Shown here piece by piece: positions 1 to 64,000 of a stretch of DNA of 64,000 nt. This DNA comes from Marivita lacus. GTDB lineage: Bacteria; Pseudomonadota; Alphaproteobacteria; Rhodobacterales; Rhodobacteraceae. The notes under the pieces are model-generated. The model ran no database searches and was not told where the DNA came from. It saw only the letters and a list, made by a program, of their open reading frames with translations. Positions within the stretch are counted from its first letter, which is position 1; every line of letters begins with the position of its first letter. The DNA is taken from contig NZ_BMFC01000005.1 in NCBI RefSeq assembly GCF_014637725.1, positions 62,001-126,000 on the forward strand, given 5' to 3'. Position numbers and translations under genes: made by a program.

Positions 1-487
1 CAGGCATGGAATCCGTGGGCGGGTGAATGCCGACAACGCGCGTGCAGCCCGCGAAATCGCCGAACGCGGCGAGAAACACGCAGCCGCCCTTGCCAGCGAG
101 CTGGCAGGAGAGATTTACGGCCTGAACGTGCTGGCCCGCCATATCGAGGACACCGACAGCAACACGACCCGTTTCCTGCTGATGGCCCGTGAGGGCGACA
201 CCACGCGGCGTGGCGATCACGGCATGATGACCACCTTCGTCTTCCAGGTCCGCAACATTCCGGCGGCGCTCTACAAGGCGATGGGCGGTTTCGCGACGAA
301 TGGCGTGAACATGACCAAGCTGGAGTCGTACATGGTTGACGGATCGTTTACCGCGACGCAGTTCTATGCCGATATCGAAGGCCACCCCGATGATCCTGCC
401 GTGGATCGCGCGCTGGAAGAGCTGGATTACTTCACCGACATGCTGAACATCCTCGGCACCTATCCCCGCGACCCCCGCCGCGACTGA
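1..487 (+). CDS. pheA: prephenate dehydratase, C-terminal part (cut by window edge)
   Basis: The reading frame is open from base 2, so the gene starts outside the window; the codon at 23 is an internal GTG. The visible ~160 residues hold the end of the dehydratase domain (DNARAAREIAERG, then the ...GLNVLARHIEDTDSNTTRF stretch that contains the conserved N-x-T-R-F signature) followed by an ACT domain with the NIPAALYKAMGGFA and NMTKLESYMV motifs. In this family the ACT domain binds phenylalanine and gives feedback inhibition; the enzyme converts prephenate to phenylpyruvate in phenylalanine synthesis. It is a monofunctional form as far as can be seen, with no chorismate mutase visible. It ends 10 bases before the converging EamA gene. 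Confidence 0.93.
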   Translation, partial: RHGIRGRVNADNARAAREIAERGEKHAAALASELAGEIYGLNVLARHIEDTDSNTTRFLLMAREGDTTRRGDHGMMTTFVFQVRNIPAALYKAMGGFATNGVNMTKLESYMVDGSFTATQFYADIEGHPDDPAVDRALEELDYFTDMLNILGTYPRDPRRD

Positions 488-497
488 AGCGCGCGCC

Positions 498-1355
498 TCA
501 ACCTGCCTTCTGTCGCGCTTCCCGATGCCAGACATACAGGCCTGCCGAAGCGATCACGAGGCTGCCGACGATTGTCCAGAAATCCGGAATCTCGGAGAAA
601 AAGATCACGCCCCAAAAGGCTGCAAACGCAAGCCCGGCATAGGAATACGGGGCCAGCATCGCGGCTTCGCCGATTGAAAACGCCCGTATCAGCGCAAGCT
701 GACCTATGGTGCCTGCGACAGCCACGATCACCATCAGTGCAACATCCGTTGCATTTGGGGTCTGCCATTGAAACGGCACGAGAATGCTCAGCAACACGGT
801 GCCAACGAACCCGGTGTAGAAGAGCGATGTCCAGACATCCTCATCCGCACCGACGCGACGGGTGAGCAAGGCATAGGCCGAATAGCAGACGGCAGCGCCA
901 AGCGGGAAAAGCGCCGCCGCACTGAAAACGTCGCTGCCGGGCCGAATGATGATCAGAGCCCCGATCATCGCTGCGACAATGCCGGCAACCCGCCGCACCC
1001 CAAGTTTTTCGCCAAGAAACAGCGCAGCACCCAGAGTGACGAGCATGGGATTCGTGGACATCAAGGCGGCTGCATCCGACAGCGGGATCAAGCTCAGGCC
1101 GGTAAAGAAACATGCCGTTGCGCTCATCAGCAGAATGGAGCGCAGGAACTGGAAGCCCGGGTATTTCGTGCGCACCACGGTTGTGAGCCTTGGCAGCACC
1201 AGCACGAACACCAGAAGCATCTGCCCGGCATATCTCGCCCACAATGCGGGAAGCACCCCGACGTTCGGAGCCAGCGCCTTGACCGTCGCGTCCATGATCG
1301 AAAAGCAGAAGATCGCGGTGATCATGAGAAGGATGGCACGGTTTTGTTCTGTCAT
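498..1355 (-). CDS. EamA-family (DMT superfamily) transporter
   Basis: A 285-residue, very hydrophobic protein with about ten predicted membrane helices and two EamA repeats: the first ends near RSILLMSATACFFTGLSLIPLSDAAAL and the second covers roughly residues 150-280. This is the inner-membrane drug/metabolite transporter fold; substrates in this family range from amino acids to nucleotides and cannot be read from sequence. I chose the ATG at 1355 (MTEQNRAILL); an in-frame TTG four codons earlier (1367) is possible, and no clear ribosome binding site decides between them. It converges on pheA and stands alone. Confidence 0.85.
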   Translation of the reverse strand: MTEQNRAILLMITAIFCFSIMDATVKALAPNVGVLPALWARYAGQMLLVFVLVLPRLTTVVRTKYPGFQFLRSILLMSATACFFTGLSLIPLSDAAALMSTNPMLVTLGAALFLGEKLGVRRVAGIVAAMIGALIIIRPGSDVFSAAALFPLGAAVCYSAYALLTRRVGADEDVWTSLFYTGFVGTVLLSILVPFQWQTPNATDVALMVIVAVAGTIGQLALIRAFSIGEAAMLAPYSYAGLAFAAFWGVIFFSEIPDFWTIVGSLVIASAGLYVWHREARQKAG

Positions 1356-1550
1356 GCTGCGCTTCAATTTAATCCAATGCGAAGCATGTCACTCTGCGCC
1401 TGTCCGGATTGCCAAGGATCGTTTCGCTTAGCACATACAGGCTTGCACACAAGCTCGGGCGCGTGAAGCAGGTGATAACACTGCCCGTGGCTTCACCAAT
1501 TCTTGACGGTTTGCAAACTTTGACGCGCCATTAACCGGGTTTGCAAAGTC

Positions 1551-1586
1551 AGGTCCGGATCGGACCTATTGTTTCGCCGCGAAACA
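1551..1586 (-). terminator. two small hairpins after ogt
   Basis: Just past the ogt stop lie two perfect inverted repeats: TGTTTCG/CGAAACA with a 3-base loop (1570..1586) and AGGTCCG/CGGACCT with a 3-base loop (1551..1567). Neither is followed by a long T run on the minus strand, so this is only a possible terminator. Two TTTGCAAA words flank the region at about 1510 and 1540. Confidence 0.35.
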
Positions 1587-1587
1587 T

Positions 1588-2046
1588 TCAGATCAACAAC
1601 CCAGCTGCCCCCTCGAGCCGCAGCAGCGCCACCTTGGTCTCGATCCCGCCATCGCCGGAATAGCCACCCAGCCCGTTTGACCCAAGCACCCGGTGGCAGG
1701 GGATCAGGATCGGGAGCGGGTTGCCCCCGCAGGCCTGCCCGATCGCCTGCGCCGTAACGCCCAGCACTGTTGCAAGATCGCCATAGGTCCGGGTCTCGCC
1801 AAACGGAATGGCCGACATCGCGGCGCAGACGGTGCGCTGAAAGTTGGAGCAGGTCAGCCGGATCGGCACCGTGAAATCCTGCCGCGTCCCGGCGAAATAT
1901 TCCGACAGTTGCACCGCCGCCTGCCGCAGAACCGGCGTGCCATCCTGCCGCCCGTCCCGCCATTTCAGCGCAGTCACCCCCACAGCATCCGACACAAGCG
2001 TCAGCGGGCCGAAGGGCGAATGTACGGACTGTTCGAAGCGGCTCAT
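1588..2046 (-). CDS. ogt: methylated-DNA--protein-cysteine S-methyltransferase
   Basis: 152 residues. The active-site motif PCHRVLG with the methyl-acceptor cysteine is present near residue 118, preceded by the helix-turn-helix segment TYGDLATVLGVTAQAIGQACGGNP typical of the Ogt/Ada C-terminal domain. The family repairs O6-alkylguanine by transferring the alkyl group to its own cysteine. The ATG overlaps the stop of the upstream DUF3253 gene as ATGA (2043..2046), so translation is probably coupled in the ileS-DUF3253-ogt unit. No AdaA-type N-terminal regulatory domain is attached. Confidence 0.95.
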   Translation of the reverse strand: MSRFEQSVHSPFGPLTLVSDAVGVTALKWRDGRQDGTPVLRQAAVQLSEYFAGTRQDFTVPIRLTCSNFQRTVCAAMSAIPFGETRTYGDLATVLGVTAQAIGQACGGNPLPILIPCHRVLGSNGLGGYSGDGGIETKVALLRLEGAAGLLI

Positions 2047-2279
2047 GGCTTCAGGCCCAACCGGATCGGCCCCTTGGCCTCCACCGGGTCGACGGCGTTG
2101 CCTTTCTGCGTTGCCACCAACGGCAATGTCGCCGCGACGCGCCGCACCTCGGGCATCAAGGGGCGCCAGTCGTCAGACAGCCTGCGTGCGGCTTCAGAGG
2201 GGCAAAAGGTCTTGCCGACCCCGCGCTGATGCGCGAGGTCGAGCAGGACATCTGCGATGACGTTATCCGAGGGCGTCAT
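2043..2279 (-). CDS. DUF3253 small protein
   Basis: A 78-residue protein starting at the ATG at 2279 (MTPSDNVIADVLLDLA...). The frame is open further upstream inside ileS, but that extension is basic, low-complexity shadow sequence, while the part from 2279 matches what I know of the DUF3253 family: a small helical, winged-helix-like protein with the motif GKTFCPSEAARRL and a C-terminal GPIRLGL segment. Function is not established for the family. Its first codons overlap the last codons of ileS by 17 bases (2263..2279), and its stop overlaps the ogt start by 4 bases, so it is sandwiched in a tightly coupled operon with a DNA-repair gene. Confidence 0.82.
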   Translation of the reverse strand: MTPSDNVIADVLLDLAHQRGVGKTFCPSEAARRLSDDWRPLMPEVRRVAATLPLVATQKGNAVDPVEAKGPIRLGLKP

Positions 2280-5253
2280 CGCACCGCTGGCAGGTGCCGG
2301 GATGCTGGTGCGTGCCCACATCCGGCAGGATCTTCCAGCAGCGCTGGCACTTCTCGCCTTCGGCTTTTTCGAACACCACGCCAACACCCGCAACCTCGGG
2401 AAGGCGGAACGCCTCTGCCGGGGCCGGATCGCCGGTCAGGCTGATCGCGGAAGTGATGCAGAGATCGTCAAAACTGACCGATTTCAGCGCCTCCAGCATC
2501 TCGGCATCGTCGATATGCACCACCGGTGCCGCTTCGAGAGAGGCCCCGATCACCTTGTCGGTGCGCTGCACCTCCAAAGCCGCAGTCACCGCACGGCGAG
2601 CGCGGCGTACCTTGGCCCATTTCGCGGCCAGCGCCTCGTCTTTCCACGATGCGGGCGTTTCCGGGATGTCCTGCAGATGGATCGAGCTGTCCTCGCCGGG
2701 GAAGCGGTCGAGCCAGACATCCTCCATCGTGAAGACCAGCACCGGGGCCAGCCACGTGGTCAGGCGGTGGAACAGAAGGTCCATCACCGTCCGCGCGGCA
2801 CGGCGGCGTGCTGTGTCGCCGTCACAATACAAAACGTCCTTGCGCACGTCGAAATAGAAGGCCGACAGCTCCACGGTGCAGAAGTTGAACAATTGCTGGA
2901 ACACCCCCTGGAAGTCGTAGGCGGTGTAGCCGTCACGCACCATCTCGTCGAGTTCGGCCAGACGGTGCAGCACATACCGCTCCAACTCGGGCATGTCCGC
3001 AGGTTCAACCCGGTCCGATTCCTCGAAATGCGACAGTGCACCCAGCAGGAACCGCATCGTGTTGCGCAGGCGACGGTAGCTGTCGGCGACGCCCTTGAGG
3101 ATCTCCGGCCCGATGCGGAGGTCGGCGGTGTAATCGGCCTGTGCCACCCAGAGGCGCAGGATGTCCGCGCCGTACTGCTTGGTCACGTCCTCGGGGGCGA
3201 CGGTGTTGCCCAGCGATTTGGACATCTTGTTGCCCTTCTCGTCGAGCGTGAAGCCGTGGGTCAGCACGCCGCGATAGGGCGCACGGCCCTGCGTGCCGCA
3301 GGACTGCAGCATCGACGAATGGAACCAGCCCCGGTGCTGGTCGGTGCCCTCGAGATAAAGATCGGCCAGACCGTCTTCGGACCCGTCCTCGCGGTCGCGC
3401 AGCACGAAAGCGTGGGTCGAGCCTGAATCGAACCACACGTCGAGGATGTCGAACACCTGGTCCCATTCGCTGGGATCATAGTCGTTTCCAAGGAACCGCT
3501 CTTTCGCGCCGGGCTTGTACCACGCATCGGCGCCCTCGGCTTCGAACGCCTCCAGCACCCGCGCGTTCACGGTCTCATCCCGCAGCAGGTAATCGCTGTC
3601 CGTGGGCATGGCACCTTTCTTGACGAAACACGTCAAGGGCACACCCCATGCGCGCTGACGCGAGAGCACCCAGTCGGGCCGCGCTTCGATCATCGAATAG
3701 AGCCTGTTGCGTCCGGTCTGCGGCGTCCATGTCACCAGTTGGTCGATGGAGGTCAGCGCGCGCTGCCGGATCGTCGTGCCATAGGTGTCCTGCCCGTCGC
3801 CCACGGGCCGGTCGATGGCGGCGAACCATTGCGGTGTGTTGCGGTAGATCACCGGCGCCTTGGAGCGCCAGCTGTGCGGATAGCTGTGCTTGATCTTGCC
3901 GCGCGCCAGCAGGCCACCGGTCTCGATCAGCTTGTTGATCACGGCGGTGTTGGCGTTGCCCTCCTTGCCCTTGCGGTCAAGGATGTAGGTGCCGCCAAAG
4001 AAGGGCAGATCGGCGCGGAAGCCGCCATCGTCCATCACGTTATACGTGATGACCTGCTCCAGCATGCCGAGATCGCGGTAAAGCTCGTATTCCTCCATCC
4101 CGTGCGACGGCGCGCAATGGACAAAGCCGGTGCCTTCGTCTTCGGTCACGAAATCGGCGGCGCGGAAATCGCGCGGGTCGTCCCATTCGCCGTTCCCGCC
4201 GTCTGCACCGGCCAGCGGATGTGCCAGCGCCATCGCGGCAAGCTGATGCGAGGTCACGTCACACAGGCGGCGATACATGCCATCGTCCAGTCGCGCCCGG
4301 CGCATCACCTCGCCAGCCAGCTTGTCGGCAAGGATATAGCGGTCGCCAATGCGCGCCCAGCATTCCTCGGGGCGGCCAGTGATCTCGTAGAGGCCGTAGG
4401 AGATGTCATCACCGAACACGACCGCCTTGTTCGACGGGATGGTCCAGGGCGTTGTCGTCCAGATCACCACGTAGGCACCCATGAAGGTGCCGCGCATCTT
4501 TTCCAGCGTGCGGATCACGTCGGCGCCCGCGTCGACGTTTTCCTCTTCGCCGGCACGGTCCATGTCAGGCATGTCGAAATCGGTGACGCGGAACTTGACC
4601 CAGATCGTGTGGCTTTCCTTGTCGTGATACTCGACCTCGGCCTCGGCCAGCGCGGTCTTTTCCACGGGCGACCACATGACAGGCTTGGACCCCTGGTACA
4701 GCGTTCCGGTCATCAGGAATTTCTGGAACTCCTCCGCGATGATCCGCTCGGCGCGAAAGTCCATCGTCAGATAGGGTTTGTCCCATGTGCCGGTGATGCC
4801 AAGGCGCTTGAACTCGTCGCGCTGGATATCGATCCAGCCTTCGGCGAACTTGCGGCATTCCTGACGGAAATCGACAACATCGACCTCGTCCTTGTTCTTG
4901 CCCTTGGCGCGGTACTGTTCCTCGATCTTCCATTCGATGGGCAGGCCGTGGCAATCCCAGCCGGGGATGTAGCGCGCATCGCGCCCCATCATCTGCTGGG
5001 ACCGGACCACCATGTCCTTGAGGATCTTGTTGAGCGCGTGACCGATATGCAGGTGGCCGTTGGCGTAGGGCGGGCCGTCATGGAGCGTAAACGGCTTGCG
5101 GCCCTCTGCCTTGTCGCGAAGCCGGTCGTAAACGCCCATCTTGGCCCATTTTTCCAGCCATGCCGGTTCGCGGGTGGGCAGGCCCGCGCGCATCGGGAAA
5201 TCGGTTTCGGGCAGGTTCAGCGTGTCTTTGTAATCAGGTGTTTCGGCGCACAT
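2263..5253 (-). CDS. ileS: isoleucine--tRNA ligase
   Basis: 996 residues, class I aminoacyl-tRNA synthetase. The HIGH motif appears as NGHLHIGHALNKILKD near residue 65, the KMSKS motif as GNKMSKSLGNTVAPEDV, and the C-terminal zinc finger as two CxxC pairs (CQRCWK and CQRCDD). A long editing (CP1) domain lies between HIGH and KMSKS. It charges tRNA-Ile with isoleucine. It is slightly longer than the E. coli type because of insertions in the editing region, as is usual in Rhodobacterales. It heads the minus-strand unit ileS-DUF3253-ogt. The start is the ATG at 5253; no strong ribosome binding site is seen. Confidence 0.98.
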   Translation of the reverse strand: MCAETPDYKDTLNLPETDFPMRAGLPTREPAWLEKWAKMGVYDRLRDKAEGRKPFTLHDGPPYANGHLHIGHALNKILKDMVVRSQQMMGRDARYIPGWDCHGLPIEWKIEEQYRAKGKNKDEVDVVDFRQECRKFAEGWIDIQRDEFKRLGITGTWDKPYLTMDFRAERIIAEEFQKFLMTGTLYQGSKPVMWSPVEKTALAEAEVEYHDKESHTIWVKFRVTDFDMPDMDRAGEEENVDAGADVIRTLEKMRGTFMGAYVVIWTTTPWTIPSNKAVVFGDDISYGLYEITGRPEECWARIGDRYILADKLAGEVMRRARLDDGMYRRLCDVTSHQLAAMALAHPLAGADGGNGEWDDPRDFRAADFVTEDEGTGFVHCAPSHGMEEYELYRDLGMLEQVITYNVMDDGGFRADLPFFGGTYILDRKGKEGNANTAVINKLIETGGLLARGKIKHSYPHSWRSKAPVIYRNTPQWFAAIDRPVGDGQDTYGTTIRQRALTSIDQLVTWTPQTGRNRLYSMIEARPDWVLSRQRAWGVPLTCFVKKGAMPTDSDYLLRDETVNARVLEAFEAEGADAWYKPGAKERFLGNDYDPSEWDQVFDILDVWFDSGSTHAFVLRDREDGSEDGLADLYLEGTDQHRGWFHSSMLQSCGTQGRAPYRGVLTHGFTLDEKGNKMSKSLGNTVAPEDVTKQYGADILRLWVAQADYTADLRIGPEILKGVADSYRRLRNTMRFLLGALSHFEESDRVEPADMPELERYVLHRLAELDEMVRDGYTAYDFQGVFQQLFNFCTVELSAFYFDVRKDVLYCDGDTARRRAARTVMDLLFHRLTTWLAPVLVFTMEDVWLDRFPGEDSSIHLQDIPETPASWKDEALAAKWAKVRRARRAVTAALEVQRTDKVIGASLEAAPVVHIDDAEMLEALKSVSFDDLCITSAISLTGDPAPAEAFRLPEVAGVGVVFEKAEGEKCQRCWKILPDVGTHQHPGTCQRCDDALG

Positions 5254-5681
5254 TTGGAGCGTCCTCGGGGTTCGGATCAGGGGGATGTGAGAGGAGCGGC
5301 GCGGGTGTCCATACGCCTTGTCCCGGCGGCTCGTATCGTTAGAGCGCCGGGCATGTAATTCGAAGGATGATCGCGATGCGGTGCGTCATGCGGCGCGTTA
5401 TAGGAGCGACGGGCTGCGACGTCCAGAGGTCTGAACCATGGCAAAATTTCGCCCCGTGACAGATCGGGGTTCTGCAAGTTTCCGCCGGTTGGCACATTGT
5501 CCGGACAGAATGCAGGAACTTGCCGAAGCGACACCGCTCATCCGGCTGCATCATGCCAGAAAACCCAGTTTTCGCAACGCATCCGTGCGGTCGCGCATTT
5601 CTTCTGCATCATGCCATGGCGTCGGGACTTTGGTGTTTGCCGTGTCCGACTGTCCCGGCCCGCAAAAAAGAGGAGAAGACC
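5254..5681. other. 428-base intergenic region, no gene recognised
   Basis: Lies between the divergent ileS and a small membrane-protein gene. The open frames here have no recognisable sequence. The only structure I see is an exact 13-base direct repeat CTGCATCATGCCA at 5546..5558 and 5604..5616, and a purine-rich ribosome binding site (AGGAGAAG, 5671..5678) for the following gene. It presumably carries both promoters. Confidence 0.5.
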
Positions 5682-5987
5682 ATGATCTACGAAAGCACTG
5701 ACTATCGCAATCCGAACGACCCCGCCCGCCGAGGTCATAAGCCGATGCCGGGCGACCCCCTTGACCCATTGGACATACCGGGCGGAGGTGGCTCTGCCAA
5801 AGGCCCTTTGATCGGTCTTGGTGTGATCCTTGCTGTCATCGTACTGATGGTTGCTCTTGCTTACGGGGCTGATCCGGAGGAGGCCGCGCCCGGTGTGGAC
5901 AGTGGTACCACCCAATCCATTCCCAGTGATGGCACGTCCGGTGGCATCCCGGTCGAACCGGCACCTGCACCGCAGCTTGGTGAATGA
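5682..5987 (+). CDS. small single-pass membrane protein, unknown function
   Basis: A 101-residue protein. The start is set by AGGAGAAG four bases upstream of the ATG at 5682; the frame is open upstream but that part reads as noise. Residues 1-40 are polar and proline/glycine-rich (RNPNDPARRGHKPMPGDP, ending in GGGG), residues 41-62 form one strong membrane helix (LIGLGVILAVIVLMVALAYG), and the tail is acidic and proline-rich (VEPAPAPQLGE). I do not recognise the family. The tail probably faces the periplasm, which is inference from the lack of positive charges there. Confidence 0.75.
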   Translation: MIYESTDYRNPNDPARRGHKPMPGDPLDPLDIPGGGGSAKGPLIGLGVILAVIVLMVALAYGADPEEAAPGVDSGTTQSIPSDGTSGGIPVEPAPAPQLGE

Positions 5988-6054
5988 GCGGGCAGATGAT
6001 GCCTCTTGACCGGCTTGTGCACCCCGTTCCAGCCCCGGAGCGGGGTGCGATGGT

Positions 6055-6777
6055 TCACACGTTGAACAGCGTTCCCACGAAATACGCGATGGCGGCGGCG
6101 GTTCCGCCGATCAGCAGCGTTTCCAGACCGGATCGCCACCACGGTGCCAGTGACCAGCGCGATTTATACGCGCCGATGCCAAAGAACGTGGCCAGCGTCA
6201 GGATGGTCGAGATGCGGAACGCGTCCTCCAACCCCAAGAGGAAGGGCAAAAGCGGGATCATGCCTGCGGCAAGAAACGCCGCGAAGGTGGCCCATGCCGC
6301 CCGGAGCGGGTGCGGATCGACCGAGGCCAGACCGTATTCGCCCTCGAGCATCATCTGCACCCATTGTTCGCGGTTTTGCGAGATTTGATCGACCGCGCCG
6401 TCAAGCGCCTCGCCCGACAGGCCCTTGCGGCGCAGGATTTCGCGCAGCTCGCGCTTTTCGCCCTCGGGGTATTTGCGGATATGGCGCTCCTCGATCTGGC
6501 GGAGCCGGCTGGCGTCATCCAGTTCGGCCTTGGTCCCGGAATAGTTTCCGGCGGCCATGGAAAACCCGTCTGCCAGCACGTTTGCGATGCCAAGCGCGAT
6601 GATGACCCAAGGCGACAGCCCCGCGCCCGCGACGCCAGCAACAATGGCGAAGGTCGTCACCGATCCGTCGATGGCCCCGTAGACGGTGTCGCGCAAATAA
6701 CCGCGCCCGGCGGGGGCGTTGATGCGGGCTTCGACTTCAGCCTGGCTGTGGCCGTGATCGCCTGGGTGTTGGTCCAT
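6055..6777 (-). CDS. VIT1/CCC1-family membrane transporter
   Basis: About 240 residues. The first helix begins at TVYGAIDGSVTTFAIVAGVAGAGLS, the family signature of vacuolar iron transporter homologues, and the N domain LADGFSMAAGNYSGTKAE is followed by a charged region with several E and K/R residues (EKRELREILRRKG) that in the family binds metal. Three more helices end the protein. Homologues export Fe2+/Mn2+ from the cytoplasm in plants and yeast; the bacterial role is inferred. Start options are ATG at 6777 (chosen, MDQHPGDHGH), 6789 or 6813. The N-terminus is histidine-rich. Confidence 0.88.
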   Translation of the reverse strand: MDQHPGDHGHSQAEVEARINAPAGRGYLRDTVYGAIDGSVTTFAIVAGVAGAGLSPWVIIALGIANVLADGFSMAAGNYSGTKAELDDASRLRQIEERHIRKYPEGEKRELREILRRKGLSGEALDGAVDQISQNREQWVQMMLEGEYGLASVDPHPLRAAWATFAAFLAAGMIPLLPFLLGLEDAFRISTILTLATFFGIGAYKSRWSLAPWWRSGLETLLIGGTAAAIAYFVGTLFNV

Positions 6778-6834
6778 AATTGTCAGCATGTGGCACGCGG
6801 GGCCAAGCTGCAATGGGGTTGATCAAATTCTGGA

Positions 6835-7842
6835 TCAGCGCGTCTTGGTGGCGAACAGTCCGGACAGCGCGGTCTTGACGATGGAACGGACCGACGGACG
6901 TTTGCCAGAGGCAAAGGGCAGTGGGCGGCAGACCTCGATCGCTGCGACACCTACGCGGGCGGTCAGCGCGCCATTGACGAGCCCCTCGCCAAAGCGCCGC
7001 GACAGCTTGCCGATGATGCTGCCACCAAGGATCGGCTCCAGCATGTCGTCGCCCACGGCAACGGCGCCGGTGGCCACCAGATGCGACAGCACAGCGCGGG
7101 TCAGACGCCAGCTTCCCAAGGTGCCGGAACGGCCGCCGTAGATCTCAGCAATGCGTCGGATCATGCGGATGTTCGCCCCAAGGGCCGCCACCACATCGGC
7201 CAGTGCAAGCGGCACAAGGGCGGTGACTGTCGCGACCTGCCGTGCGGCAGCCTCGACCTCGCGCCGTGCGGCGGCGTCCAGAGTGCCAAGCAGCTCGTGA
7301 TCCGCCAGCGCGATCAGGGCGGAGGCGTCGAACATGTCCGCCTCGCGGTCCTTCAGGCGGTCACGTCCCCATTTCGTGTCATCGCGGGCCGCGTAGAGGT
7401 CGGTCAGATCCTTCACCACTCTGCGGGCGGCGGTAAGGTCCTCACCGGCAAGCGCTGCATCGGCGGCGTGCTGGATGCGGTCGATCCGGCCCAGACGGGC
7501 GAAGGCCGACAGCTCCTTGACCACGATCATCAGGACAACCAGCAGGAACGCCGCGAACAGCGCCGCAACCGCGTAGCCGAGGTAGAGATTCTGGCTCACC
7601 AGACCGGTCACGAAATTCCAGGCGGCGACAGAGGCGACCGTGGTGATCAACAGCACCAGCAACGACCAGAACCACCGCGCGAGCCGCGACACGGGGCGCG
7701 CGGCAAGGGCGGCTGCGGTCATCATCGCCTGTCCCTGCGGCGCCGGTTCCAGCGTATCGGGCACCGGGGGTGCCTCGGCCGGGGTGGGGGCGGGGGCGTC
7801 ATCGTCCAGATCGAACAGGACCGGGCCTTTGGACTTGGTCAT
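6835..7842 (-). CDS. YcjF-like (TIGR01620/DUF697) inner-membrane protein
   Basis: 335 residues. An acidic proline-rich N-terminus (DLDDDAPAPTPAEAPPVP) is followed by two membrane helices (about residues 60-80 and 90-115) and a cytoplasmic helical domain with ALGANIRMIRRIAEIYGGR and DDMLEPILGGSIIGKLSRRFGEG, characteristic of YcjF/TIGR01620 proteins. Function is unknown; in enterobacteria ycjF sits with ycjX in a stress-induced pair. The start is the ATG at 7842, which overlaps the stop of the preceding GNAT gene as ATGA and has AAAGGA about ten bases upstream; the ATG at 7860 would bury more of that gene. Confidence 0.87.
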   Translation of the reverse strand: MTKSKGPVLFDLDDDAPAPTPAEAPPVPDTLEPAPQGQAMMTAAALAARPVSRLARWFWSLLVLLITTVASVAAWNFVTGLVSQNLYLGYAVAALFAAFLLVVLMIVVKELSAFARLGRIDRIQHAADAALAGEDLTAARRVVKDLTDLYAARDDTKWGRDRLKDREADMFDASALIALADHELLGTLDAAARREVEAAARQVATVTALVPLALADVVAALGANIRMIRRIAEIYGGRSGTLGSWRLTRAVLSHLVATGAVAVGDDMLEPILGGSIIGKLSRRFGEGLVNGALTARVGVAAIEVCRPLPFASGKRPSVRSIVKTALSGLFATKTR

Positions 7843-8279
7843 GGCTGTGTCCTTTGCCACTGGTAGCGGATGTCGGGCAGGCCTTCGTCATTGCCCGCGC
7901 CATCGGTGCGGTCCGTCTGGGCGAAGCCGTGCCGTTCGTAAAACGCTTGCGCGCGGGTGTTGGCCTGAAAGGTCCAGAGCGTCAGGTGATCGTGGTGCTG
8001 CATCGCATCGGCCAGAAGGCGCGTTCCGATGCCCTGACCACGCGCGTCGGGGGCGATGTAGAGTGCGTGAATGTCGTCCTTGTCGCGCGCCAGAAAGCCG
8101 GTGATTGTTTCGCACTCGGAAACAGTGACCCAGCCTCTCTGCACCATCATGTCGGCATGGGCGATGTCCTCGGCGCGGGTGTGAATGCGCGGCATCCACG
8201 GGGTCTCGTCGATCCACGCCGACAGGATCGCGCCGACGCGGCCCGCATCGAGCGGAGTGGCACGGCGCAACACGGTCAC
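7839..8279 (-). CDS. GNAT-family N-acetyltransferase
   Basis: 146 residues with the acetyl-CoA binding motif A region ALYIAPDARGQGIGTRLLADAM (pattern R/Q-x-x-G-x-G) and the C-terminal ANTRAQAFYERHGFAQTDR motif. Substrate is unknown. It starts with GTG at 8279, overlapping the ycjX stop as GTGA, and its own stop overlaps the next start as ATGA, so it is translationally coupled on both sides within the ycjX-GNAT-ycjF-like operon. Confidence 0.9.
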   Translation of the reverse strand: MTVLRRATPLDAGRVGAILSAWIDETPWMPRIHTRAEDIAHADMMVQRGWVTVSECETITGFLARDKDDIHALYIAPDARGQGIGTRLLADAMQHHDHLTLWTFQANTRAQAFYERHGFAQTDRTDGAGNDEGLPDIRYQWQRTQP

Positions 8280-9691
8280 AACCGATCTCCGATCAGGAAC
8301 TGTGCCGCGCGATCAAGCCGGATGTGCGGCGGGCCTTCACCGGGTTTCAGGCTGAGCTGCGCAGGAGCAAAGCGCATGATCTGGTAGTCCTGATCGAGCC
8401 ATTTTTCCGCACCGTCGCGGGCTGGGCCAAGCAGATGTGTCGGGTCCTGCGGCAACTCTCCGGGATAGAACGCCGCTTGTTTGCCGCTGTCGAGAAGCGT
8501 GCCGCGCACGCAGGCCAATTCGCTGCCCTGATGCGGGCGCATCTCCTCGACCGTGGCGCGCAAGGATGCAATGGACATGGCGCTGGTCTTGGCCCCGGCA
8601 AATTGCGCGCGGTCGCGGGCCTCGCGGGTCAGCGATTCCATGATCGCGGTCAGGCGGGCGTGCTGCGTGTGGTGCAAATGGTCGGCCTTGGTGGCGGCAA
8701 AGAGGATCTTCTCGACCCGTTTGCCCAGCAGAAGCTGGCTCAGAAAGGCGTTCTGACCTGGGCGAAAGGCGCCCAGGATGTCCGACATCGCCTGCCGCAT
8801 GTCCTCGACCGCCTGCGGGCCGGCATGGATCGCCCCCAGCGCATCGACCAGCACGACCTGGCGGTCGATCTTGGCAAAGTGGTCGCGGAAGAAGGGTTTG
8901 ACGACTTGGGATTTGTAGGCCTCGAAGCGGCGCTCCATCTCGCGGACCAGCGATTTTCGCGGCGGATTTCCTGTCGGTGGAAGAGGCGCGAAGGTGAGGA
9001 CCGGACTGCCCGCGAGATCGCCGGGCAAAAGGAATCGCCCGGGTGTGCAATCCGAAAACCCGGCCTGCCGGGCGGCGGTCAGATAGGCGGTAAAGCGTGC
9101 GGCAAGTTTCTGCGCGCGCGGCTCTTCGAGCTGTGCGGTCGCGTCTTCGGCGCGGGCGATCTGAAGGTAATCCTGCGCGGCCTCGCGGTTTTCGATCCGC
9201 TTAAGGGTTTCTTCAGACCATTGGGCATAGCTTTTGTCGAGCAAGCCAAGATCAAGCAACCACTCACCGGGATAATCAACGATGTCGAGATGTATGGTCC
9301 GCGGCCCCTGAAACCCCGACAAAAGCCCCGCCGGGCGCACCTTGAGCGAGAGGCGCAATTCGCTGATCGTGCGCGTGCTGTCGGGCCAGTGCGGAACGCG
9401 GGCGGTCAGGTCGCCCAGATGCGCTTCGTAGTCGAAACGCGGCAGCGTGTCGTCAGGCTGCGGCTGCAGATAGGCCGACAGAATGCGCCCTTCGCCCTGC
9501 GCCAGAAGGCCGGGCATGCGTCCGCGATCCATCAGGTTGGCCACCAGCGAGGTGATGAACACCGTCTTGCCGGACCGCGCCAGCCCCGTCACGCCAAGCC
9601 GGATCACGGGCTCAAAAAACGCGCCCGACAGGGTATGGGTGACGTTCTCGAAGCCACGGGTCAGAGTGTCGGCAATGGTGGAAATGACCAA
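8276..9691 (-). CDS. YcjX-family P-loop GTP-binding protein
   Basis: 471 residues. A Walker A motif GLARSGKT lies at residues 36-43, a Walker-B-like HLDIVDYPGEWLLDLGLL near residue 135, and the family segment VVLVDALGAIHAGPQAVEDM after residue 280; KILFAATKADHL supplies the guanine-specificity TKAD motif. This is the YcjX/DUF463 family of dynamin-like or stress-related GTPases; the cellular role is unclear. It is the first gene of a minus-strand operon with a GNAT protein and the YcjF-like membrane protein, matching the ycjX-ycjF pairing of enterobacteria apart from the inserted gene. Confidence 0.92.
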   Translation of the reverse strand: MVISTIADTLTRGFENVTHTLSGAFFEPVIRLGVTGLARSGKTVFITSLVANLMDRGRMPGLLAQGEGRILSAYLQPQPDDTLPRFDYEAHLGDLTARVPHWPDSTRTISELRLSLKVRPAGLLSGFQGPRTIHLDIVDYPGEWLLDLGLLDKSYAQWSEETLKRIENREAAQDYLQIARAEDATAQLEEPRAQKLAARFTAYLTAARQAGFSDCTPGRFLLPGDLAGSPVLTFAPLPPTGNPPRKSLVREMERRFEAYKSQVVKPFFRDHFAKIDRQVVLVDALGAIHAGPQAVEDMRQAMSDILGAFRPGQNAFLSQLLLGKRVEKILFAATKADHLHHTQHARLTAIMESLTREARDRAQFAGAKTSAMSIASLRATVEEMRPHQGSELACVRGTLLDSGKQAAFYPGELPQDPTHLLGPARDGAEKWLDQDYQIMRFAPAQLSLKPGEGPPHIRLDRAAQFLIGDRL

Positions 9692-9802
9692 GAGGGGCCT
9701 CGTTTCATTGTGTTGACCCCACAGATAAAGGCGGGGGGCCGCAGATACCAGTGCAGCGCAAGGGGGATTGTTCCACGCAAATCGTCAGGCTAAGCGGGGC
9801 GC

Positions 9803-10573
9803 ATGCCCAGATATGCCCTCAAAGTCGAATACGATGGCGCGCCTTTTGCCGGTTGGCAAAGGCAGGCCGATCAGCCGTCGGTTCAGGGCGCGATCGAAGC
9901 AGCCTTGGCGCGGTTGGAACCGGGCGCGCATACGATTGCAGCTGCAGGACGCACGGATGCTGGCGTTCACGCGCGTGGGCAGGTCTGTCATTGCGACCTG
10001 AGCAAGGATTGGTCGCCGTTCCGGCTGTCCGAGGCGTTGAACTATCACCTGAAGCCCTTGCCTGTGGCAATCGTGGACGCGGCATTGGTCGCAGGCGACT
10101 GGCACGCGCGGTTTTCGGCGACCGAACGGCGGTACCTCTTCCGTCTGGTGTCACGCCGCGCGCCGTTGACGCTGGAGGCGGGGCAGGTCTGGCAGGTGAA
10201 GCACGATCTGGATCTGGCGCCGATGCAGGACGCGGCGCGGTATCTGATAGGGTTGCACGATTTCACCACGTTTCGGTCCACCATGTGTCAGGCGACCTCT
10301 CCGGTAAAGACCCTGGACGCGCTGGATATCACGCAGGTCGAGACCGATTGGGGCATGGAACATCAGTTCCGCCTGCGCGCGCGGTCCTTCCTGCACAACC
10401 AGGTGCGCAGTTTCGTCGGCACGCTGGAGCGGGTGGGAGCAGGTGCTTGGAACCCGGAAGATGTGCAAGATGCGCTTGAGGCGCGGGATCGGGCGGCGTG
10501 CGGGCCGGTCAGTCCGCCGCAGGGGTTGTACCTGACCGGTGTCGGTTATCCGGACGATCCGTTTGTGGCATGA
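9803..10573 (+). CDS. truA: tRNA pseudouridine(38-40) synthase TruA
   Basis: 256 residues, normal length. The catalytic motif [14 protein letters not shown] puts the nucleophile aspartate at residue 52; [19 protein letters not shown] near the N-terminus and [21 protein letters not shown] near residue 200 are the other conserved blocks. The enzyme isomerises uridines 38-40 in the anticodon stem-loop of many tRNAs. It stands alone on the plus strand and is followed by a palindrome and an intergenic repeat. Confidence 0.97.
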
Positions 10574-10608
10574 GAGGGATTGCGCTGCGCGGGGCGCATC
10601 GCGGGTGC

Positions 10609-10630
10609 GCAGATTTTTGCAAAAATCTGC
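10609..10630. repeat. 22-bp perfect palindrome
   Basis: A perfect, loopless palindrome centred on TTGCAA, with arms GCAGATTTTTG and CAAAAATCTGC, 36 bases after the truA stop. It is immediately followed by the GGGGC...GCCCC repeat, so it may be the outer part of the same element or the truA terminator. Confidence 0.8.
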
Positions 10631-10632
10631 TT

Positions 10633-10683
10633 GGGGCTCTGCCCCAAACCCCGAGATATTTCCGAACCGGAGAAGAACAGGAC
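10633..10683 (+). repeat. Rhodobacterales-type intergenic repeat, copy 1
   Basis: Contains the hairpin GGGGC-TCT-GCCCC, then AAACCCCGAGATATTT, and ends GAGAAGAACAGGAC. A second copy in the other orientation (58374..58426) shares the hairpin, the CCCCGAGrTATTT block and the AGAAGAACAGGAC end. Elements with this core are common between genes in roseobacters; role unknown. With the preceding palindrome it fills most of the truA-argD gap. Confidence 0.75.
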
Positions 10684-10876
10684 TTGTTTTGACATCGGTT
10701 ATGGCAGATGAAATCCGCATGACAAAGTTGATCGACATCCGACGAGACATCTGATCTTGCCTTTCCGCCCCCGGATTGTGGGCGATCCGTCACCTTTTGT
10801 CCGAATTCATCATCCTTTCCGTTGACTTGGCCCGCGCTGCTTGGCACGGCTTGGGCTTCCTGAAATGAGGTTTGCC

Positions 10877-12058
10877 ATGATCCCCTCTGTCCTGCCCACC
10901 TATTCCCGCGCGCCGCTTCAATTCGTGAAGGGCGAAGGCACCTGGCTGATCGAGGCGGATGGGCGACGCTTTCTCGATCTGGGCGCAGGTATCGCGGTGA
11001 ACGCGCTGGGCCATGCCCATCCGGCGCTGGTGCAGGCGCTGACCGATCAGGCGCAGAAGCTGTGGCACGTGTCGAACCTTTACGAGATCCCGCAGCAGCA
11101 GGCGCTGGCCGACAAGCTGGTCGCGGCGAGTTTCGCGGACACGGTGTTCTTTACCAATTCGGGGACTGAATCCTGCGAATTGGCGGTCAAGATGGCGCGC
11201 AAGTACTGGTACGACAAAGGTCATCCCGAGAAGACGACGATCCTGGCCTTCGAAGGCTCTTTCCATGGCCGGTCGTCGGCGGGAATCGCGGCTGCCGGAT
11301 CGGAAAAGATGACCAAGGGCTTTGCGCCCCTTCTGCCGGGGTTCAGGCATGTCGGCTGGGGCGATCACGACGCGATGCATGCGGCGATCGACGACAGCGT
11401 CGGCGCGATTCTGATCGAACCGGTACAGGGAGAGGGCGGGATTCGACCGCTGCCCGACCAGTGCCTTAAGGGGCTGCGCGCGCTGTGCGACGAGAAAGGC
11501 ATTCTGCTGATCCTCGACGAGGTGCAATGCGGCGTTGCGCGGACGGGGCGATTGTTTGCGCATGAATGGGCGGGAGTGACGCCCGACATCATGATGGTGG
11601 CCAAGGGCATCGGCGGGGGCTTTCCGCTGGGCGCGGTGCTCGCCACGGAAGAGGCGGCGTCTGGCATGACGGCGGGCACGCATGGGTCGACCTATGGCGG
11701 CAACCCGCTCGGCTGCGCTGTGGGCTGCGCGGTGATGGACATCGTCAGCGCGCCTGAGTTCCTTGAGACCGTGAACGCACGGGCCGGATTCCTGCGTCAA
11801 AAGCTCGAAGGTCTGGTCGCGTCGCACCCTGACGTGTTCGAAGGCGTGCGCGGGCTTGGGCTGATGCTTGGGTTGAAGTGCAAGCTGGCCCCGATCGATC
11901 TGGTCAAGGCTGGCTATGGCTGCGGCGTCATCACGGTGCCTGCGGCGGATAACGTCGTGCGCCTTCTGCCGCCATTGAACATCAGCGAAGACGAGATTTC
12001 CGAGGCGGTGAACCGGCTCGATTTCGCCGCGGACGCGGTTCTCGAGACGCAGGGCTGA
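10877..12058 (+). CDS. argD: acetylornithine aminotransferase (aspartate aminotransferase family)
   Basis: 393 residues from the ATG at 10877, which has ATGAGG six bases upstream; the earlier codons of the open frame are not conserved-looking. Class III PLP aminotransferase: [15 protein letters not shown], the [13 protein letters not shown] segment with the cofactor-contacting aspartate, and the PLP lysine in [15 protein letters not shown]. It transfers an amino group between N-acetylornithine and 2-oxoglutarate in arginine synthesis and may also act on succinyldiaminopimelate. The assignment is supported by argF starting 8 bases downstream. Confidence 0.95.
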
Positions 12059-12066
12059 GGCAGGAC

Positions 12067-12993
12067 ATGAAGCATTTTCTGGATATTCACAAAACCGACG
12101 CGGATGATCTGCGGGCGGTGATCGACCAGGGCATCGCCATGAAGGACGCGCGCAACGGGCGTCCCAAGGGCGCGCTGGATGACGAGCAGCCGCTGGCCGG
12201 GCGGATGGTGGCGCTGATCTTCGAAAAGCCGTCGACGCGGACGCGGGTGTCGTTTGACGTGGGTGTGCGCCAGATGGGCGGGCAGACCATGGTGCTGTCG
12301 GGGTCTGACATGCAACTGGGGCATGGGGAAACCATTGCCGACACCGCGCGGGTGATGAGCCGTTATGTCGACCTGATCTTGATCCGCACCTTCGACGAGG
12401 CGGTTCTGGAAGAGATGGCGGAAAACGCCACCGTTCCGGTGATCAACGGGCTGACCGACCGCTCCCATCCCTGCCAGATCATGGCGGACGTGATGACCTA
12501 CGAGGAACATCGCGGGCCGATCCGGGGCAAGAAGGTTGTCTGGTGCGGGGACGGCAACAATGTCTGCGCGTCCTTCCTGCATGCCGCGGCGCAGTTCGGG
12601 TTCGATTTCACCTTCACCGGGCCGGTGCAGCTTGATCCCGAGATGGAGTTTGTGGGCCTTGCCCGGAACGCGGGCGTTTCCGTCGCCATCGAGCGCGATC
12701 CGTTCAAGGCGGTCGAGGGTGCTGACCTTGTTGTCGCGGACACCTGGGTGTCGATGCATGACGCGCAATCCGCCAAGGAGCGGCGGCACAACATGCTGCG
12801 GCCCTACCAGGTGAATGTCGACCTGATGCGCCAGGCCAAGCCAGACGCGCTGTTCATGCATTGCCTGCCTGCGCATCGCGGCGAAGAGGTGACGTCCGAG
12901 GTGATGGACGGCCCGCAATCGGTGATCTTTGACGAGGCGGAAAACCGGCTGCACGCGCAAAAGGCGATCATGCGCTATTGTCTCGGGGTGTGA
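12067..12993 (+). CDS. argF: ornithine carbamoyltransferase
   Basis: 308 residues. Carbamoyl-phosphate binding motif [11 protein letters not shown], the [11 protein letters not shown] motif, the ornithine-side DTWVSM and the [12 protein letters not shown] motif are all intact. It makes citrulline from ornithine and carbamoyl phosphate. It is translated with argD (8-base gap), so argD-argF form an arginine operon. Confidence 0.98.
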
Positions 12994-13021
12994 CCCGCGG
13001 CCATCAGGATTGGTGCGTGAC

Positions 13022-13043
13022 TTGCGGGCAGCTTTGCCCGTAA
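13022..13043 (+). terminator. hairpin after argF
   Basis: An 8-bp stem TTGCGGGC/GCCCGTAA (one G-T pair) with a 6-base loop, 28 bases after the argF stop and 10 bases before the next small gene. There is no T run, so it could instead be a leader structure of the small gene. Confidence 0.4.
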
Positions 13044-13053
13044 GCATGTGCGT

Positions 13054-13230
13054 ATGAAACACATCCCCAAAACAAACACCGACGATGCGCTGATCCAGGA
13101 GTACCTGAACAAGGGTGGCACCGTCAGCGTGGGCAAGACCAAGCCCCTGCCAAGCGCGTTGGGTCTGAGCAACAACCTGTGGAACAACAAGGCCACCAAG
13201 AAAGACAAGCCTGCCCCCGACAAGACCTGA
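13054..13230 (+). CDS. small conserved-looking protein, unknown function
   Basis: A 58-residue basic, hydrophilic protein from the ATG at 13054 (MKHIPKTNTDD); a GTG two codons earlier is also in frame. No membrane segment, no cysteine, lysine-rich end (NKATKKDKPAPDKT). Reading-frame composition (aliphatic and polar residues in coherent blocks, e.g. ALIQEYLNKGGTVSVGK) looks coding and the frame fits exactly between argF and the next gene. I do not know a function. Confidence 0.65.
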   Translation: MKHIPKTNTDDALIQEYLNKGGTVSVGKTKPLPSALGLSNNLWNNKATKKDKPAPDKT

Positions 13231-13274
13231 CCTTCGCGCTTGGTGGACAGTTTCGGCGTTGGCGGAACCGGAAA

Positions 13275-13282
13275 GAGGAGGC
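13275..13282 (+). promoter_or_regulatory. ribosome binding site deciding the ArsC-like start
   Basis: AGAGGAGG, nine bases before the GTG at 13292. It argues against the far-upstream TTG at 13259, which would lie before the binding site. Confidence 0.7.
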
Positions 13283-13291
13283 TGCGCTTTG

Positions 13292-13627
13292 GTGATTTAT
13301 GGATTGAGCACCTGTTCGGAGTGCCGCAAGGCACAGAAAGCGCTGGCGGCTGAGGGTCGGACCGTCAGCCTGCGCGACATTCGGTCAGAGCCGCTGAGCG
13401 AGGCCGAATTGGCCGAGTTCATTGCGGAGTTCGGCGACCGTCTGGTGGATCGTTCGACCAATGATTACCGGGCTTTGAGCGATTGGCTGAAGGCCTCCGA
13501 GGTCGACGCGCAGATCGCGGCGCAGCCCAAGGTGATGGCCCGCCCGGTCATCCGGGATGGGGACAGGCTCTACTTGGGATGGGATGCTGCTGTTCAGGCT
13601 GCCGTATCGGAAGGCCCGGCGGGCTGA
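13292..13627 (+). CDS. ArsC/Spx-family thioredoxin-fold protein
   Basis: 111 residues from the GTG at 13292, placed by the strong site AGAGGAGG; TTG at 13289 is the alternative. The N-terminus YGLSTCSECRKAQKAL has a CxxC pair as in Spx/YffB rather than the single-cysteine ArsC loop, and the family features LVDRSTNDYRAL and PVIRDGDRLYLGWD follow. Such proteins are glutathione- or thioredoxin-linked reductases or Spx-like regulators; arsenate reduction is not implied, since no ars genes are nearby. It converges on yidD with 2 bases between them. Confidence 0.85.
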   Translation: MIYGLSTCSECRKAQKALAAEGRTVSLRDIRSEPLSEAELAEFIAEFGDRLVDRSTNDYRALSDWLKASEVDAQIAAQPKVMARPVIRDGDRLYLGWDAAVQAAVSEGPAG

Positions 13628-13629
13628 CG

Positions 13630-13851
13630 TCAGTCCGGCACGTTATCCACGCCCGAGCTGCCCCAGGGGTGGCAGCGGCCGATGCGGCGCAGTGTGAGCC
13701 AGCCGCCCTTGATCCCGCCATGTTTGCGCAGCGCTTCGAGCGCGTAGGCAGAGCAGGTCGGGTGGTAGCGGCAATTGTTGCCGACCCAAGGGGAGAAGAT
13801 CAGGCGGTAGGCGCGGACGGGCAGGGCGAGTGTCCAGGCAAGCAGCGTCAT
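13630..13851 (-). CDS. yidD: membrane protein insertion efficiency factor YidD
   Basis: 73 residues with the complete family signature: [33 protein letters not shown], including the paired cysteines, and [10 protein letters not shown] near the end. YidD assists YidC-dependent membrane protein insertion at the inner face of the membrane. Its start overlaps the rnpA stop (ATGA, 13848..13851). The frequent next gene, yidC, does not follow here; the operon ends at this gene. Confidence 0.96.
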
Positions 13852-14252
13852 GTCTGTGCGTGGATCTTGCGCAGCGCGTAGATCAGATCGCTTTTGAGCG
13901 CCTGGAACTCGCGGTCAATGGTCGCGCCGGGGCGACCGATCAGCACGTAATCCCAACCGGGCTTGGCACCGGGCAAGAGCGCCTCGGCCACGACGGCACG
14001 CAGACGCCGTTTGGCACGGTTGCGTGCCACGGCATTGCCGATCTTCTTGGAGCAGGTATAGCCGACCCGGATCGTGGGATCGCCGTCATCGCGGTGCCGG
14101 GCTTGCAGCAGCATGCCATCGGTGCCCCGCCGCAGGGCGCGGGCAGCGCGCAGGAAATCGGCGCGGTGGCGCAGCACGGTCATCGGGGGACATGGCAACA
14201 CCGCCGGATGCGTGTTTCCCCTTGTCTCCAAGGAGGACTCCGGCGGTGTCAT
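13848..14252 (-). CDS. rnpA: ribonuclease P protein component
   Basis: 134 residues. The RNA-binding signature [18 protein letters not shown] and the upstream [13 protein letters not shown] block identify RnpA, which helps the RNase P RNA mature tRNA 5' ends. The N-terminal ~25 residues before [17 protein letters not shown] are variable; a later ATG at 14183 is possible, but an N-terminal extension starting MTPPE is common in this group, so 14252 is kept. It sits 28 bases after rpmH. Confidence 0.94.
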
Positions 14253-14280
14253 GTCAGATTGCCTGCTGTGTCGCGGGCGC

Positions 14281-14415
14281 TTACGCGCTCAGCGACTTGC
14301 GGCCACGTGCGCGGCGCGCGTTGAGGATCTTGCGGCCTGCCTTGGTAGCCATGCGCGCACGGAAACCGTGGCGGCGCTTGCGAACGAGGTTCGAGGGTTG
14401 AAAGGTGCGTTTCAT
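14281..14415 (-). CDS. rpmH: 50S ribosomal protein L34
   Basis: A 44-residue, highly basic protein: it begins [19 protein letters not shown], continues through [19 protein letters not shown] and ends RKSLSA, the canonical L34 sequence and length. It is followed by rnpA and yidD on the same strand, the universal rpmH-rnpA arrangement, and preceded by a clear promoter. Confidence 0.98.
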
Positions 14416-14876
14416 CGCGTCCTGCTCCGTCTTGTCGGTCCGGGGGCGCGGATTCGTCCGCCGGGGTTATTCGAAGCCCGTGCTATAGGCAGGTGACTTT
14501 GGGTTGTCAAACGCTGTGTCGGGGATTTCCGCGTTTTCCTGTCGCTTGCATGAAGTTGGCGGTGACGTGTTGCCGCTTCGGACGAATGCCTTGAGATATC
14601 TGGAGTCCGCAGGCATGCGGTTCCGGCCACACCCCGGCACGGTTTCCTGAAACAATGCCACACGGCGGCGTGTGGTGCTGTCACAGACTGCAATATTGCC
14701 CGTCGTCCGAGCGGTGAAATGTTTCAATCCATGCGCTCAGGGCATCGATTCTCACGCAAAGCCACGGTGTCGATCAAGCAGCCGTGAGCCGGGTGTTGCT
14801 GCGCGGCTGCAAGGGGCATCTTTCGCTCAAGCAAACCGCAACCTTTGAAGAGGCGGCCCACGCGGGCCTGTATGAC
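14416..14876. other. 461-base divergent intergenic region
   Basis: Holds the rpmH promoter on the minus strand and presumably the promoter of the TVP38 gene on the plus strand. Apart from a short hairpin-capable stretch CCACACGGCGGCGTGTGG near 14655, I see no gene. Alternative upstream starts of the TVP38 gene reach back to 14784. Confidence 0.5.
14482..14510 (-). promoter_or_regulatory. sigma70-type promoter of rpmH-rnpA-yidD
   Basis: On the minus strand a perfect -35 TTGACA (14510..14505) is separated by exactly 17 bases from a -10 TATAGC (14487..14482). Transcription would start near 14475, giving a ~60-base leader before rpmH. Confidence 0.75.
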
Positions 14877-15611
14877 ATGAGCGATATGACAGACACCCAA
14901 GACACCTCCGCATGGAAGCGCCACGCGCCGTTGATCACCATTGTCGCTGTTGCCATCATCGGCGCCGTGACGTTGCGGGATTACCTGAGTTTCGAGACAC
15001 TTGCGGCCAACCGCGAGTCGTTGGAAGCGTTCCGTGATGCCAACTACCTTGTGACGGCGGGGCTGTTCATGCTGGCCTACGTGGTGATCGTCGGATTTTC
15101 CCTGCCCGGTGCGACCATTGCCACGCTGACGGGCGGGTTCCTGTTCGGAGTGTTTCCCGGCGCGCTGTTCAACGTGCTGGCGGCCACCATCGGTGCAACC
15201 GTGATCTTTCTCGCGGCGCGCCACGGGCTGGGCGAAAAGCTGGCGGCCAAGATGGATACCAGCGAGGGGGCGGTCCGCAAGATCAAGGACGGGATCGACG
15301 AGAACCAGTGGTCGATGCTGTTCCTGATCCGGCTGGTGCCCGCGGTGCCGTTCTTCGTGGCCAACCTGGTGCCTGCGCTCGTGGGTGTGCCGCTGTACCG
15401 GTTCTTCGTCTCGACCTTCCTGGGCATCATTCCGGGTGGCGTGGTCTACACGTCCGTGGGTGCCGGTCTGGGCGAGGTCTTTGCCCGGGGCGAGACACCC
15501 AACCTCGGGATCATCTTCGAGCCGCATATCCTGCTGCCGATCCTCGGATTGTGCGTGCTGGCCATGCTGCCCGTCATCCTGAAGGCCGTGCGCGGCAAGA
15601 AGGGGCTCTGA
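14877..15611 (+). CDS. TVP38/TMEM64-family membrane protein
   Basis: 244 residues from the ATG at 14877 (another ATG at 14886; the frame is open back to a GTG at 14784). Several membrane helices surround the VTT/SNARE-associated domain, whose signature is GFSLPGATIATLTGGFLFGVFPG and FLIRLVPAVPFFVANLVPALVGV, ending GIIPGGVVYTSVGAGLG. Family members (E. coli YdjX/YdjZ, related to DedA) are integral inner-membrane proteins linked to lipid scrambling or carrier-lipid transport. The gene ends 2 bases before the disulfide oxidoreductase; this pairing recurs in many proteobacteria and cyanobacteria. Confidence 0.9.
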   Translation: MSDMTDTQDTSAWKRHAPLITIVAVAIIGAVTLRDYLSFETLAANRESLEAFRDANYLVTAGLFMLAYVVIVGFSLPGATIATLTGGFLFGVFPGALFNVLAATIGATVIFLAARHGLGEKLAAKMDTSEGAVRKIKDGIDENQWSMLFLIRLVPAVPFFVANLVPALVGVPLYRFFVSTFLGIIPGGVVYTSVGAGLGEVFARGETPNLGIIFEPHILLPILGLCVLAMLPVILKAVRGKKGL

Positions 15612-15613
15612 TC

Positions 15614-17032
15614 ATGGAAAAGATCAAGACGGATGTTCTGGTGATCGGTGCCGGTTCGGGTGGGTTGTCGGTGGCTGCAGGGGCGTCGCAGATGGGGGCC
15701 AGCGTTGTCCTTCTTGAAGCGCACAAGATGGGGGGCGACTGCCTGAACTATGGCTGCGTGCCGTCAAAGGCGCTGATCGCGTCGGGCAAGGTGGCATATG
15801 CGATGTCCCATGCGGACCGCTACGGCATCGCGTCTGTCACCCCTCAGGTGGACTACGCCGCCGCCAAGGATCATGTGGCCGATGTCATCAGTCAGATCGA
15901 ACCGATGGACAGCCAGGACCGGTTCGAAGGGATGGGCGTGCGGGTGATCCGTGAACACGGGCGTTTCGTGTCCCCGACCGAGGTGGAGGCCGGCGCGTAT
16001 CGCATCACTGCGCGACGGGTGGTGATCGCCACTGGCTCGTCGCCCTTTGTGCCGCCGATCCCCGGTCTGGAAAAACTGCCCTACATCACCAACGAAACGC
16101 TTTGGGAGCTGCGCGAAAAGCCCGAGCATCTGCTGGTCATCGGCGGTGGCCCCATCGGCATGGAGATGGCGCAGGCGCATCTGCGGCTTGGCTCCAAGGT
16201 CACCGTGATCGAAGGCGCCGTTGCGCTGGGCAAGGACGACCCGGAAATGGCCGCGATCGTGATTGATGCACTGCGCGAAGAAGGGCTCGAGATCGCCGAA
16301 GGCTCGAACGCCAAGGAAGTGCGCGGAACGTCCGGTGCCATCGAGGTCGAGACCGAGGACGGGCGCGTGTTCAAAGGATCGCATATCCTTGTCGCGGTGG
16401 GGCGCAAGGCGAACACTGCTGGCCTTGATCTTGACACGGCGGGGATCAAGACGACCCGCTCCGGGATCGAAGTTGACGATACGCTTCGCACGTCGAACAA
16501 GCGCGTCTATGCGATTGGTGATGTCGCGGGTGGCCTGCAATTCACCCATGTCGCGGGCTATCATGCCGGTGTGATCATCCGGTCGATGCTGTTCGGCCTG
16601 CCGTCAAAGGCTACGACGCGGCACATTCCCTGGGCGACCTACACACAGCCGGAACTGGCGCAGGTCGGCCTGACCGAGGCGCAGGCGAAAAAGGAACACG
16701 GAACCAAGCTCGAAGTTGTGCGTTTCCACTTTCATCACAACGATCGTGCCATTGCAGAACGCAAGACTCGCGGTCTGATCAAGGTTATGGTGGTCAAGGG
16801 TCGTCCGGTGGGCGCATCCATTGCCGGCGAACAGGCGGGCGAATTGATCAACCTGTGGGCATTGGTGATCGCCAACAAGATGAAGATGAGCCAGATTGCC
16901 AACATGGTCGCGCCATACCCCACCATCGGAGAGCTTAACAAGCGGGCAGCGGGTGCTTACTTTTCGCCGCGACTGTTCGAGAGTGATACCGTTAAGAAAG
17001 TTGTCGGATTTGTTCAGAAGTGGCTGCCGTGA
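15614..17032 (+). CDS. FAD-dependent disulfide oxidoreductase, mercuric-reductase-like
   Basis: 472 residues. FAD-binding GAGSGG at 12-17, redox-active pair in GGDCLNYGCVPSKA (C43 and C48), an NAD(P)-binding GGGPIGMEMAQAHLRLG block near residue 180, the second FAD motif VYAIGDVAGG near 300 and a C-terminal dimerisation domain. It lacks the N-terminal heavy-metal domain and the C-terminal cysteine pair of true MerA and the lipoamide context of Lpd, so it belongs to the uncharacterised group found next to TVP38 proteins. Start ATG 15614, two bases after the TVP38 stop. Substrate unknown. Confidence 0.9.
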   Translation: MEKIKTDVLVIGAGSGGLSVAAGASQMGASVVLLEAHKMGGDCLNYGCVPSKALIASGKVAYAMSHADRYGIASVTPQVDYAAAKDHVADVISQIEPMDSQDRFEGMGVRVIREHGRFVSPTEVEAGAYRITARRVVIATGSSPFVPPIPGLEKLPYITNETLWELREKPEHLLVIGGGPIGMEMAQAHLRLGSKVTVIEGAVALGKDDPEMAAIVIDALREEGLEIAEGSNAKEVRGTSGAIEVETEDGRVFKGSHILVAVGRKANTAGLDLDTAGIKTTRSGIEVDDTLRTSNKRVYAIGDVAGGLQFTHVAGYHAGVIIRSMLFGLPSKATTRHIPWATYTQPELAQVGLTEAQAKKEHGTKLEVVRFHFHHNDRAIAERKTRGLIKVMVVKGRPVGASIAGEQAGELINLWALVIANKMKMSQIANMVAPYPTIGELNKRAAGAYFSPRLFESDTVKKVVGFVQKWLP

Positions 17033-17056
17033 CATGACGCATCCGGGAGAGCAGCC

Positions 17057-18439
17057 GTGCTGAATTCGCTGTCCGGCCGTTTCCTGATCCTGACCATCAT
17101 CTTCGTGATGCTGGCGGAAGTGATGATCTTTGTGCCGTCGGTCGCACGGTACCGCGAGGACTTTCTACTCAACCGGCTGGAGCGGGCGCAGATCGCGTCG
17201 CTGGCACTTTTGGCGGATGACATGATCGACACCGAGCTCGAGGCAGAGCTGTTGCTGAACGCGGGTGTCTTCAACGTGGTGCTGCGCCGTGACGAGTTGC
17301 GGCAACTCGTGCTGTCCTCCCCCATGCCAAGTGAGGTGGCCCAGACCTTCGATCTGCGCGAGGCGACAGCGCTCACCCTGATCAAGGACGCGATGGCGCG
17401 GCTGATCAACCCCGAGGACGAGACGATCCGCGTGATCGGCAACCCGTTCCGCGACGGCGGTCTGCTGATCGAGATCACGCTGGATACCCGCGAGTTGCGC
17501 ATGGCGATGATTGATTACGGCTTGCGCATCCTCGTGCTCTCGGCGGTGATCTCGATTGTGACCGCCAGCCTTCTGTTCCTTGCGGTCAGGGTCTTGCTGG
17601 TCAAGCCGATCAAGGGTGTCGTGGGGCATATGCAAAGCTATGCCAAGGCTCCCGAGGACGCGCGGCGGATCATCCAGCCCTCGGCCCGCGTGACCGAATT
17701 GCGCGATGCCGAAAAGGCGTTGCAATCGCTGCAGACCCAACTGACCCAGGCGCTCAAGCAAAAGGAACGGCTGGCGCAGTTGGGCGGCGCCGTGGCCCGT
17801 GTGAGCCACGATCTGCGCAACATCCTGACCTCGGCGCAGCTGTTCACAGATCGCATCGAGATGAGCGAAGACCCGGCGGTCAAGCGGATGGCCCCCAAGC
17901 TGGTCAACTCGATCACCCGTGCCGTTTCGCTTTGTGAAAGCACGCTGGCGTTCGGGCGCGCCGAAGAGCCCGCGCCGACGCTGACGCTGTTCAACCTCGC
18001 GCAACTGGTTTCGGACGTGCTGGACAGCGAACGTCTGGCCATCGGCGATTTCGACCTGAGCCTGAGCGTGGATGTGCCCGGCAACCTGATGGTGCGCGCC
18101 GATCCCGAACAGCTCTACCGCGTGGTATCGAACCTGGTGCGCAATGCCCGGCAGGCGATCACCGGCACCGGGCAACCGGGCGAGATCAATGTTGCAGCCA
18201 AGATCTGCGATGAAGCGTGGTGTATCGACATCACCGATACCGGGCCCGGTTTGCCCCCCAAAGCGGTCGAACACCTGTTCCAGCCGTTTCAGGGCGGCGC
18301 GCGCAAGGGTGGATCGGGGCTTGGGCTGGCCATCGCCGAGGAACTGGTGCGCGGCCATGGCGGAACCCTCACGCTGGTCAATACCGACGAGACAGGTACA
18401 GCGTTCCGCATCCGGCTGCCTATGGGTGGTCTGGGTTAG
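17057..18439 (+). CDS. orphan membrane sensor histidine kinase
   Basis: 460 residues, GTG start at 17057 behind GGGAGA. Two membrane helices (about 9-28 and 157-178) enclose a ~125-residue periplasmic sensor region; a short linker follows, then the H-box RVSHDLRNILTSAQ (phospho-accepting H251), N-box YRVVSNLVRNARQAI, G1 DITDTGPGLP and G2 GGSGLGLAIAEELV. No response regulator lies next to it, so the partner is elsewhere. It is the third gene of a plus-strand run with the TVP38 and disulfide oxidoreductase genes (24-base gap), suggesting a shared envelope or redox signal, which is inference. Confidence 0.92.
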   Translation: MLNSLSGRFLILTIIFVMLAEVMIFVPSVARYREDFLLNRLERAQIASLALLADDMIDTELEAELLLNAGVFNVVLRRDELRQLVLSSPMPSEVAQTFDLREATALTLIKDAMARLINPEDETIRVIGNPFRDGGLLIEITLDTRELRMAMIDYGLRILVLSAVISIVTASLLFLAVRVLLVKPIKGVVGHMQSYAKAPEDARRIIQPSARVTELRDAEKALQSLQTQLTQALKQKERLAQLGGAVARVSHDLRNILTSAQLFTDRIEMSEDPAVKRMAPKLVNSITRAVSLCESTLAFGRAEEPAPTLTLFNLAQLVSDVLDSERLAIGDFDLSLSVDVPGNLMVRADPEQLYRVVSNLVRNARQAITGTGQPGEINVAAKICDEAWCIDITDTGPGLPPKAVEHLFQPFQGGARKGGSGLGLAIAEELVRGHGGTLTLVNTDETGTAFRIRLPMGGLG

Positions 18440-18530
18440 AGGGCCGGAGACAGGCCCGCCGACAAGGCGCGAAACTTTCTTGGAATTTGCGCTTGCATCG
18501 CCCCTGCGCTGGGTCTATCCCACGCCTCGT

Positions 18531-18607
18531 GGACCGATAGCTCAGCTGGATAGAGTACTTGACTACGAATCAAGGGGTCGGGGGTTCGAATCCTCCTCGG
18601 TCCGCCA
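18531..18607 (+). tRNA. tRNA-Arg (anticodon ACG)
   Basis: 77 bases including an encoded 3' CCA. Acceptor stem GGACCGA/TCGGTCC, D-arm with AGCTCAGCTGGATAGAGT, anticodon stem CTTGA/TCAAG with loop CTACGAA and anticodon ACG at 18565..18567, T-arm with GGGTTCGAATCC. A34 is expected to be modified to inosine to read CGU, CGC and CGA. Confidence 0.98.
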
Positions 18608-18719
18608 CTTCCCCCTCGAAATAGCGTTTCAAGGTTACGTCAAAGTTACACGGCACGCGCTTCGTGCCTGTGTCACTCGGTAACCGCAACGCCCCGCGCC
18701 GACGATCTGACCGCTATGG

Positions 18720-19958
18720 TCAGGCCGCGTTTCGGGGTTTGGCAAAGCTTGGGGACTGGACGATACCCGCGTCGAACAATTGCGCGATCTCTGTGCTGGA
18801 ACAGCCCGCAACATTCGACAGGATCTCTTCGGTGTGCTGCCCCAAGGTCGGGGCCGGGCGTGCGTCAACGCGCTCTGCTGCTCCGAAAGATGCCGGATGG
18901 GACGGCACGCTGAAGCGTCCGATCCCCGGCTGCATGACCTCGGAGAAAATCGGGTTTTCGGTGCTCAGGTCCGGGTCCAGTTCAACCGCTTCACGCACGC
19001 TGCGGAACTCCGACCATGTGAGGCCTGCATCGTTGAACGCGGCCTCGAAATCGGGAACGCGGCGTTGGGCGAACCATGGCTTCAGGATCGCGGTGATGTC
19101 GTCGCGGAACCGCCAGCGGTTGCCTTCCTCGGCAAGTGACACGCCGAGTCGCTGTTCCAGCGCAGTCATCGCCTCGACCGTGCCTGTCGCCTTGCAGATG
19201 CCGCGCCATTGGCGGTCGGTCAGGCCGATCACCATCACGCGGCGGCCATCGGCGCAGACGAAATCCTGACCATAGGCACCGTAGAGCGCGTTGCCGGATT
19301 TGCCGCGATTCTCGGTGTTCAGGGTCACGTCGCCGATCATCCCAAGATGGCCCAGCGTGGCGGCGGCCACGTCCTTGAGGGCGATCTCGACCTCTTGCCC
19401 GCCATGCCCACGCAGCCGGTGACGTTCGGCAGCCAGAAGCGCCGACACACACATGTTTCCCGCGATCAGATCCCAGGCAGGAAGCGCATGCGCCACAGGT
19501 GCGTCGCTGTCCGCAGGGCCGGTCATGTGCGGGATGCCCAAAGCGGGATTGACCGTGTAATCCACCTGCGGTCGCCCGTGCCGGTCGCCAGTGAGCGTGA
19601 CCATGACAAGATCCGGGCGATGCTGGCTGAGGGTTTCGTGATCCATCCAGCCGCGCACCCGCAGGTTCGTCAGGAAGAGACCTGCATCTTCGCCCGGCGC
19701 GGTGATGATCCGTGTGATCAATTCGCGCCCCTGCGGGGATTTCATGTCCAGGGCAATGGATTTCTTGCCCTTGTTCATGCCCGCCCAGAACAGGCTTTCG
19801 CCATTCGGCGCCAGCGGCCAGCGCCCGGCATCCAGCCCGCCGCCAAGACGGTCAAAGCGGATCACCTCGGCCCCCATCTGCGCCAGCGTCATGCCCGCAA
19901 GGGGTACGGCGACAAACGCCGAGCCTTCGACAACGCGCATTCCCTTGAGCACGCTCAT
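18720..19958 (-). CDS. family III (CaiB/BaiF) CoA-transferase, mct-like
   Basis: 412 residues. The family III fold is shown by the N-terminal VEGSAFVAVPLAGMTLAQMGAEVIRFD block, the NKGKKSIALDMKSPQGREL block and the VDYTVNPALGIPHMTGP block carrying the catalytic aspartate. The ATG at 19958 shares one base with the upstream stop (TGATG). Members move CoA between carboxylic acids; the Mct subgroup instead moves CoA within mesaconyl-CoA. Coupling to a FAS1-like MaoC hydratase supports a C4/C5 dicarboxyl-CoA substrate (mesaconate, itaconate or similar), but the substrate is inferred from context only. Confidence 0.85.
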   Translation of the reverse strand: MSVLKGMRVVEGSAFVAVPLAGMTLAQMGAEVIRFDRLGGGLDAGRWPLAPNGESLFWAGMNKGKKSIALDMKSPQGRELITRIITAPGEDAGLFLTNLRVRGWMDHETLSQHRPDLVMVTLTGDRHGRPQVDYTVNPALGIPHMTGPADSDAPVAHALPAWDLIAGNMCVSALLAAERHRLRGHGGQEVEIALKDVAAATLGHLGMIGDVTLNTENRGKSGNALYGAYGQDFVCADGRRVMVIGLTDRQWRGICKATGTVEAMTALEQRLGVSLAEEGNRWRFRDDITAILKPWFAQRRVPDFEAAFNDAGLTWSEFRSVREAVELDPDLSTENPIFSEVMQPGIGRFSVPSHPASFGAAERVDARPAPTLGQHTEEILSNVAGCSSTEIAQLFDAGIVQSPSFAKPRNAA

Positions 19959-20791
19959 CACGCGTCCGCCCAGATGGCCGTGGCCTGCATGCATTGATGC
20001 CCGTCCTGCCCGGTCCAGAGGCTCAGCACCGCATCCTCGGCGGCAAAGGCGATCTCGCAGGGCGCGCCCGCGAACATCGGATGAACGCCGCGGAAATCGA
20101 AATACTTGGGTGTCCGTCCGCGTTCGCGAACGGCGGCGCGCATCAGCAGCGTGGCCTGCAAAGGGCCGTGCACGACAAGGCCGGGATATTTCTCGACTTC
20201 CCTGGTATAGGGCAGGTCGTAATGGATGCGGTGCGCGTTGAAGGTCACGGCGGAATAGCGGAACAGCAGTGCCTCGGTCGTGTCGATCTGTTCCACCGCC
20301 TGCGCCGGCAGCGGCTTTTTGCTGGGCGGCGTGTAGGTTTTGGGGATTTCGAGATAGACGATGTCCTGCCGCTCTTCGATGGCCAGTCCTGCGGGACCGT
20401 AGATCGCGTGATCGACCGTCACGAACACCATGGGGCCGCTGGAGCCATCTTTCTCGGTCACCGACCGGATTGACGACCGGCGTTCAAGCGGGTCGCCGAT
20501 CTTCAATGCGGGTCCGTAGAACTTGAGAGCACCGCCCGCCCACATGCGCCGATCCAGCCGAACCGGAGGCAAAAGATCGGTTTCGCGCGGGTGCCCGTCT
20601 TTGCCCAGCTTGTCGTTCGGGGTGGAGAGCGGGAAGGCGCACCAGTGCCAGAGCGGCGGCAGGGGATCGCCATGTCCGGGCATCTTGCCCAAGCCGACAG
20701 TGGCATGAAGCTGCCGAGCCAGTTCCGGTGTCACACACCCGACGTCACGGGTGACACGCCCGGTCCAGGCATCGAGATTGAGCATGTCCAT
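19958..20791 (-). CDS. FAS1-like/MaoC hot-dog hydratase, meh-like
   Basis: 277 residues from the ATG at 20791, which is preceded by GGGAGGAAG; upstream in-frame codons run into the AT-rich promoter. The first half is a FAS1-like dehydratase N-terminal domain (LPPLWHWCAFPLSTP, RMWAGGALKFYGPALKIGD), the second a MaoC hot-dog domain with RYSAVTFNAHRIHYDLPYTREVEKYPGLVVHGPL, where the D-x-N/H-type hydratase pattern sits. This layout is that of mesaconyl-C4-CoA hydratase (Meh) and itaconyl-CoA hydratase relatives. It is first in a two-gene operon with the CoA-transferase. Confidence 0.85.
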   Translation of the reverse strand: MDMLNLDAWTGRVTRDVGCVTPELARQLHATVGLGKMPGHGDPLPPLWHWCAFPLSTPNDKLGKDGHPRETDLLPPVRLDRRMWAGGALKFYGPALKIGDPLERRSSIRSVTEKDGSSGPMVFVTVDHAIYGPAGLAIEERQDIVYLEIPKTYTPPSKKPLPAQAVEQIDTTEALLFRYSAVTFNAHRIHYDLPYTREVEKYPGLVVHGPLQATLLMRAAVRERGRTPKYFDFRGVHPMFAGAPCEIAFAAEDAVLSLWTGQDGHQCMQATAIWADA

Positions 20792-21118
20792 GGTCTTCCT
20801 CCCCAGAGAGCATTTTTTCTGAATACCCAAAATCTCTAAAAAATCAAATGATTTTAAATACTTATGGGAATACCACGGTATACCGAACCGTGCCTTTCGC
20901 GGGTGCGGCATTTGACTGCAAAGGATATTCCGGGCTTTTCTGCACGTGCAGCGTATTGCAAAATTTCGTCGGTTAGCCCGCCTGACGACACCGACAGGGG
21001 CGGTTCGCCGCAGTACAACACCGCTTTATTGTTGCCCTCTGTCAGGATAACCTCGGTGAATGAACACAAGCCGGATCGTTGGAGACCCATCGCGCAGGCA
21101 TCTTGCGAAGGCACCGAC
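20792..21118. promoter_or_regulatory. AT-rich divergent promoter region with inverted repeats
   Basis: 327 bases between the hydratase gene and mlaE. It is much more AT-rich than its surroundings. It contains a perfect inverted repeat AAATCA-AA-TGATTT (20841..20854) and CACGGT-N7-ACCGTG (20874..20892), both well placed to act as operators for the hydratase/CoA-transferase operon. No gene is seen. Confidence 0.5.
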
Positions 21119-22246
21119 ATGAGCGGTGAGGATGCAACCGAGTTTTCCCTAGAGCCTGCGGATGACGGTGGCACGGTTCATCTGTTTGGGGCGTTGACGG
21201 TCCGGACAGTGACTGCCGCGCGGGAGAAGTTGCAGGCGCTCGATCCGGAGACCGTCACATGTATCGACCTGTCATCTCTGACGCGGCTCGACACGGCAGG
21301 GGCCTGGGCGCTTGTCACGCTGAAACCCGGCGATGGGTCGGAGCGCGGTTTCGAGATCACCGGGGCGAGCGACAAGGCCCAAAGCCTGCTGCGCTCTGTC
21401 GAAAAGGCGCTGCCGGAACCGGAAACGCCGCCGCCCCAAGACACCTCGCTCGTTGCCTGGCTCGAACGGTTCGGGCGCAAGGTCCATGCCGGAGGGCTAT
21501 TCCTTCAGGCTTTGACCGGGTTCCTCGGTATCTTCCTGCACCGGTTTGCGCGCTCGCTGCTGCATCCGAGCAAATTCCGCCTGACTTCGCTTGTGCATCA
21601 CTGCGAAGAGGTCGGCTACAAGGCAGTGCCGATTGTCGCGCTCATGTCCTTCCTGATCGGCGTTGTCCTTGCCTTTCAGGGCGCGACGCAGCTGAGGCAG
21701 TTCGGGGCCGAGGTGTTTGTCGTCGACCTGATCGCCATTTCCATCCTGCGGGAACTGGGCATCCTGCTGACCGCGATCATCGTCGCGGGGCGCACGGCAT
21801 CGGCCTTTACCGCCGCCATCGGGTCGATGAAGATGCGCGAGGAAATCGACGCGATGCGGACGCTCGGGCTCGATCCCGGGTTAAACCTGTTTGTGCCGCG
21901 CATCCTCGCGCTGCTGATCATGCTGCCCATTCTTGGATTGATCGCCAATGTCGCGGGCCTGTTCGGGGGGGCGCTGATGGCGTGGATCGACCTCGACATC
22001 TCGCCCGCGATGTTCATGACGCGTCTGATCGAGGGCACCTCGGTCGATCACGTCTTTGTCGGCCTCGTCAAGGCGCCGGTCTTTGCGCTGATCATCGGCG
22101 TCGTCGGCTGCCATGCCGGGATGCAGGTGCAGGGCAATGCAGAGTCGCTGGGGCGCATGACGTCGAACGCGGTGGTGACGGCGATATTCGCAGTGATCGT
22201 GGCGGATGCCGTGTTCTCGATCTTCTTTGCGCGGATCGGCATATGA
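21119..22246 (+). CDS. mlaE: MlaE-family lipid ABC transporter permease with N-terminal STAS domain
   Basis: 375 residues from the ATG at 21119. Residues ~10-95 form a STAS-like domain (VHLFGALTVRTVTAAREKL, then CIDLSSLTRLDTAGAWALVTL), equivalent to MlaB but fused. Residues ~125-375 are the MlaE permease, with VGYKAVPIVALMSFLIGVVLAFQGA, the conserved RELGILLTAIIVAGRTASAFTA and EEIDAMRTLGLDP. It is the inner-membrane channel of the retrograde phospholipid transport (Mla) type complex. It overlaps the ATPase start as ATGA. No mlaC-like gene follows. Confidence 0.94.
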   Translation: MSGEDATEFSLEPADDGGTVHLFGALTVRTVTAAREKLQALDPETVTCIDLSSLTRLDTAGAWALVTLKPGDGSERGFEITGASDKAQSLLRSVEKALPEPETPPPQDTSLVAWLERFGRKVHAGGLFLQALTGFLGIFLHRFARSLLHPSKFRLTSLVHHCEEVGYKAVPIVALMSFLIGVVLAFQGATQLRQFGAEVFVVDLIAISILRELGILLTAIIVAGRTASAFTAAIGSMKMREEIDAMRTLGLDPGLNLFVPRILALLIMLPILGLIANVAGLFGGALMAWIDLDISPAMFMTRLIEGTSVDHVFVGLVKAPVFALIIGVVGCHAGMQVQGNAESLGRMTSNAVVTAIFAVIVADAVFSIFFARIGI

Positions 22247-23040
22247 CAGACCGCGAAATCGTCATCCGGTTGCGCGGCATTCGCAACCAGTTCGGAAGCC
22301 AGGTGGTCCATGATGACCTGGACCTCGACGTGTATCGCGGCGAAATCCTCGGCGTCGTCGGCGGATCCGGCAGCGGCAAATCCGTCTTGCTGCGCACCAT
22401 TGTCGGGTTGCAGACACCGAACGAAGGTTCGGTCGAGGTGCTGGACACCGACCTGCTGTCAGCAGACGACGACACACGCCAGACGCTGGAGAACCGCTGG
22501 GGCGTCATGTTCCAGGACGGTGCGCTCTTCTCGTCGCTGACCGTCCGAGAGAATGTCGAGGTGCCGATGCGCGGGATCAAGGGGCTCGACCCCCAGATCC
22601 GCCGCGATCTGGCCGACCTCAAGATCTCGATGGTCGGGTTGCAATACAGTGCAGGAGACAAGTATCCGTCCGAACTGTCCGGCGGGATGCGCAAACGGGC
22701 AGGTCTGGCACGGGCGCTGGCGCTTGACCCCGACATCGTGTTTCTGGATGAACCGACCGCCGGCCTTGATCCGATCGGAGCGACGGGTTTTGACGAGTTG
22801 ATCCGCAACCTGAGCCAATCCATGGGCCTGACCGTGTTCCTCGTGACGCATGATCTGGACACGTTGCACGCGACCTGTGACAGAATCGCGGTTCTTGCGG
22901 AACGAAAAGTGCTGGTGACCGGTACCATGAAGGATATGCTTGAGGTCGATCATCCTTGGGTGCACGAGTATTTCCACGGGCCCCGCGCCCGCGCTGCTGC
23001 ATCCGAAGGATCGGCCAAAGCCGACCGGAAAGGCGACTGA
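22243..23040 (+). CDS. mlaF: MlaF-type lipid ABC transporter ATPase
   Basis: 265 residues. Walker A GGSGSGKS, signature LSGGMRKRAGLARAL, Walker B PDIVFLDEPTAGLDP and switch histidine in VTHDLDTL are intact. The LSGGM form and the GLDPIGA sequence are typical of Mla/Ttg2A ATPases. The ATG at 22243 overlaps the mlaE stop. It powers lipid movement through the MlaE permease. Confidence 0.95.
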   Translation: MTDREIVIRLRGIRNQFGSQVVHDDLDLDVYRGEILGVVGGSGSGKSVLLRTIVGLQTPNEGSVEVLDTDLLSADDDTRQTLENRWGVMFQDGALFSSLTVRENVEVPMRGIKGLDPQIRRDLADLKISMVGLQYSAGDKYPSELSGGMRKRAGLARALALDPDIVFLDEPTAGLDPIGATGFDELIRNLSQSMGLTVFLVTHDLDTLHATCDRIAVLAERKVLVTGTMKDMLEVDHPWVHEYFHGPRARAAASEGSAKADRKGD

Positions 23041-23041
23041 C

Positions 23042-24781
23042 TTGGAAACCAAGGCGAAATTTGTCCTGATCGGCGCGTTCACCCTGGCGGGGCTGCTGGG
23101 CATCCTCGGGTTTTTCCTGTGGTTCGCGCAGGTCGAGCTGGACCGCCAGTTCGACTACTACGACATCCGTTTCTCGTCCGTGGCGGGTCTGGGTGACGCA
23201 TCCGATGTGCGCTTCAGCGGTTTGCCGGTGGGGCAGGTCGTCGACGTCCGGCTGTCACCCGACCGCGACGGCTCCATACTTGTCCGTGTCGAGGTCGATG
23301 CGACAACGCCGGTGCGCACCGACAGTGTCGCCACGATCGAACCGCAGGGCGTGACCGGGGTGTCCTTCGTGAACATCGGTCCAGGAACACCGAGCGCCGA
23401 CCTGCTGCAGTCAACCGCAGAGACTCAGGTGCCCGAGATCCCGGCGGGCCGTTCCACCCTCCAGAGCCTGACCGAAGACGCACCCCGCCTGTTGGAAGAG
23501 GCGCTGCAGCTTGTTTCCGATCTGGGCCAGCTCCTTGGGACGGAAAACCGCGAGCGGATCACCAGCATCATCGCCAATGTCGAAGCGGCCTCCGCCGATT
23601 TCACCGCGACGCTCGAAGGCTTCTCCAACGTGTCCGCCACGGTCGACGACTTTGCTGCACAGATCAACAGGTTCAACGAAACGCTGAACACTCTGACCGG
23701 CGATCTGACGAATGTGCTTCAAACCGCGGACACCACACTGGCTTCCATTGGGGAACTGTCGGAACAGGGCAAAACCGTTCTCGACAGCGGCACGCAGACC
23801 CTCGACAGCGCCCGATCCGCGATTGCACGGACCGAAGACTACGTGGCAACCGAACTCAGCCAGACCACCGCCGAATTGCGGGCCACGGCAACCGTCCTTC
23901 AGGACGAGGTCAGTACGCTGGCCAATGACGCCCGCGCGCTGATGGCGACCTTGAACACCACCGGCGAAACCGCAACCGCACGGCTGCAACAGGCGCAGTC
24001 GACGCTGGAGGCGACCGACGCGCTGATTGCGCAGCTTGACGGAACGGCCGTGGCGTTGGGCGAAACCGCCGGCACGATCGACACGCTGATCCGCGACGAA
24101 GGCACGCCTCTGTTGGCCGAGACCCGCGCGATGGTCGCCGAAGCCGATCAGGCCATCGCCTCCGTCGCCACCATCGCCAACGAGGATCTGCCGGTGATCA
24201 TCGCCGACATCCGCCAGACCGCCGAGACCTTTCGCACGGTTGCGACCGAAGTGGGCGGCAACCTGACCGCGTCCAGCCAGTCCGCCGAAGCGGTGCTTGA
24301 AACCGCGCGCGTGACGCTCGAGGATGCGCGGGTGACCTTTTCAAACGCCAATGAAACCCTGAGCGCCATCAATGGCGCGCTGGACACCGGGGATCGCGCG
24401 CTGGGCGCGGCAGAGCGGGCTTTCACGGGCGCGGACCGCGTGATCAACGAGGATCTGGACGGGATCATCTCGGGGCTGGAGCAAACGCTGGCCAGCCTAG
24501 ATGGCGCGATTGCGCAGGTGTCCGAGGATCTGCCCGGCATGTCGGATGATCTGCGCGCCGCCAGTCAGGCCGCCTCCGACACCTTCGCCGAGCTGCGCAG
24601 CCTGACCGATGCCGCAGCGCCCTCGATCCGCGAGTTTACAACCACCGCTTTGCCGCTCTATTCGCGGCTGGCACAGGAAAGCCGCGCGCTGATTGGCAAC
24701 CTCGATCGTTTGACCGATCAGATCCAGCGCGACCCGACGCGGTTCTTCCTTGACCAAGAAACACCGGAGTTCAGACGATGA
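23042..24781 (+). CDS. mlaD: MlaD-family MCE-domain protein with long helical tail
   Basis: 579 residues. The start is taken as TTG at 23042, one base after the mlaF stop, giving METKAKFVLIG; upstream codons lie inside mlaF. One membrane helix spans ~8-28, then an MCE domain (~40-120, FSSVAGLGDASDVRFSGLPVGQVVDVRL). From ~150 to 560 the protein is a long Ala/Thr/Glu-rich helical region with repeated heptad-like LxxT/TLxxA spacing, much longer than the short tail of E. coli MlaD. Such tails in Rhodobacterales homologues may form a periplasmic tunnel as in PqiB/YebT, which is inference. Confidence 0.9.
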   Translation: METKAKFVLIGAFTLAGLLGILGFFLWFAQVELDRQFDYYDIRFSSVAGLGDASDVRFSGLPVGQVVDVRLSPDRDGSILVRVEVDATTPVRTDSVATIEPQGVTGVSFVNIGPGTPSADLLQSTAETQVPEIPAGRSTLQSLTEDAPRLLEEALQLVSDLGQLLGTENRERITSIIANVEAASADFTATLEGFSNVSATVDDFAAQINRFNETLNTLTGDLTNVLQTADTTLASIGELSEQGKTVLDSGTQTLDSARSAIARTEDYVATELSQTTAELRATATVLQDEVSTLANDARALMATLNTTGETATARLQQAQSTLEATDALIAQLDGTAVALGETAGTIDTLIRDEGTPLLAETRAMVAEADQAIASVATIANEDLPVIIADIRQTAETFRTVATEVGGNLTASSQSAEAVLETARVTLEDARVTFSNANETLSAINGALDTGDRALGAAERAFTGADRVINEDLDGIISGLEQTLASLDGAIAQVSEDLPGMSDDLRAASQAASDTFAELRSLTDAAAPSIREFTTTALPLYSRLAQESRALIGNLDRLTDQIQRDPTRFFLDQETPEFRR

Positions 24782-25404
24782 TCACATGGCAGGCTTTGCG
24801 CAGGGCAATGGGGGCAACGGCTTTGGCGCTGCTGTCGGGTTGTGCCGCGATTTCGGCGGTGAGCGATGCCGCCACCCCGCTGGATGTGTTCGAACTGCGC
24901 GCACCGGGTAGCATCCCGGCTCTCGCCGGGCGGGCCAGGGCGCAGGACGTGATCGTCGAAATGCCCACCACCAGCGGGGCCTTGTCCACCGACCGGATCC
25001 TGATCCGCCCCAACCCCGTGCAGGCGCAATACCTGCCCGATGTGCGATGGAGCGAACCGACACCGCAGATGGTGCAGACCCTGATGCTCCGTTCCATCGA
25101 AGCGACGGGCGCGGTGCGCTATGTCGGGCGCACCCCTCTGGGTGCGAGTGGCGATTTTGCCATAGTGACCGAAGTGATCGACTTTCAGGCCGAGGTGACA
25201 CCGGATGGCGAGACCGCAAATGTCCAGATCACGCTGCTGGTCCGGGTCGTGCGCGAACGCGACGCCAGCATCGTCGCCACCCGCAGCTTGACCGGCAGCG
25301 CGGTTGCGCCGTCGACGGAAACACTGACCGTGATCGACGCGTTCAACGCCGCCTCGGATCAGGTTTTTGCCGAGTTCGCGAGCTGGGTCCAAACCGCGCT
25401 CTAG
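24778..25404 (+). CDS. ABC-type transport auxiliary lipoprotein (PqiC/DUF330-like)
   Basis: 208 residues with a lipoprotein signal peptide: basic MITWQALRRA, hydrophobic core, lipobox LLSGC with acylated C22. The body contains DRILIRPNPVQAQYLPDVRWSEPTPQMVQ, a hallmark of the ABC-type transport auxiliary lipoprotein component family. It overlaps mlaD (ATGA, 24778..24781). By analogy with PqiC it is probably an outer-membrane lipoprotein that receives the MCE-protein conduit, completing a four-gene lipid transport operon. Confidence 0.9.
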   Translation: MITWQALRRAMGATALALLSGCAAISAVSDAATPLDVFELRAPGSIPALAGRARAQDVIVEMPTTSGALSTDRILIRPNPVQAQYLPDVRWSEPTPQMVQTLMLRSIEATGAVRYVGRTPLGASGDFAIVTEVIDFQAEVTPDGETANVQITLLVRVVRERDASIVATRSLTGSAVAPSTETLTVIDAFNAASDQVFAEFASWVQTAL

Positions 25405-25409
25405 CGCGG

Positions 25410-27062
25410 TCAGCTCAGCCGCTTGCCCGGTGACAGGAAATTGGGGTCGGCCTTCACCTCGATCAGCTTGACGCCCTGACGCGACCGCGCCTCTGCCAGT
25501 GCCGTGACAAAACTGTCACGGTCCGGTGCCTTGATCGCAATGGCGCCGAAGGATCGGGCGAAGTCGCAGAAATCGGGGTTGGTCAGCGTGGTGCCGGACA
25601 CCCGGTCCGGGTACTCGCGCTCCTGGTGCGCGCGGATCGTGCCGTAGCGGGCATTGTCGATGATGATGACGGTCAGGTTCAGATCGTGATGTACGGCGGT
25701 GGCCATTTCCTGACAGGTCATCATGAAACATCCGTCACCGGCGATGGCAAAAATCTCGCGTTCAGGTTCACAGATCGCGGCACCGATGGCGGCGGGCAGG
25801 CCGTAGCCCATGGAGCCCGAAGTGGGCGCAAGCTGTGATCCCGGCGCGCGGTACTTGTAGAACCGGTGCAGCCAGCCTGCGTAATTGCCGGCACCATTGC
25901 ACAGGATCGCGTCGTCCGGCAGCACTTCGGCCAGATGCGCGAAATAGGGGGCCAGCGGGTCGTCGGGGACGGATGCCGGGTCGCTGAACGAAACGTACGA
26001 CTGGTGCAGGTCCTTGGTACGGTCGGCAAACCGGTCGGGCGCGATTGCCTCCCAGTCCGCGACGGCGGTGCAGAAGCTTTCGGTGTCGGAAACCAGCGCG
26101 ATCTCGGGCTCGTACACGCGGCCGATCTCTTCGGGTTCGGGGAACACATGCACCAGCGATTGCTCGGGCACCGGAGGCGAAAGCAGCGTGTAGCCCGCAG
26201 TGGTCATTTCCCCCAGACGCGGGCCGACGGCGATCAGAAGATCGGTCTCTGCCATGATGTCCTTGAGGTAGGACGGTGTGCCGACACCGTAATGACCCAC
26301 GTAATTCGGGTGGCGGTTGTCGATCAGGCTTTGGCAGCGAAGCGACACGGACACCGGCAGGCCTTGCGTTTCCGCAAAGCGCTGCAATGCCGCGATCCCG
26401 GTCTTTGTCCAGGTGCCGCCACCCGCCATGACCAGCGGACGATTTGCCTTGGCGATCCGGGCTTTCAGGGAGTCCATTGTTTTACCAGACGGTAAAAAAC
26501 GCGGCGTCTCGATCCGGGCAGGAGCCGTGGGCTGCGCGATCTGGTCGTAAAGCATGTCTTCGGGCAGGGCGAGCACCACCGGGCCGGGGCGTCCGGACAT
26601 CGCGGTGCGGAACGCGCGGCTGACATATTCCTGAAGCCGCGACGCATCGTCGATCTGCGCCACCCATTTGGCCATCTGGCCGAACATGCGCCGGTAATCG
26701 ATTTCCTGGAACGCCTCGCGCTCGACCATGTCACGGGCGACCTGGCCCAGAAACAGGATCATCGGGGTCGAGTCCTGATAAGCGACGTGCACACCGGCAC
26801 TCGCGTTGGTGGCACCGGGACCGCGCGTGGCAAAGCAGATGCCGGGGCGTCCGGTCAGCTTGCCATAGGCGTCGGCGGCCATCGCGGCACCACCCTCCTG
26901 ACGGCAGGTGACGAAACGGATGTCGGCCTCGCGCCCATAGAACGCGTCCAGCACCGGCAGGTAGCTTTCACCGGGCACGCCAAAGGCCGCCTTTGTGCCT
27001 TGGGCGACCAGCAGATCGACAAGGTGATCGGCTGCGCGGATTTGGGTGTTGGAACGTTTCAT
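25410..27062 (-). CDS. thiamine pyrophosphate-dependent enzyme, acetolactate synthase-like
   Basis: 550 residues from the ATG at 27062. The catalytic glutamate is in VTCRQEGGAAMAADAYG near residue 52; the TPP/Mg motif is AGDGCFMMTCQEMATAVHHDLNLTVIIIDN near 440-470. Domain order is the standard N-terminal PYR, central FAD/NAD-like, C-terminal PP. It resembles large-subunit acetolactate synthases, but no small subunit is adjacent and the isoleucine-valine genes are absent, so it is more likely a specialised decarboxylase or carboligase (glyoxylate carboligase or benzoylformate decarboxylase type). It is divergent from the ammonia-lyase operon and may share its regulation. Confidence 0.85.
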   Translation of the reverse strand: MKRSNTQIRAADHLVDLLVAQGTKAAFGVPGESYLPVLDAFYGREADIRFVTCRQEGGAAMAADAYGKLTGRPGICFATRGPGATNASAGVHVAYQDSTPMILFLGQVARDMVEREAFQEIDYRRMFGQMAKWVAQIDDASRLQEYVSRAFRTAMSGRPGPVVLALPEDMLYDQIAQPTAPARIETPRFLPSGKTMDSLKARIAKANRPLVMAGGGTWTKTGIAALQRFAETQGLPVSVSLRCQSLIDNRHPNYVGHYGVGTPSYLKDIMAETDLLIAVGPRLGEMTTAGYTLLSPPVPEQSLVHVFPEPEEIGRVYEPEIALVSDTESFCTAVADWEAIAPDRFADRTKDLHQSYVSFSDPASVPDDPLAPYFAHLAEVLPDDAILCNGAGNYAGWLHRFYKYRAPGSQLAPTSGSMGYGLPAAIGAAICEPEREIFAIAGDGCFMMTCQEMATAVHHDLNLTVIIIDNARYGTIRAHQEREYPDRVSGTTLTNPDFCDFARSFGAIAIKAPDRDSFVTALAEARSRQGVKLIEVKADPNFLSPGKRLS

Positions 27063-27199
27063 GGGATGAAAGGCCTTTGGTTGGTTTGGCCAAACGCTAA
27101 AGCGGTTCGCGGGGCAGGGCAAACAGATGGTCGCTGGACGCCCGTTCAGTGTCGGACCTGATCCGCCACGGGTCGGGCAGCGCTGGCATTCTGCCTTGT

Positions 27200-28243
27200 A
27201 TGGATATTCTGAAAAAAACCGCCGCGCTGTCGGAGACCGTGCTTGCGGCGCTGACCGATGTGCCCTTTCCGAGCATCGACGCGGATCGCCCCGTTGACCT
27301 TCTGACGCGCTGTCCCGCCAGCGGTGTTACGCCACTTCATGAAAGCTTTGCCCTCGCGCAGCGTGCCGGTGTCGGGCAGGTCCACATCAAGGATGAACGC
27401 CGCCGCATGGGGCTTGGCAGCTTCAAGGCGCTGGGCGCGGCCTATGTCATTGCGCGTGATGCCGAGGCGGGTCTGGCGCAGGGACGCACCTATGTTACCG
27501 CCAGCGCGGGCAATCACGGTCTGTCCGTCGCCGCTGGCGCGCTGGCCTTTGGGGCGCGCGCGGTGGTGTACCTTGCCGACACGGTGCCCGAGGGCTTTGC
27601 CGACCGGCTGCGCGGCTTCGGGGCCGAGGTTGTCCGGCAGGGTGCAATTTACGAAGAGGCGATGGCCGGGGCTGCGCAGGCTGCCAAGGACAACGATTGG
27701 GCTTTGCTGTCGGACAGTTCTTGGCCGGATTATTTCGACCGGCCCCACACCCTGATGGAGGGCTATCTGGTTCTGATGCAGGAAGCCGTGGCGCAGATGC
27801 CGGAAACGCCCACGCATATCTTCCTGCAAGCCGGGGTTGGCGGATTGGCCGCCGCCTGCGCCGCCCATGCGCGTCTGGCATGGGGGGATGCGACCCGGAT
27901 CGTGGTGGTCGAGCCGGATGCGGCGCCTGCGCTTTTCGCGTCGATCAAGGCGGGAACCCCACAGGTCACGACAGGTCCGGAGTCTAAGATGGGGCGGCTC
28001 GATTGCAAGGAACCGTCGCTGATCGCCCTGAAAGGTCTGGCGCGGGATGCGGATGATTTCATGCTCATCAGCGAGGACGACGGGGCGACGGGAAGCGCGG
28101 CCTGTGCCGATGCGGGTTATCCGACGACGCCTTCGGGCGGGGCGGGGTTCGCCGGGCTGTTGGCGGCTCGGGCAGACCCGGACGTGCTGGGTCTGACGCC
28201 GGCATCGCGCGTGCTGGTGATCCTGAGCGAGCAGGCATCATGA
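27200..28243 (+). CDS. diaminopropionate ammonia-lyase-like PLP enzyme
   Basis: 347 residues from the ATG at 27200 (GTG at 27149 is the longer option; neither has a strong ribosome binding site). Fold type II PLP enzyme: the Schiff-base lysine is in GLGSFKALGAAYV (K76), with the SAGNHGLSVAAGALAFGA cofactor-binding block and the HIFLQAGVGGLAAACAAHA glycine-rich loop. It most resembles 2,3-diaminopropionate ammonia-lyase (DpaL), which yields pyruvate and ammonia, but threonine-dehydratase-like activity as in EutB cannot be excluded. It heads a coupled trio with an M24 hydrolase and a racemase-like protein. Confidence 0.85.
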   Translation: MDILKKTAALSETVLAALTDVPFPSIDADRPVDLLTRCPASGVTPLHESFALAQRAGVGQVHIKDERRRMGLGSFKALGAAYVIARDAEAGLAQGRTYVTASAGNHGLSVAAGALAFGARAVVYLADTVPEGFADRLRGFGAEVVRQGAIYEEAMAGAAQAAKDNDWALLSDSSWPDYFDRPHTLMEGYLVLMQEAVAQMPETPTHIFLQAGVGGLAAACAAHARLAWGDATRIVVVEPDAAPALFASIKAGTPQVTTGPESKMGRLDCKEPSLIALKGLARDADDFMLISEDDGATGSAACADAGYPTTPSGGAGFAGLLAARADPDVLGLTPASRVLVILSEQAS

Positions 28244-29400
28244 CACGCCCGCCGCGTGGTTTTCCTGTCGCGGAGTTCCGGCAACGGACACAGGCCGCGC
28301 AGGTGCTGATGGCAGAGCATGGTCTGGCTGCGCTGTTGCTGACGACAGAGCCGGAGATCCGCTATTACACAGGCTTCCTGACCCGGTTCTGGGAAAGCCC
28401 GACGCGGCCATGGTTCGTGATCGTCCCGGCCTCGGGTGATCCGGTCGCCGTGATCCCGTCCATCGGGGCGCACCTGATGGGGCAAAGCTGGATCAGCGAT
28501 ATCCGGACATGGGCCGCGCCGGATTACGCGGATGACGGGATCGGCCTGCTGGTCGACGCGTTGACGGGGATCGTGCCGAAAGACGGCCGGATCGCCATTG
28601 CCGACCAGATGGAAAGCCATGTCCGCGTGCCGCTGGCCGATCTGCGGCGGTTGGAAGCCGCCCTGTCGCCGCGCGCATTGTTCGGGGATGCAACGATCAC
28701 GCGACGGCTGCGGCTGGTCAAATCCGAAAACGAGATCGCCAAAATCGGCTACGCCGCCGCGATTGCCAATCGCGCCTTTGACCGTGTGCCGGAGCATATG
28801 TCCAAGGGGATGCCCCTGTCCGACGTGTTTCGCCGGTTCCAGATGCTGTCTCTCGAAGAGGGTGCGGACTGGGTGCCCTATCTTGCAAGCGCGGCAGGGG
28901 CGTCCGGTTATGCCGACGTGATTTCCCCCGCGACAGACACCGCACTGGCCGAAGGCGATGTGCTTATGCTGGACACAGGGTTGGTCTGGGATGGCTATTT
29001 CTGCGATTTCGACCGGAACTACAGCGTCGGGCCCCCTGCACCCGAGGTCCGGTCCGCGCATGCGTGCCTGATCGACGCGACGCAGGCCGGGGCGGACATG
29101 GCGAGGCCGGGCCACACGATTGCCGATCTGTTTCACGCCATGAACCGCGTGGTGAACCCCTCTGGTGACGTGATGGAGGCCGGGCGGCTGGGGCACGGGT
29201 TGGGCATGCAGCTGACCGAATGGCCCTCGATCATTCCTCAGGATCACACGCCGCTCGTGCCGGGCATGGTTCTTACGCTGGAGCCGTCGGTCACGGTCCG
29301 CCCCGGCACCATCCTCGTGCATGAGGAAAACATCGTGATCCGTGAAACGGGCGTCGAATTCCTGTCGCAGCCACAATCGCGCGACATGCGGGTGATCTGA
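28240..29400 (+). CDS. M24-family metallohydrolase (Xaa-Pro peptidase/creatinase-like)
   Basis: 386 residues. N-terminal creatinase-type domain (LAALLLTTEPEIRYYTGFLTRFWESP), C-terminal pita-bread domain with all five metal ligands: D in MLDTGLVWDG, D in YFCDFDRNYSVG, H in GHGLGMQLTEWP, E in LTLEPSV and E in LVHEENIVI. The family includes Xaa-Pro peptidases, creatinase and the ectoine hydrolase DoeA/EutD. The ATG overlaps the ammonia-lyase stop (ATGA) and the stop overlaps the next ATG (TGATG). The substrate is presumably a small amide or dipeptide feeding the ammonia-lyase, which is inference. Confidence 0.88.
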   Translation: MTRPPRGFPVAEFRQRTQAAQVLMAEHGLAALLLTTEPEIRYYTGFLTRFWESPTRPWFVIVPASGDPVAVIPSIGAHLMGQSWISDIRTWAAPDYADDGIGLLVDALTGIVPKDGRIAIADQMESHVRVPLADLRRLEAALSPRALFGDATITRRLRLVKSENEIAKIGYAAAIANRAFDRVPEHMSKGMPLSDVFRRFQMLSLEEGADWVPYLASAAGASGYADVISPATDTALAEGDVLMLDTGLVWDGYFCDFDRNYSVGPPAPEVRSAHACLIDATQAGADMARPGHTIADLFHAMNRVVNPSGDVMEAGRLGHGLGMQLTEWPSIIPQDHTPLVPGMVLTLEPSVTVRPGTILVHEENIVIRETGVEFLSQPQSRDMRVI

Positions 29401-30137
29401 TGGCGCTGCCTTATGTCATCGACACGCACCGCCCGACCCAGATCGGGTTGATCACCTTGCAGAGCGACGAAACCATCGAGCGCGATTTCCGGATGCTGTT
29501 GCCGCCGGATGTGGAATGCCTTGTGTCCCGTGTGCCGTCCGGGGCCAGTGTCACGCTGGACAGTCTGTGCGCCATGGAGGACAGCCTGACAGCATCGGCG
29601 CGCCTGTTTCCGGTGGGCGCAGATTTTGCGGCGGTTGGTTACGGCTGTACTTCGGCAAGTGCTGCGATTGGTCCGGTTCGTGTGGCGGAATTGATCAACG
29701 CAGGCATGCCCACACCGCATGTGTCGGACCCGCTCACCGCCTTGATCGCGGCGTGCAAGGCGGGCGGGATATCGCGGATCGGGCTGGTCAGCCCCTACGT
29801 GGCCTCGGTCAGCGAACGGTTGATCCACGGGCTGGAGGCCGCCGGGATTGCCGTCACATCCTTTGGCAGTTTCGATGAGCCGATCGAAGAACGCGTGGTG
29901 CGGATATCGCGGGCATCGGTCCGTGATGCGGCGGTGCATGTGGGCAACAGTGGCACATGTGACGCAGTGTTCCTGTCCTGCACCAACCTGCGCGCGCTTG
30001 AAGTGATCGAAGAGATCGAGACCGCCCTGGGACGCCCCGCCCTGTCCAGCAACCAGATCCTCGCCTGGCATCTGGGGGTGCTTTCCGGGTTTTCCAGGCG
30101 CTGCACCCGCATCGGTCGGGTGTTCGATTTTTGCTGA
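29400..30137 (+). CDS. Asp/Glu racemase superfamily protein (maleate isomerase/EutA-like)
   Basis: 245 residues. Both catalytic cysteines of the superfamily are present: C83 in GYGCTSASAAIG and C194 in FLSCTNLRALEVI. Between them lies the HVSDPLTALIAACKAGGISRIGLVSPY block. The family covers maleate cis-trans isomerase, arylmalonate decarboxylase, hydantoin racemase and EutA of ectoine utilisation; the GCTSAS and SCTNLR contexts fit the maleate isomerase/EutA branch. Last gene of the trio; the ATG shares its A with the previous TGA. Confidence 0.87.
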   Translation: MALPYVIDTHRPTQIGLITLQSDETIERDFRMLLPPDVECLVSRVPSGASVTLDSLCAMEDSLTASARLFPVGADFAAVGYGCTSASAAIGPVRVAELINAGMPTPHVSDPLTALIAACKAGGISRIGLVSPYVASVSERLIHGLEAAGIAVTSFGSFDEPIEERVVRISRASVRDAAVHVGNSGTCDAVFLSCTNLRALEVIEEIETALGRPALSSNQILAWHLGVLSGFSRRCTRIGRVFDFC

Positions 30138-30228
30138 CGAAAGGTGAGGGTCCGGGCAATTTCCGACACTGGATCCGCCTCGAACACTTGACGCCGCACC
30201 GGCCATATCATAGGTCCGGTATCGTTAA

Positions 30229-30302
30229 GCGGGCGTTGTGTAATGGTAAGACCTTAGCCTTCCAAGCTAATGACGCGGGTTCGATTCCCGCCGCCCGCTC
30301 CA
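30229..30302 (+). tRNA. tRNA-Gly (anticodon TCC)
   Basis: 74 bases with encoded CCA. Acceptor stem GCGGGCG/CGCCCGC, anticodon stem TTAGC/GCTAA with loop CTTCCAA and anticodon TCC at 30261..30263, T-arm CGGGTTCGATTCCCG. A TTGACG about 35 bases upstream (30188..30193), with an ATAGGT 16 bases later, may be its promoter. Confidence 0.98.
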
Positions 30303-30438
30303 AATCTTCCTCCGAAACCTCTGGCTTTCCCGAAATTTCCGCAGTTTTGGCGCGGCATATCGGTATTTCGCGCGCGTTCGGCTTGACCATTGCAGGCAGG
30401 CCAATGTTTAAGCGGTTGCAGTAAAAAACGGGATCCTG

Positions 30439-32238
30439 ATGGCGGACGCGACACCTTTACCGGCAAAGAACGAAGACCGTGGAAAATCCAAGAAGATTGG
30501 ATCGCTCGGAGCCCTCTGGCCATTTATCGCGCCCTACCGGCTCCTGATGGCGGCGGCGCTGTTCGCGCTGACAGCAACGGCATGCGTGTCGCTGATCCTG
30601 CCGATGGCGGTGCGCCGGGTGGTGGACAATTTCAATACCGCCGATGGCGCGCTGCTGGATCTCTATTTCGGGGCGGCGCTGGGCATTGCCGGTTTGCTGG
30701 CGATTGGCACCGCGCTGCGTTACGCGCTGGTCACACGGCTGGGTGAACGGGTTGTGGCCGATATCCGCAAGGCCGTGTTCGGCCGCGTCATCGGGCTGAG
30801 CCCGTCCTTCTTTGAGCGGGTGATGACAGGCGAAGTCCTGAGCCGCATCACCACCGACACCACGTTGATCCTCAGCGTGCTGGGTTCGTCCATATCCATC
30901 GCGCTGCGCAACGTGCTGCTGTTCTTTGGCGGCATCATCCTGATGCTGTTCACCTCGGCCAAGCTGACGGGAATGGTGCTGTTGATCGTGCCTGCCGTCG
31001 TGGTGCCGATCCTCGTGCTGGGCCGCAAGATGCGCAAGCTGAGCCGCGAAAATCAGGACTGGATCGCGGCCTCTTCGGGCAATGCCTCAGAGGCGCTGCT
31101 GTCGGTGCAGACGGTTCAGGCCTTCACGCACGAGGCCATTTCGCGCAATACCTTCGGCGACGTGACCGAGAAAAGCTTTGACGCCGCGCGCCGCCGGATC
31201 TGGACGCGGGCGCAGATGACCGCGATCGTGATTTTCCTTGTCTTTACCGGGATCGTCGGTGTGCTCTGGATCGGGGCCACCGATGTGCGCAGCGGCACGA
31301 TGACGCCGGGTGAGCTGGTGCAGTTCGTGATCTACGCGGTCATGGTCGCAGGCTCCGTCGCGGCCCTGTCCGAGATTTTCGGTGAATTGCAGCGCGCGGC
31401 CGGGGCGACCGAACGGCTGGTCGAGTTGCTGCATGCCGAGGACACGGTGAACGACCCCGATATGCCGCTGTCGTTGCAAGAGCCGGTGAAGGGTGAGATC
31501 ACCTTTGAAGACGTGCATTTCGCCTATCCCAGCCGTCCCGGCGTTGCAGCACTCGACGGGGTGAACCTGCGGATCGAACCGGGCGAAACGATTGCCGTGG
31601 TGGGTCCAAGCGGCGCGGGCAAGACGACGATCATCCAGTTGATCCAGCGGTTCTACGATCCCGATGCTGGGCATATCTGTCTTGACGGCATGCGGATCGA
31701 CGCGCTGAACCGCGACGCGTTCCGCAAACACATCGCGCTGGTCCCGCAAGACCCGGTCATCTTTGCCGCCTCGGCGCGCGAGAACATCCGTTTCGGCCGA
31801 CCCGATGCCACGGATGCAGAGATCGAAGCGGCGGCCAAGGCGGCGGCGGCGCATGAGTTCATCGTGGCCTTGCCGGACGGCTATGACAGCTGGCTGGGCG
31901 AACGCGGCGTGATGCTGTCGGGCGGGCAGAAACAGCGTATCGCGATTGCTCGGGCAATCCTGCGCGATGCGCCTGTGCTGCTGCTGGACGAGGCGACCAG
32001 CGCGCTGGATGCCGAAAGCGAACGCGCCGTGCAGCGCGCGGTCGACGAGCTGTCCGTGGGACGCACCACCATCATCGTCGCCCACCGCTTGGCGACCGTG
32101 AAAAAGGCCGACCGGATCATCGTTATGGAACAGGGGCGGATCGTGGCCATGGGCGCGCATGATGCGCTTGTGTCGGAAGACGGTCTTTATGCCCGGCTTG
32201 CCCGGTTGCAGTTCACCGACGGCATGGCTGCCGAATAG
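30439..32238 (+). CDS. ABC exporter half-transporter (permease fused to ATPase)
   Basis: 599 residues: a six-helix exporter membrane domain (~25-330) followed by a nucleotide-binding domain with Walker A GPSGAGKTT, Q-loop VPQDPVIFAASARENIRFG, signature LSGGQKQRIAIARAIL, Walker B VLLLDEATSALD and H-loop IVAHRLATV. It is an MsbA/BmrA-type homodimeric exporter for lipids, drugs or peptides; the substrate is not readable. The N-terminus is lysine-rich and polar. An 11-base tandem duplication covers its stop codon (32230..32251). Confidence 0.92.
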   Translation: MADATPLPAKNEDRGKSKKIGSLGALWPFIAPYRLLMAAALFALTATACVSLILPMAVRRVVDNFNTADGALLDLYFGAALGIAGLLAIGTALRYALVTRLGERVVADIRKAVFGRVIGLSPSFFERVMTGEVLSRITTDTTLILSVLGSSISIALRNVLLFFGGIILMLFTSAKLTGMVLLIVPAVVVPILVLGRKMRKLSRENQDWIAASSGNASEALLSVQTVQAFTHEAISRNTFGDVTEKSFDAARRRIWTRAQMTAIVIFLVFTGIVGVLWIGATDVRSGTMTPGELVQFVIYAVMVAGSVAALSEIFGELQRAAGATERLVELLHAEDTVNDPDMPLSLQEPVKGEITFEDVHFAYPSRPGVAALDGVNLRIEPGETIAVVGPSGAGKTTIIQLIQRFYDPDAGHICLDGMRIDALNRDAFRKHIALVPQDPVIFAASARENIRFGRPDATDAEIEAAAKAAAAHEFIVALPDGYDSWLGERGVMLSGGQKQRIAIARAILRDAPVLLLDEATSALDAESERAVQRAVDELSVGRTTIIVAHRLATVKKADRIIVMEQGRIVAMGAHDALVSEDGLYARLARLQFTDGMAAE

Positions 32239-32251
32239 AAGCCGAATAGAA
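32230..32251. repeat. 11-bp tandem duplication over a stop codon
   Basis: GCCGAATAGAA occurs twice back to back. The first copy contains the TAG stop of the ABC exporter; the second copy lies just past it, so the duplication is silent for the protein. Confidence 0.9.
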
Positions 32252-32346
32252 ATTGTGCGCCGCAGATCGGCATGTGTCGGTTTTGACCATGACAGGTCGG
32301 TTCCGCCACAGGCACCCTGACGCCAAACGGCAACAGGGAGAACGCC

Positions 32347-33297
32347 ATGCAGGTTGGATTTGTGGGATTGGGGGCCGTCGGGGCCAAGCTGGCCGGAACG
32401 CTGGCACGCAACGGGGTGGATCTGACCGTCTTTGATCTGGACCCGGCGCGCGCGCTGCTGCTGGTTGCCCAAGGTGCCAAGCTTGGTGCCGGTCCGGCAG
32501 AGATCATGCACGACTGTGACGTGGTGATCACGAGCCTGCCCAGCCCTGCGGCCTCGCAAGCGGTGCTGGATCAGCTACTGCCCGAGATCGGGCCGGGCAA
32601 GATCTGGATCGAGATGTCGACCACCGATCCCGAGGCGATCCGCGCGCAGGCCAAGGCGGTTCAGGCCAAGGGCGGGCAGGCGGCGGATTGTCCGGTCTCG
32701 GGCGGGTGTCACCGGGCTGCAACAGGCAATATTTCCATCTTCGCGGGATGTGATCGCCCGACCTTTGAAACCGTGTTGCCGCTCCTGACGCATATGGGCC
32801 GCCGTGTTCTGCATACCGGGGACGTGGGTAGCGCGTCGGTGCTCAAGGTGATGACCAACTATCTTGCCACTATCCACCTTGCCAGTCTCTGCGAGGCGAT
32901 GACCACGATGGCGGCGCACGGGATCGACCTTGCCATCACCTACGAGGCGATCAAGGCATCGTCGGGCACGTCCTTTGTGCATGAAACCGAAAGCCAGTTG
33001 ATCCTGTCGGGCAACCGCGACGTGGACTTCACGCTGGATCTGGTGCTCAAGGATATCGGATTGTTCCAGTCGCTGGCCGATGCGCGGAACGTGCCGCTTG
33101 AACTGTCGCCCCTGCTGATCGAGATCGTCAAGGACGGGCAGGCGCGTTACGGCGACCGGGCGCAATCGGATCGGTTGATCGAGCGGCTGGAAGAGGCGAC
33201 AGGGCTGTCGATCACGGCACCGGGCTTTCCGACCGAACTGATCGACGACGAACCCGAGGAGCGCGGACAGGAGGTGTTCCGCGCGGTCTCGCCTTGA
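32347..33297 (+). CDS. NAD(P)-dependent beta-hydroxyacid dehydrogenase (3-hydroxyisobutyrate dehydrogenase family)
   Basis: 316 residues. N-terminal Rossmann motif VGFVGLGAVGAKLAGTLARNG, substrate-side PVSGGCHRAATGNISIFAG near 120, and the catalytic lysine in GDVGSASVLKVMTNYLATIH near 170. The family reduces semialdehydes or oxidises beta-hydroxyacids (tartronate semialdehyde reductase, 3-hydroxyisobutyrate dehydrogenase, GLYR-type). The precise substrate cannot be assigned; no valine-degradation genes are adjacent. A GGGAGA ribosome binding site precedes the ATG. Confidence 0.9.
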   Translation: MQVGFVGLGAVGAKLAGTLARNGVDLTVFDLDPARALLLVAQGAKLGAGPAEIMHDCDVVITSLPSPAASQAVLDQLLPEIGPGKIWIEMSTTDPEAIRAQAKAVQAKGGQAADCPVSGGCHRAATGNISIFAGCDRPTFETVLPLLTHMGRRVLHTGDVGSASVLKVMTNYLATIHLASLCEAMTTMAAHGIDLAITYEAIKASSGTSFVHETESQLILSGNRDVDFTLDLVLKDIGLFQSLADARNVPLELSPLLIEIVKDGQARYGDRAQSDRLIERLEEATGLSITAPGFPTELIDDEPEERGQEVFRAVSP

Positions 33298-33342
33298 TTG
33301 CGTGAATGCGCTATCGGCGTATTGCATCACAGGAGAGACACC

Positions 33343-33819
33343 ATGCGCGATGACATCCTCGCCGAGGTCAACTGCCGCGGCCCCCGTCGCATCGTCGGCA
33401 TCACGCTGCTGCTCACGCTGGGTGGGCTGGTGCTGTATCTCGCATTCCTGCAACCGCCGGCGAACCTGCTCTGGCAGGCGTTCCTGATCGGGATGGGGCT
33501 GATCTCGTTGTGGCTGGCGCAAAAGCTGCAGGTGGCGACGCGGCGAAAGCTGTTCCTGACCGAAACCGAACTGAGCGACAGCGAGGGCACCGTTCTGGCG
33601 CGGGTCGACGATATCGTCGCGGTGAACCGCGGGGCGTTTGCGTTGAAGCCATCCAACGGCTTTACGCTGACATTGAAAAACCCGGCGCCACGGGCGTGGC
33701 AGCCGGGTTTGTGGTGGCGTGTTGGACGCCGGGTTGCCGTGGGCGGGGTGACCCCCGGGGCTCAGGCCCGCCCGATGGCTGACATCATCGCCATCATGAT
33801 CGCCCGGCGACAGGCCTAG
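33343..33819 (+). CDS. two-helix membrane protein, unknown function
   Basis: 158 residues from the ATG at 33343, placed by AGGAGA at 33331..33336. Two membrane helices (about 16-36 and 43-61) are followed by a ~90-residue soluble domain with short beta-like segments (KLFLTETELSDSEGTVLARVDDIVAVNRG...FTLTLKNP) that has the look of a bacterial PH-like domain; that resemblance is a guess. It stands between the dehydrogenase and the converging Tad genes. Confidence 0.78.
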   Translation: MRDDILAEVNCRGPRRIVGITLLLTLGGLVLYLAFLQPPANLLWQAFLIGMGLISLWLAQKLQVATRRKLFLTETELSDSEGTVLARVDDIVAVNRGAFALKPSNGFTLTLKNPAPRAWQPGLWWRVGRRVAVGGVTPGAQARPMADIIAIMIARRQA

Positions 33820-33822
33820 GCA

Positions 33823-34557
33823 TCACGAACTCTTCTTCTTCTTGCCCTTGCCGTTTGTCGGCTCTGTCGTGGTCGCAGTACAGCTCGGATCGCCGTCCCC
33901 GTCAGCGTTCTCTGCGTTGTTGTTGCAGAGCGATCCGCCCGGAGCGTCCTGATCACCATTGCCGTGGCCGTTGTTCTGCCAGTGCTTGCCGGACCCGTCA
34001 TTGTACCCTTCCAGGATCACCTGCGACGCAAAGCGGGGGCGGGTGAATGAATAGGTCGTGATGTCGAAGCCGTCATTGGCCAGATGAACGAGGGGCTGAT
34101 ACCAATCTCTGCCTTCCACGAGGATCGTCTGGTCGCCAGCCGCAAGGATCGGAAGGCGCGGCGCATAGGTTGACATATCGGCCTGCGTCAACGCCGACCA
34201 GTCACCACGGGCCGTAGACCAGACGAGATCGTAGGAACCGCTTCCTTTGCCGTCGAACTGCACCACCGAAATCCGCAGATCGACATCGTCACCCTGGGCC
34301 TGCGCAAGGTGGAAAAACAGGTTCCGGGCATTGTCGATATAGGTGTCGTCAAGGATTTCGGTTTCACGCGAGATGATGTCACCGATCGTGTAGTTTGCCT
34401 TCTGGTTGATCGCCTGCTGACGCATGACGTCGAAATAGAGCCAGGAGATTGCAAAGATGACGATCAGGGCCGGAAGGATGATGATCGCTTCAAGCGAAGC
34501 ATCGCCCTTGGTGTCGCGGATGAACCGCGACACGCTTTTCTGAATACGAGCGTTCAT
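33823..34557 (-). CDS. TadE/TadG-like pilus assembly protein
   Basis: 244 residues. The N-terminus FIRDTKGDASLEAIIILPALIVIFAISWLYFDVM is the type IV pseudopilin-like segment of TadE/TadG proteins (charged stretch, then G-x-x-x-x-E and a single helix). The remaining ~200 residues are exported, and the C-terminus is an unusual Asn/Gly/Asp-rich stretch with two cysteines and a lysine cluster (GKGKKKKSS). It is last of three overlapping genes; its ATG shares one base with the stop of the gene before (TAATG). It is probably a minor pilin or surface adhesion factor. Confidence 0.82.
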   Translation of the reverse strand: MNARIQKSVSRFIRDTKGDASLEAIIILPALIVIFAISWLYFDVMRQQAINQKANYTIGDIISRETEILDDTYIDNARNLFFHLAQAQGDDVDLRISVVQFDGKGSGSYDLVWSTARGDWSALTQADMSTYAPRLPILAAGDQTILVEGRDWYQPLVHLANDGFDITTYSFTRPRFASQVILEGYNDGSGKHWQNNGHGNGDQDAPGGSLCNNNAENADGDGDPSCTATTTEPTNGKGKKKKSS

Positions 34558-35096
34558 TAGTAAGGCTCCTGTACAAAGGCCGAGAAGGACACGATTGCCG
34601 CGTAACCTTCGGCGTCTTTAGGCATTGCCGCACCAACAGCACCGGCCGGTGTGATCGGCTTGTACTTGAAGCATGCGCGCAGCAGCATCAGTTCGTTGGG
34701 CTGGCCCGGATCGAACTGGCGCAACGGGCGAACGGGTTCTGCGGAGTCGTAGCAGTCTGCGTCCCGCGATGGTTCCGTCCAATCCCGCAGGCTGAGCGGG
34801 ATCATTTCAAGGCGCAGCATGGTCTCGCACTCCGAGAGGATCGGCGCATTTTCACAGATCATGCCCTTGATCGTGTCGTGATCCATGTTCTCACCGGTTC
34901 CAAGACGGACCTCACGGACTGCAAGATCCAACCCGCGCTCAAGCTGCGTGTGGCGGATCGAAAGCGCACCGATTTCCATGCCGGCCACGATCAGGCCAAG
35001 GAAAACAGGCAGCCAGATGACGAATGGGATCGTGACAACCGAGCCATTTTCGTCCCGCAGGAAGCTGCGGATTTTGGGAAAAGCAAACCGCATCAT
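34557..35096 (-). CDS. TadE-like minor pseudopilin
   Basis: 179 residues beginning MMRFAFPK. The segment FLRDENGSVVTIPFVIWLPVFLGLIVAGMEIGALSIRHTQLERGLDLAVREVRLG is the classic TadE domain. Conserved-looking cysteines occur in the exported part (MICENAPILSECE, DADCYD, RACFKY), likely forming disulfides. Its start overlaps the TadG-like stop by 4 bases (ATGATG context). Middle gene of the three-gene Tad set. Confidence 0.85.
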   Translation of the reverse strand: MMRFAFPKIRSFLRDENGSVVTIPFVIWLPVFLGLIVAGMEIGALSIRHTQLERGLDLAVREVRLGTGENMDHDTIKGMICENAPILSECETMLRLEMIPLSLRDWTEPSRDADCYDSAEPVRPLRQFDPGQPNELMLLRACFKYKPITPAGAVGAAMPKDAEGYAAIVSFSAFVQEPY

Positions 35097-36763
35097 TGTG
35101 TCAACCTCAGCTGGTTAATGGTTCTGGCAATCGCCTGGAACGCGTCGGAAATTTCCAGACCCTCGACCGGGAAGTAGTGGGACGGGGAGGACGCACAGTC
35201 GCGCATCGCGGCCTGGCCTTCGTCGGGCGCTTCGAAGCCGATGGCGAAAACCGTGATGTCGGCATCGCGGGCCTGGCTGCAGATCGTGGACAGACGATCA
35301 TCGGCCTGAGCGCCGGAGACGATCGGCACGTAAGAGTAATACGCGTTGTAATACTGGTTATACGACACCCAGCCGTCATTGTACGGGCGACGGAAGAACT
35401 TGTTGCCGAAGGCGCGTGTGCCCCAGCGAGCAAAGACTTCCGCGTTGCTCATCCGACGGGCGCTGTTGCCGCCGTCAGGCGAGGTCCGGTAGCGGTCGTT
35501 CCAGCTGTTATTCTCAAAACGAGACCAGAAATACACGTCGTTGCTTGTTCCGCTTAAGTCGCGCACGCGATGCGAGAACCGATCGTTACTGGCGTTATTG
35601 TCACCGCGATCGTCGATCCAGATATCCGACATGCCGCCCTTGTACTCTGGCGCCAGATCGAACTGTGTTGTGTTCATGCCGTCGGTCATAACCACCGCGA
35701 TCTTGAGAGCGTCAGGTGCGTCATAGGCAGCAGGTCGCCCTGCCGCTTCGGGCACGACATGACCATCCGCGATCAACCCGTCGACCACCGGACGTGCCGA
35801 AGGATCAAGCAGGGCGACGCCCCATTTCATCCCGAGGTCGATGGCGGTGTTGCCGCCAGCACTGAGGCTCTGGATATGGGCGACGAGCGCGTCACGATCA
35901 GAGCTGTGCGCAACGACCGATCCATAGGTGCCGGTCGGACACCAGGAATCCGGGGTCACCGTGGTGTTTTCATCAAGCGTATAGGGGTCGAAATGCGCCA
36001 GACGTTGCAGTGCTTCGGTCGGAGACACAGCCCGCGATGTGAATGCGCTATCCGGGAAGATCGCACAGTTCGACGTGGTGTGCTCGTTTGTCAGCGTGTA
36101 GTGCTGCGACACCGTTGGTCCAAGGCTGACCGTCGCGTTGTAGGGAACAATGCTGATCGTTGTCAGGCCGGCATCATCGTTGTTGATGACGGTTTCGACG
36201 AATTCAACAGCAGCCGTGCGCAGGTTTTCGATCTTGTCGTTCCAGCCCATCGACCCGGAAATATCGAGGATCAGCGAAATTTCGATATTTGAAATCCGCT
36301 CTTCCGCCGCCGCCAAACCAGTCGACTGGAGTGTGTCGAAGCCAAGAAGATGCAGGAAGTTCGAATCGAATGTCCGCTGGGCCTGTGCCGTCACCGTGCG
36401 GAAGTTCAGACCCGAATCGACCGTGATGTTCACGTTGGCCATCGCGTCTTCGAGATTCATCTTGGTCAGATAATCCTGAACCAGCAGGGTCGGATCGATC
36501 GTTTGCTCAAGATCGGCGGCCGCAAGAACAGCACGGTCCAACGTGTTCTGAAGACGCGTCCGCTCCACTTCGGAGTAGATCATGTCGATCCCGATCCCGC
36601 CATACACCAGCATGATGAAAGCACCGGCCATCCCGAAAATGCTCATGTTGCCATCGGTTCCCCGAGCGTAACGGATCACTGTCGAAGCCACGCTGGAGCG
36701 CAACAGGGACTTCTTCCGTTTCTCGGCTGGCACCCTTGGCAGAAGGTTGCGTAGTCCGATCAT
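35093..36763 (-). CDS. TadG-like pilus protein with von Willebrand factor A domain
   Basis: 556 residues from the ATG at 36763 (AAGAGGT upstream; a longer start at 36784 exists). N-terminal TadG segment RGTDGNMSIFGMAGAFIMLVYGGIGIDMIYSEVERTRLQNTLDRAVLAAADLEQ. A VWA domain starts near 165 with an intact metal site DISGSMG and continues to the C-terminus (FAIGFEAPDEGQAAMRDCASSP). TadG proteins are envelope-exposed and linked to adhesion. The rest of the tad locus (tadA, rcpA, flp and so on) is absent here, so this is a detached set. Confidence 0.87.
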   Translation of the reverse strand: MIGLRNLLPRVPAEKRKKSLLRSSVASTVIRYARGTDGNMSIFGMAGAFIMLVYGGIGIDMIYSEVERTRLQNTLDRAVLAAADLEQTIDPTLLVQDYLTKMNLEDAMANVNITVDSGLNFRTVTAQAQRTFDSNFLHLLGFDTLQSTGLAAAEERISNIEISLILDISGSMGWNDKIENLRTAAVEFVETVINNDDAGLTTISIVPYNATVSLGPTVSQHYTLTNEHTTSNCAIFPDSAFTSRAVSPTEALQRLAHFDPYTLDENTTVTPDSWCPTGTYGSVVAHSSDRDALVAHIQSLSAGGNTAIDLGMKWGVALLDPSARPVVDGLIADGHVVPEAAGRPAAYDAPDALKIAVVMTDGMNTTQFDLAPEYKGGMSDIWIDDRGDNNASNDRFSHRVRDLSGTSNDVYFWSRFENNSWNDRYRTSPDGGNSARRMSNAEVFARWGTRAFGNKFFRRPYNDGWVSYNQYYNAYYSYVPIVSGAQADDRLSTICSQARDADITVFAIGFEAPDEGQAAMRDCASSPSHYFPVEGLEISDAFQAIARTINQLRLTQ

Positions 36764-37059
36764 TGTTACCTCTTTCCCGCCCATTCAGAACGGTCTGACA
36801 CCCCACTTAGATTTTGGAAGATCTGAAGGCGAAACAGGGCGGGAATACGGCTGGAAATATGGAGAAAAAAAGGAGTGTGTTGTTTTTTATGGATAATTCA
36901 GGATATACAGGCCTTATTGAAGCCATGTGTGAAACAGTGGGCCACATTTGGGCGTTCCGTTCTCTAAACGTTATCCAGGATAAAGCGTTATAAAGTTAAC
37001 CAAGCTGTCATAGGCTGTTGAGATAAGACGCCAAATACCTGCAACATCGGGAGCGACAG
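36764..37059. promoter_or_regulatory. AT-rich region between the Tad genes and gdhA with GGATA-type repeats
   Basis: 296 bases, markedly AT-rich. Contains GGATAA (36891), GGATAT (36901) and a perfect inverted repeat TTATCC-A-GGATAA (36971..36983), that is four copies of one hexamer type within 93 bases, upstream of gdhA. A possible 26-codon frame here (ATG at 36890) has no convincing coding character. Confidence 0.45.
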
Positions 37060-38496
37060 ATGAACACGATACCATCCAATGAGCCGACATTTCGGGAATC
37101 AGTTGACCTGATGTTCAATCGTGCAGTTGCACTGATGGACCTCTCGCCCGGCCTCGAAGAAAAGATCCGTGTTTGCAACGCGACCTATACGGTCCGGTTC
37201 GGTGTGCGCCTGCGCGGCCAGATCAAGACCTTCACCGGTTACCGTTCGGTGCATTCCGAACATATGGAGCCCGTAAAGGGCGGCATCCGTTACGCACCGA
37301 ACGTCCATCAGGACGAGGTCGAAGCGCTTGCCGCGCTCATGACCTTCAAATGTGCCCTCGTCGAAGCCCCGTTCGGCGGATCCAAGGGCGGGCTGCGCAT
37401 CGATCCGCGTGAATACGACGAATACGAGCTTGAGCAGATCACCCGGCGTTTTGCCTATGAGCTGATCAAGCGTGACCTGATCCACCCGGCGCAGAACGTC
37501 CCGGCACCGGATATGGGCACGGGTGAGCGCGAAATGTCGTGGATCGCGGACCAGTATGCCCGCATGAATACGACCGACATCAACGCACGCGCCTGCGTGA
37601 CCGGCAAACCCATCAACAATGGCGGCATCGCCGGTCGTGTCGAAGCGACGGGTCGCGGCGTTCAATACGCGCTGCGGGAATTCTTCCGCCACCCCGAGGA
37701 CATCAAGGCCGCAAACCTGTCCGGTACGCTCGATGGCAAGCGGGTCATCGTGCAGGGTCTTGGCAATGTCGGCTATCACGCGGCAAAGTTCCTGGGCAAT
37801 GAGGACGGGTGCAAGATCATCGGCATCATCGAACGCGATGGTGCGCTGTTCAACGAGAACGGAATTGACGTCGGCGCGGTCAAGGATTGGATTTCCAAGC
37901 ATGACGGTGTCAAAGGCTATCCCGATGCCCGCCACACGGCCGATGGTGCGTTGGTTCTTGAAGCCGATTGCGACATCCTGATCCCTGCAGCCTTGGAAGG
38001 GGTCATCAACCTCACCAATGCCGAGCGCATAAAGGCACCGCTGATCATCGAAGCGGCGAACGGTCCGATCACTGCCGGCGCGGACGACATCCTGCGGGAA
38101 AAGGGCACCGTCGTGATCCCGGACATGTATGCCAATGCCGGTGGCGTGACCGTGTCGTATTTCGAATGGGTCAAGAACCTCAGCCACATCCGCTTCGGAC
38201 GCATGCAGCGCCGTCAGGAAGAATCGCGGCACCAGCTTGTCATCGACGAACTGCAGCGGCTTGACGAGATGCTCGGGGACAAATGGTCGATGACCCCGAA
38301 CTTCAAGGAAAAATACCTGCGGGGCGCGGACGAGCTTGAACTGGTGCGTTCGGGTCTCGATGACACGATGCGAACGGCCTATCAGTCAATGCGCGAAGTG
38401 TGGCATTCCCGTGGTGATGTGCATGACCTGCGTACGGCGGCCTATATCGTGTCGATCGGCAAGGTGGCGGCCAGCTACCGCGCCAAGGGTCTCTGA
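37060..38496 (+). CDS. gdhA: glutamate dehydrogenase (Glu/Leu/Phe/Val dehydrogenase family)
   Basis: 478 residues. The catalytic-lysine motif is LVEAPFGGSKGGLRID near residue 110, the second conserved aspartate is in PAPDMGTGEREMSWIADQY, and the cofactor site is in VIVQGLGNVGYHAAKFLG near 230. It interconverts glutamate with 2-oxoglutarate and ammonia; the nucleotide preference cannot be read safely. Compared with the shorter hexameric enzymes it carries a C-terminal extension (...YIVSIGKVAASYRAKGL), as in other alphaproteobacterial forms. A likely regulated gene, given the repeat-rich upstream region. Confidence 0.93.
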   Translation: MNTIPSNEPTFRESVDLMFNRAVALMDLSPGLEEKIRVCNATYTVRFGVRLRGQIKTFTGYRSVHSEHMEPVKGGIRYAPNVHQDEVEALAALMTFKCALVEAPFGGSKGGLRIDPREYDEYELEQITRRFAYELIKRDLIHPAQNVPAPDMGTGEREMSWIADQYARMNTTDINARACVTGKPINNGGIAGRVEATGRGVQYALREFFRHPEDIKAANLSGTLDGKRVIVQGLGNVGYHAAKFLGNEDGCKIIGIIERDGALFNENGIDVGAVKDWISKHDGVKGYPDARHTADGALVLEADCDILIPAALEGVINLTNAERIKAPLIIEAANGPITAGADDILREKGTVVIPDMYANAGGVTVSYFEWVKNLSHIRFGRMQRRQEESRHQLVIDELQRLDEMLGDKWSMTPNFKEKYLRGADELELVRSGLDDTMRTAYQSMREVWHSRGDVHDLRTAAYIVSIGKVAASYRAKGL

Positions 38497-38567
38497 CGGA
38501 TGACAACCGGGCCGGGCTGGGGTAGGTGTGAGCCGAACCCCGCCCGGCCCAACCCACGAGGACAGCC

Positions 38568-38870
38568 ATGCTTCGCACATCGCTTGCCATTCTTGCCCTG
38601 ACCGTCAGCCTGACGCTTCCAGCCATGGCCCAGGACAAGCAAGCCGAATGCCTCAAGATCGGCCAGATCGCGACCGACATCATGGCTGAACGCAAGAGCG
38701 GTGCCAATGACCGGCAGGCTGAACGGCGTGTCCTGCGCAACATCCCGAACATGTCCAAGAACGATGAGGTTCTGGCGGTGAATCTGGTCAGCTGGATTTA
38801 TTCGCTGCCCGAAGACCAACTGACCCCGGAGGTCAGCAACACGCTCTATCAGACCTGTCTGTCCCAGTAG
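38568..38870 (+). CDS. small secreted protein, unknown function
   Basis: 100 residues with a clear Sec signal peptide (MLRTSLAILALTVSLTLPAMAQ, cleavage expected after AMA). The mature ~78 residues are charged and helical with two cysteines (ECLKIG near the start, TCLSQ at the end), which could pair in the periplasm. I do not recognise the family. It lies between gdhA and dnaG. Confidence 0.8.
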   Translation: MLRTSLAILALTVSLTLPAMAQDKQAECLKIGQIATDIMAERKSGANDRQAERRVLRNIPNMSKNDEVLAVNLVSWIYSLPEDQLTPEVSNTLYQTCLSQ

Positions 38871-38945
38871 GCCGCATCACCCGGTTGCGCGTTTCGGTGC
38901 GTTGCACCACTGGACTCTGGGCCATCGAAACCCGATATTCGATCA

Positions 38946-40892
38946 ATGAGCCTGCCACCCAATTTTCTGGACGAATTGCGGACCCGCATCAGCCTGACCC
39001 AGGTGGTCGGGCGCAAGGTGCTGTGGGACACGCGCAAGTCCAACCAGGGCAAGGGCGACATGTGGGCGCCGTGCCCGTTCCATCAGGAGAAATCGGCCAG
39101 TTTCCACGTCGATGACCGCAAGGGCTACTATTATTGTTTTGGCTGCCACGCCAAGGGCGACGCCATCTCCTTTGTGCGCGAAACCGAAAACGTCGGCTTC
39201 ATGGAAGCGGTCGAGATTCTGGCAACCGAGGCCGGGATGCCGATGCCCGCCCGCGATCCCAAGGCGCAGGAAAAAGCCGACGAACGCACCCAGCTTGTCG
39301 AGATCATGGAAAAGGCGGTGCGCTTTTTCCGCCTGCAATTGCGCAGTGGCGCGGGGTCTGATGCGCGCGACTACCTGACGAGGCGTGGCTTGGACGAGGC
39401 CACGCAGGACCGGTTCGATATCGGTTTTGCCGCACCGGGCTGGCAGAACCTGTGGGACCATCTGACCGGGCAGGGGATCGCGCCGGACAAGATCATCGAA
39501 GGGGGTCTGGCCAAGCCGTCGCAAAAGGGTGGCAAGCCTTATGACACCTTCCGCAACCGCATCATGTTCCCGATCCGCGATGCGCGCGGCAGGGCGATCG
39601 CCTTCGGCGGGCGGGCGATGGATCCGGACGACGGTGCCAAGTATCTCAACAGCCCCGAAACGCCGCTCTTCGACAAGAGCCGGACGCTCTACAATCAGGG
39701 ACCTGCGCGCGAAGCGGCGGGCAAGGGGCAGCCGCTCATTGTGGCCGAAGGTTACATGGACGTGATCGCGCTGGCCTCCGGCGGGTTCGAGGCTGCCGTG
39801 GCCCCCTTGGGCACCGCCATTACCGAAAGCCAGTTGCAGATGCTCTGGCGCATCTCGGACGAGCCGGTCATGGCGCTTGATGGTGACAAGGCCGGGCTGA
39901 ACGCGGCCTACCGTGTGATCGACACGGCGTTGCCGCTGCTGGAGGCGGGAAAATCCCTGCGCTTCGTGCTGCTGCCCGAAGGCAAGGACCCGGATGACCT
40001 GATCCGGTCCGACGGACGCGACGCGATGCGGGCGCTGCTCGATACCGCGCAGCCCATGGTGCAACTGCTGTGGCGCCGCGAAACCGAGGGCCGCGTGTTC
40101 GACAGCCCAGAGCGCAAGGCTTCACTGGACAAGACGCTGCGGGAAAGGCTCCGCACGATCAAGGACCCGTCGCTGCGCAGCCATTACGGCGAAGACATCA
40201 GGCGCCTGCGCTGGGAGCTGTTTCGGGCACCGTCAAAGCCCGGTCGCGCTCCGTACCGTCGCTTCAACTCCAACGCGCCCGCAAAACCGTCAGAAGGCAC
40301 GCGGGCGTCGATGCTTGTGGCGGGGGGCAAGGATGTCGAACTGCGTCTGCGCGAGGCGGTGATTCTCGCCGCGCTCATTGCGACGCCGGACCTGATCCCG
40401 GAGTTCGAATCGCAACTCGAGGACATGTCATGCGTCGAACCGGATCACGCGCTCATCAGGGCGTGCCTCTTGCGCCATGCGGGAGAACCGGGCGACGTAA
40501 TTCAGGCGGCTGTGGATGCGCAACTTGGCGAACCGGCCCTTGAAAAGCTCTGCCGCGCACGCCATGTCGCCATTACGCCGTGTGTCCGCAACGCGGGTGA
40601 CCGGGAATTGTCCCGCCTGACAATCGCCGAAGAGCTGGCAAAACTCGAAGCGGGCGTTGGACTTGATGCGGAAATTGCCGAAGCGGCCGAAGATTTGTAT
40701 GGTTCCGCAGATGAAACGCTGACATGGCGCTTGAGTCAGGCAGCGGCAGCACAGCAAATCGCGCAAAAGGCGCAGTCCGAAGACAAGGCTGAATACGATC
40801 TTGGCCCGAACGGGGCCGCGATCAACCGAGAAGAACGCAGCGCATTTGCCGCTTTGATGGAAACCATTCGCTTCGACAAACCCCGGAGTTGA
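38946..40892 (+). CDS. dnaG: DNA primase
   Basis: 648 residues. CHC2 zinc finger with ligands C43, H46, C64, C67 (APCPFHQEKS...YYYCFGCHAKGD), the primase core AFGGRAMDPDDGAKYLNSPETPLF, and the TOPRIM motif VAEGYMDVIAL with MALDGDKAG. The C-terminal DnaB-binding region is long and alanine-rich. It makes RNA primers at the replication fork. rpoD follows after 112 bases, the remnant of the dnaG-rpoD macromolecular synthesis operon. Confidence 0.97.
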   Translation: MSLPPNFLDELRTRISLTQVVGRKVLWDTRKSNQGKGDMWAPCPFHQEKSASFHVDDRKGYYYCFGCHAKGDAISFVRETENVGFMEAVEILATEAGMPMPARDPKAQEKADERTQLVEIMEKAVRFFRLQLRSGAGSDARDYLTRRGLDEATQDRFDIGFAAPGWQNLWDHLTGQGIAPDKIIEGGLAKPSQKGGKPYDTFRNRIMFPIRDARGRAIAFGGRAMDPDDGAKYLNSPETPLFDKSRTLYNQGPAREAAGKGQPLIVAEGYMDVIALASGGFEAAVAPLGTAITESQLQMLWRISDEPVMALDGDKAGLNAAYRVIDTALPLLEAGKSLRFVLLPEGKDPDDLIRSDGRDAMRALLDTAQPMVQLLWRRETEGRVFDSPERKASLDKTLRERLRTIKDPSLRSHYGEDIRRLRWELFRAPSKPGRAPYRRFNSNAPAKPSEGTRASMLVAGGKDVELRLREAVILAALIATPDLIPEFESQLEDMSCVEPDHALIRACLLRHAGEPGDVIQAAVDAQLGEPALEKLCRARHVAITPCVRNAGDRELSRLTIAEELAKLEAGVGLDAEIAEAAEDLYGSADETLTWRLSQAAAAQQIAQKAQSEDKAEYDLGPNGAAINREERSAFAALMETIRFDKPRS

Positions 40893-40941
40893 CCGTGTTT
40901 TGCTAAGGAAAGCGTAAACGAAAAAAGGTAAACGGGTGTGC

Positions 40942-40981
40942 GAATCACTTATTCGCGCTATTGATTCGGGTCAATCGAATC
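40942..40981. promoter_or_regulatory. cluster of three GANTC sites upstream of rpoD
   Basis: GAATC (40942), GATTC (40963) and GAATC (40977) occur within 40 bases; the last two form the inverted repeat GATTCG-N7-CGAATC. GANTC is the CcrM adenine methylation site in alphaproteobacteria. Confidence 0.6.
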
Positions 40982-41004
40982 GCCCCGCCTCGACAGGAGC
41001 ATCC

Positions 41005-42990
<1,986 letters not shown>

Positions 42991-42993
42991 GCG

Positions 42994-43275
42994 ATGTCGT
43001 TTCTGAAAAAACTCTTCGGCGGAGGCGGCGGTGGGCAATCCACCCCGTCCGCCTCTGCCGAGGCGCATAATGGTTACACGATCCACCCCGATCCCATCAA
43101 GGACGGGTCGGTCTGGCGCATCGGCGCGCGGATCGAGAAAGAGATCGATGGCGAGGTGAAATCACATCGCATGGTGCGCGCTGACACGTTGCAGAGCCAC
43201 GAGGAGGCCGCCAAGGCATCGCTCAACAAGGCGCGCATGCTGGTCGATCAGCAGGGTGATGCAATCTTTCGCTGA
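42994..43275 (+). CDS. HlyU-family protein
   Basis: 93 residues starting MSFLKKLFGGGGGG, a short amphipathic/glycine segment, then the HlyU domain: YTIHPDPIKDGSVWRIGARIEKEIDGEVKSHRMVRADTLQSHEEA. Named after the Vibrio haemolysin regulator HlyU, but this alphaproteobacterial family is distinct and its function is untested. It starts 3 bases after the rpoD stop and is probably cotranscribed. Confidence 0.88.
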   Translation: MSFLKKLFGGGGGGQSTPSASAEAHNGYTIHPDPIKDGSVWRIGARIEKEIDGEVKSHRMVRADTLQSHEEAAKASLNKARMLVDQQGDAIFR

Positions 43276-43320
43276 CATCCGGGAAATACGCTGAACGAAA
43301 ATCCGCCCTATCGCAGTGTT

Positions 43321-43338
43321 CCCCGCCCGGAGGCGGGG
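43321..43338. terminator. GC hairpin between converging hlyU and small repeat-protein gene
   Basis: Perfect 7-bp stem CCCCGCC/GGCGGGG with a 4-base loop, between the two gene ends. No T run on either side, but the position suits a bidirectional terminator. Confidence 0.5.
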
Positions 43339-43344
43339 CACGTG

Positions 43345-43542
43345 TCAGGTCCGGTCGGCCTGATTGGGGTCGCTGGTCGTTCCGGGACCGGTCTTGGGGT
43401 CGGTGTTCTTCTGTTTCTCACCTGACGATTCTTCCGGCACATCCTTGTACTTGTCCCGACCGGGAAGCCCGGTTCGATCCGCCTGATTGGGATCACTGGT
43501 TGTGCCGGGTCCGGTTTTGGGGTCTTTGTCGGTCTCTGTCAT
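43345..43542 (-). CDS. 65-residue hydrophilic protein with an exact internal repeat
   Basis: A 65-residue protein with no hydrophobic segment and a composition rich in D, K, T, G, P. The 18-residue unit DPKTGPGTTSDPNQADRT occurs twice (residues ~7-24 and 48-65), separated by a charged linker with EESSGEKQ. The two DNA copies differ in 9 of 18 codons, all synonymous, so the protein sequence has been kept while the DNA diverged; this strongly supports a real gene. No family recognised; probably intrinsically disordered. Confidence 0.8.
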   Translation of the reverse strand: MTETDKDPKTGPGTTSDPNQADRTGLPGRDKYKDVPEESSGEKQKNTDPKTGPGTTSDPNQADRT

Positions 43543-43553
43543 GTTCGGGTTCC

Positions 43554-44228
43554 TTATTGCGTCGGCATCAGGAAAATCTCCTGAATATTGGCGCGGGGGT
43601 CAGACTGAAGCGCAAAGACAGCCGCCCGCGCGACATCTTCAGGCTGCAGCTTTTCGGGTTTGGAGTCGTCGAAGAACGGCGTGTTGACCATCCCCGGCGC
43701 GATCACGCTGCAGCGCCCGCCGAACTCGCGCATCTCTTCGGCGACATTGCCGGCGTAGCCGTGCACGAACCATTTGCTCGCCCCGTAGACCGATCCCTTG
43801 ATGTGCCGCCGCCCCGCCGCAGAGCCCGTCATCAGAAGATGCCCCTTGGATTTCTTGAGATGAGGCATCGCGGCCTTGGTCGTCCAGAGCAGGCCCATGA
43901 TGTTCAGTTGGATCATCTGCTGCCATTCCTCCGGATCGCCCTCATCAGTGCCTGCCGCATCCAACCCCCTGCCGGCATTGGCGAAAGCGGCCTCGACCGA
44001 CCCGAAATGCTCGGCCAGCGTGTTGACCGCCTCGGTCTGGGTTTTGAAATCCGTGGCATCGCCCGGCAGCGCCAGACCGTGTTGACCGAATTCTTCGGAA
44101 AGTGCGTTCAGCTTGTCTTCGGATCGCGCGAAAAGGCCGACATGCCAGCCGTTTTCAACGGCAGCGCGCGCGGTTGCTTCACCGATGCCCGTTGATGCAC
44201 CGGTGATGAAAAGGGTCTTGCGTGGCAT
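43554..44228 (-). CDS. short-chain dehydrogenase/reductase (SDR)
   Basis: 224 residues from the ATG at 44228 (MPRKTLFITGAS); the upstream frame is not coding-like. Cofactor motif TGASTGIGEATA, the NAG motif (ANAGRG) and the catalytic S...Y-x-x-x-K as SAAGRRHIKGSVYGASKWFVHG. A classical SDR, somewhat short, acting on an unknown carbonyl or alcohol. It is next to the repeat-protein gene, with 11 bases between. Confidence 0.92.
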   Translation of the reverse strand: MPRKTLFITGASTGIGEATARAAVENGWHVGLFARSEDKLNALSEEFGQHGLALPGDATDFKTQTEAVNTLAEHFGSVEAAFANAGRGLDAAGTDEGDPEEWQQMIQLNIMGLLWTTKAAMPHLKKSKGHLLMTGSAAGRRHIKGSVYGASKWFVHGYAGNVAEEMREFGGRCSVIAPGMVNTPFFDDSKPEKLQPEDVARAAVFALQSDPRANIQEIFLMPTQ

Positions 44229-44312
44229 GAAGTGTCCTTTGCGTTGATGGCAATCCTCAGACCACCAACGCAAAAGGGGCCTGACCGGGTTCCACCGGTC
44301 TGGCAATTCGGC

Positions 44313-45218
44313 TCAGTTCAGATGTTCGTTGAAGAACGCAATCGTGCGATCCCAGGCCAGTTCTGCCGCCGCTTCGTCGTAACGCGGCGTGCTGTCATTG
44401 TGGAACCCGTGGTTCACGCCCGGATAGATATGCGCTGTGTAGGTCTTGCCATGTTCCTGCAACGCGGCCTCGAAGGCGGGCCAGCCCTCGTTGATGCGTT
44501 CGTCCAGTTCGGCGTAGTGGATCAACAAGGGAGCCTGGATCTTTGGCACATCTTCGGCGCTGGCCTGACGGCCATAGAACGGCACGGACGCAGAGAGTTC
44601 CGGATACGCCACCGCCATCGCGTTGCACACGCCGCCACCATAGCAAAATCCGACGCAGCCGACCTTGCCGGTGGTGTCCGAGTGATCGGCAAGGAATTCG
44701 TATGCGGCGAAAAAGTCGTTCATCAGCTTTTCGCCATCGACCGATTGCTGCAATTCGCGCCCTTCGGCATCATTGCCGGGATAGCCGCCAACGCTGCTGA
44801 GCCCGTCCGGTGCCAGCGCGATAAAGCCCGCCTTGGCCACGCGACGCGCCACGTCTTCGATATAGGGGTTCAGCCCTCGGTTTTCGTGAACCACAACGAC
44901 CGCCGCGGCCGTGCCGGTCAGATTGGCGGGTTTCACAAGGTAGCCACGCACCTCGCCATGGCCGTTGGGCGACGGGTAGGTGATGTATTCCGCGATGATG
45001 TCCGGATCGTTAAAGCTGACCTGCTCGGCCAGCGCGTAGTTCGGTGACATCATGTTCAGCAGCGCGGCGGCGGTCAGTCCGCCCACCGCGAATTTTCCGG
45101 CGCGGTCCAGAAACTCGCGCTTGGTGATCTTTCCATGTGCATAGAAATCGTAAAGCTCGAGCAGCTCCTGATCAAAGTCCTTGGCCGTCATGCGTTTTGT
45201 CGGTGTAATCTCGTTCAT
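44313..45218 (-). CDS. dienelactone hydrolase-family protein with Tat-like N-terminus
   Basis: 301 residues from the ATG at 45218 (GGGAG upstream). The alpha/beta hydrolase nucleophile is C192 in [13 protein letters not shown], with the acidic residue in [13 protein letters not shown] and the histidine in GVNHGFHND, the dienelactone hydrolase triad. Unlike cytosolic enzymes it has a ~65-residue N-terminal extension with [26 protein letters not shown]...ALAEQ, a K-R variant of a twin-arginine signal or anchor. The substrate is unknown; no chlorocatechol genes are nearby. Confidence 0.88.
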
Positions 45219-45314
45219 GTGAATGCTCCCTGTAAGTCCGCGGCCGGATCGTGCAGTGTCCGACTCGGATGATCGGAAGATAGGCCGAGACCACCCTTTG
45301 GGTATTGTTCTTTT

Positions 45315-45719
45315 GTGCAAACGGTTTTTCAGATTCACACGACCGGACCCGGTCTTTACGAGGTCACCTCTGAAGTGGCCGATTGGGTGCGGGGTTCCGG
45401 TTTGCTGACACTGTTCATTCAGCACACATCGGCCAGCCTTCTGATCCAGGAAAACGCCGATCCCGAAGTGCAAACCGATCTGACGGCGTTCTTTCACCGG
45501 CTTGTGCCGCCGACCACTGATCCCTCGATGTCCTATCTCACGCACACCTACGAAGGCCCCGACGACATGCCCGCCCATATCAAGGCCGCCCTGCTCCCGG
45601 TGAGCCTGTCGATCCCGGTCACGGACGGCCGAATGGCGCTCGGTGCCTGGCAGGGCATCTACCTCTTCGAGCACCGGAACGCCCCGCACACCCGGCGTGT
45701 CGTGGCGCATCTGGGCTGA
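45315..45719 (+). CDS. YjbQ-family (UPF0047) protein
   Basis: 134 residues with GTG start. Family signature: [28 protein letters not shown], then [39 protein letters not shown], with the conserved metal/ligand histidines. Homologues such as E. coli YjbQ have secondary thiamine-phosphate synthase activity; the physiological role is uncertain. Divergent from the dienelactone hydrolase gene. Confidence 0.93.
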
Positions 45720-45828
45720 ACGGGCCCGGTTGTCAGGCCGGAACGCGCCTATCTGATGCAGTCAGACCACCAGTCCTTGCGGGGTGAAATCCGGGCTACC
45801 CAAAACTTCGCGGCTCACCTATAGTGGC

Positions 45829-45837
45829 TGTGGATAA
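45829..45837 (-). promoter_or_regulatory. consensus DnaA box upstream of nrdR
   Basis: TTATCCACA on the minus strand (TGTGGATAA on plus), a perfect 9-mer DnaA box 52 bases before the nrdR start and just after a possible -10 TATAGT (45820..45825). It is nested in the inverted repeat CTGTGG-N15-CCACAG (45828..45854). Confidence 0.55.
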
Positions 45838-45888
45838 GTGGGGCGAACCCACAGACTGAGGCAGAGACGATTAAGAGGGGAACGGCCG

Positions 45889-46368
45889 ATGCGCTGCCCG
45901 TTTTGCGGAAATATCGACACCCAAGTGAAAGACAGCCGTCCCGCAGAGGACCATGTCGCCATACGGCGCAGGCGCTTTTGTCCGGCCTGCGGGGGCCGGT
46001 TCACGACCTATGAACGAGTGCAGTTGCGCGATCTCGTGGTGATCAAGTCAAGCGGCAGGCGCGAGGATTTCGACCGCGACAAGCTTGAACGCTCGATCCG
46101 CATGGCGATGCAGAAACGCCCCATTGATCCCGAACGGATCGACCAGATGATCTCGGGCATCGTGCGCCGCCTTGAAAGCCTTGGAGAAACCGACATCGCG
46201 TCCAAGCAGATCGGCGAGATCGTCATGGAGACACTCGCCCGGATCGACACCGTGGCCTATGTCCGGTTTGCCAGTGTCTACAAGAACTTTCAGGAAGCCG
46301 ACGATTTCGACAAGTTCGTCAGCGAACTGCGCCCGAACGAAAAAGACAAACCAAAAACCGAAGAGTGA
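45889..46368 (+). CDS. nrdR: transcriptional repressor NrdR
   Basis: 159 residues from the ATG at 45889 (AGAGGGG upstream). Zinc ribbon with C3, C6, C31, C34 (MRCPFCGN...CPACGGRF), then an ATP-cone domain ([28 protein letters not shown]). It represses ribonucleotide reductase genes in response to dATP/ATP. It is followed after 9 bases by ribD, the common nrdR-rib arrangement. Confidence 0.97.
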
Positions 46369-46377
46369 TCCTGCCCC

Positions 46378-47490
46378 ATGCGCCCGGATGATGCGCGCCA
46401 TATGCTCCGGGCGTTGGAACTGGGCCGACGCGGGATGGGCAACACATGGCCCAATCCTGCGGTGGGCTGTGTCATCGTCAAGGAGGGCACCGTGCTTGGC
46501 GAAGGCTGGACCAAACCGGGTGGCCGCCCTCATGCCGAAACCGAAGCGCTGGCAGAGGCCGGGGTGCAGGCGCGAGGTGCGACCGCCTATGTCACGCTGG
46601 AACCTTGCGCGCATCACGGCCTGACACCGCCCTGCACCGATGCCCTGATCGCCGCCGGGATCGTGCGCGTCGTTGCACCCTTCTCGGACATGGACCCGCG
46701 CGTATCCGGCCGGGGGTTTGACCGCCTTCGCACTGCGGGCATCGAGGTGGAAACCGGCCTCTGCGTCGACGAGGCCGAGGATGACCATGCAGGGTTTTTC
46801 TGCCGCGTCGCCAACGGTTGCCCTCTGCTGACACTGAAACTGGCGACAAGCCTCGATGGCCGCATCGCCACCGCCAGCGGTGACAGCCAATGGATCACTG
46901 GACCTGAAACGCGCGCCTATGTGCACCGCCTGCGGGCCATCCATGACGCGGTGATGGTCGGGGCAGGCACGGTGCGCGCAGATGATCCGCTGTTGACGGT
47001 CCGGGGCTTTGATGTTCCACGGCAGCCCGTCCGTATCGTCGTGTCGCGGCGGCTCGATCTGCCGCGCGACGGCAATCTGGCCCGCACGCTGGATCAGGCC
47101 CCTGTCTGGCTGTGCCACGGCGAGGACGCGCCCGAGGAAACCCTTCAGGCATGGCAGGCGCTTGGAGCCAAGCTGATCTGCGTGCCGCTGCACGGGCGAC
47201 AGGTGGACATTGCGGCGTTGATGCAGGCGCTGGGGGCCGAAGGTCTGACCCGTGTGTTCTGCGAAGGCGGCGGAGAACTCGCGGCAAGCCTTCTGGCTGC
47301 TGACCTCGTGGAACGGCTCGATCTGCACATGGGCGGTGTCGTGATCGGTGCCGAAGGCCGCCCGGCGCTGGGAGCGCTTGGGCTGGATCGCCTGTCCGAA
47401 GCGCCTCGTTTTGCCCTGAAATCAGTCCGGCAAATCGGCGATGATGTGGTGCAAAGCTGGGCCCGTCAGCGCCGCCAGAGCCACGCGTAG
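46378..47490 (+). CDS. ribD: bifunctional riboflavin biosynthesis deaminase/reductase RibD
   Basis: 370 residues. N-terminal deaminase with zinc motif PHAETEAL (H52, E54) and PCAHHGLTPPC (C77, C86); C-terminal reductase beginning LTLKLATSLDGRIATASGDSQWITG. It catalyses two consecutive steps of riboflavin synthesis. Its 3' end overlaps the converging kpsC by 25 bases (47466..47490), so the two transcripts can pair. Confidence 0.96.
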   Translation: MRPDDARHMLRALELGRRGMGNTWPNPAVGCVIVKEGTVLGEGWTKPGGRPHAETEALAEAGVQARGATAYVTLEPCAHHGLTPPCTDALIAAGIVRVVAPFSDMDPRVSGRGFDRLRTAGIEVETGLCVDEAEDDHAGFFCRVANGCPLLTLKLATSLDGRIATASGDSQWITGPETRAYVHRLRAIHDAVMVGAGTVRADDPLLTVRGFDVPRQPVRIVVSRRLDLPRDGNLARTLDQAPVWLCHGEDAPEETLQAWQALGAKLICVPLHGRQVDIAALMQALGAEGLTRVFCEGGGELAASLLAADLVERLDLHMGGVVIGAEGRPALGALGLDRLSEAPRFALKSVRQIGDDVVQSWARQRRQSHA

Positions 47491-49490
47491 CTGGCCATCA
47501 CGCCCTGCGCCTTGGCCAGCACGCGCAGTCCAATGGCGCGCGTCACATGCCCTGCCGCCAACCGGTCAAGCGCCACCTCGATCGGGCAGGCCTGCCGCGT
47601 GACAGGATCGAAATACCGCGGGTAGTCGATCAGCGCGGCATGCACCAACATCTCGAGCGACACAACCTGACCGCGCCGCGCCGGGACCATGCACAGGTCC
47701 GTGGTCAACCCCCATCCGGCGTAGAACGGCAAGCCAAGCGTTGTCACCGGAACCTCGCGCAGCAGCGCTTCGAATCCGGTCAGCGACGTCATCGTCCAGA
47801 CAGCATCGACCTGCGACAACAGGCTGGCCATCGGTGCGTCGGTGACGATCTGATCCGCCCATTCCGTCGCGTCCGGCACCAGACCGGGCCGTAGACCGGT
47901 CAACACATCGGGATGGGGTTTGTAGAGGATATACGCCTCGGCATTCGCATCCCGAACCCGTTTCAACAGGGCGGCGTTGGTCGTGACCTCGGGGCTGCCG
48001 ATCACCACCGACGCGTCATCCTCGACCTGCCCCGGTACAAGCAGCACGGGGCGCGTGTCTGGGAGATCCAACGGCGCAAACTGCGCTCCTGTGGCGTATT
48101 TCGTCACCCGCTCCGCGATCACGCGCTGGATGATGCGCCTCGCACGGGCGCGCGCATGATCCGGCAGGTTGGGGCTTTTCGCGATGAGGCTTTCGAGCCG
48201 GGACGGGCGCGTCGGATCGAAATAGATGCCCGTGTCATCCAGAACCAGCGAGAGCGGCGGAACAAGCTCTGCCCCAAGCCCTTGAGACCGGATGAACCCG
48301 TCCTCGACGCACACCTCACCCTCCTTGGCGGTCCTGCCCCAGGCCATCACCCTGCCACCGCCGGTCAGGCGCGTCTCGCCGAACCGCATTGGTGTCTGGC
48401 GGCCGAACATCGCCTGCATATGCGGGCGTTTCCACAAGCGGATGTCGCGCCCGATCCATCCGTGCCGGTCCTCGATCCATGCGCGCTGCGTCGCTTCAAG
48501 CGTGCCGATCACGCGCTCCAGATCGCACAGCCGGTCGTGATAGGGATCGTACCATACCGGATAGCGCATCATCGCGCCCGCAAAAAGCTGCGCCCGCGTA
48601 AGCCTGCGCTGGCGTCGGATCAGCTGGTGCTCATCCTCGGTCAACCCCCACCCGGCATAGAACGGCGTGCCGAAAACGCGCGGCTTGTGACCGGCCAGAA
48701 TGGCCTCGAACCCCATCTGCGACGACAGCGTGTAGACGGCGATGGCCCCCTCCAGCAGGTCCATCGGAGCAAACGCGCCGTCGACAAAGGAAATGCGCCC
48801 CTGCGCCTGATCCTTGGTGAAATGCCCCGACCGTTTGCCCGCGAGTGTTTCGGGATGTGACCGGATCAGGATGCGCGCGGCGGGATGCTCGGTCTGGGCA
48901 TAGTACAGCATTTCGGCAAATCGCGCCCGCGCCATGTCGGGCCCCGGCACCGAAGCCAGCACCGAGGCATCGCCTTCGACCTGGTCGATCACCAGCACGT
49001 AGCCCGGCGCGGGCAGGGGCAGTTCGGGATCATAGGCGCTGTATTTTGACAGGCGCGCCCTGCAGAACCGCGCCATCAGATCGCGCGCCGTGTGCAATTG
49101 CGCCGCGTCGTCCAGCGGATCATCCAGCAGCAGGGTCTCGAGGTCCGACGGGCGGGAGGCGTCGAAATGCAGACCGGTCCGGTCCAGAACAAGACCCAGC
49201 GGTGGCTCCCGCTCCACACGGCCGGGGTGCAGGGACCGCAGAAACGCGTCCTCGACCCGCAGCACCGGCGCATCCCGGCCTTCTGCCACGGCAAGTCCGC
49301 GCTCTGCGCTGGGGGCAGCCCCCCAGACACCGACCCAGTCGTCGCCCGACTGACGGCCAATCGTCACTGACCACCCGGCGAGGTGCAGGATGCGCTTGAT
49401 GCGGCCCTGCGTCAGAAAACCGGAATTGTAGACACACAAACGCCGGGAGGTCTCCCCCCCGGCGTTTGCGTGTGATGACGGAGGCTGCAT
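47466..49490 (-). CDS. kpsC: capsule linker beta-Kdo transferase KpsC
   Basis: 674 residues made of two homologous halves. Parallel motifs recur: LGLVLDRTGLHFDASRPSDLE near 95 and LSLVLDDTGIYFDPTRPSRLE near 410; PFYAGWGLTEDEH near 275 and PFYAGWGLTTDLC near 585. This tandem architecture is that of KpsC, which adds alternating beta-linked Kdo residues to phosphatidylglycerol as the anchor of group 2-type capsules at the inner membrane. Third gene of kpsS-wza-kpsC, starting 7 bases after the export gene. Confidence 0.94.
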   Translation of the reverse strand: MQPPSSHANAGGETSRRLCVYNSGFLTQGRIKRILHLAGWSVTIGRQSGDDWVGVWGAAPSAERGLAVAEGRDAPVLRVEDAFLRSLHPGRVEREPPLGLVLDRTGLHFDASRPSDLETLLLDDPLDDAAQLHTARDLMARFCRARLSKYSAYDPELPLPAPGYVLVIDQVEGDASVLASVPGPDMARARFAEMLYYAQTEHPAARILIRSHPETLAGKRSGHFTKDQAQGRISFVDGAFAPMDLLEGAIAVYTLSSQMGFEAILAGHKPRVFGTPFYAGWGLTEDEHQLIRRQRRLTRAQLFAGAMMRYPVWYDPYHDRLCDLERVIGTLEATQRAWIEDRHGWIGRDIRLWKRPHMQAMFGRQTPMRFGETRLTGGGRVMAWGRTAKEGEVCVEDGFIRSQGLGAELVPPLSLVLDDTGIYFDPTRPSRLESLIAKSPNLPDHARARARRIIQRVIAERVTKYATGAQFAPLDLPDTRPVLLVPGQVEDDASVVIGSPEVTTNAALLKRVRDANAEAYILYKPHPDVLTGLRPGLVPDATEWADQIVTDAPMASLLSQVDAVWTMTSLTGFEALLREVPVTTLGLPFYAGWGLTTDLCMVPARRGQVVSLEMLVHAALIDYPRYFDPVTRQACPIEVALDRLAAGHVTRAIGLRVLAKAQGVMASYAWLWRR

Positions 49491-49497
49491 CGCCCCG

Positions 49498-50646
49498 TTA
49501 CTCTGTGACCACCCCGCCCGTGGCGACGCTGGTGAGGCTCTGCGCCCCGCCGAGCGTCCCGGTGATCGACGCGATGGTGCGGTTCCACTGAACGATGGGG
49601 GCTTCGGTCACGTAGATCGTGTCACGGTCGCGGATCAGGAAATCACGTGCCATGAACAGACCGTTGGGTTCGGTCAGGTCCATCACGTAGATCAACCGCT
49701 GCGCACCCACCAGATCGCTCCGGCCCAGAACCGCGTTTGCGATCTCTGCCGGTTCGTTGCGGAACACGAACACGCCGGTCGGGTCTGCGGTGGTGGCACT
49801 CAGACCACCCAGCTGGGCCAGCGCCTCGACCAGCGACAGGGTCTGTGTCTGGAAGGTCAAACGAGTCTGCGTGCCCGCCGCACCCAATGCGGTGAAGGAC
49901 CGTTGATCCGCCTGGACCAGGATGCGGTCGCCATCCCGCAGCGCGATGTCCAGATCGGGACGGTCGTAGAGATCTTCGAACCAGATGGTCTCGCTGTGTC
50001 CCCCCCGCGTCAGTGTGATCTGAGCGATATCCGCGGCCTCGCCAACACCACCGGCACTGGCCAGCATTGCGGCCAGCGTGCGTGTCGGGCGGGTGATCGG
50101 GTAAACCCCCTGCACCCCGGCAGAGCCGAGGATCGACACGGTTGCCCCGTCACCGGCGGTCCGGCGCACTTCGACCTGAGGATCGGGCGTCTGTTCCTGC
50201 AACTTCTCGGTGATCAACCGGCGAATGGCCTCGGGCGTATTGCCCGCCGCCTTGATGCGACCCGCATAGGGCACGAAGATGAATCCGGACCCATCGACCT
50301 GAACGCTTTCAAGCGCGGTGGCGTTCGCCGTCGGACCGGCCAGCAGGCCGTCATCCACGTTTTCCCAGACCGTCAGGCCAAGCACGTCGCCCGGACGGAT
50401 GATGTCGGCGCTTTGAACGCCGGCGTTCTTGAGCTGGTCGGAAAAACCCAGGGCGGGAACAACCGCCGTGGCACGTGTCACCCGGTCATTGACGGCAACC
50501 ACAAAGGAGTCGCCTTCGCGCTGAACGGAGCCTGCGAAGATCTGGTTTTTCGTCGGGCCAACGCCCGGCAGGCCGCAAGACGCAACCATTGATGCCGACA
50601 GCACCACGGCAATGGGCCGAGCCCACCGTAATTTCGAACTGAACAC
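49498..50646 (-). CDS. outer-membrane polysaccharide export lipoprotein (Wza/KpsD family)
   Basis: 382 residues. Lipoprotein signal with lipobox ...MVASC (C24). Poly_export domain (IIRPGDVLGLTVWENVDDGLLAG...VQVDGSGFIFVPYAGRIKAAGNTPEAIRRLITEKL) followed by SLBB-type beta-grasp repeats (VSILGSAGVQGVYPI; RDGDRILVQADQRSFTALGAAG). It forms the outer-membrane exit channel for capsule. It sits between kpsS and kpsC, so the three are one export/assembly unit; the KpsMT-type ABC exporter is not in the window. Confidence 0.92.
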   Translation of the reverse strand: MFSSKLRWARPIAVVLSASMVASCGLPGVGPTKNQIFAGSVQREGDSFVVAVNDRVTRATAVVPALGFSDQLKNAGVQSADIIRPGDVLGLTVWENVDDGLLAGPTANATALESVQVDGSGFIFVPYAGRIKAAGNTPEAIRRLITEKLQEQTPDPQVEVRRTAGDGATVSILGSAGVQGVYPITRPTRTLAAMLASAGGVGEAADIAQITLTRGGHSETIWFEDLYDRPDLDIALRDGDRILVQADQRSFTALGAAGTQTRLTFQTQTLSLVEALAQLGGLSATTADPTGVFVFRNEPAEIANAVLGRSDLVGAQRLIYVMDLTEPNGLFMARDFLIRDRDTIYVTEAPIVQWNRTIASITGTLGGAQSLTSVATGGVVTE

Positions 50647-50745
50647 TGCTCGGTCTCCTCGACCAGATATGACTGCCTCGGTTTATATTTTTGAGGTAAG
50701 TTACCGGAATACAGTGAGTTTGGCCAGTACTAGGGCTGGTGCGGA

Positions 50746-52053
50746 TCAGCGAACGACACGCAACTGTTGCGCCTCGGTCTCGCGGGGCTCCAATCGCAGG
50801 GCATAGGGGTCATCGGGCGACAGCATCCTGTCGACCACCTGCCGCAAGAGTTGGGACCGCCCCTTGGTCGAATAAAACCCACCGGGCACCTGGCTCGTTT
50901 CCAGCAGGAATTGCCGGTAGATTGCATAAGCACCCGCATCCGGTGGCATCGGATCCGCAAAGAAATCCGGCAAGGCTTGCTGCGACACCAGTCCCGGCTT
51001 GTCGTAAACGCTGATGCCAAAGCTGCGTACCGGCAGTCCGCGCCACAGCGCCTGATGTGCCGAGGTGGAGTTTACCGTGACGGCCGACCGGGCCGCCTGC
51101 AGCAGGTAAGCCAGCTTGCCGCCGCGCACGAAATGCACGCGGTCCTGGACGCCATGGGTTCGGGCGCCCTCGCGGATCGTGCGCTCCAGTGGTGCACGGC
51201 CGTCCTCGAGCGGATGCGCCTTGAACACAAGCCGGTGATGGGGCGGCGCACCCTTGGCGAACCCGCGGATGGCCATGTCCACGAAATCGGTCTGCGAGGC
51301 GAAATCCGAATAAGCCCGGAAATTCGCGTCATGTTCCAACTGCAACAGCACGACGTGAAAGGGCCGCCCACCGGTCCGGATGCGGCGCGTGGTGATCCAG
51401 CGTTCGACCATGTGGCGCGGCCGTCGCAACAGCCGCAGAAGCTGCAGACGGAACTCTTCGGAAACGCTCTGATCGCGGTGGGGGCGGTAGTGTGGAAAAC
51501 TGTGGTTTCGGAACAACACATGCCAATGATACAAGGCGCCATGCACCATGTGCATCCGCAAATCGCCCCATCGATCCGGGGGCAGGGCGGGGACATCCGC
51601 CGTCCGGCTCAGCGCGTTGGCCATCTGCTCCAGCGTGATCCGCATCAGCCTGGAATTGCCGTTCGATCCGTCCCGCTCGTAAGTGGCCCAATAGGGGCGC
51701 AGATAGCCTTCCTCAAAGATATGGATGGTCAATCCGGCGTCTTTTGCGATCCGGATGGCCTCGGCATGGTGGCGACGCACATCGCCGTAAAGCACCAGAT
51801 CGGTCGCCGCGGTCTTTGCGATCCATTGGCGCAACTGGTCCGGCCACGCGTGAAGCGGTTCCCGGAACGCCAGAAGGGACGACCGATCCCGCCACCGCGA
51901 CCCGTCGCCCGCATTGAACGCCACGCGAACGCAGTTGGCCCCGGTTTCGCGCAACCTGTTCGCCAATTCGCTGAAGAACGGGCCATGCGGACCCTGCAGG
52001 AACAGGAAACTGCGCTGCGGCGATGTCTGCGGCTTGCCCGTTGTGTTTGTCAT
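50746..52053 (-). CDS. kpsS: capsule linker beta-Kdo transferase KpsS
   Basis: 435 residues from the ATG at 52053 (the frame is open to 52116). The sequence SFLFLQGPHGPFFSELANRLRETGANCVRVAFNAGD, then IHIFEEGYLRPYWATYERDGSN and a C-terminal HPLEDGR...VRGGKLAYLLQAARSAVTVNSTSAHQAL define KpsS. It adds the first Kdo to phosphatidylglycerol before KpsC extends the linker. A 99-base gap separates it from the export gene; the cluster lies head-to-head with ribE. Confidence 0.92.
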   Translation of the reverse strand: MTNTTGKPQTSPQRSFLFLQGPHGPFFSELANRLRETGANCVRVAFNAGDGSRWRDRSSLLAFREPLHAWPDQLRQWIAKTAATDLVLYGDVRRHHAEAIRIAKDAGLTIHIFEEGYLRPYWATYERDGSNGNSRLMRITLEQMANALSRTADVPALPPDRWGDLRMHMVHGALYHWHVLFRNHSFPHYRPHRDQSVSEEFRLQLLRLLRRPRHMVERWITTRRIRTGGRPFHVVLLQLEHDANFRAYSDFASQTDFVDMAIRGFAKGAPPHHRLVFKAHPLEDGRAPLERTIREGARTHGVQDRVHFVRGGKLAYLLQAARSAVTVNSTSAHQALWRGLPVRSFGISVYDKPGLVSQQALPDFFADPMPPDAGAYAIYRQFLLETSQVPGGFYSTKGRSQLLRQVVDRMLSPDDPYALRLEPRETEAQQLRVVR

Positions 52054-52160
52054 GTCACCGCAGTATCCCTCGGACTGCCCTGAGACTAGCATATTGGGCA
52101 GCAATCTGAGAATCAAAATCCGCCAGATATGGCGCGGATGACGACAGTGAGGGCAAGATC

Positions 52161-52751
52161 ATGTTCACCGGTATCGTGACCGACATTGGAGACATCCGCA
52201 GCCTCGAACGGCGCGGCGACCTGCGGGCCCGCATCGGCACGGGGTATGACACCCACGGCATCGACATCGGCGCGTCCATCGCCTGCAGCGGCGTTTGCCT
52301 GACCGTGGTGCAGCTGGGGTCGGATTGGTTCGACGTCGAGATCAGTGCCGAAACGCTGGACAAGACGAATGTCGGCGCTTGGGGTGTTGGTCAGAAGATC
52401 AACCTCGAACGCGCGCTCAAGGTCGGGGATGAACTGGGCGGTCATATCGTGTCCGGCCATATCGACGGTTTGGCCACGATCACCGAGATGCGTCCAGAGG
52501 GTGACAGCGTCCGCTACACGTTCGACGCCCCCCGCAACCTTGCCCGCTTCATCGCGCCCAAGGGATCAGTCGCGCTGGATGGCACGTCATTGACCGTGAA
52601 CGAGGTCGAGGGCACGCGCTTTGGCGTCAACATCATCCCGCACACCCAGGAGGTCACGACCTGGGGCGCATCCAAAGTGGGCGACAAGGTCAATCTCGAG
52701 ATCGACACGCTGGCCCGCTATGTCGCGCGTCTGGCCGAGATGCAGGGCTGA
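52161..52751 (+). CDS. ribE: riboflavin synthase alpha chain
   Basis: 196 residues starting with the invariant MFTGIV. Two lumazine-binding repeats: residues 1-95 (ASIACSGVCLTVV) and 96-196 (GSVALDGTSLTVNEVEG). It dismutates two lumazine molecules into riboflavin and its precursor. It is separated from ribD by the capsule genes, so the riboflavin genes no longer form one operon here; ribAB, ribH and nusB are not in view. Confidence 0.97.
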   Translation: MFTGIVTDIGDIRSLERRGDLRARIGTGYDTHGIDIGASIACSGVCLTVVQLGSDWFDVEISAETLDKTNVGAWGVGQKINLERALKVGDELGGHIVSGHIDGLATITEMRPEGDSVRYTFDAPRNLARFIAPKGSVALDGTSLTVNEVEGTRFGVNIIPHTQEVTTWGASKVGDKVNLEIDTLARYVARLAEMQG

Positions 52752-52776
52752 CATCCGCGGTGACGCGTTCGCGGTT

Positions 52777-54000
52777 TCAGTCGACGGAAACACGCCGCCT
52801 GTTCATCGCAGCGACAGCCCGACCACCGATCAGCCAGCACACCAGAACACCGCCGCCATAGGCGATGATCAGAAACAGGAACGGCCCCACAAGCGGCGCG
52901 CCCTGATAAAGCGCGATCAACAGCGGCGTGCCTGTCAGGTTGCCAAGATTGCCCATCTGCGCCAGCGCCCCGTTCGCCAGGGCGCGCGACGGCGCATCCG
53001 CGTTGATCTGCGGAACCACGGCAAAGCCCGCGCTCTGGATCAGGGCCATGCTGGCGAACAGCATCACTACGCTGAGCACGGTGAACCCGGCGAAAAGGAT
53101 CACCACCGCCACCGCTCCACAGAGCGCAAATCCCAGCGTCACGACAGGTTGCGCCGGATGGCGCGACAGGACCGCGACTCCCACACTCAGCGCAACGGCG
53201 ATCGACACCAACGGTGCGATGGCCGCCAGCCAGACAGGTGCCGCGCCATCGCTCAAGAGCGGCAGCGCGGTCAGCACCGACACAAAGGTCAGCGTATAAC
53301 ACAGCCAGGCCAGCGCGGGCATGGCGATCCCCGGCGTCGCGTAAGCGGTCAGGTGGCGGCGCAGCACTGAAATTGTGGCCGGAGGCGCGGGTGTGATGAC
53401 CGGATGGGGTAAAACCAAAAGAATCGCAACACAGGCCACCGCCATCCAGACGCCATGCCCGCCGATCAAAAGCGACAGCCCACCTTGCGCGATCACCCAA
53501 GGTGCAATGACGGCCGTCAGCGCAAAGGCCACCCCGAAGAACGTGCTCCAAAGCGTCAGAGCCGCAGGCCGGTAGCGGTCCGGCGTCGCCTCGGCGATCA
53601 GGGTGGGGGCTGCCACGACGATCAACAGATGTGACGCGCCCTCCAGCACCCGGCTGAACATCATCACGGGCAAGGCAGGCAGCGTCGCCTGCCAGAGTGA
53701 CATGGCAGCCCCCAGAGCCAGCGCCGCCACCAACGCCCGACGTGCGCCGATTCGAGACACCACGATCCCGGCCACCAGCCCGAGGATCAGCCCGACAAGG
53801 CTGATCAGCGACACTGTCAGCCCAAGGATGGCTTCGCTCTCGCCGGAATAGACCTGCGTCAGGGCGACAAAACTCACCGCCAGTTTTGAGAACTGCCCAG
53901 CCGCGCCAAGCCCCGCCAGATAGAGCGTCAGGGTCAACAAAAGCGGATGAGGGGTGCGCATCGGATCAAGCCTTGGGGACATGTGCGGACCATCTGCCAT
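52777..54000 (-). CDS. MFS transporter
   Basis: About 407 residues (start options 54000, 53982 or 53961; all precede the first helix LLLTLTLYLAGLGAAGQF). Twelve predicted helices with the MFS loop motif IVVSRIGARRALVAALALGAAMS between helices 2 and 3. It resembles small-molecule efflux or sugar exporters; the substrate cannot be assigned. It is divergent from the helicase gene. Confidence 0.85.
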   Translation of the reverse strand: MADGPHMSPRLDPMRTPHPLLLTLTLYLAGLGAAGQFSKLAVSFVALTQVYSGESEAILGLTVSLISLVGLILGLVAGIVVSRIGARRALVAALALGAAMSLWQATLPALPVMMFSRVLEGASHLLIVVAAPTLIAEATPDRYRPAALTLWSTFFGVAFALTAVIAPWVIAQGGLSLLIGGHGVWMAVACVAILLVLPHPVITPAPPATISVLRRHLTAYATPGIAMPALAWLCYTLTFVSVLTALPLLSDGAAPVWLAAIAPLVSIAVALSVGVAVLSRHPAQPVVTLGFALCGAVAVVILFAGFTVLSVVMLFASMALIQSAGFAVVPQINADAPSRALANGALAQMGNLGNLTGTPLLIALYQGAPLVGPFLFLIIAYGGGVLVCWLIGGRAVAAMNRRRVSVD

Positions 54001-54065
54001 CGGCCCACCACCCGCAATGCGCGATCGGCGTTTTTCTTTGCGCAGCGACGGCATATGTAGAGGGC

Positions 54066-56513
54066 ATGACCGCTTTGCCCGCTTCCCTTCAGACATGGTT
54101 CGACACGCGCGGATGGGCCATCCATCTGCACCAGCAAGACATGCTGGACCGCGCCTCTGACCCCTGTCTCCTGCTCATCGCGCCCACCGGTGGCGGCAAG
54201 ACGCTGGCCGGGTTCCTGCCGACTCTGGTGGATTTGGCCCAGAACCCACGCGACGGGTTGCACACGCTCTATGTCAGCCCCCTCAAGGCGCTGGCTGCCG
54301 ACATCAAGCGCAACCTGCGCACGCCGATTGACGAGGCCGGGTTGCCGATCCGGGTCGAGGACCGCACCGGCGACACCTCGGCCCACATCAAGAAACGCCA
54401 ACGCGCCGACCCGCCGCAGATCCTGCTGACAACACCTGAATCGCTCGCCTTGCTCACCAGCTATGAAGACGCGCCGCGCATGTTCAAGGGCGTGCAGCGC
54501 GTCGTGGTGGACGAAATTCATGCGCTGGCGGAATCCAAACGCGGCGACCAGTTGATGCTGGCGCTTGCACGGTTGCAGGCCATGTGTCCCGATCTGCGCC
54601 GTGTCGGGCTGTCGGCCACGGTGGATGACCCGGCGGCCATTGCGCGGCTTCTGGCGCGCCATCCCGATCCATGCGAGATCATCCTTGCCGATCCGGGGCC
54701 GGAGCCGGACATTTCCATGCTGGTGACGGAAGAGGCGCCCCCTTGGTCCGGGGGTGGGGCCAAATATGCGATCCCGGCGGTTCTGGAGCAGGTCAGGCAG
54801 CACAAGACAACGCTGATCTTTCACAACACCCGTGCCCAGGCCGAGATCTTCTTTCACAACCTCTGGCTTGCCAACGAGGACTCCTTGCCCATCGGCATCC
54901 ATCACGGATCGCTCGACCGTCAGCAGCGCGAAAAGGTCGAAGCAGCGATGGTGCGGGGCGATCTGCGGGCGATTGTTTGTACCGGGAGCCTCGATCTCGG
55001 CATCGACTGGGGCGATGTGGATCTGGTCATCCAGATCGGCGCGCCGAAGAACGTCAAGCGTCTGGTGCAGCGAATCGGCCGCGCGAACCACCGTTACAAC
55101 GCGCCGTCAAAGGCGCTTCTGGTGCCGGCCAACCGGTTCGAAGTGGTGGAGTGCGTCGCAGCTTTGGAAGCGGTCAAGGCGCATGATCTGGACGGCGAAT
55201 GGCGCGGGCGGGGCCCGCGGGACGTGCTCTGCCAGCACATCCTGATCGCCGCCTGCTCCGGCCCGTTCGACGCCAATGCGCTTTTCGCCGAGATGACCGC
55301 TGCCGGGGCCTATGCCGATCTGAGCCGCGATGCCTTCGACGCCTGCCTGACTTTCTGCGCCACCGGTGGCTACGCCCTGCGCGCCTATGACCAGTGGCAG
55401 CGGCTCAAGCAACTGCCCGACGGTCGTTGGCAATTGCGCGATCCCAGATCCGCTCTGCGCATCCGGCAGAACATCGGCACGATCCAGGACACCGACACGC
55501 TCAAGGTGAAATGGCGGGGCCGGGGCGGCGCACCGCTGGGTGAGATCGAGGAAGGCTTTGCCGCGACCCTGACCAAGGGCGACACCTTCCTGATCGGTGG
55601 GCAGATCGTGCGCTACGAAGGGCTGCGCGAACTGACCGTCGAAGTGACCCGAGATCCGGGCCGCAAACCCAAGATCGCCACCTTCATGGGCACCAAGTTC
55701 GCCACCTCCACCCAGCTGTCGAACCGTATCCTCGGCATGTTCCAGCAGGACGATTGGCCCGACCTGCCGCGCCACACGCGCGACTGGCTGCACATGCAGC
55801 GCCGGATCAGCCGCCTGCCCGAACCGGGTCGGCTTCTGATCGAGAGCTTTCCGCATGACGGGCGCGAACAGCTTGTCGCCTACGGGTTTGCCGGGCGCAA
55901 CGCGATGCAGACGCTGGGGCTCTTGCTGACCAAGCGGATGGAGGAAGAGGGGCTTGCCCCCATGGGGTTTGTCGCCACCGATTACGCGGTGCTGATCTGG
56001 GGGCTGGACGCGGTGATCGACCCCGCGCCGCTCTTCGATCTGGCGGCGTTGGAGGCGGGTCTCGAAGGCTGGCTGGCCGGCAACGCGGTGATGAAACGAA
56101 CCTTCCGCGCATCCGCCACCATCGCGGGGCTGATCGAACGCAACCTGGGCGGCCAACGCAAGACCGGGCGGCAGGCGACCATGTCGTCGGACATCCTTTA
56201 TGACACGCTCTTGAAATACGATCCCGACCACCTGCTGATGCAGATCACCCGCGAGGAGGCGATGCGCGGGCTGGTGGATTTTGCCCGCATCCGCGACATG
56301 GCCGAGCGTGTGGGTGACCGCATCGACCTGTTGCGCCTTGACCGGGTGACACCGCTTGCCGCGCCTCTGTTTCTTGAACCCGGTCGCGTGCCTGTTCGGG
56401 GTATGGCGGATGAGCGGCTGCTGGAGGAAGAGATCACGCGCCTGATGGAGGCCAGTGGTCTGGCGCAGGTCGAGGCGGCCCCCAGCAAACCCAAATGGCG
56501 CGTGCCCTATTGA
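54066..56513 (+). CDS. ligase-associated DNA damage response DEXH-box helicase (Lhr-like)
   Basis: 815 residues from the ATG at 54066; the open frame extends 60 codons upstream into the MFS region but is not coding there. Walker A APTGGGKT (K45), motif II DEIH (149-152), motif VI-like QRIGRANHRYN, then an Lhr-type C-terminal region. In the usual bacterial context such helicases are grouped with an ATP-dependent ligase, a ligase-associated exonuclease and the PdeM phosphoesterase; none of these is adjacent here (leuA follows on the other strand). Confidence 0.9.
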   Translation: MTALPASLQTWFDTRGWAIHLHQQDMLDRASDPCLLLIAPTGGGKTLAGFLPTLVDLAQNPRDGLHTLYVSPLKALAADIKRNLRTPIDEAGLPIRVEDRTGDTSAHIKKRQRADPPQILLTTPESLALLTSYEDAPRMFKGVQRVVVDEIHALAESKRGDQLMLALARLQAMCPDLRRVGLSATVDDPAAIARLLARHPDPCEIILADPGPEPDISMLVTEEAPPWSGGGAKYAIPAVLEQVRQHKTTLIFHNTRAQAEIFFHNLWLANEDSLPIGIHHGSLDRQQREKVEAAMVRGDLRAIVCTGSLDLGIDWGDVDLVIQIGAPKNVKRLVQRIGRANHRYNAPSKALLVPANRFEVVECVAALEAVKAHDLDGEWRGRGPRDVLCQHILIAACSGPFDANALFAEMTAAGAYADLSRDAFDACLTFCATGGYALRAYDQWQRLKQLPDGRWQLRDPRSALRIRQNIGTIQDTDTLKVKWRGRGGAPLGEIEEGFAATLTKGDTFLIGGQIVRYEGLRELTVEVTRDPGRKPKIATFMGTKFATSTQLSNRILGMFQQDDWPDLPRHTRDWLHMQRRISRLPEPGRLLIESFPHDGREQLVAYGFAGRNAMQTLGLLLTKRMEEEGLAPMGFVATDYAVLIWGLDAVIDPAPLFDLAALEAGLEGWLAGNAVMKRTFRASATIAGLIERNLGGQRKTGRQATMSSDILYDTLLKYDPDHLLMQITREEAMRGLVDFARIRDMAERVGDRIDLLRLDRVTPLAAPLFLEPGRVPVRGMADERLLEEEITRLMEASGLAQVEAAPSKPKWRVPY

Positions 56514-56546
56514 GCACGGTGCGTGCAAGCACGTCACCCTACGTAG

Positions 56547-56564
56547 GCCGGGCTTCAGCCCGGC
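56547..56564. terminator. perfect GC hairpin between helicase and leuA ends
   Basis: GCCGGGC-TTCA-GCCCGGC, 7-bp perfect stem, between the converging helicase (ends 56513) and leuA (ends 56571). No T tract, but it is well placed as a bidirectional terminator. The GGGCTTCAGCCC core is also a common proteobacterial intergenic hairpin. Confidence 0.55.
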
Positions 56565-56570
56565 ACCACG

Positions 56571-58133
56571 TCAGGTCACATCCCGATACGAGATTTCCTT
56601 GACGTCCTTGCCGGTCTTGCCGCGCCGCACGATCAGCCGGTTCAGCGCGTGGATATAGGCCTTGGCCGAGGCCACAACCGTATCCGTGTCCGCCGACTGG
56701 CCGGTGGCGATCATGCCGTCCTCTTCCAGACGCACGCTGACCGTGGCCTGTGCATCGGTGCCCTCGGTCACCGCGTGCACTTGGTACAGCTGCAACCGCG
56801 CCTTGTTCGGGTGCAGCATGCGGATTGCCTTGAAGGTCGCATCGACAGGGCCGTCGCCTTCGCACACGGCCGACATATCCTCGCCGTCTATCTCCATTTC
56901 AAGCGTCGCCTCCGCCGGGCCGCCGGTGCCGCAGACCACCTTGAGGTTCACAAGCTGCAACGCATCGTCGCCTTCGGTCGTCGCGGTGACAAGCGCGAGG
57001 ATATCGTCGTCGAACACCTCTTTCTTGCGGTCAGCCAGATCCTTGAAGCGGACAAAGATGTCCTTGAGCTGGTTGTCGCCCACCTCGGTGCCCAGTTCCC
57101 GCAGCTTGGCGCGCAGCGCGGCGCGTCCCGAATGCTTGCCCAAGGGCAGCGACGTACCAGAAAGGCCCACATCCTCGGGGCGCATGATCTCGAAGGTCTC
57201 TGCGTTCTTGAGCATCCCGTCCTGATGGATGCCGCTCTCGTGCGCAAAGGCGTTCTTGCCGACGATGGCCTTGTTGAATTGCACCGGAAAGCCCGACACG
57301 GTCGCGACGCGGCGCGAAATGTGCATGATCTTCTTGGTGTCGATGCCGGTCGTGTAGGGCATGATATCGCCCCGCACCTTGAGCGCCATCACCACCTCTT
57401 CCAGCGCGGTATTGCCCGCACGTTCGCCCAACCCGTTGATCGTGCATTCGATCTGGCGCGCACCGCCCTGCACCGCCGCCAGAGCATTGGCTGTCGCCAT
57501 GCCAAGGTCGTTGTGGCAATGCGTGGCGAAAATCACCTCATCCGCATCGGGCACGGTCTCGATCAGACGGCGGATCAGATCGGCGCTTTCCACCGGCGCG
57601 GTATAGCCCACTGTGTCGGGAATGTTGATCGTGGTGGCCCCTGCCTTGATGGCGATCTCCACCACCCGGCACAGGTAATCCCATTCGGTGCGCGTGGCAT
57701 CCATCGGGGACCATTGCACGTTGTCACACAGGTTGCGCGCGTGGGTCACGGTCTGCTCGATCCGGTCCGCCATCTCGTCCTGCGTGAGGTTCGGAATGGC
57801 GCGGTGCAGAGGCGAGGTGCCGATGAAGGTGTGGATACGCGGCTGTTTGGCGTGTTTGACCGCCTCCCAGCAGCGGTCGATATCGGGCAGCTGCGCGCGA
57901 GCCAGCCCGCAGATCACCGCCGACTTTGAGCGCTGCGCGATCTCGCTCACCGCGCGGAAATCGCCTTCGGAGGCAATCGGGAACCCGGCCTCGATGATGT
58001 CGACACCCATGTCGTCCAGAAGCTCGGCGATCTCGAGCTTTTCGTCATGGGTCATGGTTGCGCCGGGGGATTGTTCGCCGTCGCGCAAGGTGGTGTCGAA
58101 GATGACCACTCGGTCTTTATCTGTCGTCGTCAT
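56571..58133 (-). CDS. leuA: 2-isopropylmalate synthase
   Basis: 520 residues. RDGEQSPGATM near the N-terminus, the metal-binding HxH in FATHCHNDLGMATANAL, HESGIHQDGMLKN in the linker, and a C-terminal regulatory domain (~390-520) that binds leucine in the family. First committed step of leucine synthesis: acetyl-CoA plus 2-oxoisovalerate. Preceded at 58166..58300 by a leucine-rich leader frame and alternative hairpins, so it is probably attenuated as well as feedback-inhibited. Confidence 0.97.
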   Translation of the reverse strand: MTTTDKDRVVIFDTTLRDGEQSPGATMTHDEKLEIAELLDDMGVDIIEAGFPIASEGDFRAVSEIAQRSKSAVICGLARAQLPDIDRCWEAVKHAKQPRIHTFIGTSPLHRAIPNLTQDEMADRIEQTVTHARNLCDNVQWSPMDATRTEWDYLCRVVEIAIKAGATTINIPDTVGYTAPVESADLIRRLIETVPDADEVIFATHCHNDLGMATANALAAVQGGARQIECTINGLGERAGNTALEEVVMALKVRGDIMPYTTGIDTKKIMHISRRVATVSGFPVQFNKAIVGKNAFAHESGIHQDGMLKNAETFEIMRPEDVGLSGTSLPLGKHSGRAALRAKLRELGTEVGDNQLKDIFVRFKDLADRKKEVFDDDILALVTATTEGDDALQLVNLKVVCGTGGPAEATLEMEIDGEDMSAVCEGDGPVDATFKAIRMLHPNKARLQLYQVHAVTEGTDAQATVSVRLEEDGMIATGQSADTDTVVASAKAYIHALNRLIVRRGKTGKDVKEISYRDVT

Positions 58134-58165
58134 TGTTCTGATCTTTCTGTCTTGTCCAAATCCGT

Positions 58166-58220
58166 CGGCGCGAAACGATCATCCTCTGAGCGGTCGCGCC
58201 GGGTGCGCCGCGCTCAGAGG
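58166..58220 (-). promoter_or_regulatory. leuA attenuator: two mutually exclusive hairpins
   Basis: Reading the minus strand, hairpin A is CCTCTGAGCG (58220..58211) with CGCTCAGAGG (58192..58183), a perfect 10 bp. Hairpin B is CGGCGCGA (58201..58194) with TCGCGCCG (58173..58166), a perfect 8 bp. The 5' arm of B lies in the loop of A and the 3' arm of A lies in the loop of B, so only one can form. The leader stop codon is inside the 5' arm of A. A stalled ribosome at the leucine codons would leave A free (read-through); a ribosome at the stop would block A and let B form (termination). The T tract after B is weak (ATTT). Confidence 0.72.
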
Positions 58221-58300
58221 CGGATTAGGAGAAGACGGGTGGCCAGCGCAAGAGGCGCGCAAAAGCGCGGCAGGGTTGCGGTATGGGCCAGACGTGTCAT
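58214..58300 (-). CDS. leucine-rich leader peptide of leuA
   Basis: A 28-residue frame from the ATG at 58300 to the TGA at 58214..58216. Eight of 28 residues are leucine, ending T-R-L-L-L-I-R-L-stop. The terminal run uses CTT CTC CTA, codons less favoured than CTG in this GC-rich genome. A minus-strand TATAGT (58313..58308) ends only 7 bases before the ATG, so transcription may begin at or next to the start codon, that is, a leaderless leader peptide; no ribosome binding site is visible. The remaining frame upstream is not needed and runs into the glyA terminator. Confidence 0.72.
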   Translation of the reverse strand: MTRLAHTATLPRFCAPLALATRLLLIRL

Positions 58301-58345
58301 GGGCGCGACTATACGTGGCAAATTTCGAAAGAAAAGCCGCTTGAG

Positions 58346-58376
58346 AAAAAAAGACGCCCCCGGCATCGGGAGCGTC
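58346..58376 (-). terminator. intrinsic terminator of glyA
   Basis: On the minus strand a 10-bp stem GACGCTCCCG/CGGGGGCGTC (one mismatch, ATGC loop) is followed by seven T residues (58352..58346). It lies between glyA and the leuA leader and isolates leuA transcription from glyA. Confidence 0.88.
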
Positions 58377-58426
58377 CTGTTCTTCTTAGGTTTGAAAATA
58401 CCTCGGGGGTTTGGGGGCTGGCCCCC
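58374..58426 (-). repeat. Rhodobacterales-type intergenic repeat, copy 2
   Basis: Minus-strand copy of the element at 10633..10683: hairpin GGGGGC-CA-GCCCCC, then AAACCCCCGAGGTATTTT and AGAAGAACAGGAC. It lies between the glyA stop and its terminator, so it is part of the glyA 3' untranslated region. Confidence 0.75.
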
Positions 58427-58450
58427 AAGAGTTTCCGTTAACGGCAACTC

Positions 58451-58472
58451 CACGATGCGTCGCCGCATCGTG
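58451..58472. repeat. 9-bp perfect hairpin in the glyA 3' region
   Basis: CACGATGCG-TCGC-CGCATCGTG, nine bases after the glyA stop on the minus strand. No T run; it probably stabilises the transcript end. Confidence 0.7.
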
Positions 58473-58480
58473 CGCCAGGT

Positions 58481-59776
58481 TCAAAGGTCGGGATAGATCG
58501 GAAAGCGCGCGCACATCTCGGCGACTTCGCTGCGCACCTTCTCCTCGACCGCGGCATTGCCATCTTCGCCATTGGCGGCCAGGCCATCGGTCACCTCGAT
58601 GATCCAGTCCGCGATCTGGCGGAATTCGGCCTCGCCAAAGCCGCGTGTTGTCCCCGCGGGCGTGCCAAGGCGAATGCCCGAGGTCACCATCGGCTTTTCC
58701 GGATCGAACGGCACACCGTTCTTGTTGCAGGTGATATGCGCGCGGCCGAGTGCCTTTTCCGTCGCGTTGCCCTTCACACCCTTGGGACGCAGATCGACCA
58801 ACACAACATGGGTGTCGGTGCCATGGGTCACGGTGTCCAGACCACCCTTGATCAGCTGATCCGACAGCGCCTGCGCGTTGCGGATCACGTTTTGCTGGTA
58901 GATCTTGAACTCGGGGCGCAGCGCCTCGCCGAAGGCCACGGCCTTGGCCGCGATCACATGCATCAGCGGGCCGCCCTGGATGCCGGGGAAGATGGCCGAG
59001 TTGAACTTCTTCGCCAGCGCCTCGTCATTGGTGAGAATCATGCCGCCGCGCGGACCGCGCAGGGTCTTGTGCGTGGTCGTGGTGGCGACATGCGCATGCG
59101 GGAATGGGCTGGGGTGTTCGCCCGCCGCCACCAGACCGGCGAAGTGCGCCATGTCGACATGCAGCCATGCGCCCACGGAATCCGCGATCTCACGCATGCG
59201 GGCAAAGTCGATCTGACGCGGAATGGCAGAGCCTCCGGCGATGATCAGCTTGGGCTGGTGCTCGGTCGCCAGTGCCTGAACCTGATCGTAATCCAGCAGG
59301 TTGTCCTCTTTGCGGACGCCGTACTGGATCGCGTTGAACCATTTGCCCGACTGGTTGGGCGCAGCACCATGCGTCAGGTGCCCCCCCGCATCGAGGCTCA
59401 TCCCGAGGATCGTGTCACCCGGCTGCAACAGCGCCGTAAACACACCCTGGTTCGCCTGGCTGCCGGAATTCGGCTGCACATTGGCAAAACCGCAATCGAA
59501 TAGCTGGCAAGCGCGTTCTATGGCAAGGTTCTCGGCCACGTCGACGAACTGACAGCCGCCGTAATAGCGCCGACCCGGATAGCCTTCGGCGTATTTGTTG
59601 GTCATCACCGATCCCTGCGCCTCCATCACGGCGCGGCTGACGATGTTTTCCGAGGCGATCAGCTCGATCTCGTCGCGCTGGCGGCCCAGCTCATCGGTGA
59701 TCGACTGGAACAGGTCCGGATCGCTGTCGGCCAGCGATTTGGTGAAAAAACCAGAGTCACGGTGCGGGGCGTTCAT
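58481..59776 (-). CDS. glyA: serine hydroxymethyltransferase
   Basis: 431 residues. PLP lysine K237 in [18 protein letters not shown], folate/PLP segments [31 protein letters not shown] and [14 protein letters not shown]. It converts serine and tetrahydrofolate to glycine and methylene-tetrahydrofolate. GGAGG occurs about eight bases upstream of the ATG. A single-gene unit with its own terminator. Confidence 0.98.
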
Positions 59777-59946
59777 GGGCAGGCCTCCTTGAAGCGGATG
59801 TGGAATAGGCGGTTACGTATAGGAATGGCGGCAAAAGGCAAAGGCGGGAAAGCGACCAGACGCAACAAAGCTGCGCCATGGCTGGCGCTATTGGGGCGAT
59901 TGTGCTTGTTTCGGGGCCAGACGACCTGGATAGGAACATGCCCCTC

Positions 59947-60708
59947 ATGTCATTGCGCATCGCCTTCGCCGCCAGTTCAGCGCCGATCGCCCAATCGGCC
60001 AAGGCGGGGCTGACCCGCCGTTATGGCGATCATGCCGAAGACGGAGCGGACGTGATCGTGGCTTTGGGGGGCGACGGCTTCATGCTGGCGACGCTGCACC
60101 GCACGCAGGATCTGGCCGCACCGGTCTACGGGATGAACCGGGGCACGGTCGGGTTCCTCATGAACGAATATTCCGAACACGATCTTGAGGCGCGGCTGCA
60201 ACAGGCGCAGGAAGAGGTCATCAACCCGCTGTCGATGACCGCCACCACCAAGGACGGATCGACCCAGCGCGCGCTTGCGATCAACGAGGTATCGCTCCTG
60301 CGCGCGGGCCCACAGGCAGCGCGGCTGCGGATCAGCGTCGATGGCAAGATGCGGATGCCCGAACTGGTCTGCGACGGCGCACTGCTGGCGACACCGGCAG
60401 GGTCCACCGCCTACAATTATTCCGCCCACGGTCCGATCCTGCCCATCGGATCGGATGTGCTGGCGCTGACCGCGATGGCCGCGTTTCGCCCCCGGCGCTG
60501 GCGCGGCGCGCTGTTGCCCAAGACCGCCGACGTCACGTTCGAGGTGCTGGACCCCGACAAGCGCCCCGTCATGGCCGAAGCCGATGCCCGCGCGGTGCGC
60601 GACGTGGTGCGCGTCGACATCCGGTCCGAACCGGCCATTGCGCACAGGGTGCTGTTCGATCCCGGCCACGGGCTCGAAGAACGGTTGATCCGCGAACAAT
60701 TCGTCTGA
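59947..60708 (+). CDS. nadK: NAD kinase
   Basis: 253 residues from the ATG at 59947 (AGGA about 11 bases upstream; ATG at 59938 lies too close to it). GGDG motif in [27 protein letters not shown], the NEVSLLR motif and the glycine-rich [25 protein letters not shown] are intact. It phosphorylates NAD to NADP. Divergent from glyA with about 170 bases between. Confidence 0.96.
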
Positions 60709-60811
60709 CGCCTCGGAAGGCGCGGCCCGGTATCGTCGCAAACCTGCCCCGCTTGTGCCATCTCATCCGCCTAACCTCCCTTCGTGGTTTACGGTAAAGG
60801 GACAGGGTTCG

Positions 60812-61624
60812 ATGCGCATCTTGCAGGTATGTCTTCTCGTGGTTTTGACTCTCATCCCCGGTCTGACCGCAGCACAGGAACGCGACCGCCTGGATCATCG
60901 TGGCGAAGTTCTGGGCTGGGAGGGCGTCGGGCGGCTGGACACGTCTGCGGGCACCTGCACCGGTACGCTCATCGCGCGCGATCTCGTCCTGACAGCCGCG
61001 CATTGCGTGGTCGATGCCGCAACGCAGACCGTCCTGCCGCAACAGGCCATGCGGTTCCATGCAGGGCTGGCGCATGATTTCATCGCCGCCACCCGTGGCA
61101 TCACGCGCATCGTTCTTGCAGACGGATATCTTGGGGCCACCAATGCCTCGCTGACCGATCAGGTCCGCACCGATCTTGCGCTGCTGCGGCTGGACAGCCC
61201 GATCTTCAGTTCCGAGGCCGAACCGTTCAAGCTTCATGACCGCGACATGGCCGTCGGATCGGTGACGCTCGTGTCCTACGGCAGGGGGCGGAACACGTCC
61301 CTGCAGCGCGAATCCGGCTGTCGGCTCAAGCAGACCTATCGCGGCGGGCTGATGACCTTTGATTGCGATGTCACCTTCGGATCGTCCGGCGCGCCGGTCT
61401 TTGTCAGCGATCAGGGGCGGTTGCGGATCCTGTCCGTGGTCTCGATGATGTCAACCGCGCCCGATGCCGACAAGGAGGCGATCGGCATGTCGCTGCCTGC
61501 CGCCGTCACTGCGATGATGCAGGACATGCGCAACGATGCCGCCCGCGCGCCGGTCACCGCCGGGGCGCGCCGCGTGACCGTGGGCGAACGCGCCGGTGGA
61601 GCGCGGTTCGTGAAGGTCGATTGA
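60812..61624 (+). CDS. secreted trypsin-like serine protease
   Basis: 270 residues from the ATG at 60812. Sec signal peptide (residues 1-21, ending LTAAQ). S1 catalytic triad: H64 in LTAAHC, D121 in DLALLRLD, S192 in GSSGAPVF; two cysteine pairs likely (C49/C65, C170/C185). The C-terminus is a ~35-residue Arg/Ala/Gly-rich tail. A periplasmic or secreted protease of the V8/trypsin-like type; the target is unknown. It ends directly against the converging Lrp-type gene. Confidence 0.92.
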   Translation: MRILQVCLLVVLTLIPGLTAAQERDRLDHRGEVLGWEGVGRLDTSAGTCTGTLIARDLVLTAAHCVVDAATQTVLPQQAMRFHAGLAHDFIAATRGITRIVLADGYLGATNASLTDQVRTDLALLRLDSPIFSSEAEPFKLHDRDMAVGSVTLVSYGRGRNTSLQRESGCRLKQTYRGGLMTFDCDVTFGSSGAPVFVSDQGRLRILSVVSMMSTAPDADKEAIGMSLPAAVTAMMQDMRNDAARAPVTAGARRVTVGERAGGARFVKVD

Positions 61625-62092
61625 TCACCGCGGCAAGGGCAGGGCGGTGTCGTCCTTGACCTGATCCATGACGATCTGGCTGTGCACCCGGCCGATGGAA
61701 TCATGCGGCAACAGCACGTCCTGCACCAGCCGATTGAGCGCCGCGAGATCGGTGCAATAGACCCGGAAGATGTAATCCGCCTCGCCGGTCAGAGTCCAAG
61801 CCGCGACGATCTCTGGCGTGGTCGAGACCAGCCGTTTGATCGACTGGTGCGTGCCGTTGCTCTGTGCCCGTGTCTCGACCTGGATGAAGGCCTGCACGTT
61901 CAGACCCAGCCGCGCGGGGTTCAGTCGGCAGGGCGTGCCGGTGATGTAGCCTTCGGATTCGAGCCTCTGGCGGCGGCGGCTGATCTGGGAGGCGGACATG
62001 CCAAGCTGATCCGCCAGATCCTGCGCCGGGGTCTGACCATTGCGTTGCAGCAGCGCGAGCAGCTTGATGTCTTTGGGGTCGAGCGGTGCCAT
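61625..62092 (-). CDS. Lrp/AsnC-family transcriptional regulator
   Basis: 155 residues. N-terminal helix-turn-helix (DLADQLGMSASQISRRRQRLESEGYI) and C-terminal RAM ligand-binding domain (AAWTLTGEADYIFRVYCTDLAALNRLVQDVLL). It is divergent from hpd, a frequent arrangement, so it probably controls tyrosine/phenylalanine degradation and senses an aromatic amino acid; ligand and target are inferred from position. Confidence 0.93.
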   Translation of the reverse strand: MAPLDPKDIKLLALLQRNGQTPAQDLADQLGMSASQISRRRQRLESEGYITGTPCRLNPARLGLNVQAFIQVETRAQSNGTHQSIKRLVSTTPEIVAAWTLTGEADYIFRVYCTDLAALNRLVQDVLLPHDSIGRVHSQIVMDQVKDDTALPLPR

Positions 62093-62120
62093 GCGGGCAT
62101 TGTGCAGGTTTTCTTCAATT

Positions 62121-62139
62121 CATGCAAGTTTCACGCATG
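62121..62139. promoter_or_regulatory. candidate operator in the Lrp/hpd intergenic region
   Basis: Inverted repeat CATGC-N9-GCATG, 28 bases from the regulator start and 79 bases before the hpd start, with a TTGACG (62141..62146) immediately after it. The spacing fits an Lrp-type site. Confidence 0.5.
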
Positions 62140-62218
62140 TTTGACGCCGATGCCCAACGAGATCGGTCACACCCTGCAGACACTTGGGCCTATTCTGATG
62201 CCAATCAAGGAGGATCTC

Positions 62219-63313
62219 ATGGGACCATTTCCGCACGACGCACCGAAAGCCACGATTTCAATCGACAACCCCGCCGGGACCGACGGGTTCGAATTCGTCG
62301 AATTCGCGCATCCTGACCCGGACCAGCTGCGCGACCTGTTCACCAAGATGGGCTACACCCACACCGCCACGCACAAGACCAAGCAGGTCGAGCTTTGGCA
62401 GCAGGGGGACATCACCTACATTCTGAACAACGAGCCCGGCAGCCACGCCATGCGCTTTGTCGACGAACACGGCCCCTGCGCCCCGTCGATGGGCTGGCGC
62501 GTGGTGGATGCCAAACACGCCTATGACCGCGCATTGATGCTCGGAGCCACACCCTATGACGCGCCGGACAAGGTGATGGACGTACCTGCGATTGTCGGCA
62601 TTGGCGGTTCGCTGATCTATTTCATCGACAGCTATTATCGGCAGAACCCCTATAACGCCGAATTCGATTGGGTGGCGACCGCCAATCCCGAAGGTGTCGG
62701 CTTCCATTACCTCGATCACCTGACCCACAACGTGCACCAAGGGAACATGGACACGTGGTTTGACTTCTACGGCAAGATCTTCGGCTTCAAGGAAATCCGG
62801 TTCTTCGACATCGAAGGCAAGCATTCGGGGCTGCGCAGCCGCGCGCTGACCTCGCCCTGCGGACGCATCCGCATTCCGATCAACGAAGATCGGGGCGAGA
62901 CCGGGCAGATCGTCGAGTACCTCAAGCGCTACAAGGGCGAAGGCATCCAGCACATCGCGGTTGGTGCACGCGACATTTATGACGCAGTGGACGAGATCGC
63001 GTCACGCGGTCTGAAATTCATGCCCGCGCCGCCCGAGGCCTATTACGAGCTGAGCAAGGATCGTGTGACCGGCCATGAAGAGCCGATCGACCGCATGAAG
63101 AAACACGGCATCCTGATCGACGGCGAAGGCGTGGTCGGCGGGGGCGAGACCCGCATCCTGCTCCAGATCTTCTCGAAAACGGTGATCGGGCCGATCTTCT
63201 TTGAATTCATCCAGCGCAAGGGGGATGACGGGTTCGGCGAGGGCAATTTCAAGGCGCTCTTCGAGTCCATCGAAGCAGACCAGATCGAACGCGGCGTGCT
63301 CAAGGCCAGCTGA
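62219..63313 (+). CDS. hpd: 4-hydroxyphenylpyruvate dioxygenase
   Basis: 364 residues from the ATG at 62219, placed by a strong AAGGAGG (62207..62213). The three iron ligands are H167 (YLDHLTHNV), H245 (IQHIAVGARD) and E329 (IFFEFIQRKG); the conserved GEGNFKALFESIE lies at the C-terminus. It converts 4-hydroxyphenylpyruvate to homogentisate in tyrosine degradation. Homogentisate dioxygenase and later genes are not in the window. Confidence 0.97.
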   Translation: MGPFPHDAPKATISIDNPAGTDGFEFVEFAHPDPDQLRDLFTKMGYTHTATHKTKQVELWQQGDITYILNNEPGSHAMRFVDEHGPCAPSMGWRVVDAKHAYDRALMLGATPYDAPDKVMDVPAIVGIGGSLIYFIDSYYRQNPYNAEFDWVATANPEGVGFHYLDHLTHNVHQGNMDTWFDFYGKIFGFKEIRFFDIEGKHSGLRSRALTSPCGRIRIPINEDRGETGQIVEYLKRYKGEGIQHIAVGARDIYDAVDEIASRGLKFMPAPPEAYYELSKDRVTGHEEPIDRMKKHGILIDGEGVVGGGETRILLQIFSKTVIGPIFFEFIQRKGDDGFGEGNFKALFESIEADQIERGVLKAS

Positions 63314-63330
63314 CCTGCGCGGCGCGGCCC

Positions 63331-64000
63331 TCAGCTTGGGTCGCGCCAGCGGTTCACGATGGGATAGCGCCGGTCCAGCCAGAAGGCGCGTTTCGACAGG
63401 CGCGCACCGGGGGCGGACTGGAAGCGTTTGTATTCGCTGATGTAGAGCAGATGCTCGATCCGCTTGGCATCGGCGCGGTCATACCCCGCCGCCACGCAAT
63501 CCGCGATGGATCCGTCCTCGTCGACGAGGATCTGCAAGATACCGTCCAGCACCGGGTAATCGGGCAGCGAGTCGCTGTCCTTCTGATCCGCCCGCAATTC
63601 GGCGGACGGGGGCTTGGTGATGATCGCCTCGGGGATCACGTCGCCCTCTGGCCCCTTCATCCAGTCGCGGTGATTGGCGTTGCGCCAGCGGCAGGCATCG
63701 AAGACGCGGGTCTTGTACATGTCCTTGATCGGATTGTAGCCCCCCGCCATGTCGCCATAGATCGTTGCATAGCCCACCGCGACCTCGGACTTGTTGCCGG
63801 TGGTCAGCAGCATCTCTCCGAACTTGTTGGACAGCGCCATGAGCAGCAGGCCGCGAATGCGCGACTGCACGTTTTCCTCGGTCAGGTCTGGTTTTGTGCC
63901 TTCGAACAAAGGTGCCAGCGTTTCGGTCACCGCGTCACGGGTTTTCCCGATCGGGACAAAATCGTACCGGCAACCAAGGTTTTCCGCGACCGCCTTGGCA
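63331..64000 (-). CDS. nadE: NAD+ synthase, C-terminal part (cut by window edge)
   Basis: The frame is open to base 64000, so the N-terminus is missing. The visible ~223 residues hold the synthetase domain: ENVQSRIRGLLLMALSNKFG, then LTTGNKSEVAVGYATIYGDMAGGYNPIKDMYKT and FDACRWRNAN, and the C-terminus YKRFQSAPGARLSKRAFWLDRRYPIVNRW. This end is typical of the glutamine-dependent form with an N-terminal amidase, which would lie outside. It makes NAD from deamido-NAD. Confidence 0.95.
   Translation of the reverse strand, partial: AKAVAENLGCRYDFVPIGKTRDAVTETLAPLFEGTKPDLTEENVQSRIRGLLLMALSNKFGEMLLTTGNKSEVAVGYATIYGDMAGGYNPIKDMYKTRVFDACRWRNANHRDWMKGPEGDVIPEAIITKPPSAELRADQKDSDSLPDYPVLDGILQILVDEDGSIADCVAAGYDRADAKRIEHLLYISEYKRFQSAPGARLSKRAFWLDRRYPIVNRWRDPS

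Follow-up and report, generated by a model that had tools for sequence, protein, structure and literature searches.

The attenuator of the enterobacterial leu operon, represented in Rfam by the family Leu_leader, is of the terminator type and, like the leader described here, places a Leu-coded leader peptide upstream of leuA. The E. coli leu leader peptide is reported to be 28 aa long (PMC6123439), which is also the length found here. A different arrangement has been published for the LEU element of actinobacterial leuA, which combines a Leu-run uORF upstream of the gene with a pseudoknot, a base stem in which the Leu codons pair with the leuA Shine-Dalgarno sequence and an alternative hairpin built on that same base stem (PMC1262725). 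The authors of that account cite Streptomyces coelicolor mutants inconsistent with classical attenuation, and the sections of it that were available mention neither a terminator nor a leaderless start (PMC1262725). Among the alphaproteobacteria, trpL/peTrpL of Sinorhizobium meliloti is described as a leaderless leader-peptide sORF starting at AUG, as is proposed here for leuA, but it senses tryptophan, acts through transcription attenuation that releases the sRNA rnTrpL, and has another leader sequence (PMC7298713, PMC10117765). The uORFC-8-2 motif upstream of cysS shares with our leader the order Rhodobacterales, tandem sensor codons and, according to its authors, a ribosome-mediated mode of action; it differs in its two stems plus U run, interpreted as an intrinsic terminator, and neither a pseudoknot nor a base stem is described in the available part of the report (PMC8632094).

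The leader upstream of leuA in a 64,000-nucleotide stretch of Marivita lacus DNA (hereafter the window) resembles in its layout the actinobacterial LEU element more closely than it does a trp/leu-type terminator attenuator. Judged by sequence comparison, leucine control of leuA in many Alphaproteobacteria appears to use a conserved pseudoknotted leader and not a terminator of the enterobacterial kind. A similar layout was reported in Actinobacteria, where the mechanism was left open, and here the sensor codons, the stop codon, the pseudoknot and the putative leaderless start all fall within about 170 nt. Such a system offers a way to examine the coupling of leaderless ribosomes to transcription, and whether a biosynthetic gene can be gated by a stalled ribosome in the absence of a terminator. 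The leader, unlike the enterobacterial one, matches no Rfam family: above the gathering threshold of Rfam 15 the window gives only two tRNAs, far from the leader, six of the loci give none, and positions 58100-58340 give nothing up to an E-value of 5. The portions of the literature that were available held no description of an alphaproteobacterial leuA pseudoknot leader. Two attenuator surveys, reportedly by Vitreschak et al. in 2004 (FEMS Microbiol Lett) and by Lopatovskaya et al. in 2010 (Mol Biol), may list it.

In the window glyA precedes leuA, and a terminator-like hairpin downstream of glyA separates that gene from the leuA promoter. The leader region has a fold z-score of -3.25, with 0 of 200 shuffles equally stable. 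Its features, in the direction of transcription, are as follows.

58351-58378, minus strand: terminator-like hairpin with a T tract, 3' of glyA and before the leuA promoter (terminator scan)
58331-58335, minus strand: -35-like TTTTC of the leader promoter (T at 0.91 and 0.88 at -35 and -34 from the ATG in 95 aligned leaders)
58308-58313, minus strand: -10 box TATAGT, 7 nt before the leader ATG, which would place the transcription start at or next to the AUG (sequence, comparison)
58214-58300, minus strand: leader ORF of 28 codons with ATG at 58300, a TGA stop at 58216-58214 and the end RLLLIRL; product MTRLAHTATLPRFCAPLALATRLLLIRL, eight Leu (reading frame; Leu-run sORF in relatives)
58280-58285, minus strand: CATACC, local copy of the AUG-anchored CATA motif, +16 to +21 (leader comparison)
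58226-58234, minus strand: Leu codons CTT CTC CTA, the putative sensor run (sequence, codon counts)
58221-58236, minus strand: C5, upstream strand of helix C, which takes in the Leu codons (fold, permutation test)
58211-58220, minus strand: A5, 5' arm of hairpin A, holding the TGA stop (pairing, covariation)
58194-58201, minus strand: B5, pairing with B3 in a pseudoknot; part of it can pair instead with the upstream inner strand A' (covariation, loop analysis)
58183-58192, minus strand: A3, 3' arm of hairpin A (pairing, covariation)
58166-58173, minus strand: B3, 3' strand of B (pairing, covariation)
58149-58164, minus strand: C3, downstream strand of helix C, its end 15 nt away from the leuA ATG (fold, permutation test)
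56571-58133, minus strand: leuA, 2-isopropylmalate synthase (Pfam HMGL-like and LeuA_dimer domains)

A preliminary description of this DNA had pointed to the 28-codon frame with its eight leucines, to a perfect 10-bp hairpin A whose 5' arm contains the leader stop codon, to a perfect 8-bp hairpin B, to a distance of 14 bases between the first codon of the Leu run (58234) and arm A, and to the TATAGT ending 7 bases before the leader ATG. All of these are present on the minus strand, with 10/10 pairs in A (CCTCTGAGCG at 58220-58211 with CGCTCAGAGG at 58192-58183) and 8/8 in B (CGGCGCGA at 58201-58194 with TCGCGCCG at 58173-58166). The roles and relationship assigned to A and B did not hold up in the same way, as set out below.

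A search at E 1e-150 detected the gene itself in 194 of 198 Rhodobacteraceae genomes. Loci for comparison comprised that of the window, 30 from the family search, 80 from named genomes (a few of them from other families) and 60 fetched by coordinates; those with a recognisable leuA start, leaving out L104, L002 and sequence duplicates, made up 163 distinct loci. A script identified a Leu-run sORF upstream of leuA in 142 of these, and in 18 of the remaining 21 the covariance model R1 recovered the element with E-values of 1.1e-4 or better, so that the retention of the Leu-rich frame in relatives, a check named in the preliminary description, is borne out. R1 gave a weak match in L109 (E 0.47) and found no element in L100 and L171; some of the script's misses arise because the fetched stretch is cut off or the Leu run is shorter. 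Run on the genome that contains the window, with E-values up to 10 allowed, R1 yields two hits, the leader itself at 78.1 bits and, at 18.5 bits, the antisense of that site. The stop codon is TGA in 142/142 script-found leaders, a choice that the script did not demand, and the A5 context CCTCTGAGCG is kept in 121/142. Leucine stands at codon -4 in 142/142 leaders and at codon -6 in 139/142, figures that partly reflect selection, the script having favoured Leu near the end; codon -4 is CTT or CTA in 139/142. CTA accounts for 19.6% of the Leu codons among the last nine leader codons as against 0.9% in leuA. The leader is thus conserved, coded for leucine and enriched in the rare codon CTA.

Covariation in the two hairpins was another check that had been named, and compensatory changes occur in both. 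In a MAFFT alignment of 89 leaders (L110 being left out of 90 references), A and B show standard pairs in 98.0% of cells, compared with 30-58% in slid controls. Doubly changed cells number 32 against a shuffled mean of 4.3, a value reached in 0/500 shuffles, and the covariation score is 0.115 against 0.063 in shuffled alignments (0/500); pairs showing any double change number four, a count that 31/500 shuffles attain. One B pair is C-G in 72 sequences and U-A in 11. Counting against our preferred explanation, B lacks a standard pair in 5/89 sequences at one pair and in 6/62 at another. The loop of A contains the 5' strand of B, whose 3' strand follows downstream, so that the two helices cross in the topology of an H-type pseudoknot, with loop lengths of 8 nt for L1 in 51/89, 2 nt for L2 in 82/89 and 7-10 nt for L3 in 82/89. 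A and B, which had been taken as mutually exclusive, therefore need not exclude one another. The competitor of B is rather the inner stem A', in which the GGCGC strand pairs upstream with TGCC instead of with B; taken pair by pair, it is possible in 83 to 89 of the 89 sequences (85/85 at one pair), and it shows no double changes in this alignment. A5, A3 and GGCGC are very highly conserved in sequence. In pairing and topology, the crossing and covarying A and B, the loop lengths and A' together match the pseudoknot with alternative hairpin of the LEU type.

The assignment of A as antiterminator and B as terminator fares less well. Between the leader stop and leuA the longest T run is at most 3 in 124 of the 142 loci, 4 in 16 and 5 in 2, so that runs of at least 4 occur in 18/142 and a U tract, taken as a run of at least 5, is absent in 140/142. 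A scan of positions 58050-58450 of the window places minus-strand terminator-like sites only after glyA and none in the leader. Since neither a conserved U tract nor a terminator match is found there, and A and B cross, these roles are unsupported, and the GC-rich stem followed by a U tract that defines the intrinsic terminator of a trp/leu-type transcription attenuator is missing. A classical attenuator, in which ample leucine would lead to the release of polymerase after B, nevertheless draws on several properties of the leader: A5 contains the stop, which matches the classical scheme, B is rich in GC and covaries, and the Leu run is separated from A5 by 17 nt in 64 of 96 leaders, by 14 in 17 and by 20 in 13, distances that suit a stalled ribosome leaving A free. 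Given the shortage of T runs, the ability of the scan to detect the post-glyA terminator while detecting none in the leader, the presence of a U run in the cysS attenuator described for the Rhodobacterales (PMC8632094; only part of that report was available) and the existence of a further helix for which a terminator attenuator offers no explanation, we regard this reading as decidedly unlikely.

That further helix, C, forms part of the minimum-energy fold and was absent from the earlier reading: GTCTTCTCCTAATCCG at 58236-58221 pairs with CGGATTTGGACAAGAC at 58164-58149 in 14 of 16 positions. The last 12 nt ahead of A5 were matched against the tail preceding leuA in the 119 of 142 loci whose stop and leuA are 60-100 nt apart; the longest helix averages 6.35 bp, against 4.48 bp with shuffled tails and 4.96 bp (sd 0.10) with tails permuted among species (0/300). 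A helix of at least 6 bp is found in 78/119 loci, and in those 78 the 3' end of C3 lies at a median of 19 nt before leuA. The other 41/119 loci have no contiguous 6-bp C helix, which counts against our preferred explanation, and when C is scored over the whole 21-nt region before A5 the signal is weaker, the own tail exceeding the best of 20 shuffles in 42/142. Synonymous changes of Leu and Ser codons are matched by changes in C3, as in TCCTAA/TTAGGA, TCTTAGCC/GGCTAAGA, CTACTAAGC/GCTTAGTAG and TTCTTACGCT/AGCGTAAGAA. These comparisons support a third conserved helix, in which the Leu codons would pair with sequence ahead of leuA. With that median distance of 19 nt to leuA, C3 mostly does not cover the Shine-Dalgarno sequence, in contrast to the published LEU base stem, which is described as pairing with the leuA Shine-Dalgarno sequence itself (PMC1262725).

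In 8 of 15 inspected loci missed by the script an extra ORF lies between the element and leuA (L042, at 2629-2985, and L009, L012, L020, L040, L056, L066 and L153). It is 118 aa long in seven of the eight, was read by eye from a GTG in L066, and has a cupin domain in the one case tested. Inspection by eye showed a C3-like segment (TTAGGA, CTAAGGA or similar) just before the start of the interposed ORF, resembling its Shine-Dalgarno sequence; by eye, too, it is mainly where another ORF comes first that C3 contains a Shine-Dalgarno-like segment. The closeness of C3 to the first gene, together with the matching segment before the interposed ORF where there is one, suggests control of translation.

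The leader thus combines a conserved Leu-run ORF with alternative structures that overlap the sensor codons and the stop, as expected of a ribosome-mediated attenuator: the stop lies in A5, C5 extends over the Leu codons, and A' and B compete for GGCGC. We consider it somewhat more probable than its negation that this is a ribosome-mediated leucine sensor which works without an intrinsic terminator, on a leaderless transcript, by means of the pseudoknot and the base stem C, with leuA translation as its most likely output; Rho-dependent or unconventional termination is a less likely output. Transcription would start at or beside the leader AUG, as the position of the promoter suggests, and a ribosome would initiate on the leaderless mRNA. 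The RNA past the Leu run would fold into the H-type pseudoknot of A and B, or alternatively into A with A', closed by the base stem C; comparison supports each of the helices A, B and C, and we infer that they can form at the same time. When leucyl-tRNA is scarce, the ribosome would stall on CTT-CTC-CTA and occupy C5, so that C would be open, A could form and leuA would be expressed. When charged leucyl-tRNA is plentiful, the ribosome would reach the stop in A5, which it would cover, and then leave, whereupon the closed structure would reform and leuA expression would be lowered. Free of ribosomes, the RNA is likewise predicted to close into A with B or A' within the base stem C.

Folding with the ribosome footprint masked was carried out for 96 of the 142 loci (46 being dropped for distance, a weak -10 box, a short leader or the lack of a run), by a method beyond whose reach pseudoknots lie. 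The openness of C3 rises from 0.37, in the free and sham-masked RNA alike, to 0.55 with a stalled ribosome, and is 0.59, slightly higher, with a ribosome at the stop. Stalling does not open the Shine-Dalgarno region of leuA in these 96 loci (0.64 sham against 0.67, p 0.41). As the Shine-Dalgarno region stays as it was and C3 is more open at the stop than at the stall, masked folding alone gives no leucine switch. Read-through by frameshift from the leader into leuA was also considered and rejected, the two alternative frames being closed in 103/142 and 108/142 loci.

The missing U tract is compatible with Rho-dependent attenuation, in which the ribosome would leave at the stop when leucine is plentiful and Rho would terminate transcription in the region left untranslated, a stalled ribosome or the folded state blocking Rho. 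The same idea has been offered, in the available part of the LEU report, to explain cys operons of Actinobacteria in which a leader peptide comes with no obvious terminator (PMC1262725). We think such a mechanism unlikely here, as just 60-99 nt, much of it structured, separate the stop from leuA in 119/142 loci, and as Rho does not account for the C3-like segment before the first gene where that gene is not leuA.

A leaderless start of the leader is supported by the position of its promoter in relatives. A match of at least 5/6 to the -10 box is found 3-12 nt before the ATG in 83/96 leaders, as against 4/96 shuffled sequences and 6/96 sequences before the leuA ATG, and the distance peaks at 7 nt; in the larger set 123/142 leaders have such a match, all ending 6-9 nt before the ATG, although, where several in-frame ATGs were available, the -10 match helped to decide between them, so that these counts lean towards leaderless starts, and the shuffled and leuA controls were scored with no such choice. 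No Shine-Dalgarno match of at least 4 precedes the ATG in 107 of those 123 leaders. The transcript would begin at or beside its own AUG, and the suggestion in the preliminary description that the mRNA may start at the AUG itself gains support from the promoter position in these 123 of 142 leaders. An E. coli-type promoter scan of positions 58050-58450 of the window did not list the leader promoter. Outside the family, none of the starts checked among the loci L253-L270 has a 5/6 -10 match at leaderless distance, and leaderless leaders may be a peculiarity of the Rhodobacteraceae. Trp leaders were considered as a second leaderless example and set aside: in 30 Rhodobacteraceae trpE loci (L174-L203) no convincing leader with two adjacent Trp codons was seen, unlike in S. 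meliloti trpL.

Anchored to the same AUG is a CATA motif. Exactly at +16, 79/123 leaders have CATA with T, C or A as the next base, compared with a downstream rate of 22 in 21,247 positions, and of 89 CATA copies 84 are in frame and 79 exactly at +16. The distance of the motif to the AUG has a variance of 0.91 and that to the -10 box one of 1.17, which speaks against its being placed by the promoter. Nor is the encoded H-I purely a constraint on the peptide, to judge by the His codons: at codon 6, of 116 leaders 75 have CAT and 7 have CAC, whereas in leuA CAT occurs 727 and CAC 875 times, and it is this bias which argues that the nucleotides of CATA matter. A role as a general leaderless signal was rejected as well, the motif being absent (by eye) at +16 in nine recognised cysS leader ORFs. 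Pairing of CATA with the leuA start region is borderline, 17/300 permutations reaching the observed value, and no pairing is indicated with the tail (236/300) or with the A/B region (193/300); helix C, as positive control, gave 0/300.

At an E-value of 0.01 R1 matches 18 of 289 genomes of the class, 4 in the family and 14 in other families, and in all 18 the leuA motif lies downstream. The strict pattern CTNCTHNNNYGCCYCTGAGSG matches 10/289 class genomes (reversed control, 1 match) and, in a sample of the phylum, 23/249, made up of 10/14 in the family, 11/53 in the rest of the class and 2/182 outside the class (reversed control, 1); the genome counts for R1 and for this pattern are lower bounds. 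In all 18 loci fetched from the CTNCTHNNNYGCCYCTGAGSG matches (L253-L270, including that of the window and neither of the two outside the class), the leuA motif follows the leader stop at a distance of 119-478 nt. Leu leaders from other families finish with LLL(L)xRP or xCP; their A5 usually reads CCCCTGAG and faces CTCAGGGG or a variant of it.

These distant leaders bear on the proposal that the element is a riboswitch-like leader which binds a protein or metabolite, the Leu-rich ORF being incidental or secondary. The very high sequence conservation of A5, A3 and GGCGC would suit such a binding site, and the authors of the LEU element, in the part of their account that was available, propose a binding protein and cite Leu-codon mutations that misfit classical attenuation (PMC1262725). 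A Leu-ending ORF, however, precedes leuA in other families of the class too, with a different sequence ahead of the run, if we set apart three loci there (L242, L243 and L250) that end merely in L-R-L and not in a Leu run; moreover, the Leu codons vary synonymously, C3 along with them, and the rare CTA is enriched in the leader. A riboswitch-like leader of this kind is hence highly improbable.

A wider form of the ribosome-gated reading, which we put forward tentatively as the less probable side of the question, is that the leader represents a class-wide, terminator-less alphaproteobacterial counterpart of LEU, in which the ribosome would serve as the ligand and, sitting on a strand of the base stem, open or close a switching H-type pseudoknot. 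In the Rhodobacteraceae this device would be leaderless, with CATA at +16 perhaps aiding the loading or pacing of ribosomes, and it would be either ancient and shared with the Actinobacteria or convergent.

Two smaller observations concern the stop codon and leaders of cysS. TGA is the stop in all 142 leaders, yet four of the 14 other-family loci carry a different stop in the arm, TAG in L240 and L248 and TAA in L246 and L249; in L240, L246 and L248 the 3' arm was seen by eye to have changed such that stem A still pairs. Upstream of cysS, the loci L213, L215 and L230 have Cys/Ile-rich leaders (for example MKTTCIIICCISC) with the -10-like sequences TATCAC, TATCGT and TATCGT respectively, each a 5/6 match 7 nt before the leader ATG, and these cysS leaders may be leaderless too.
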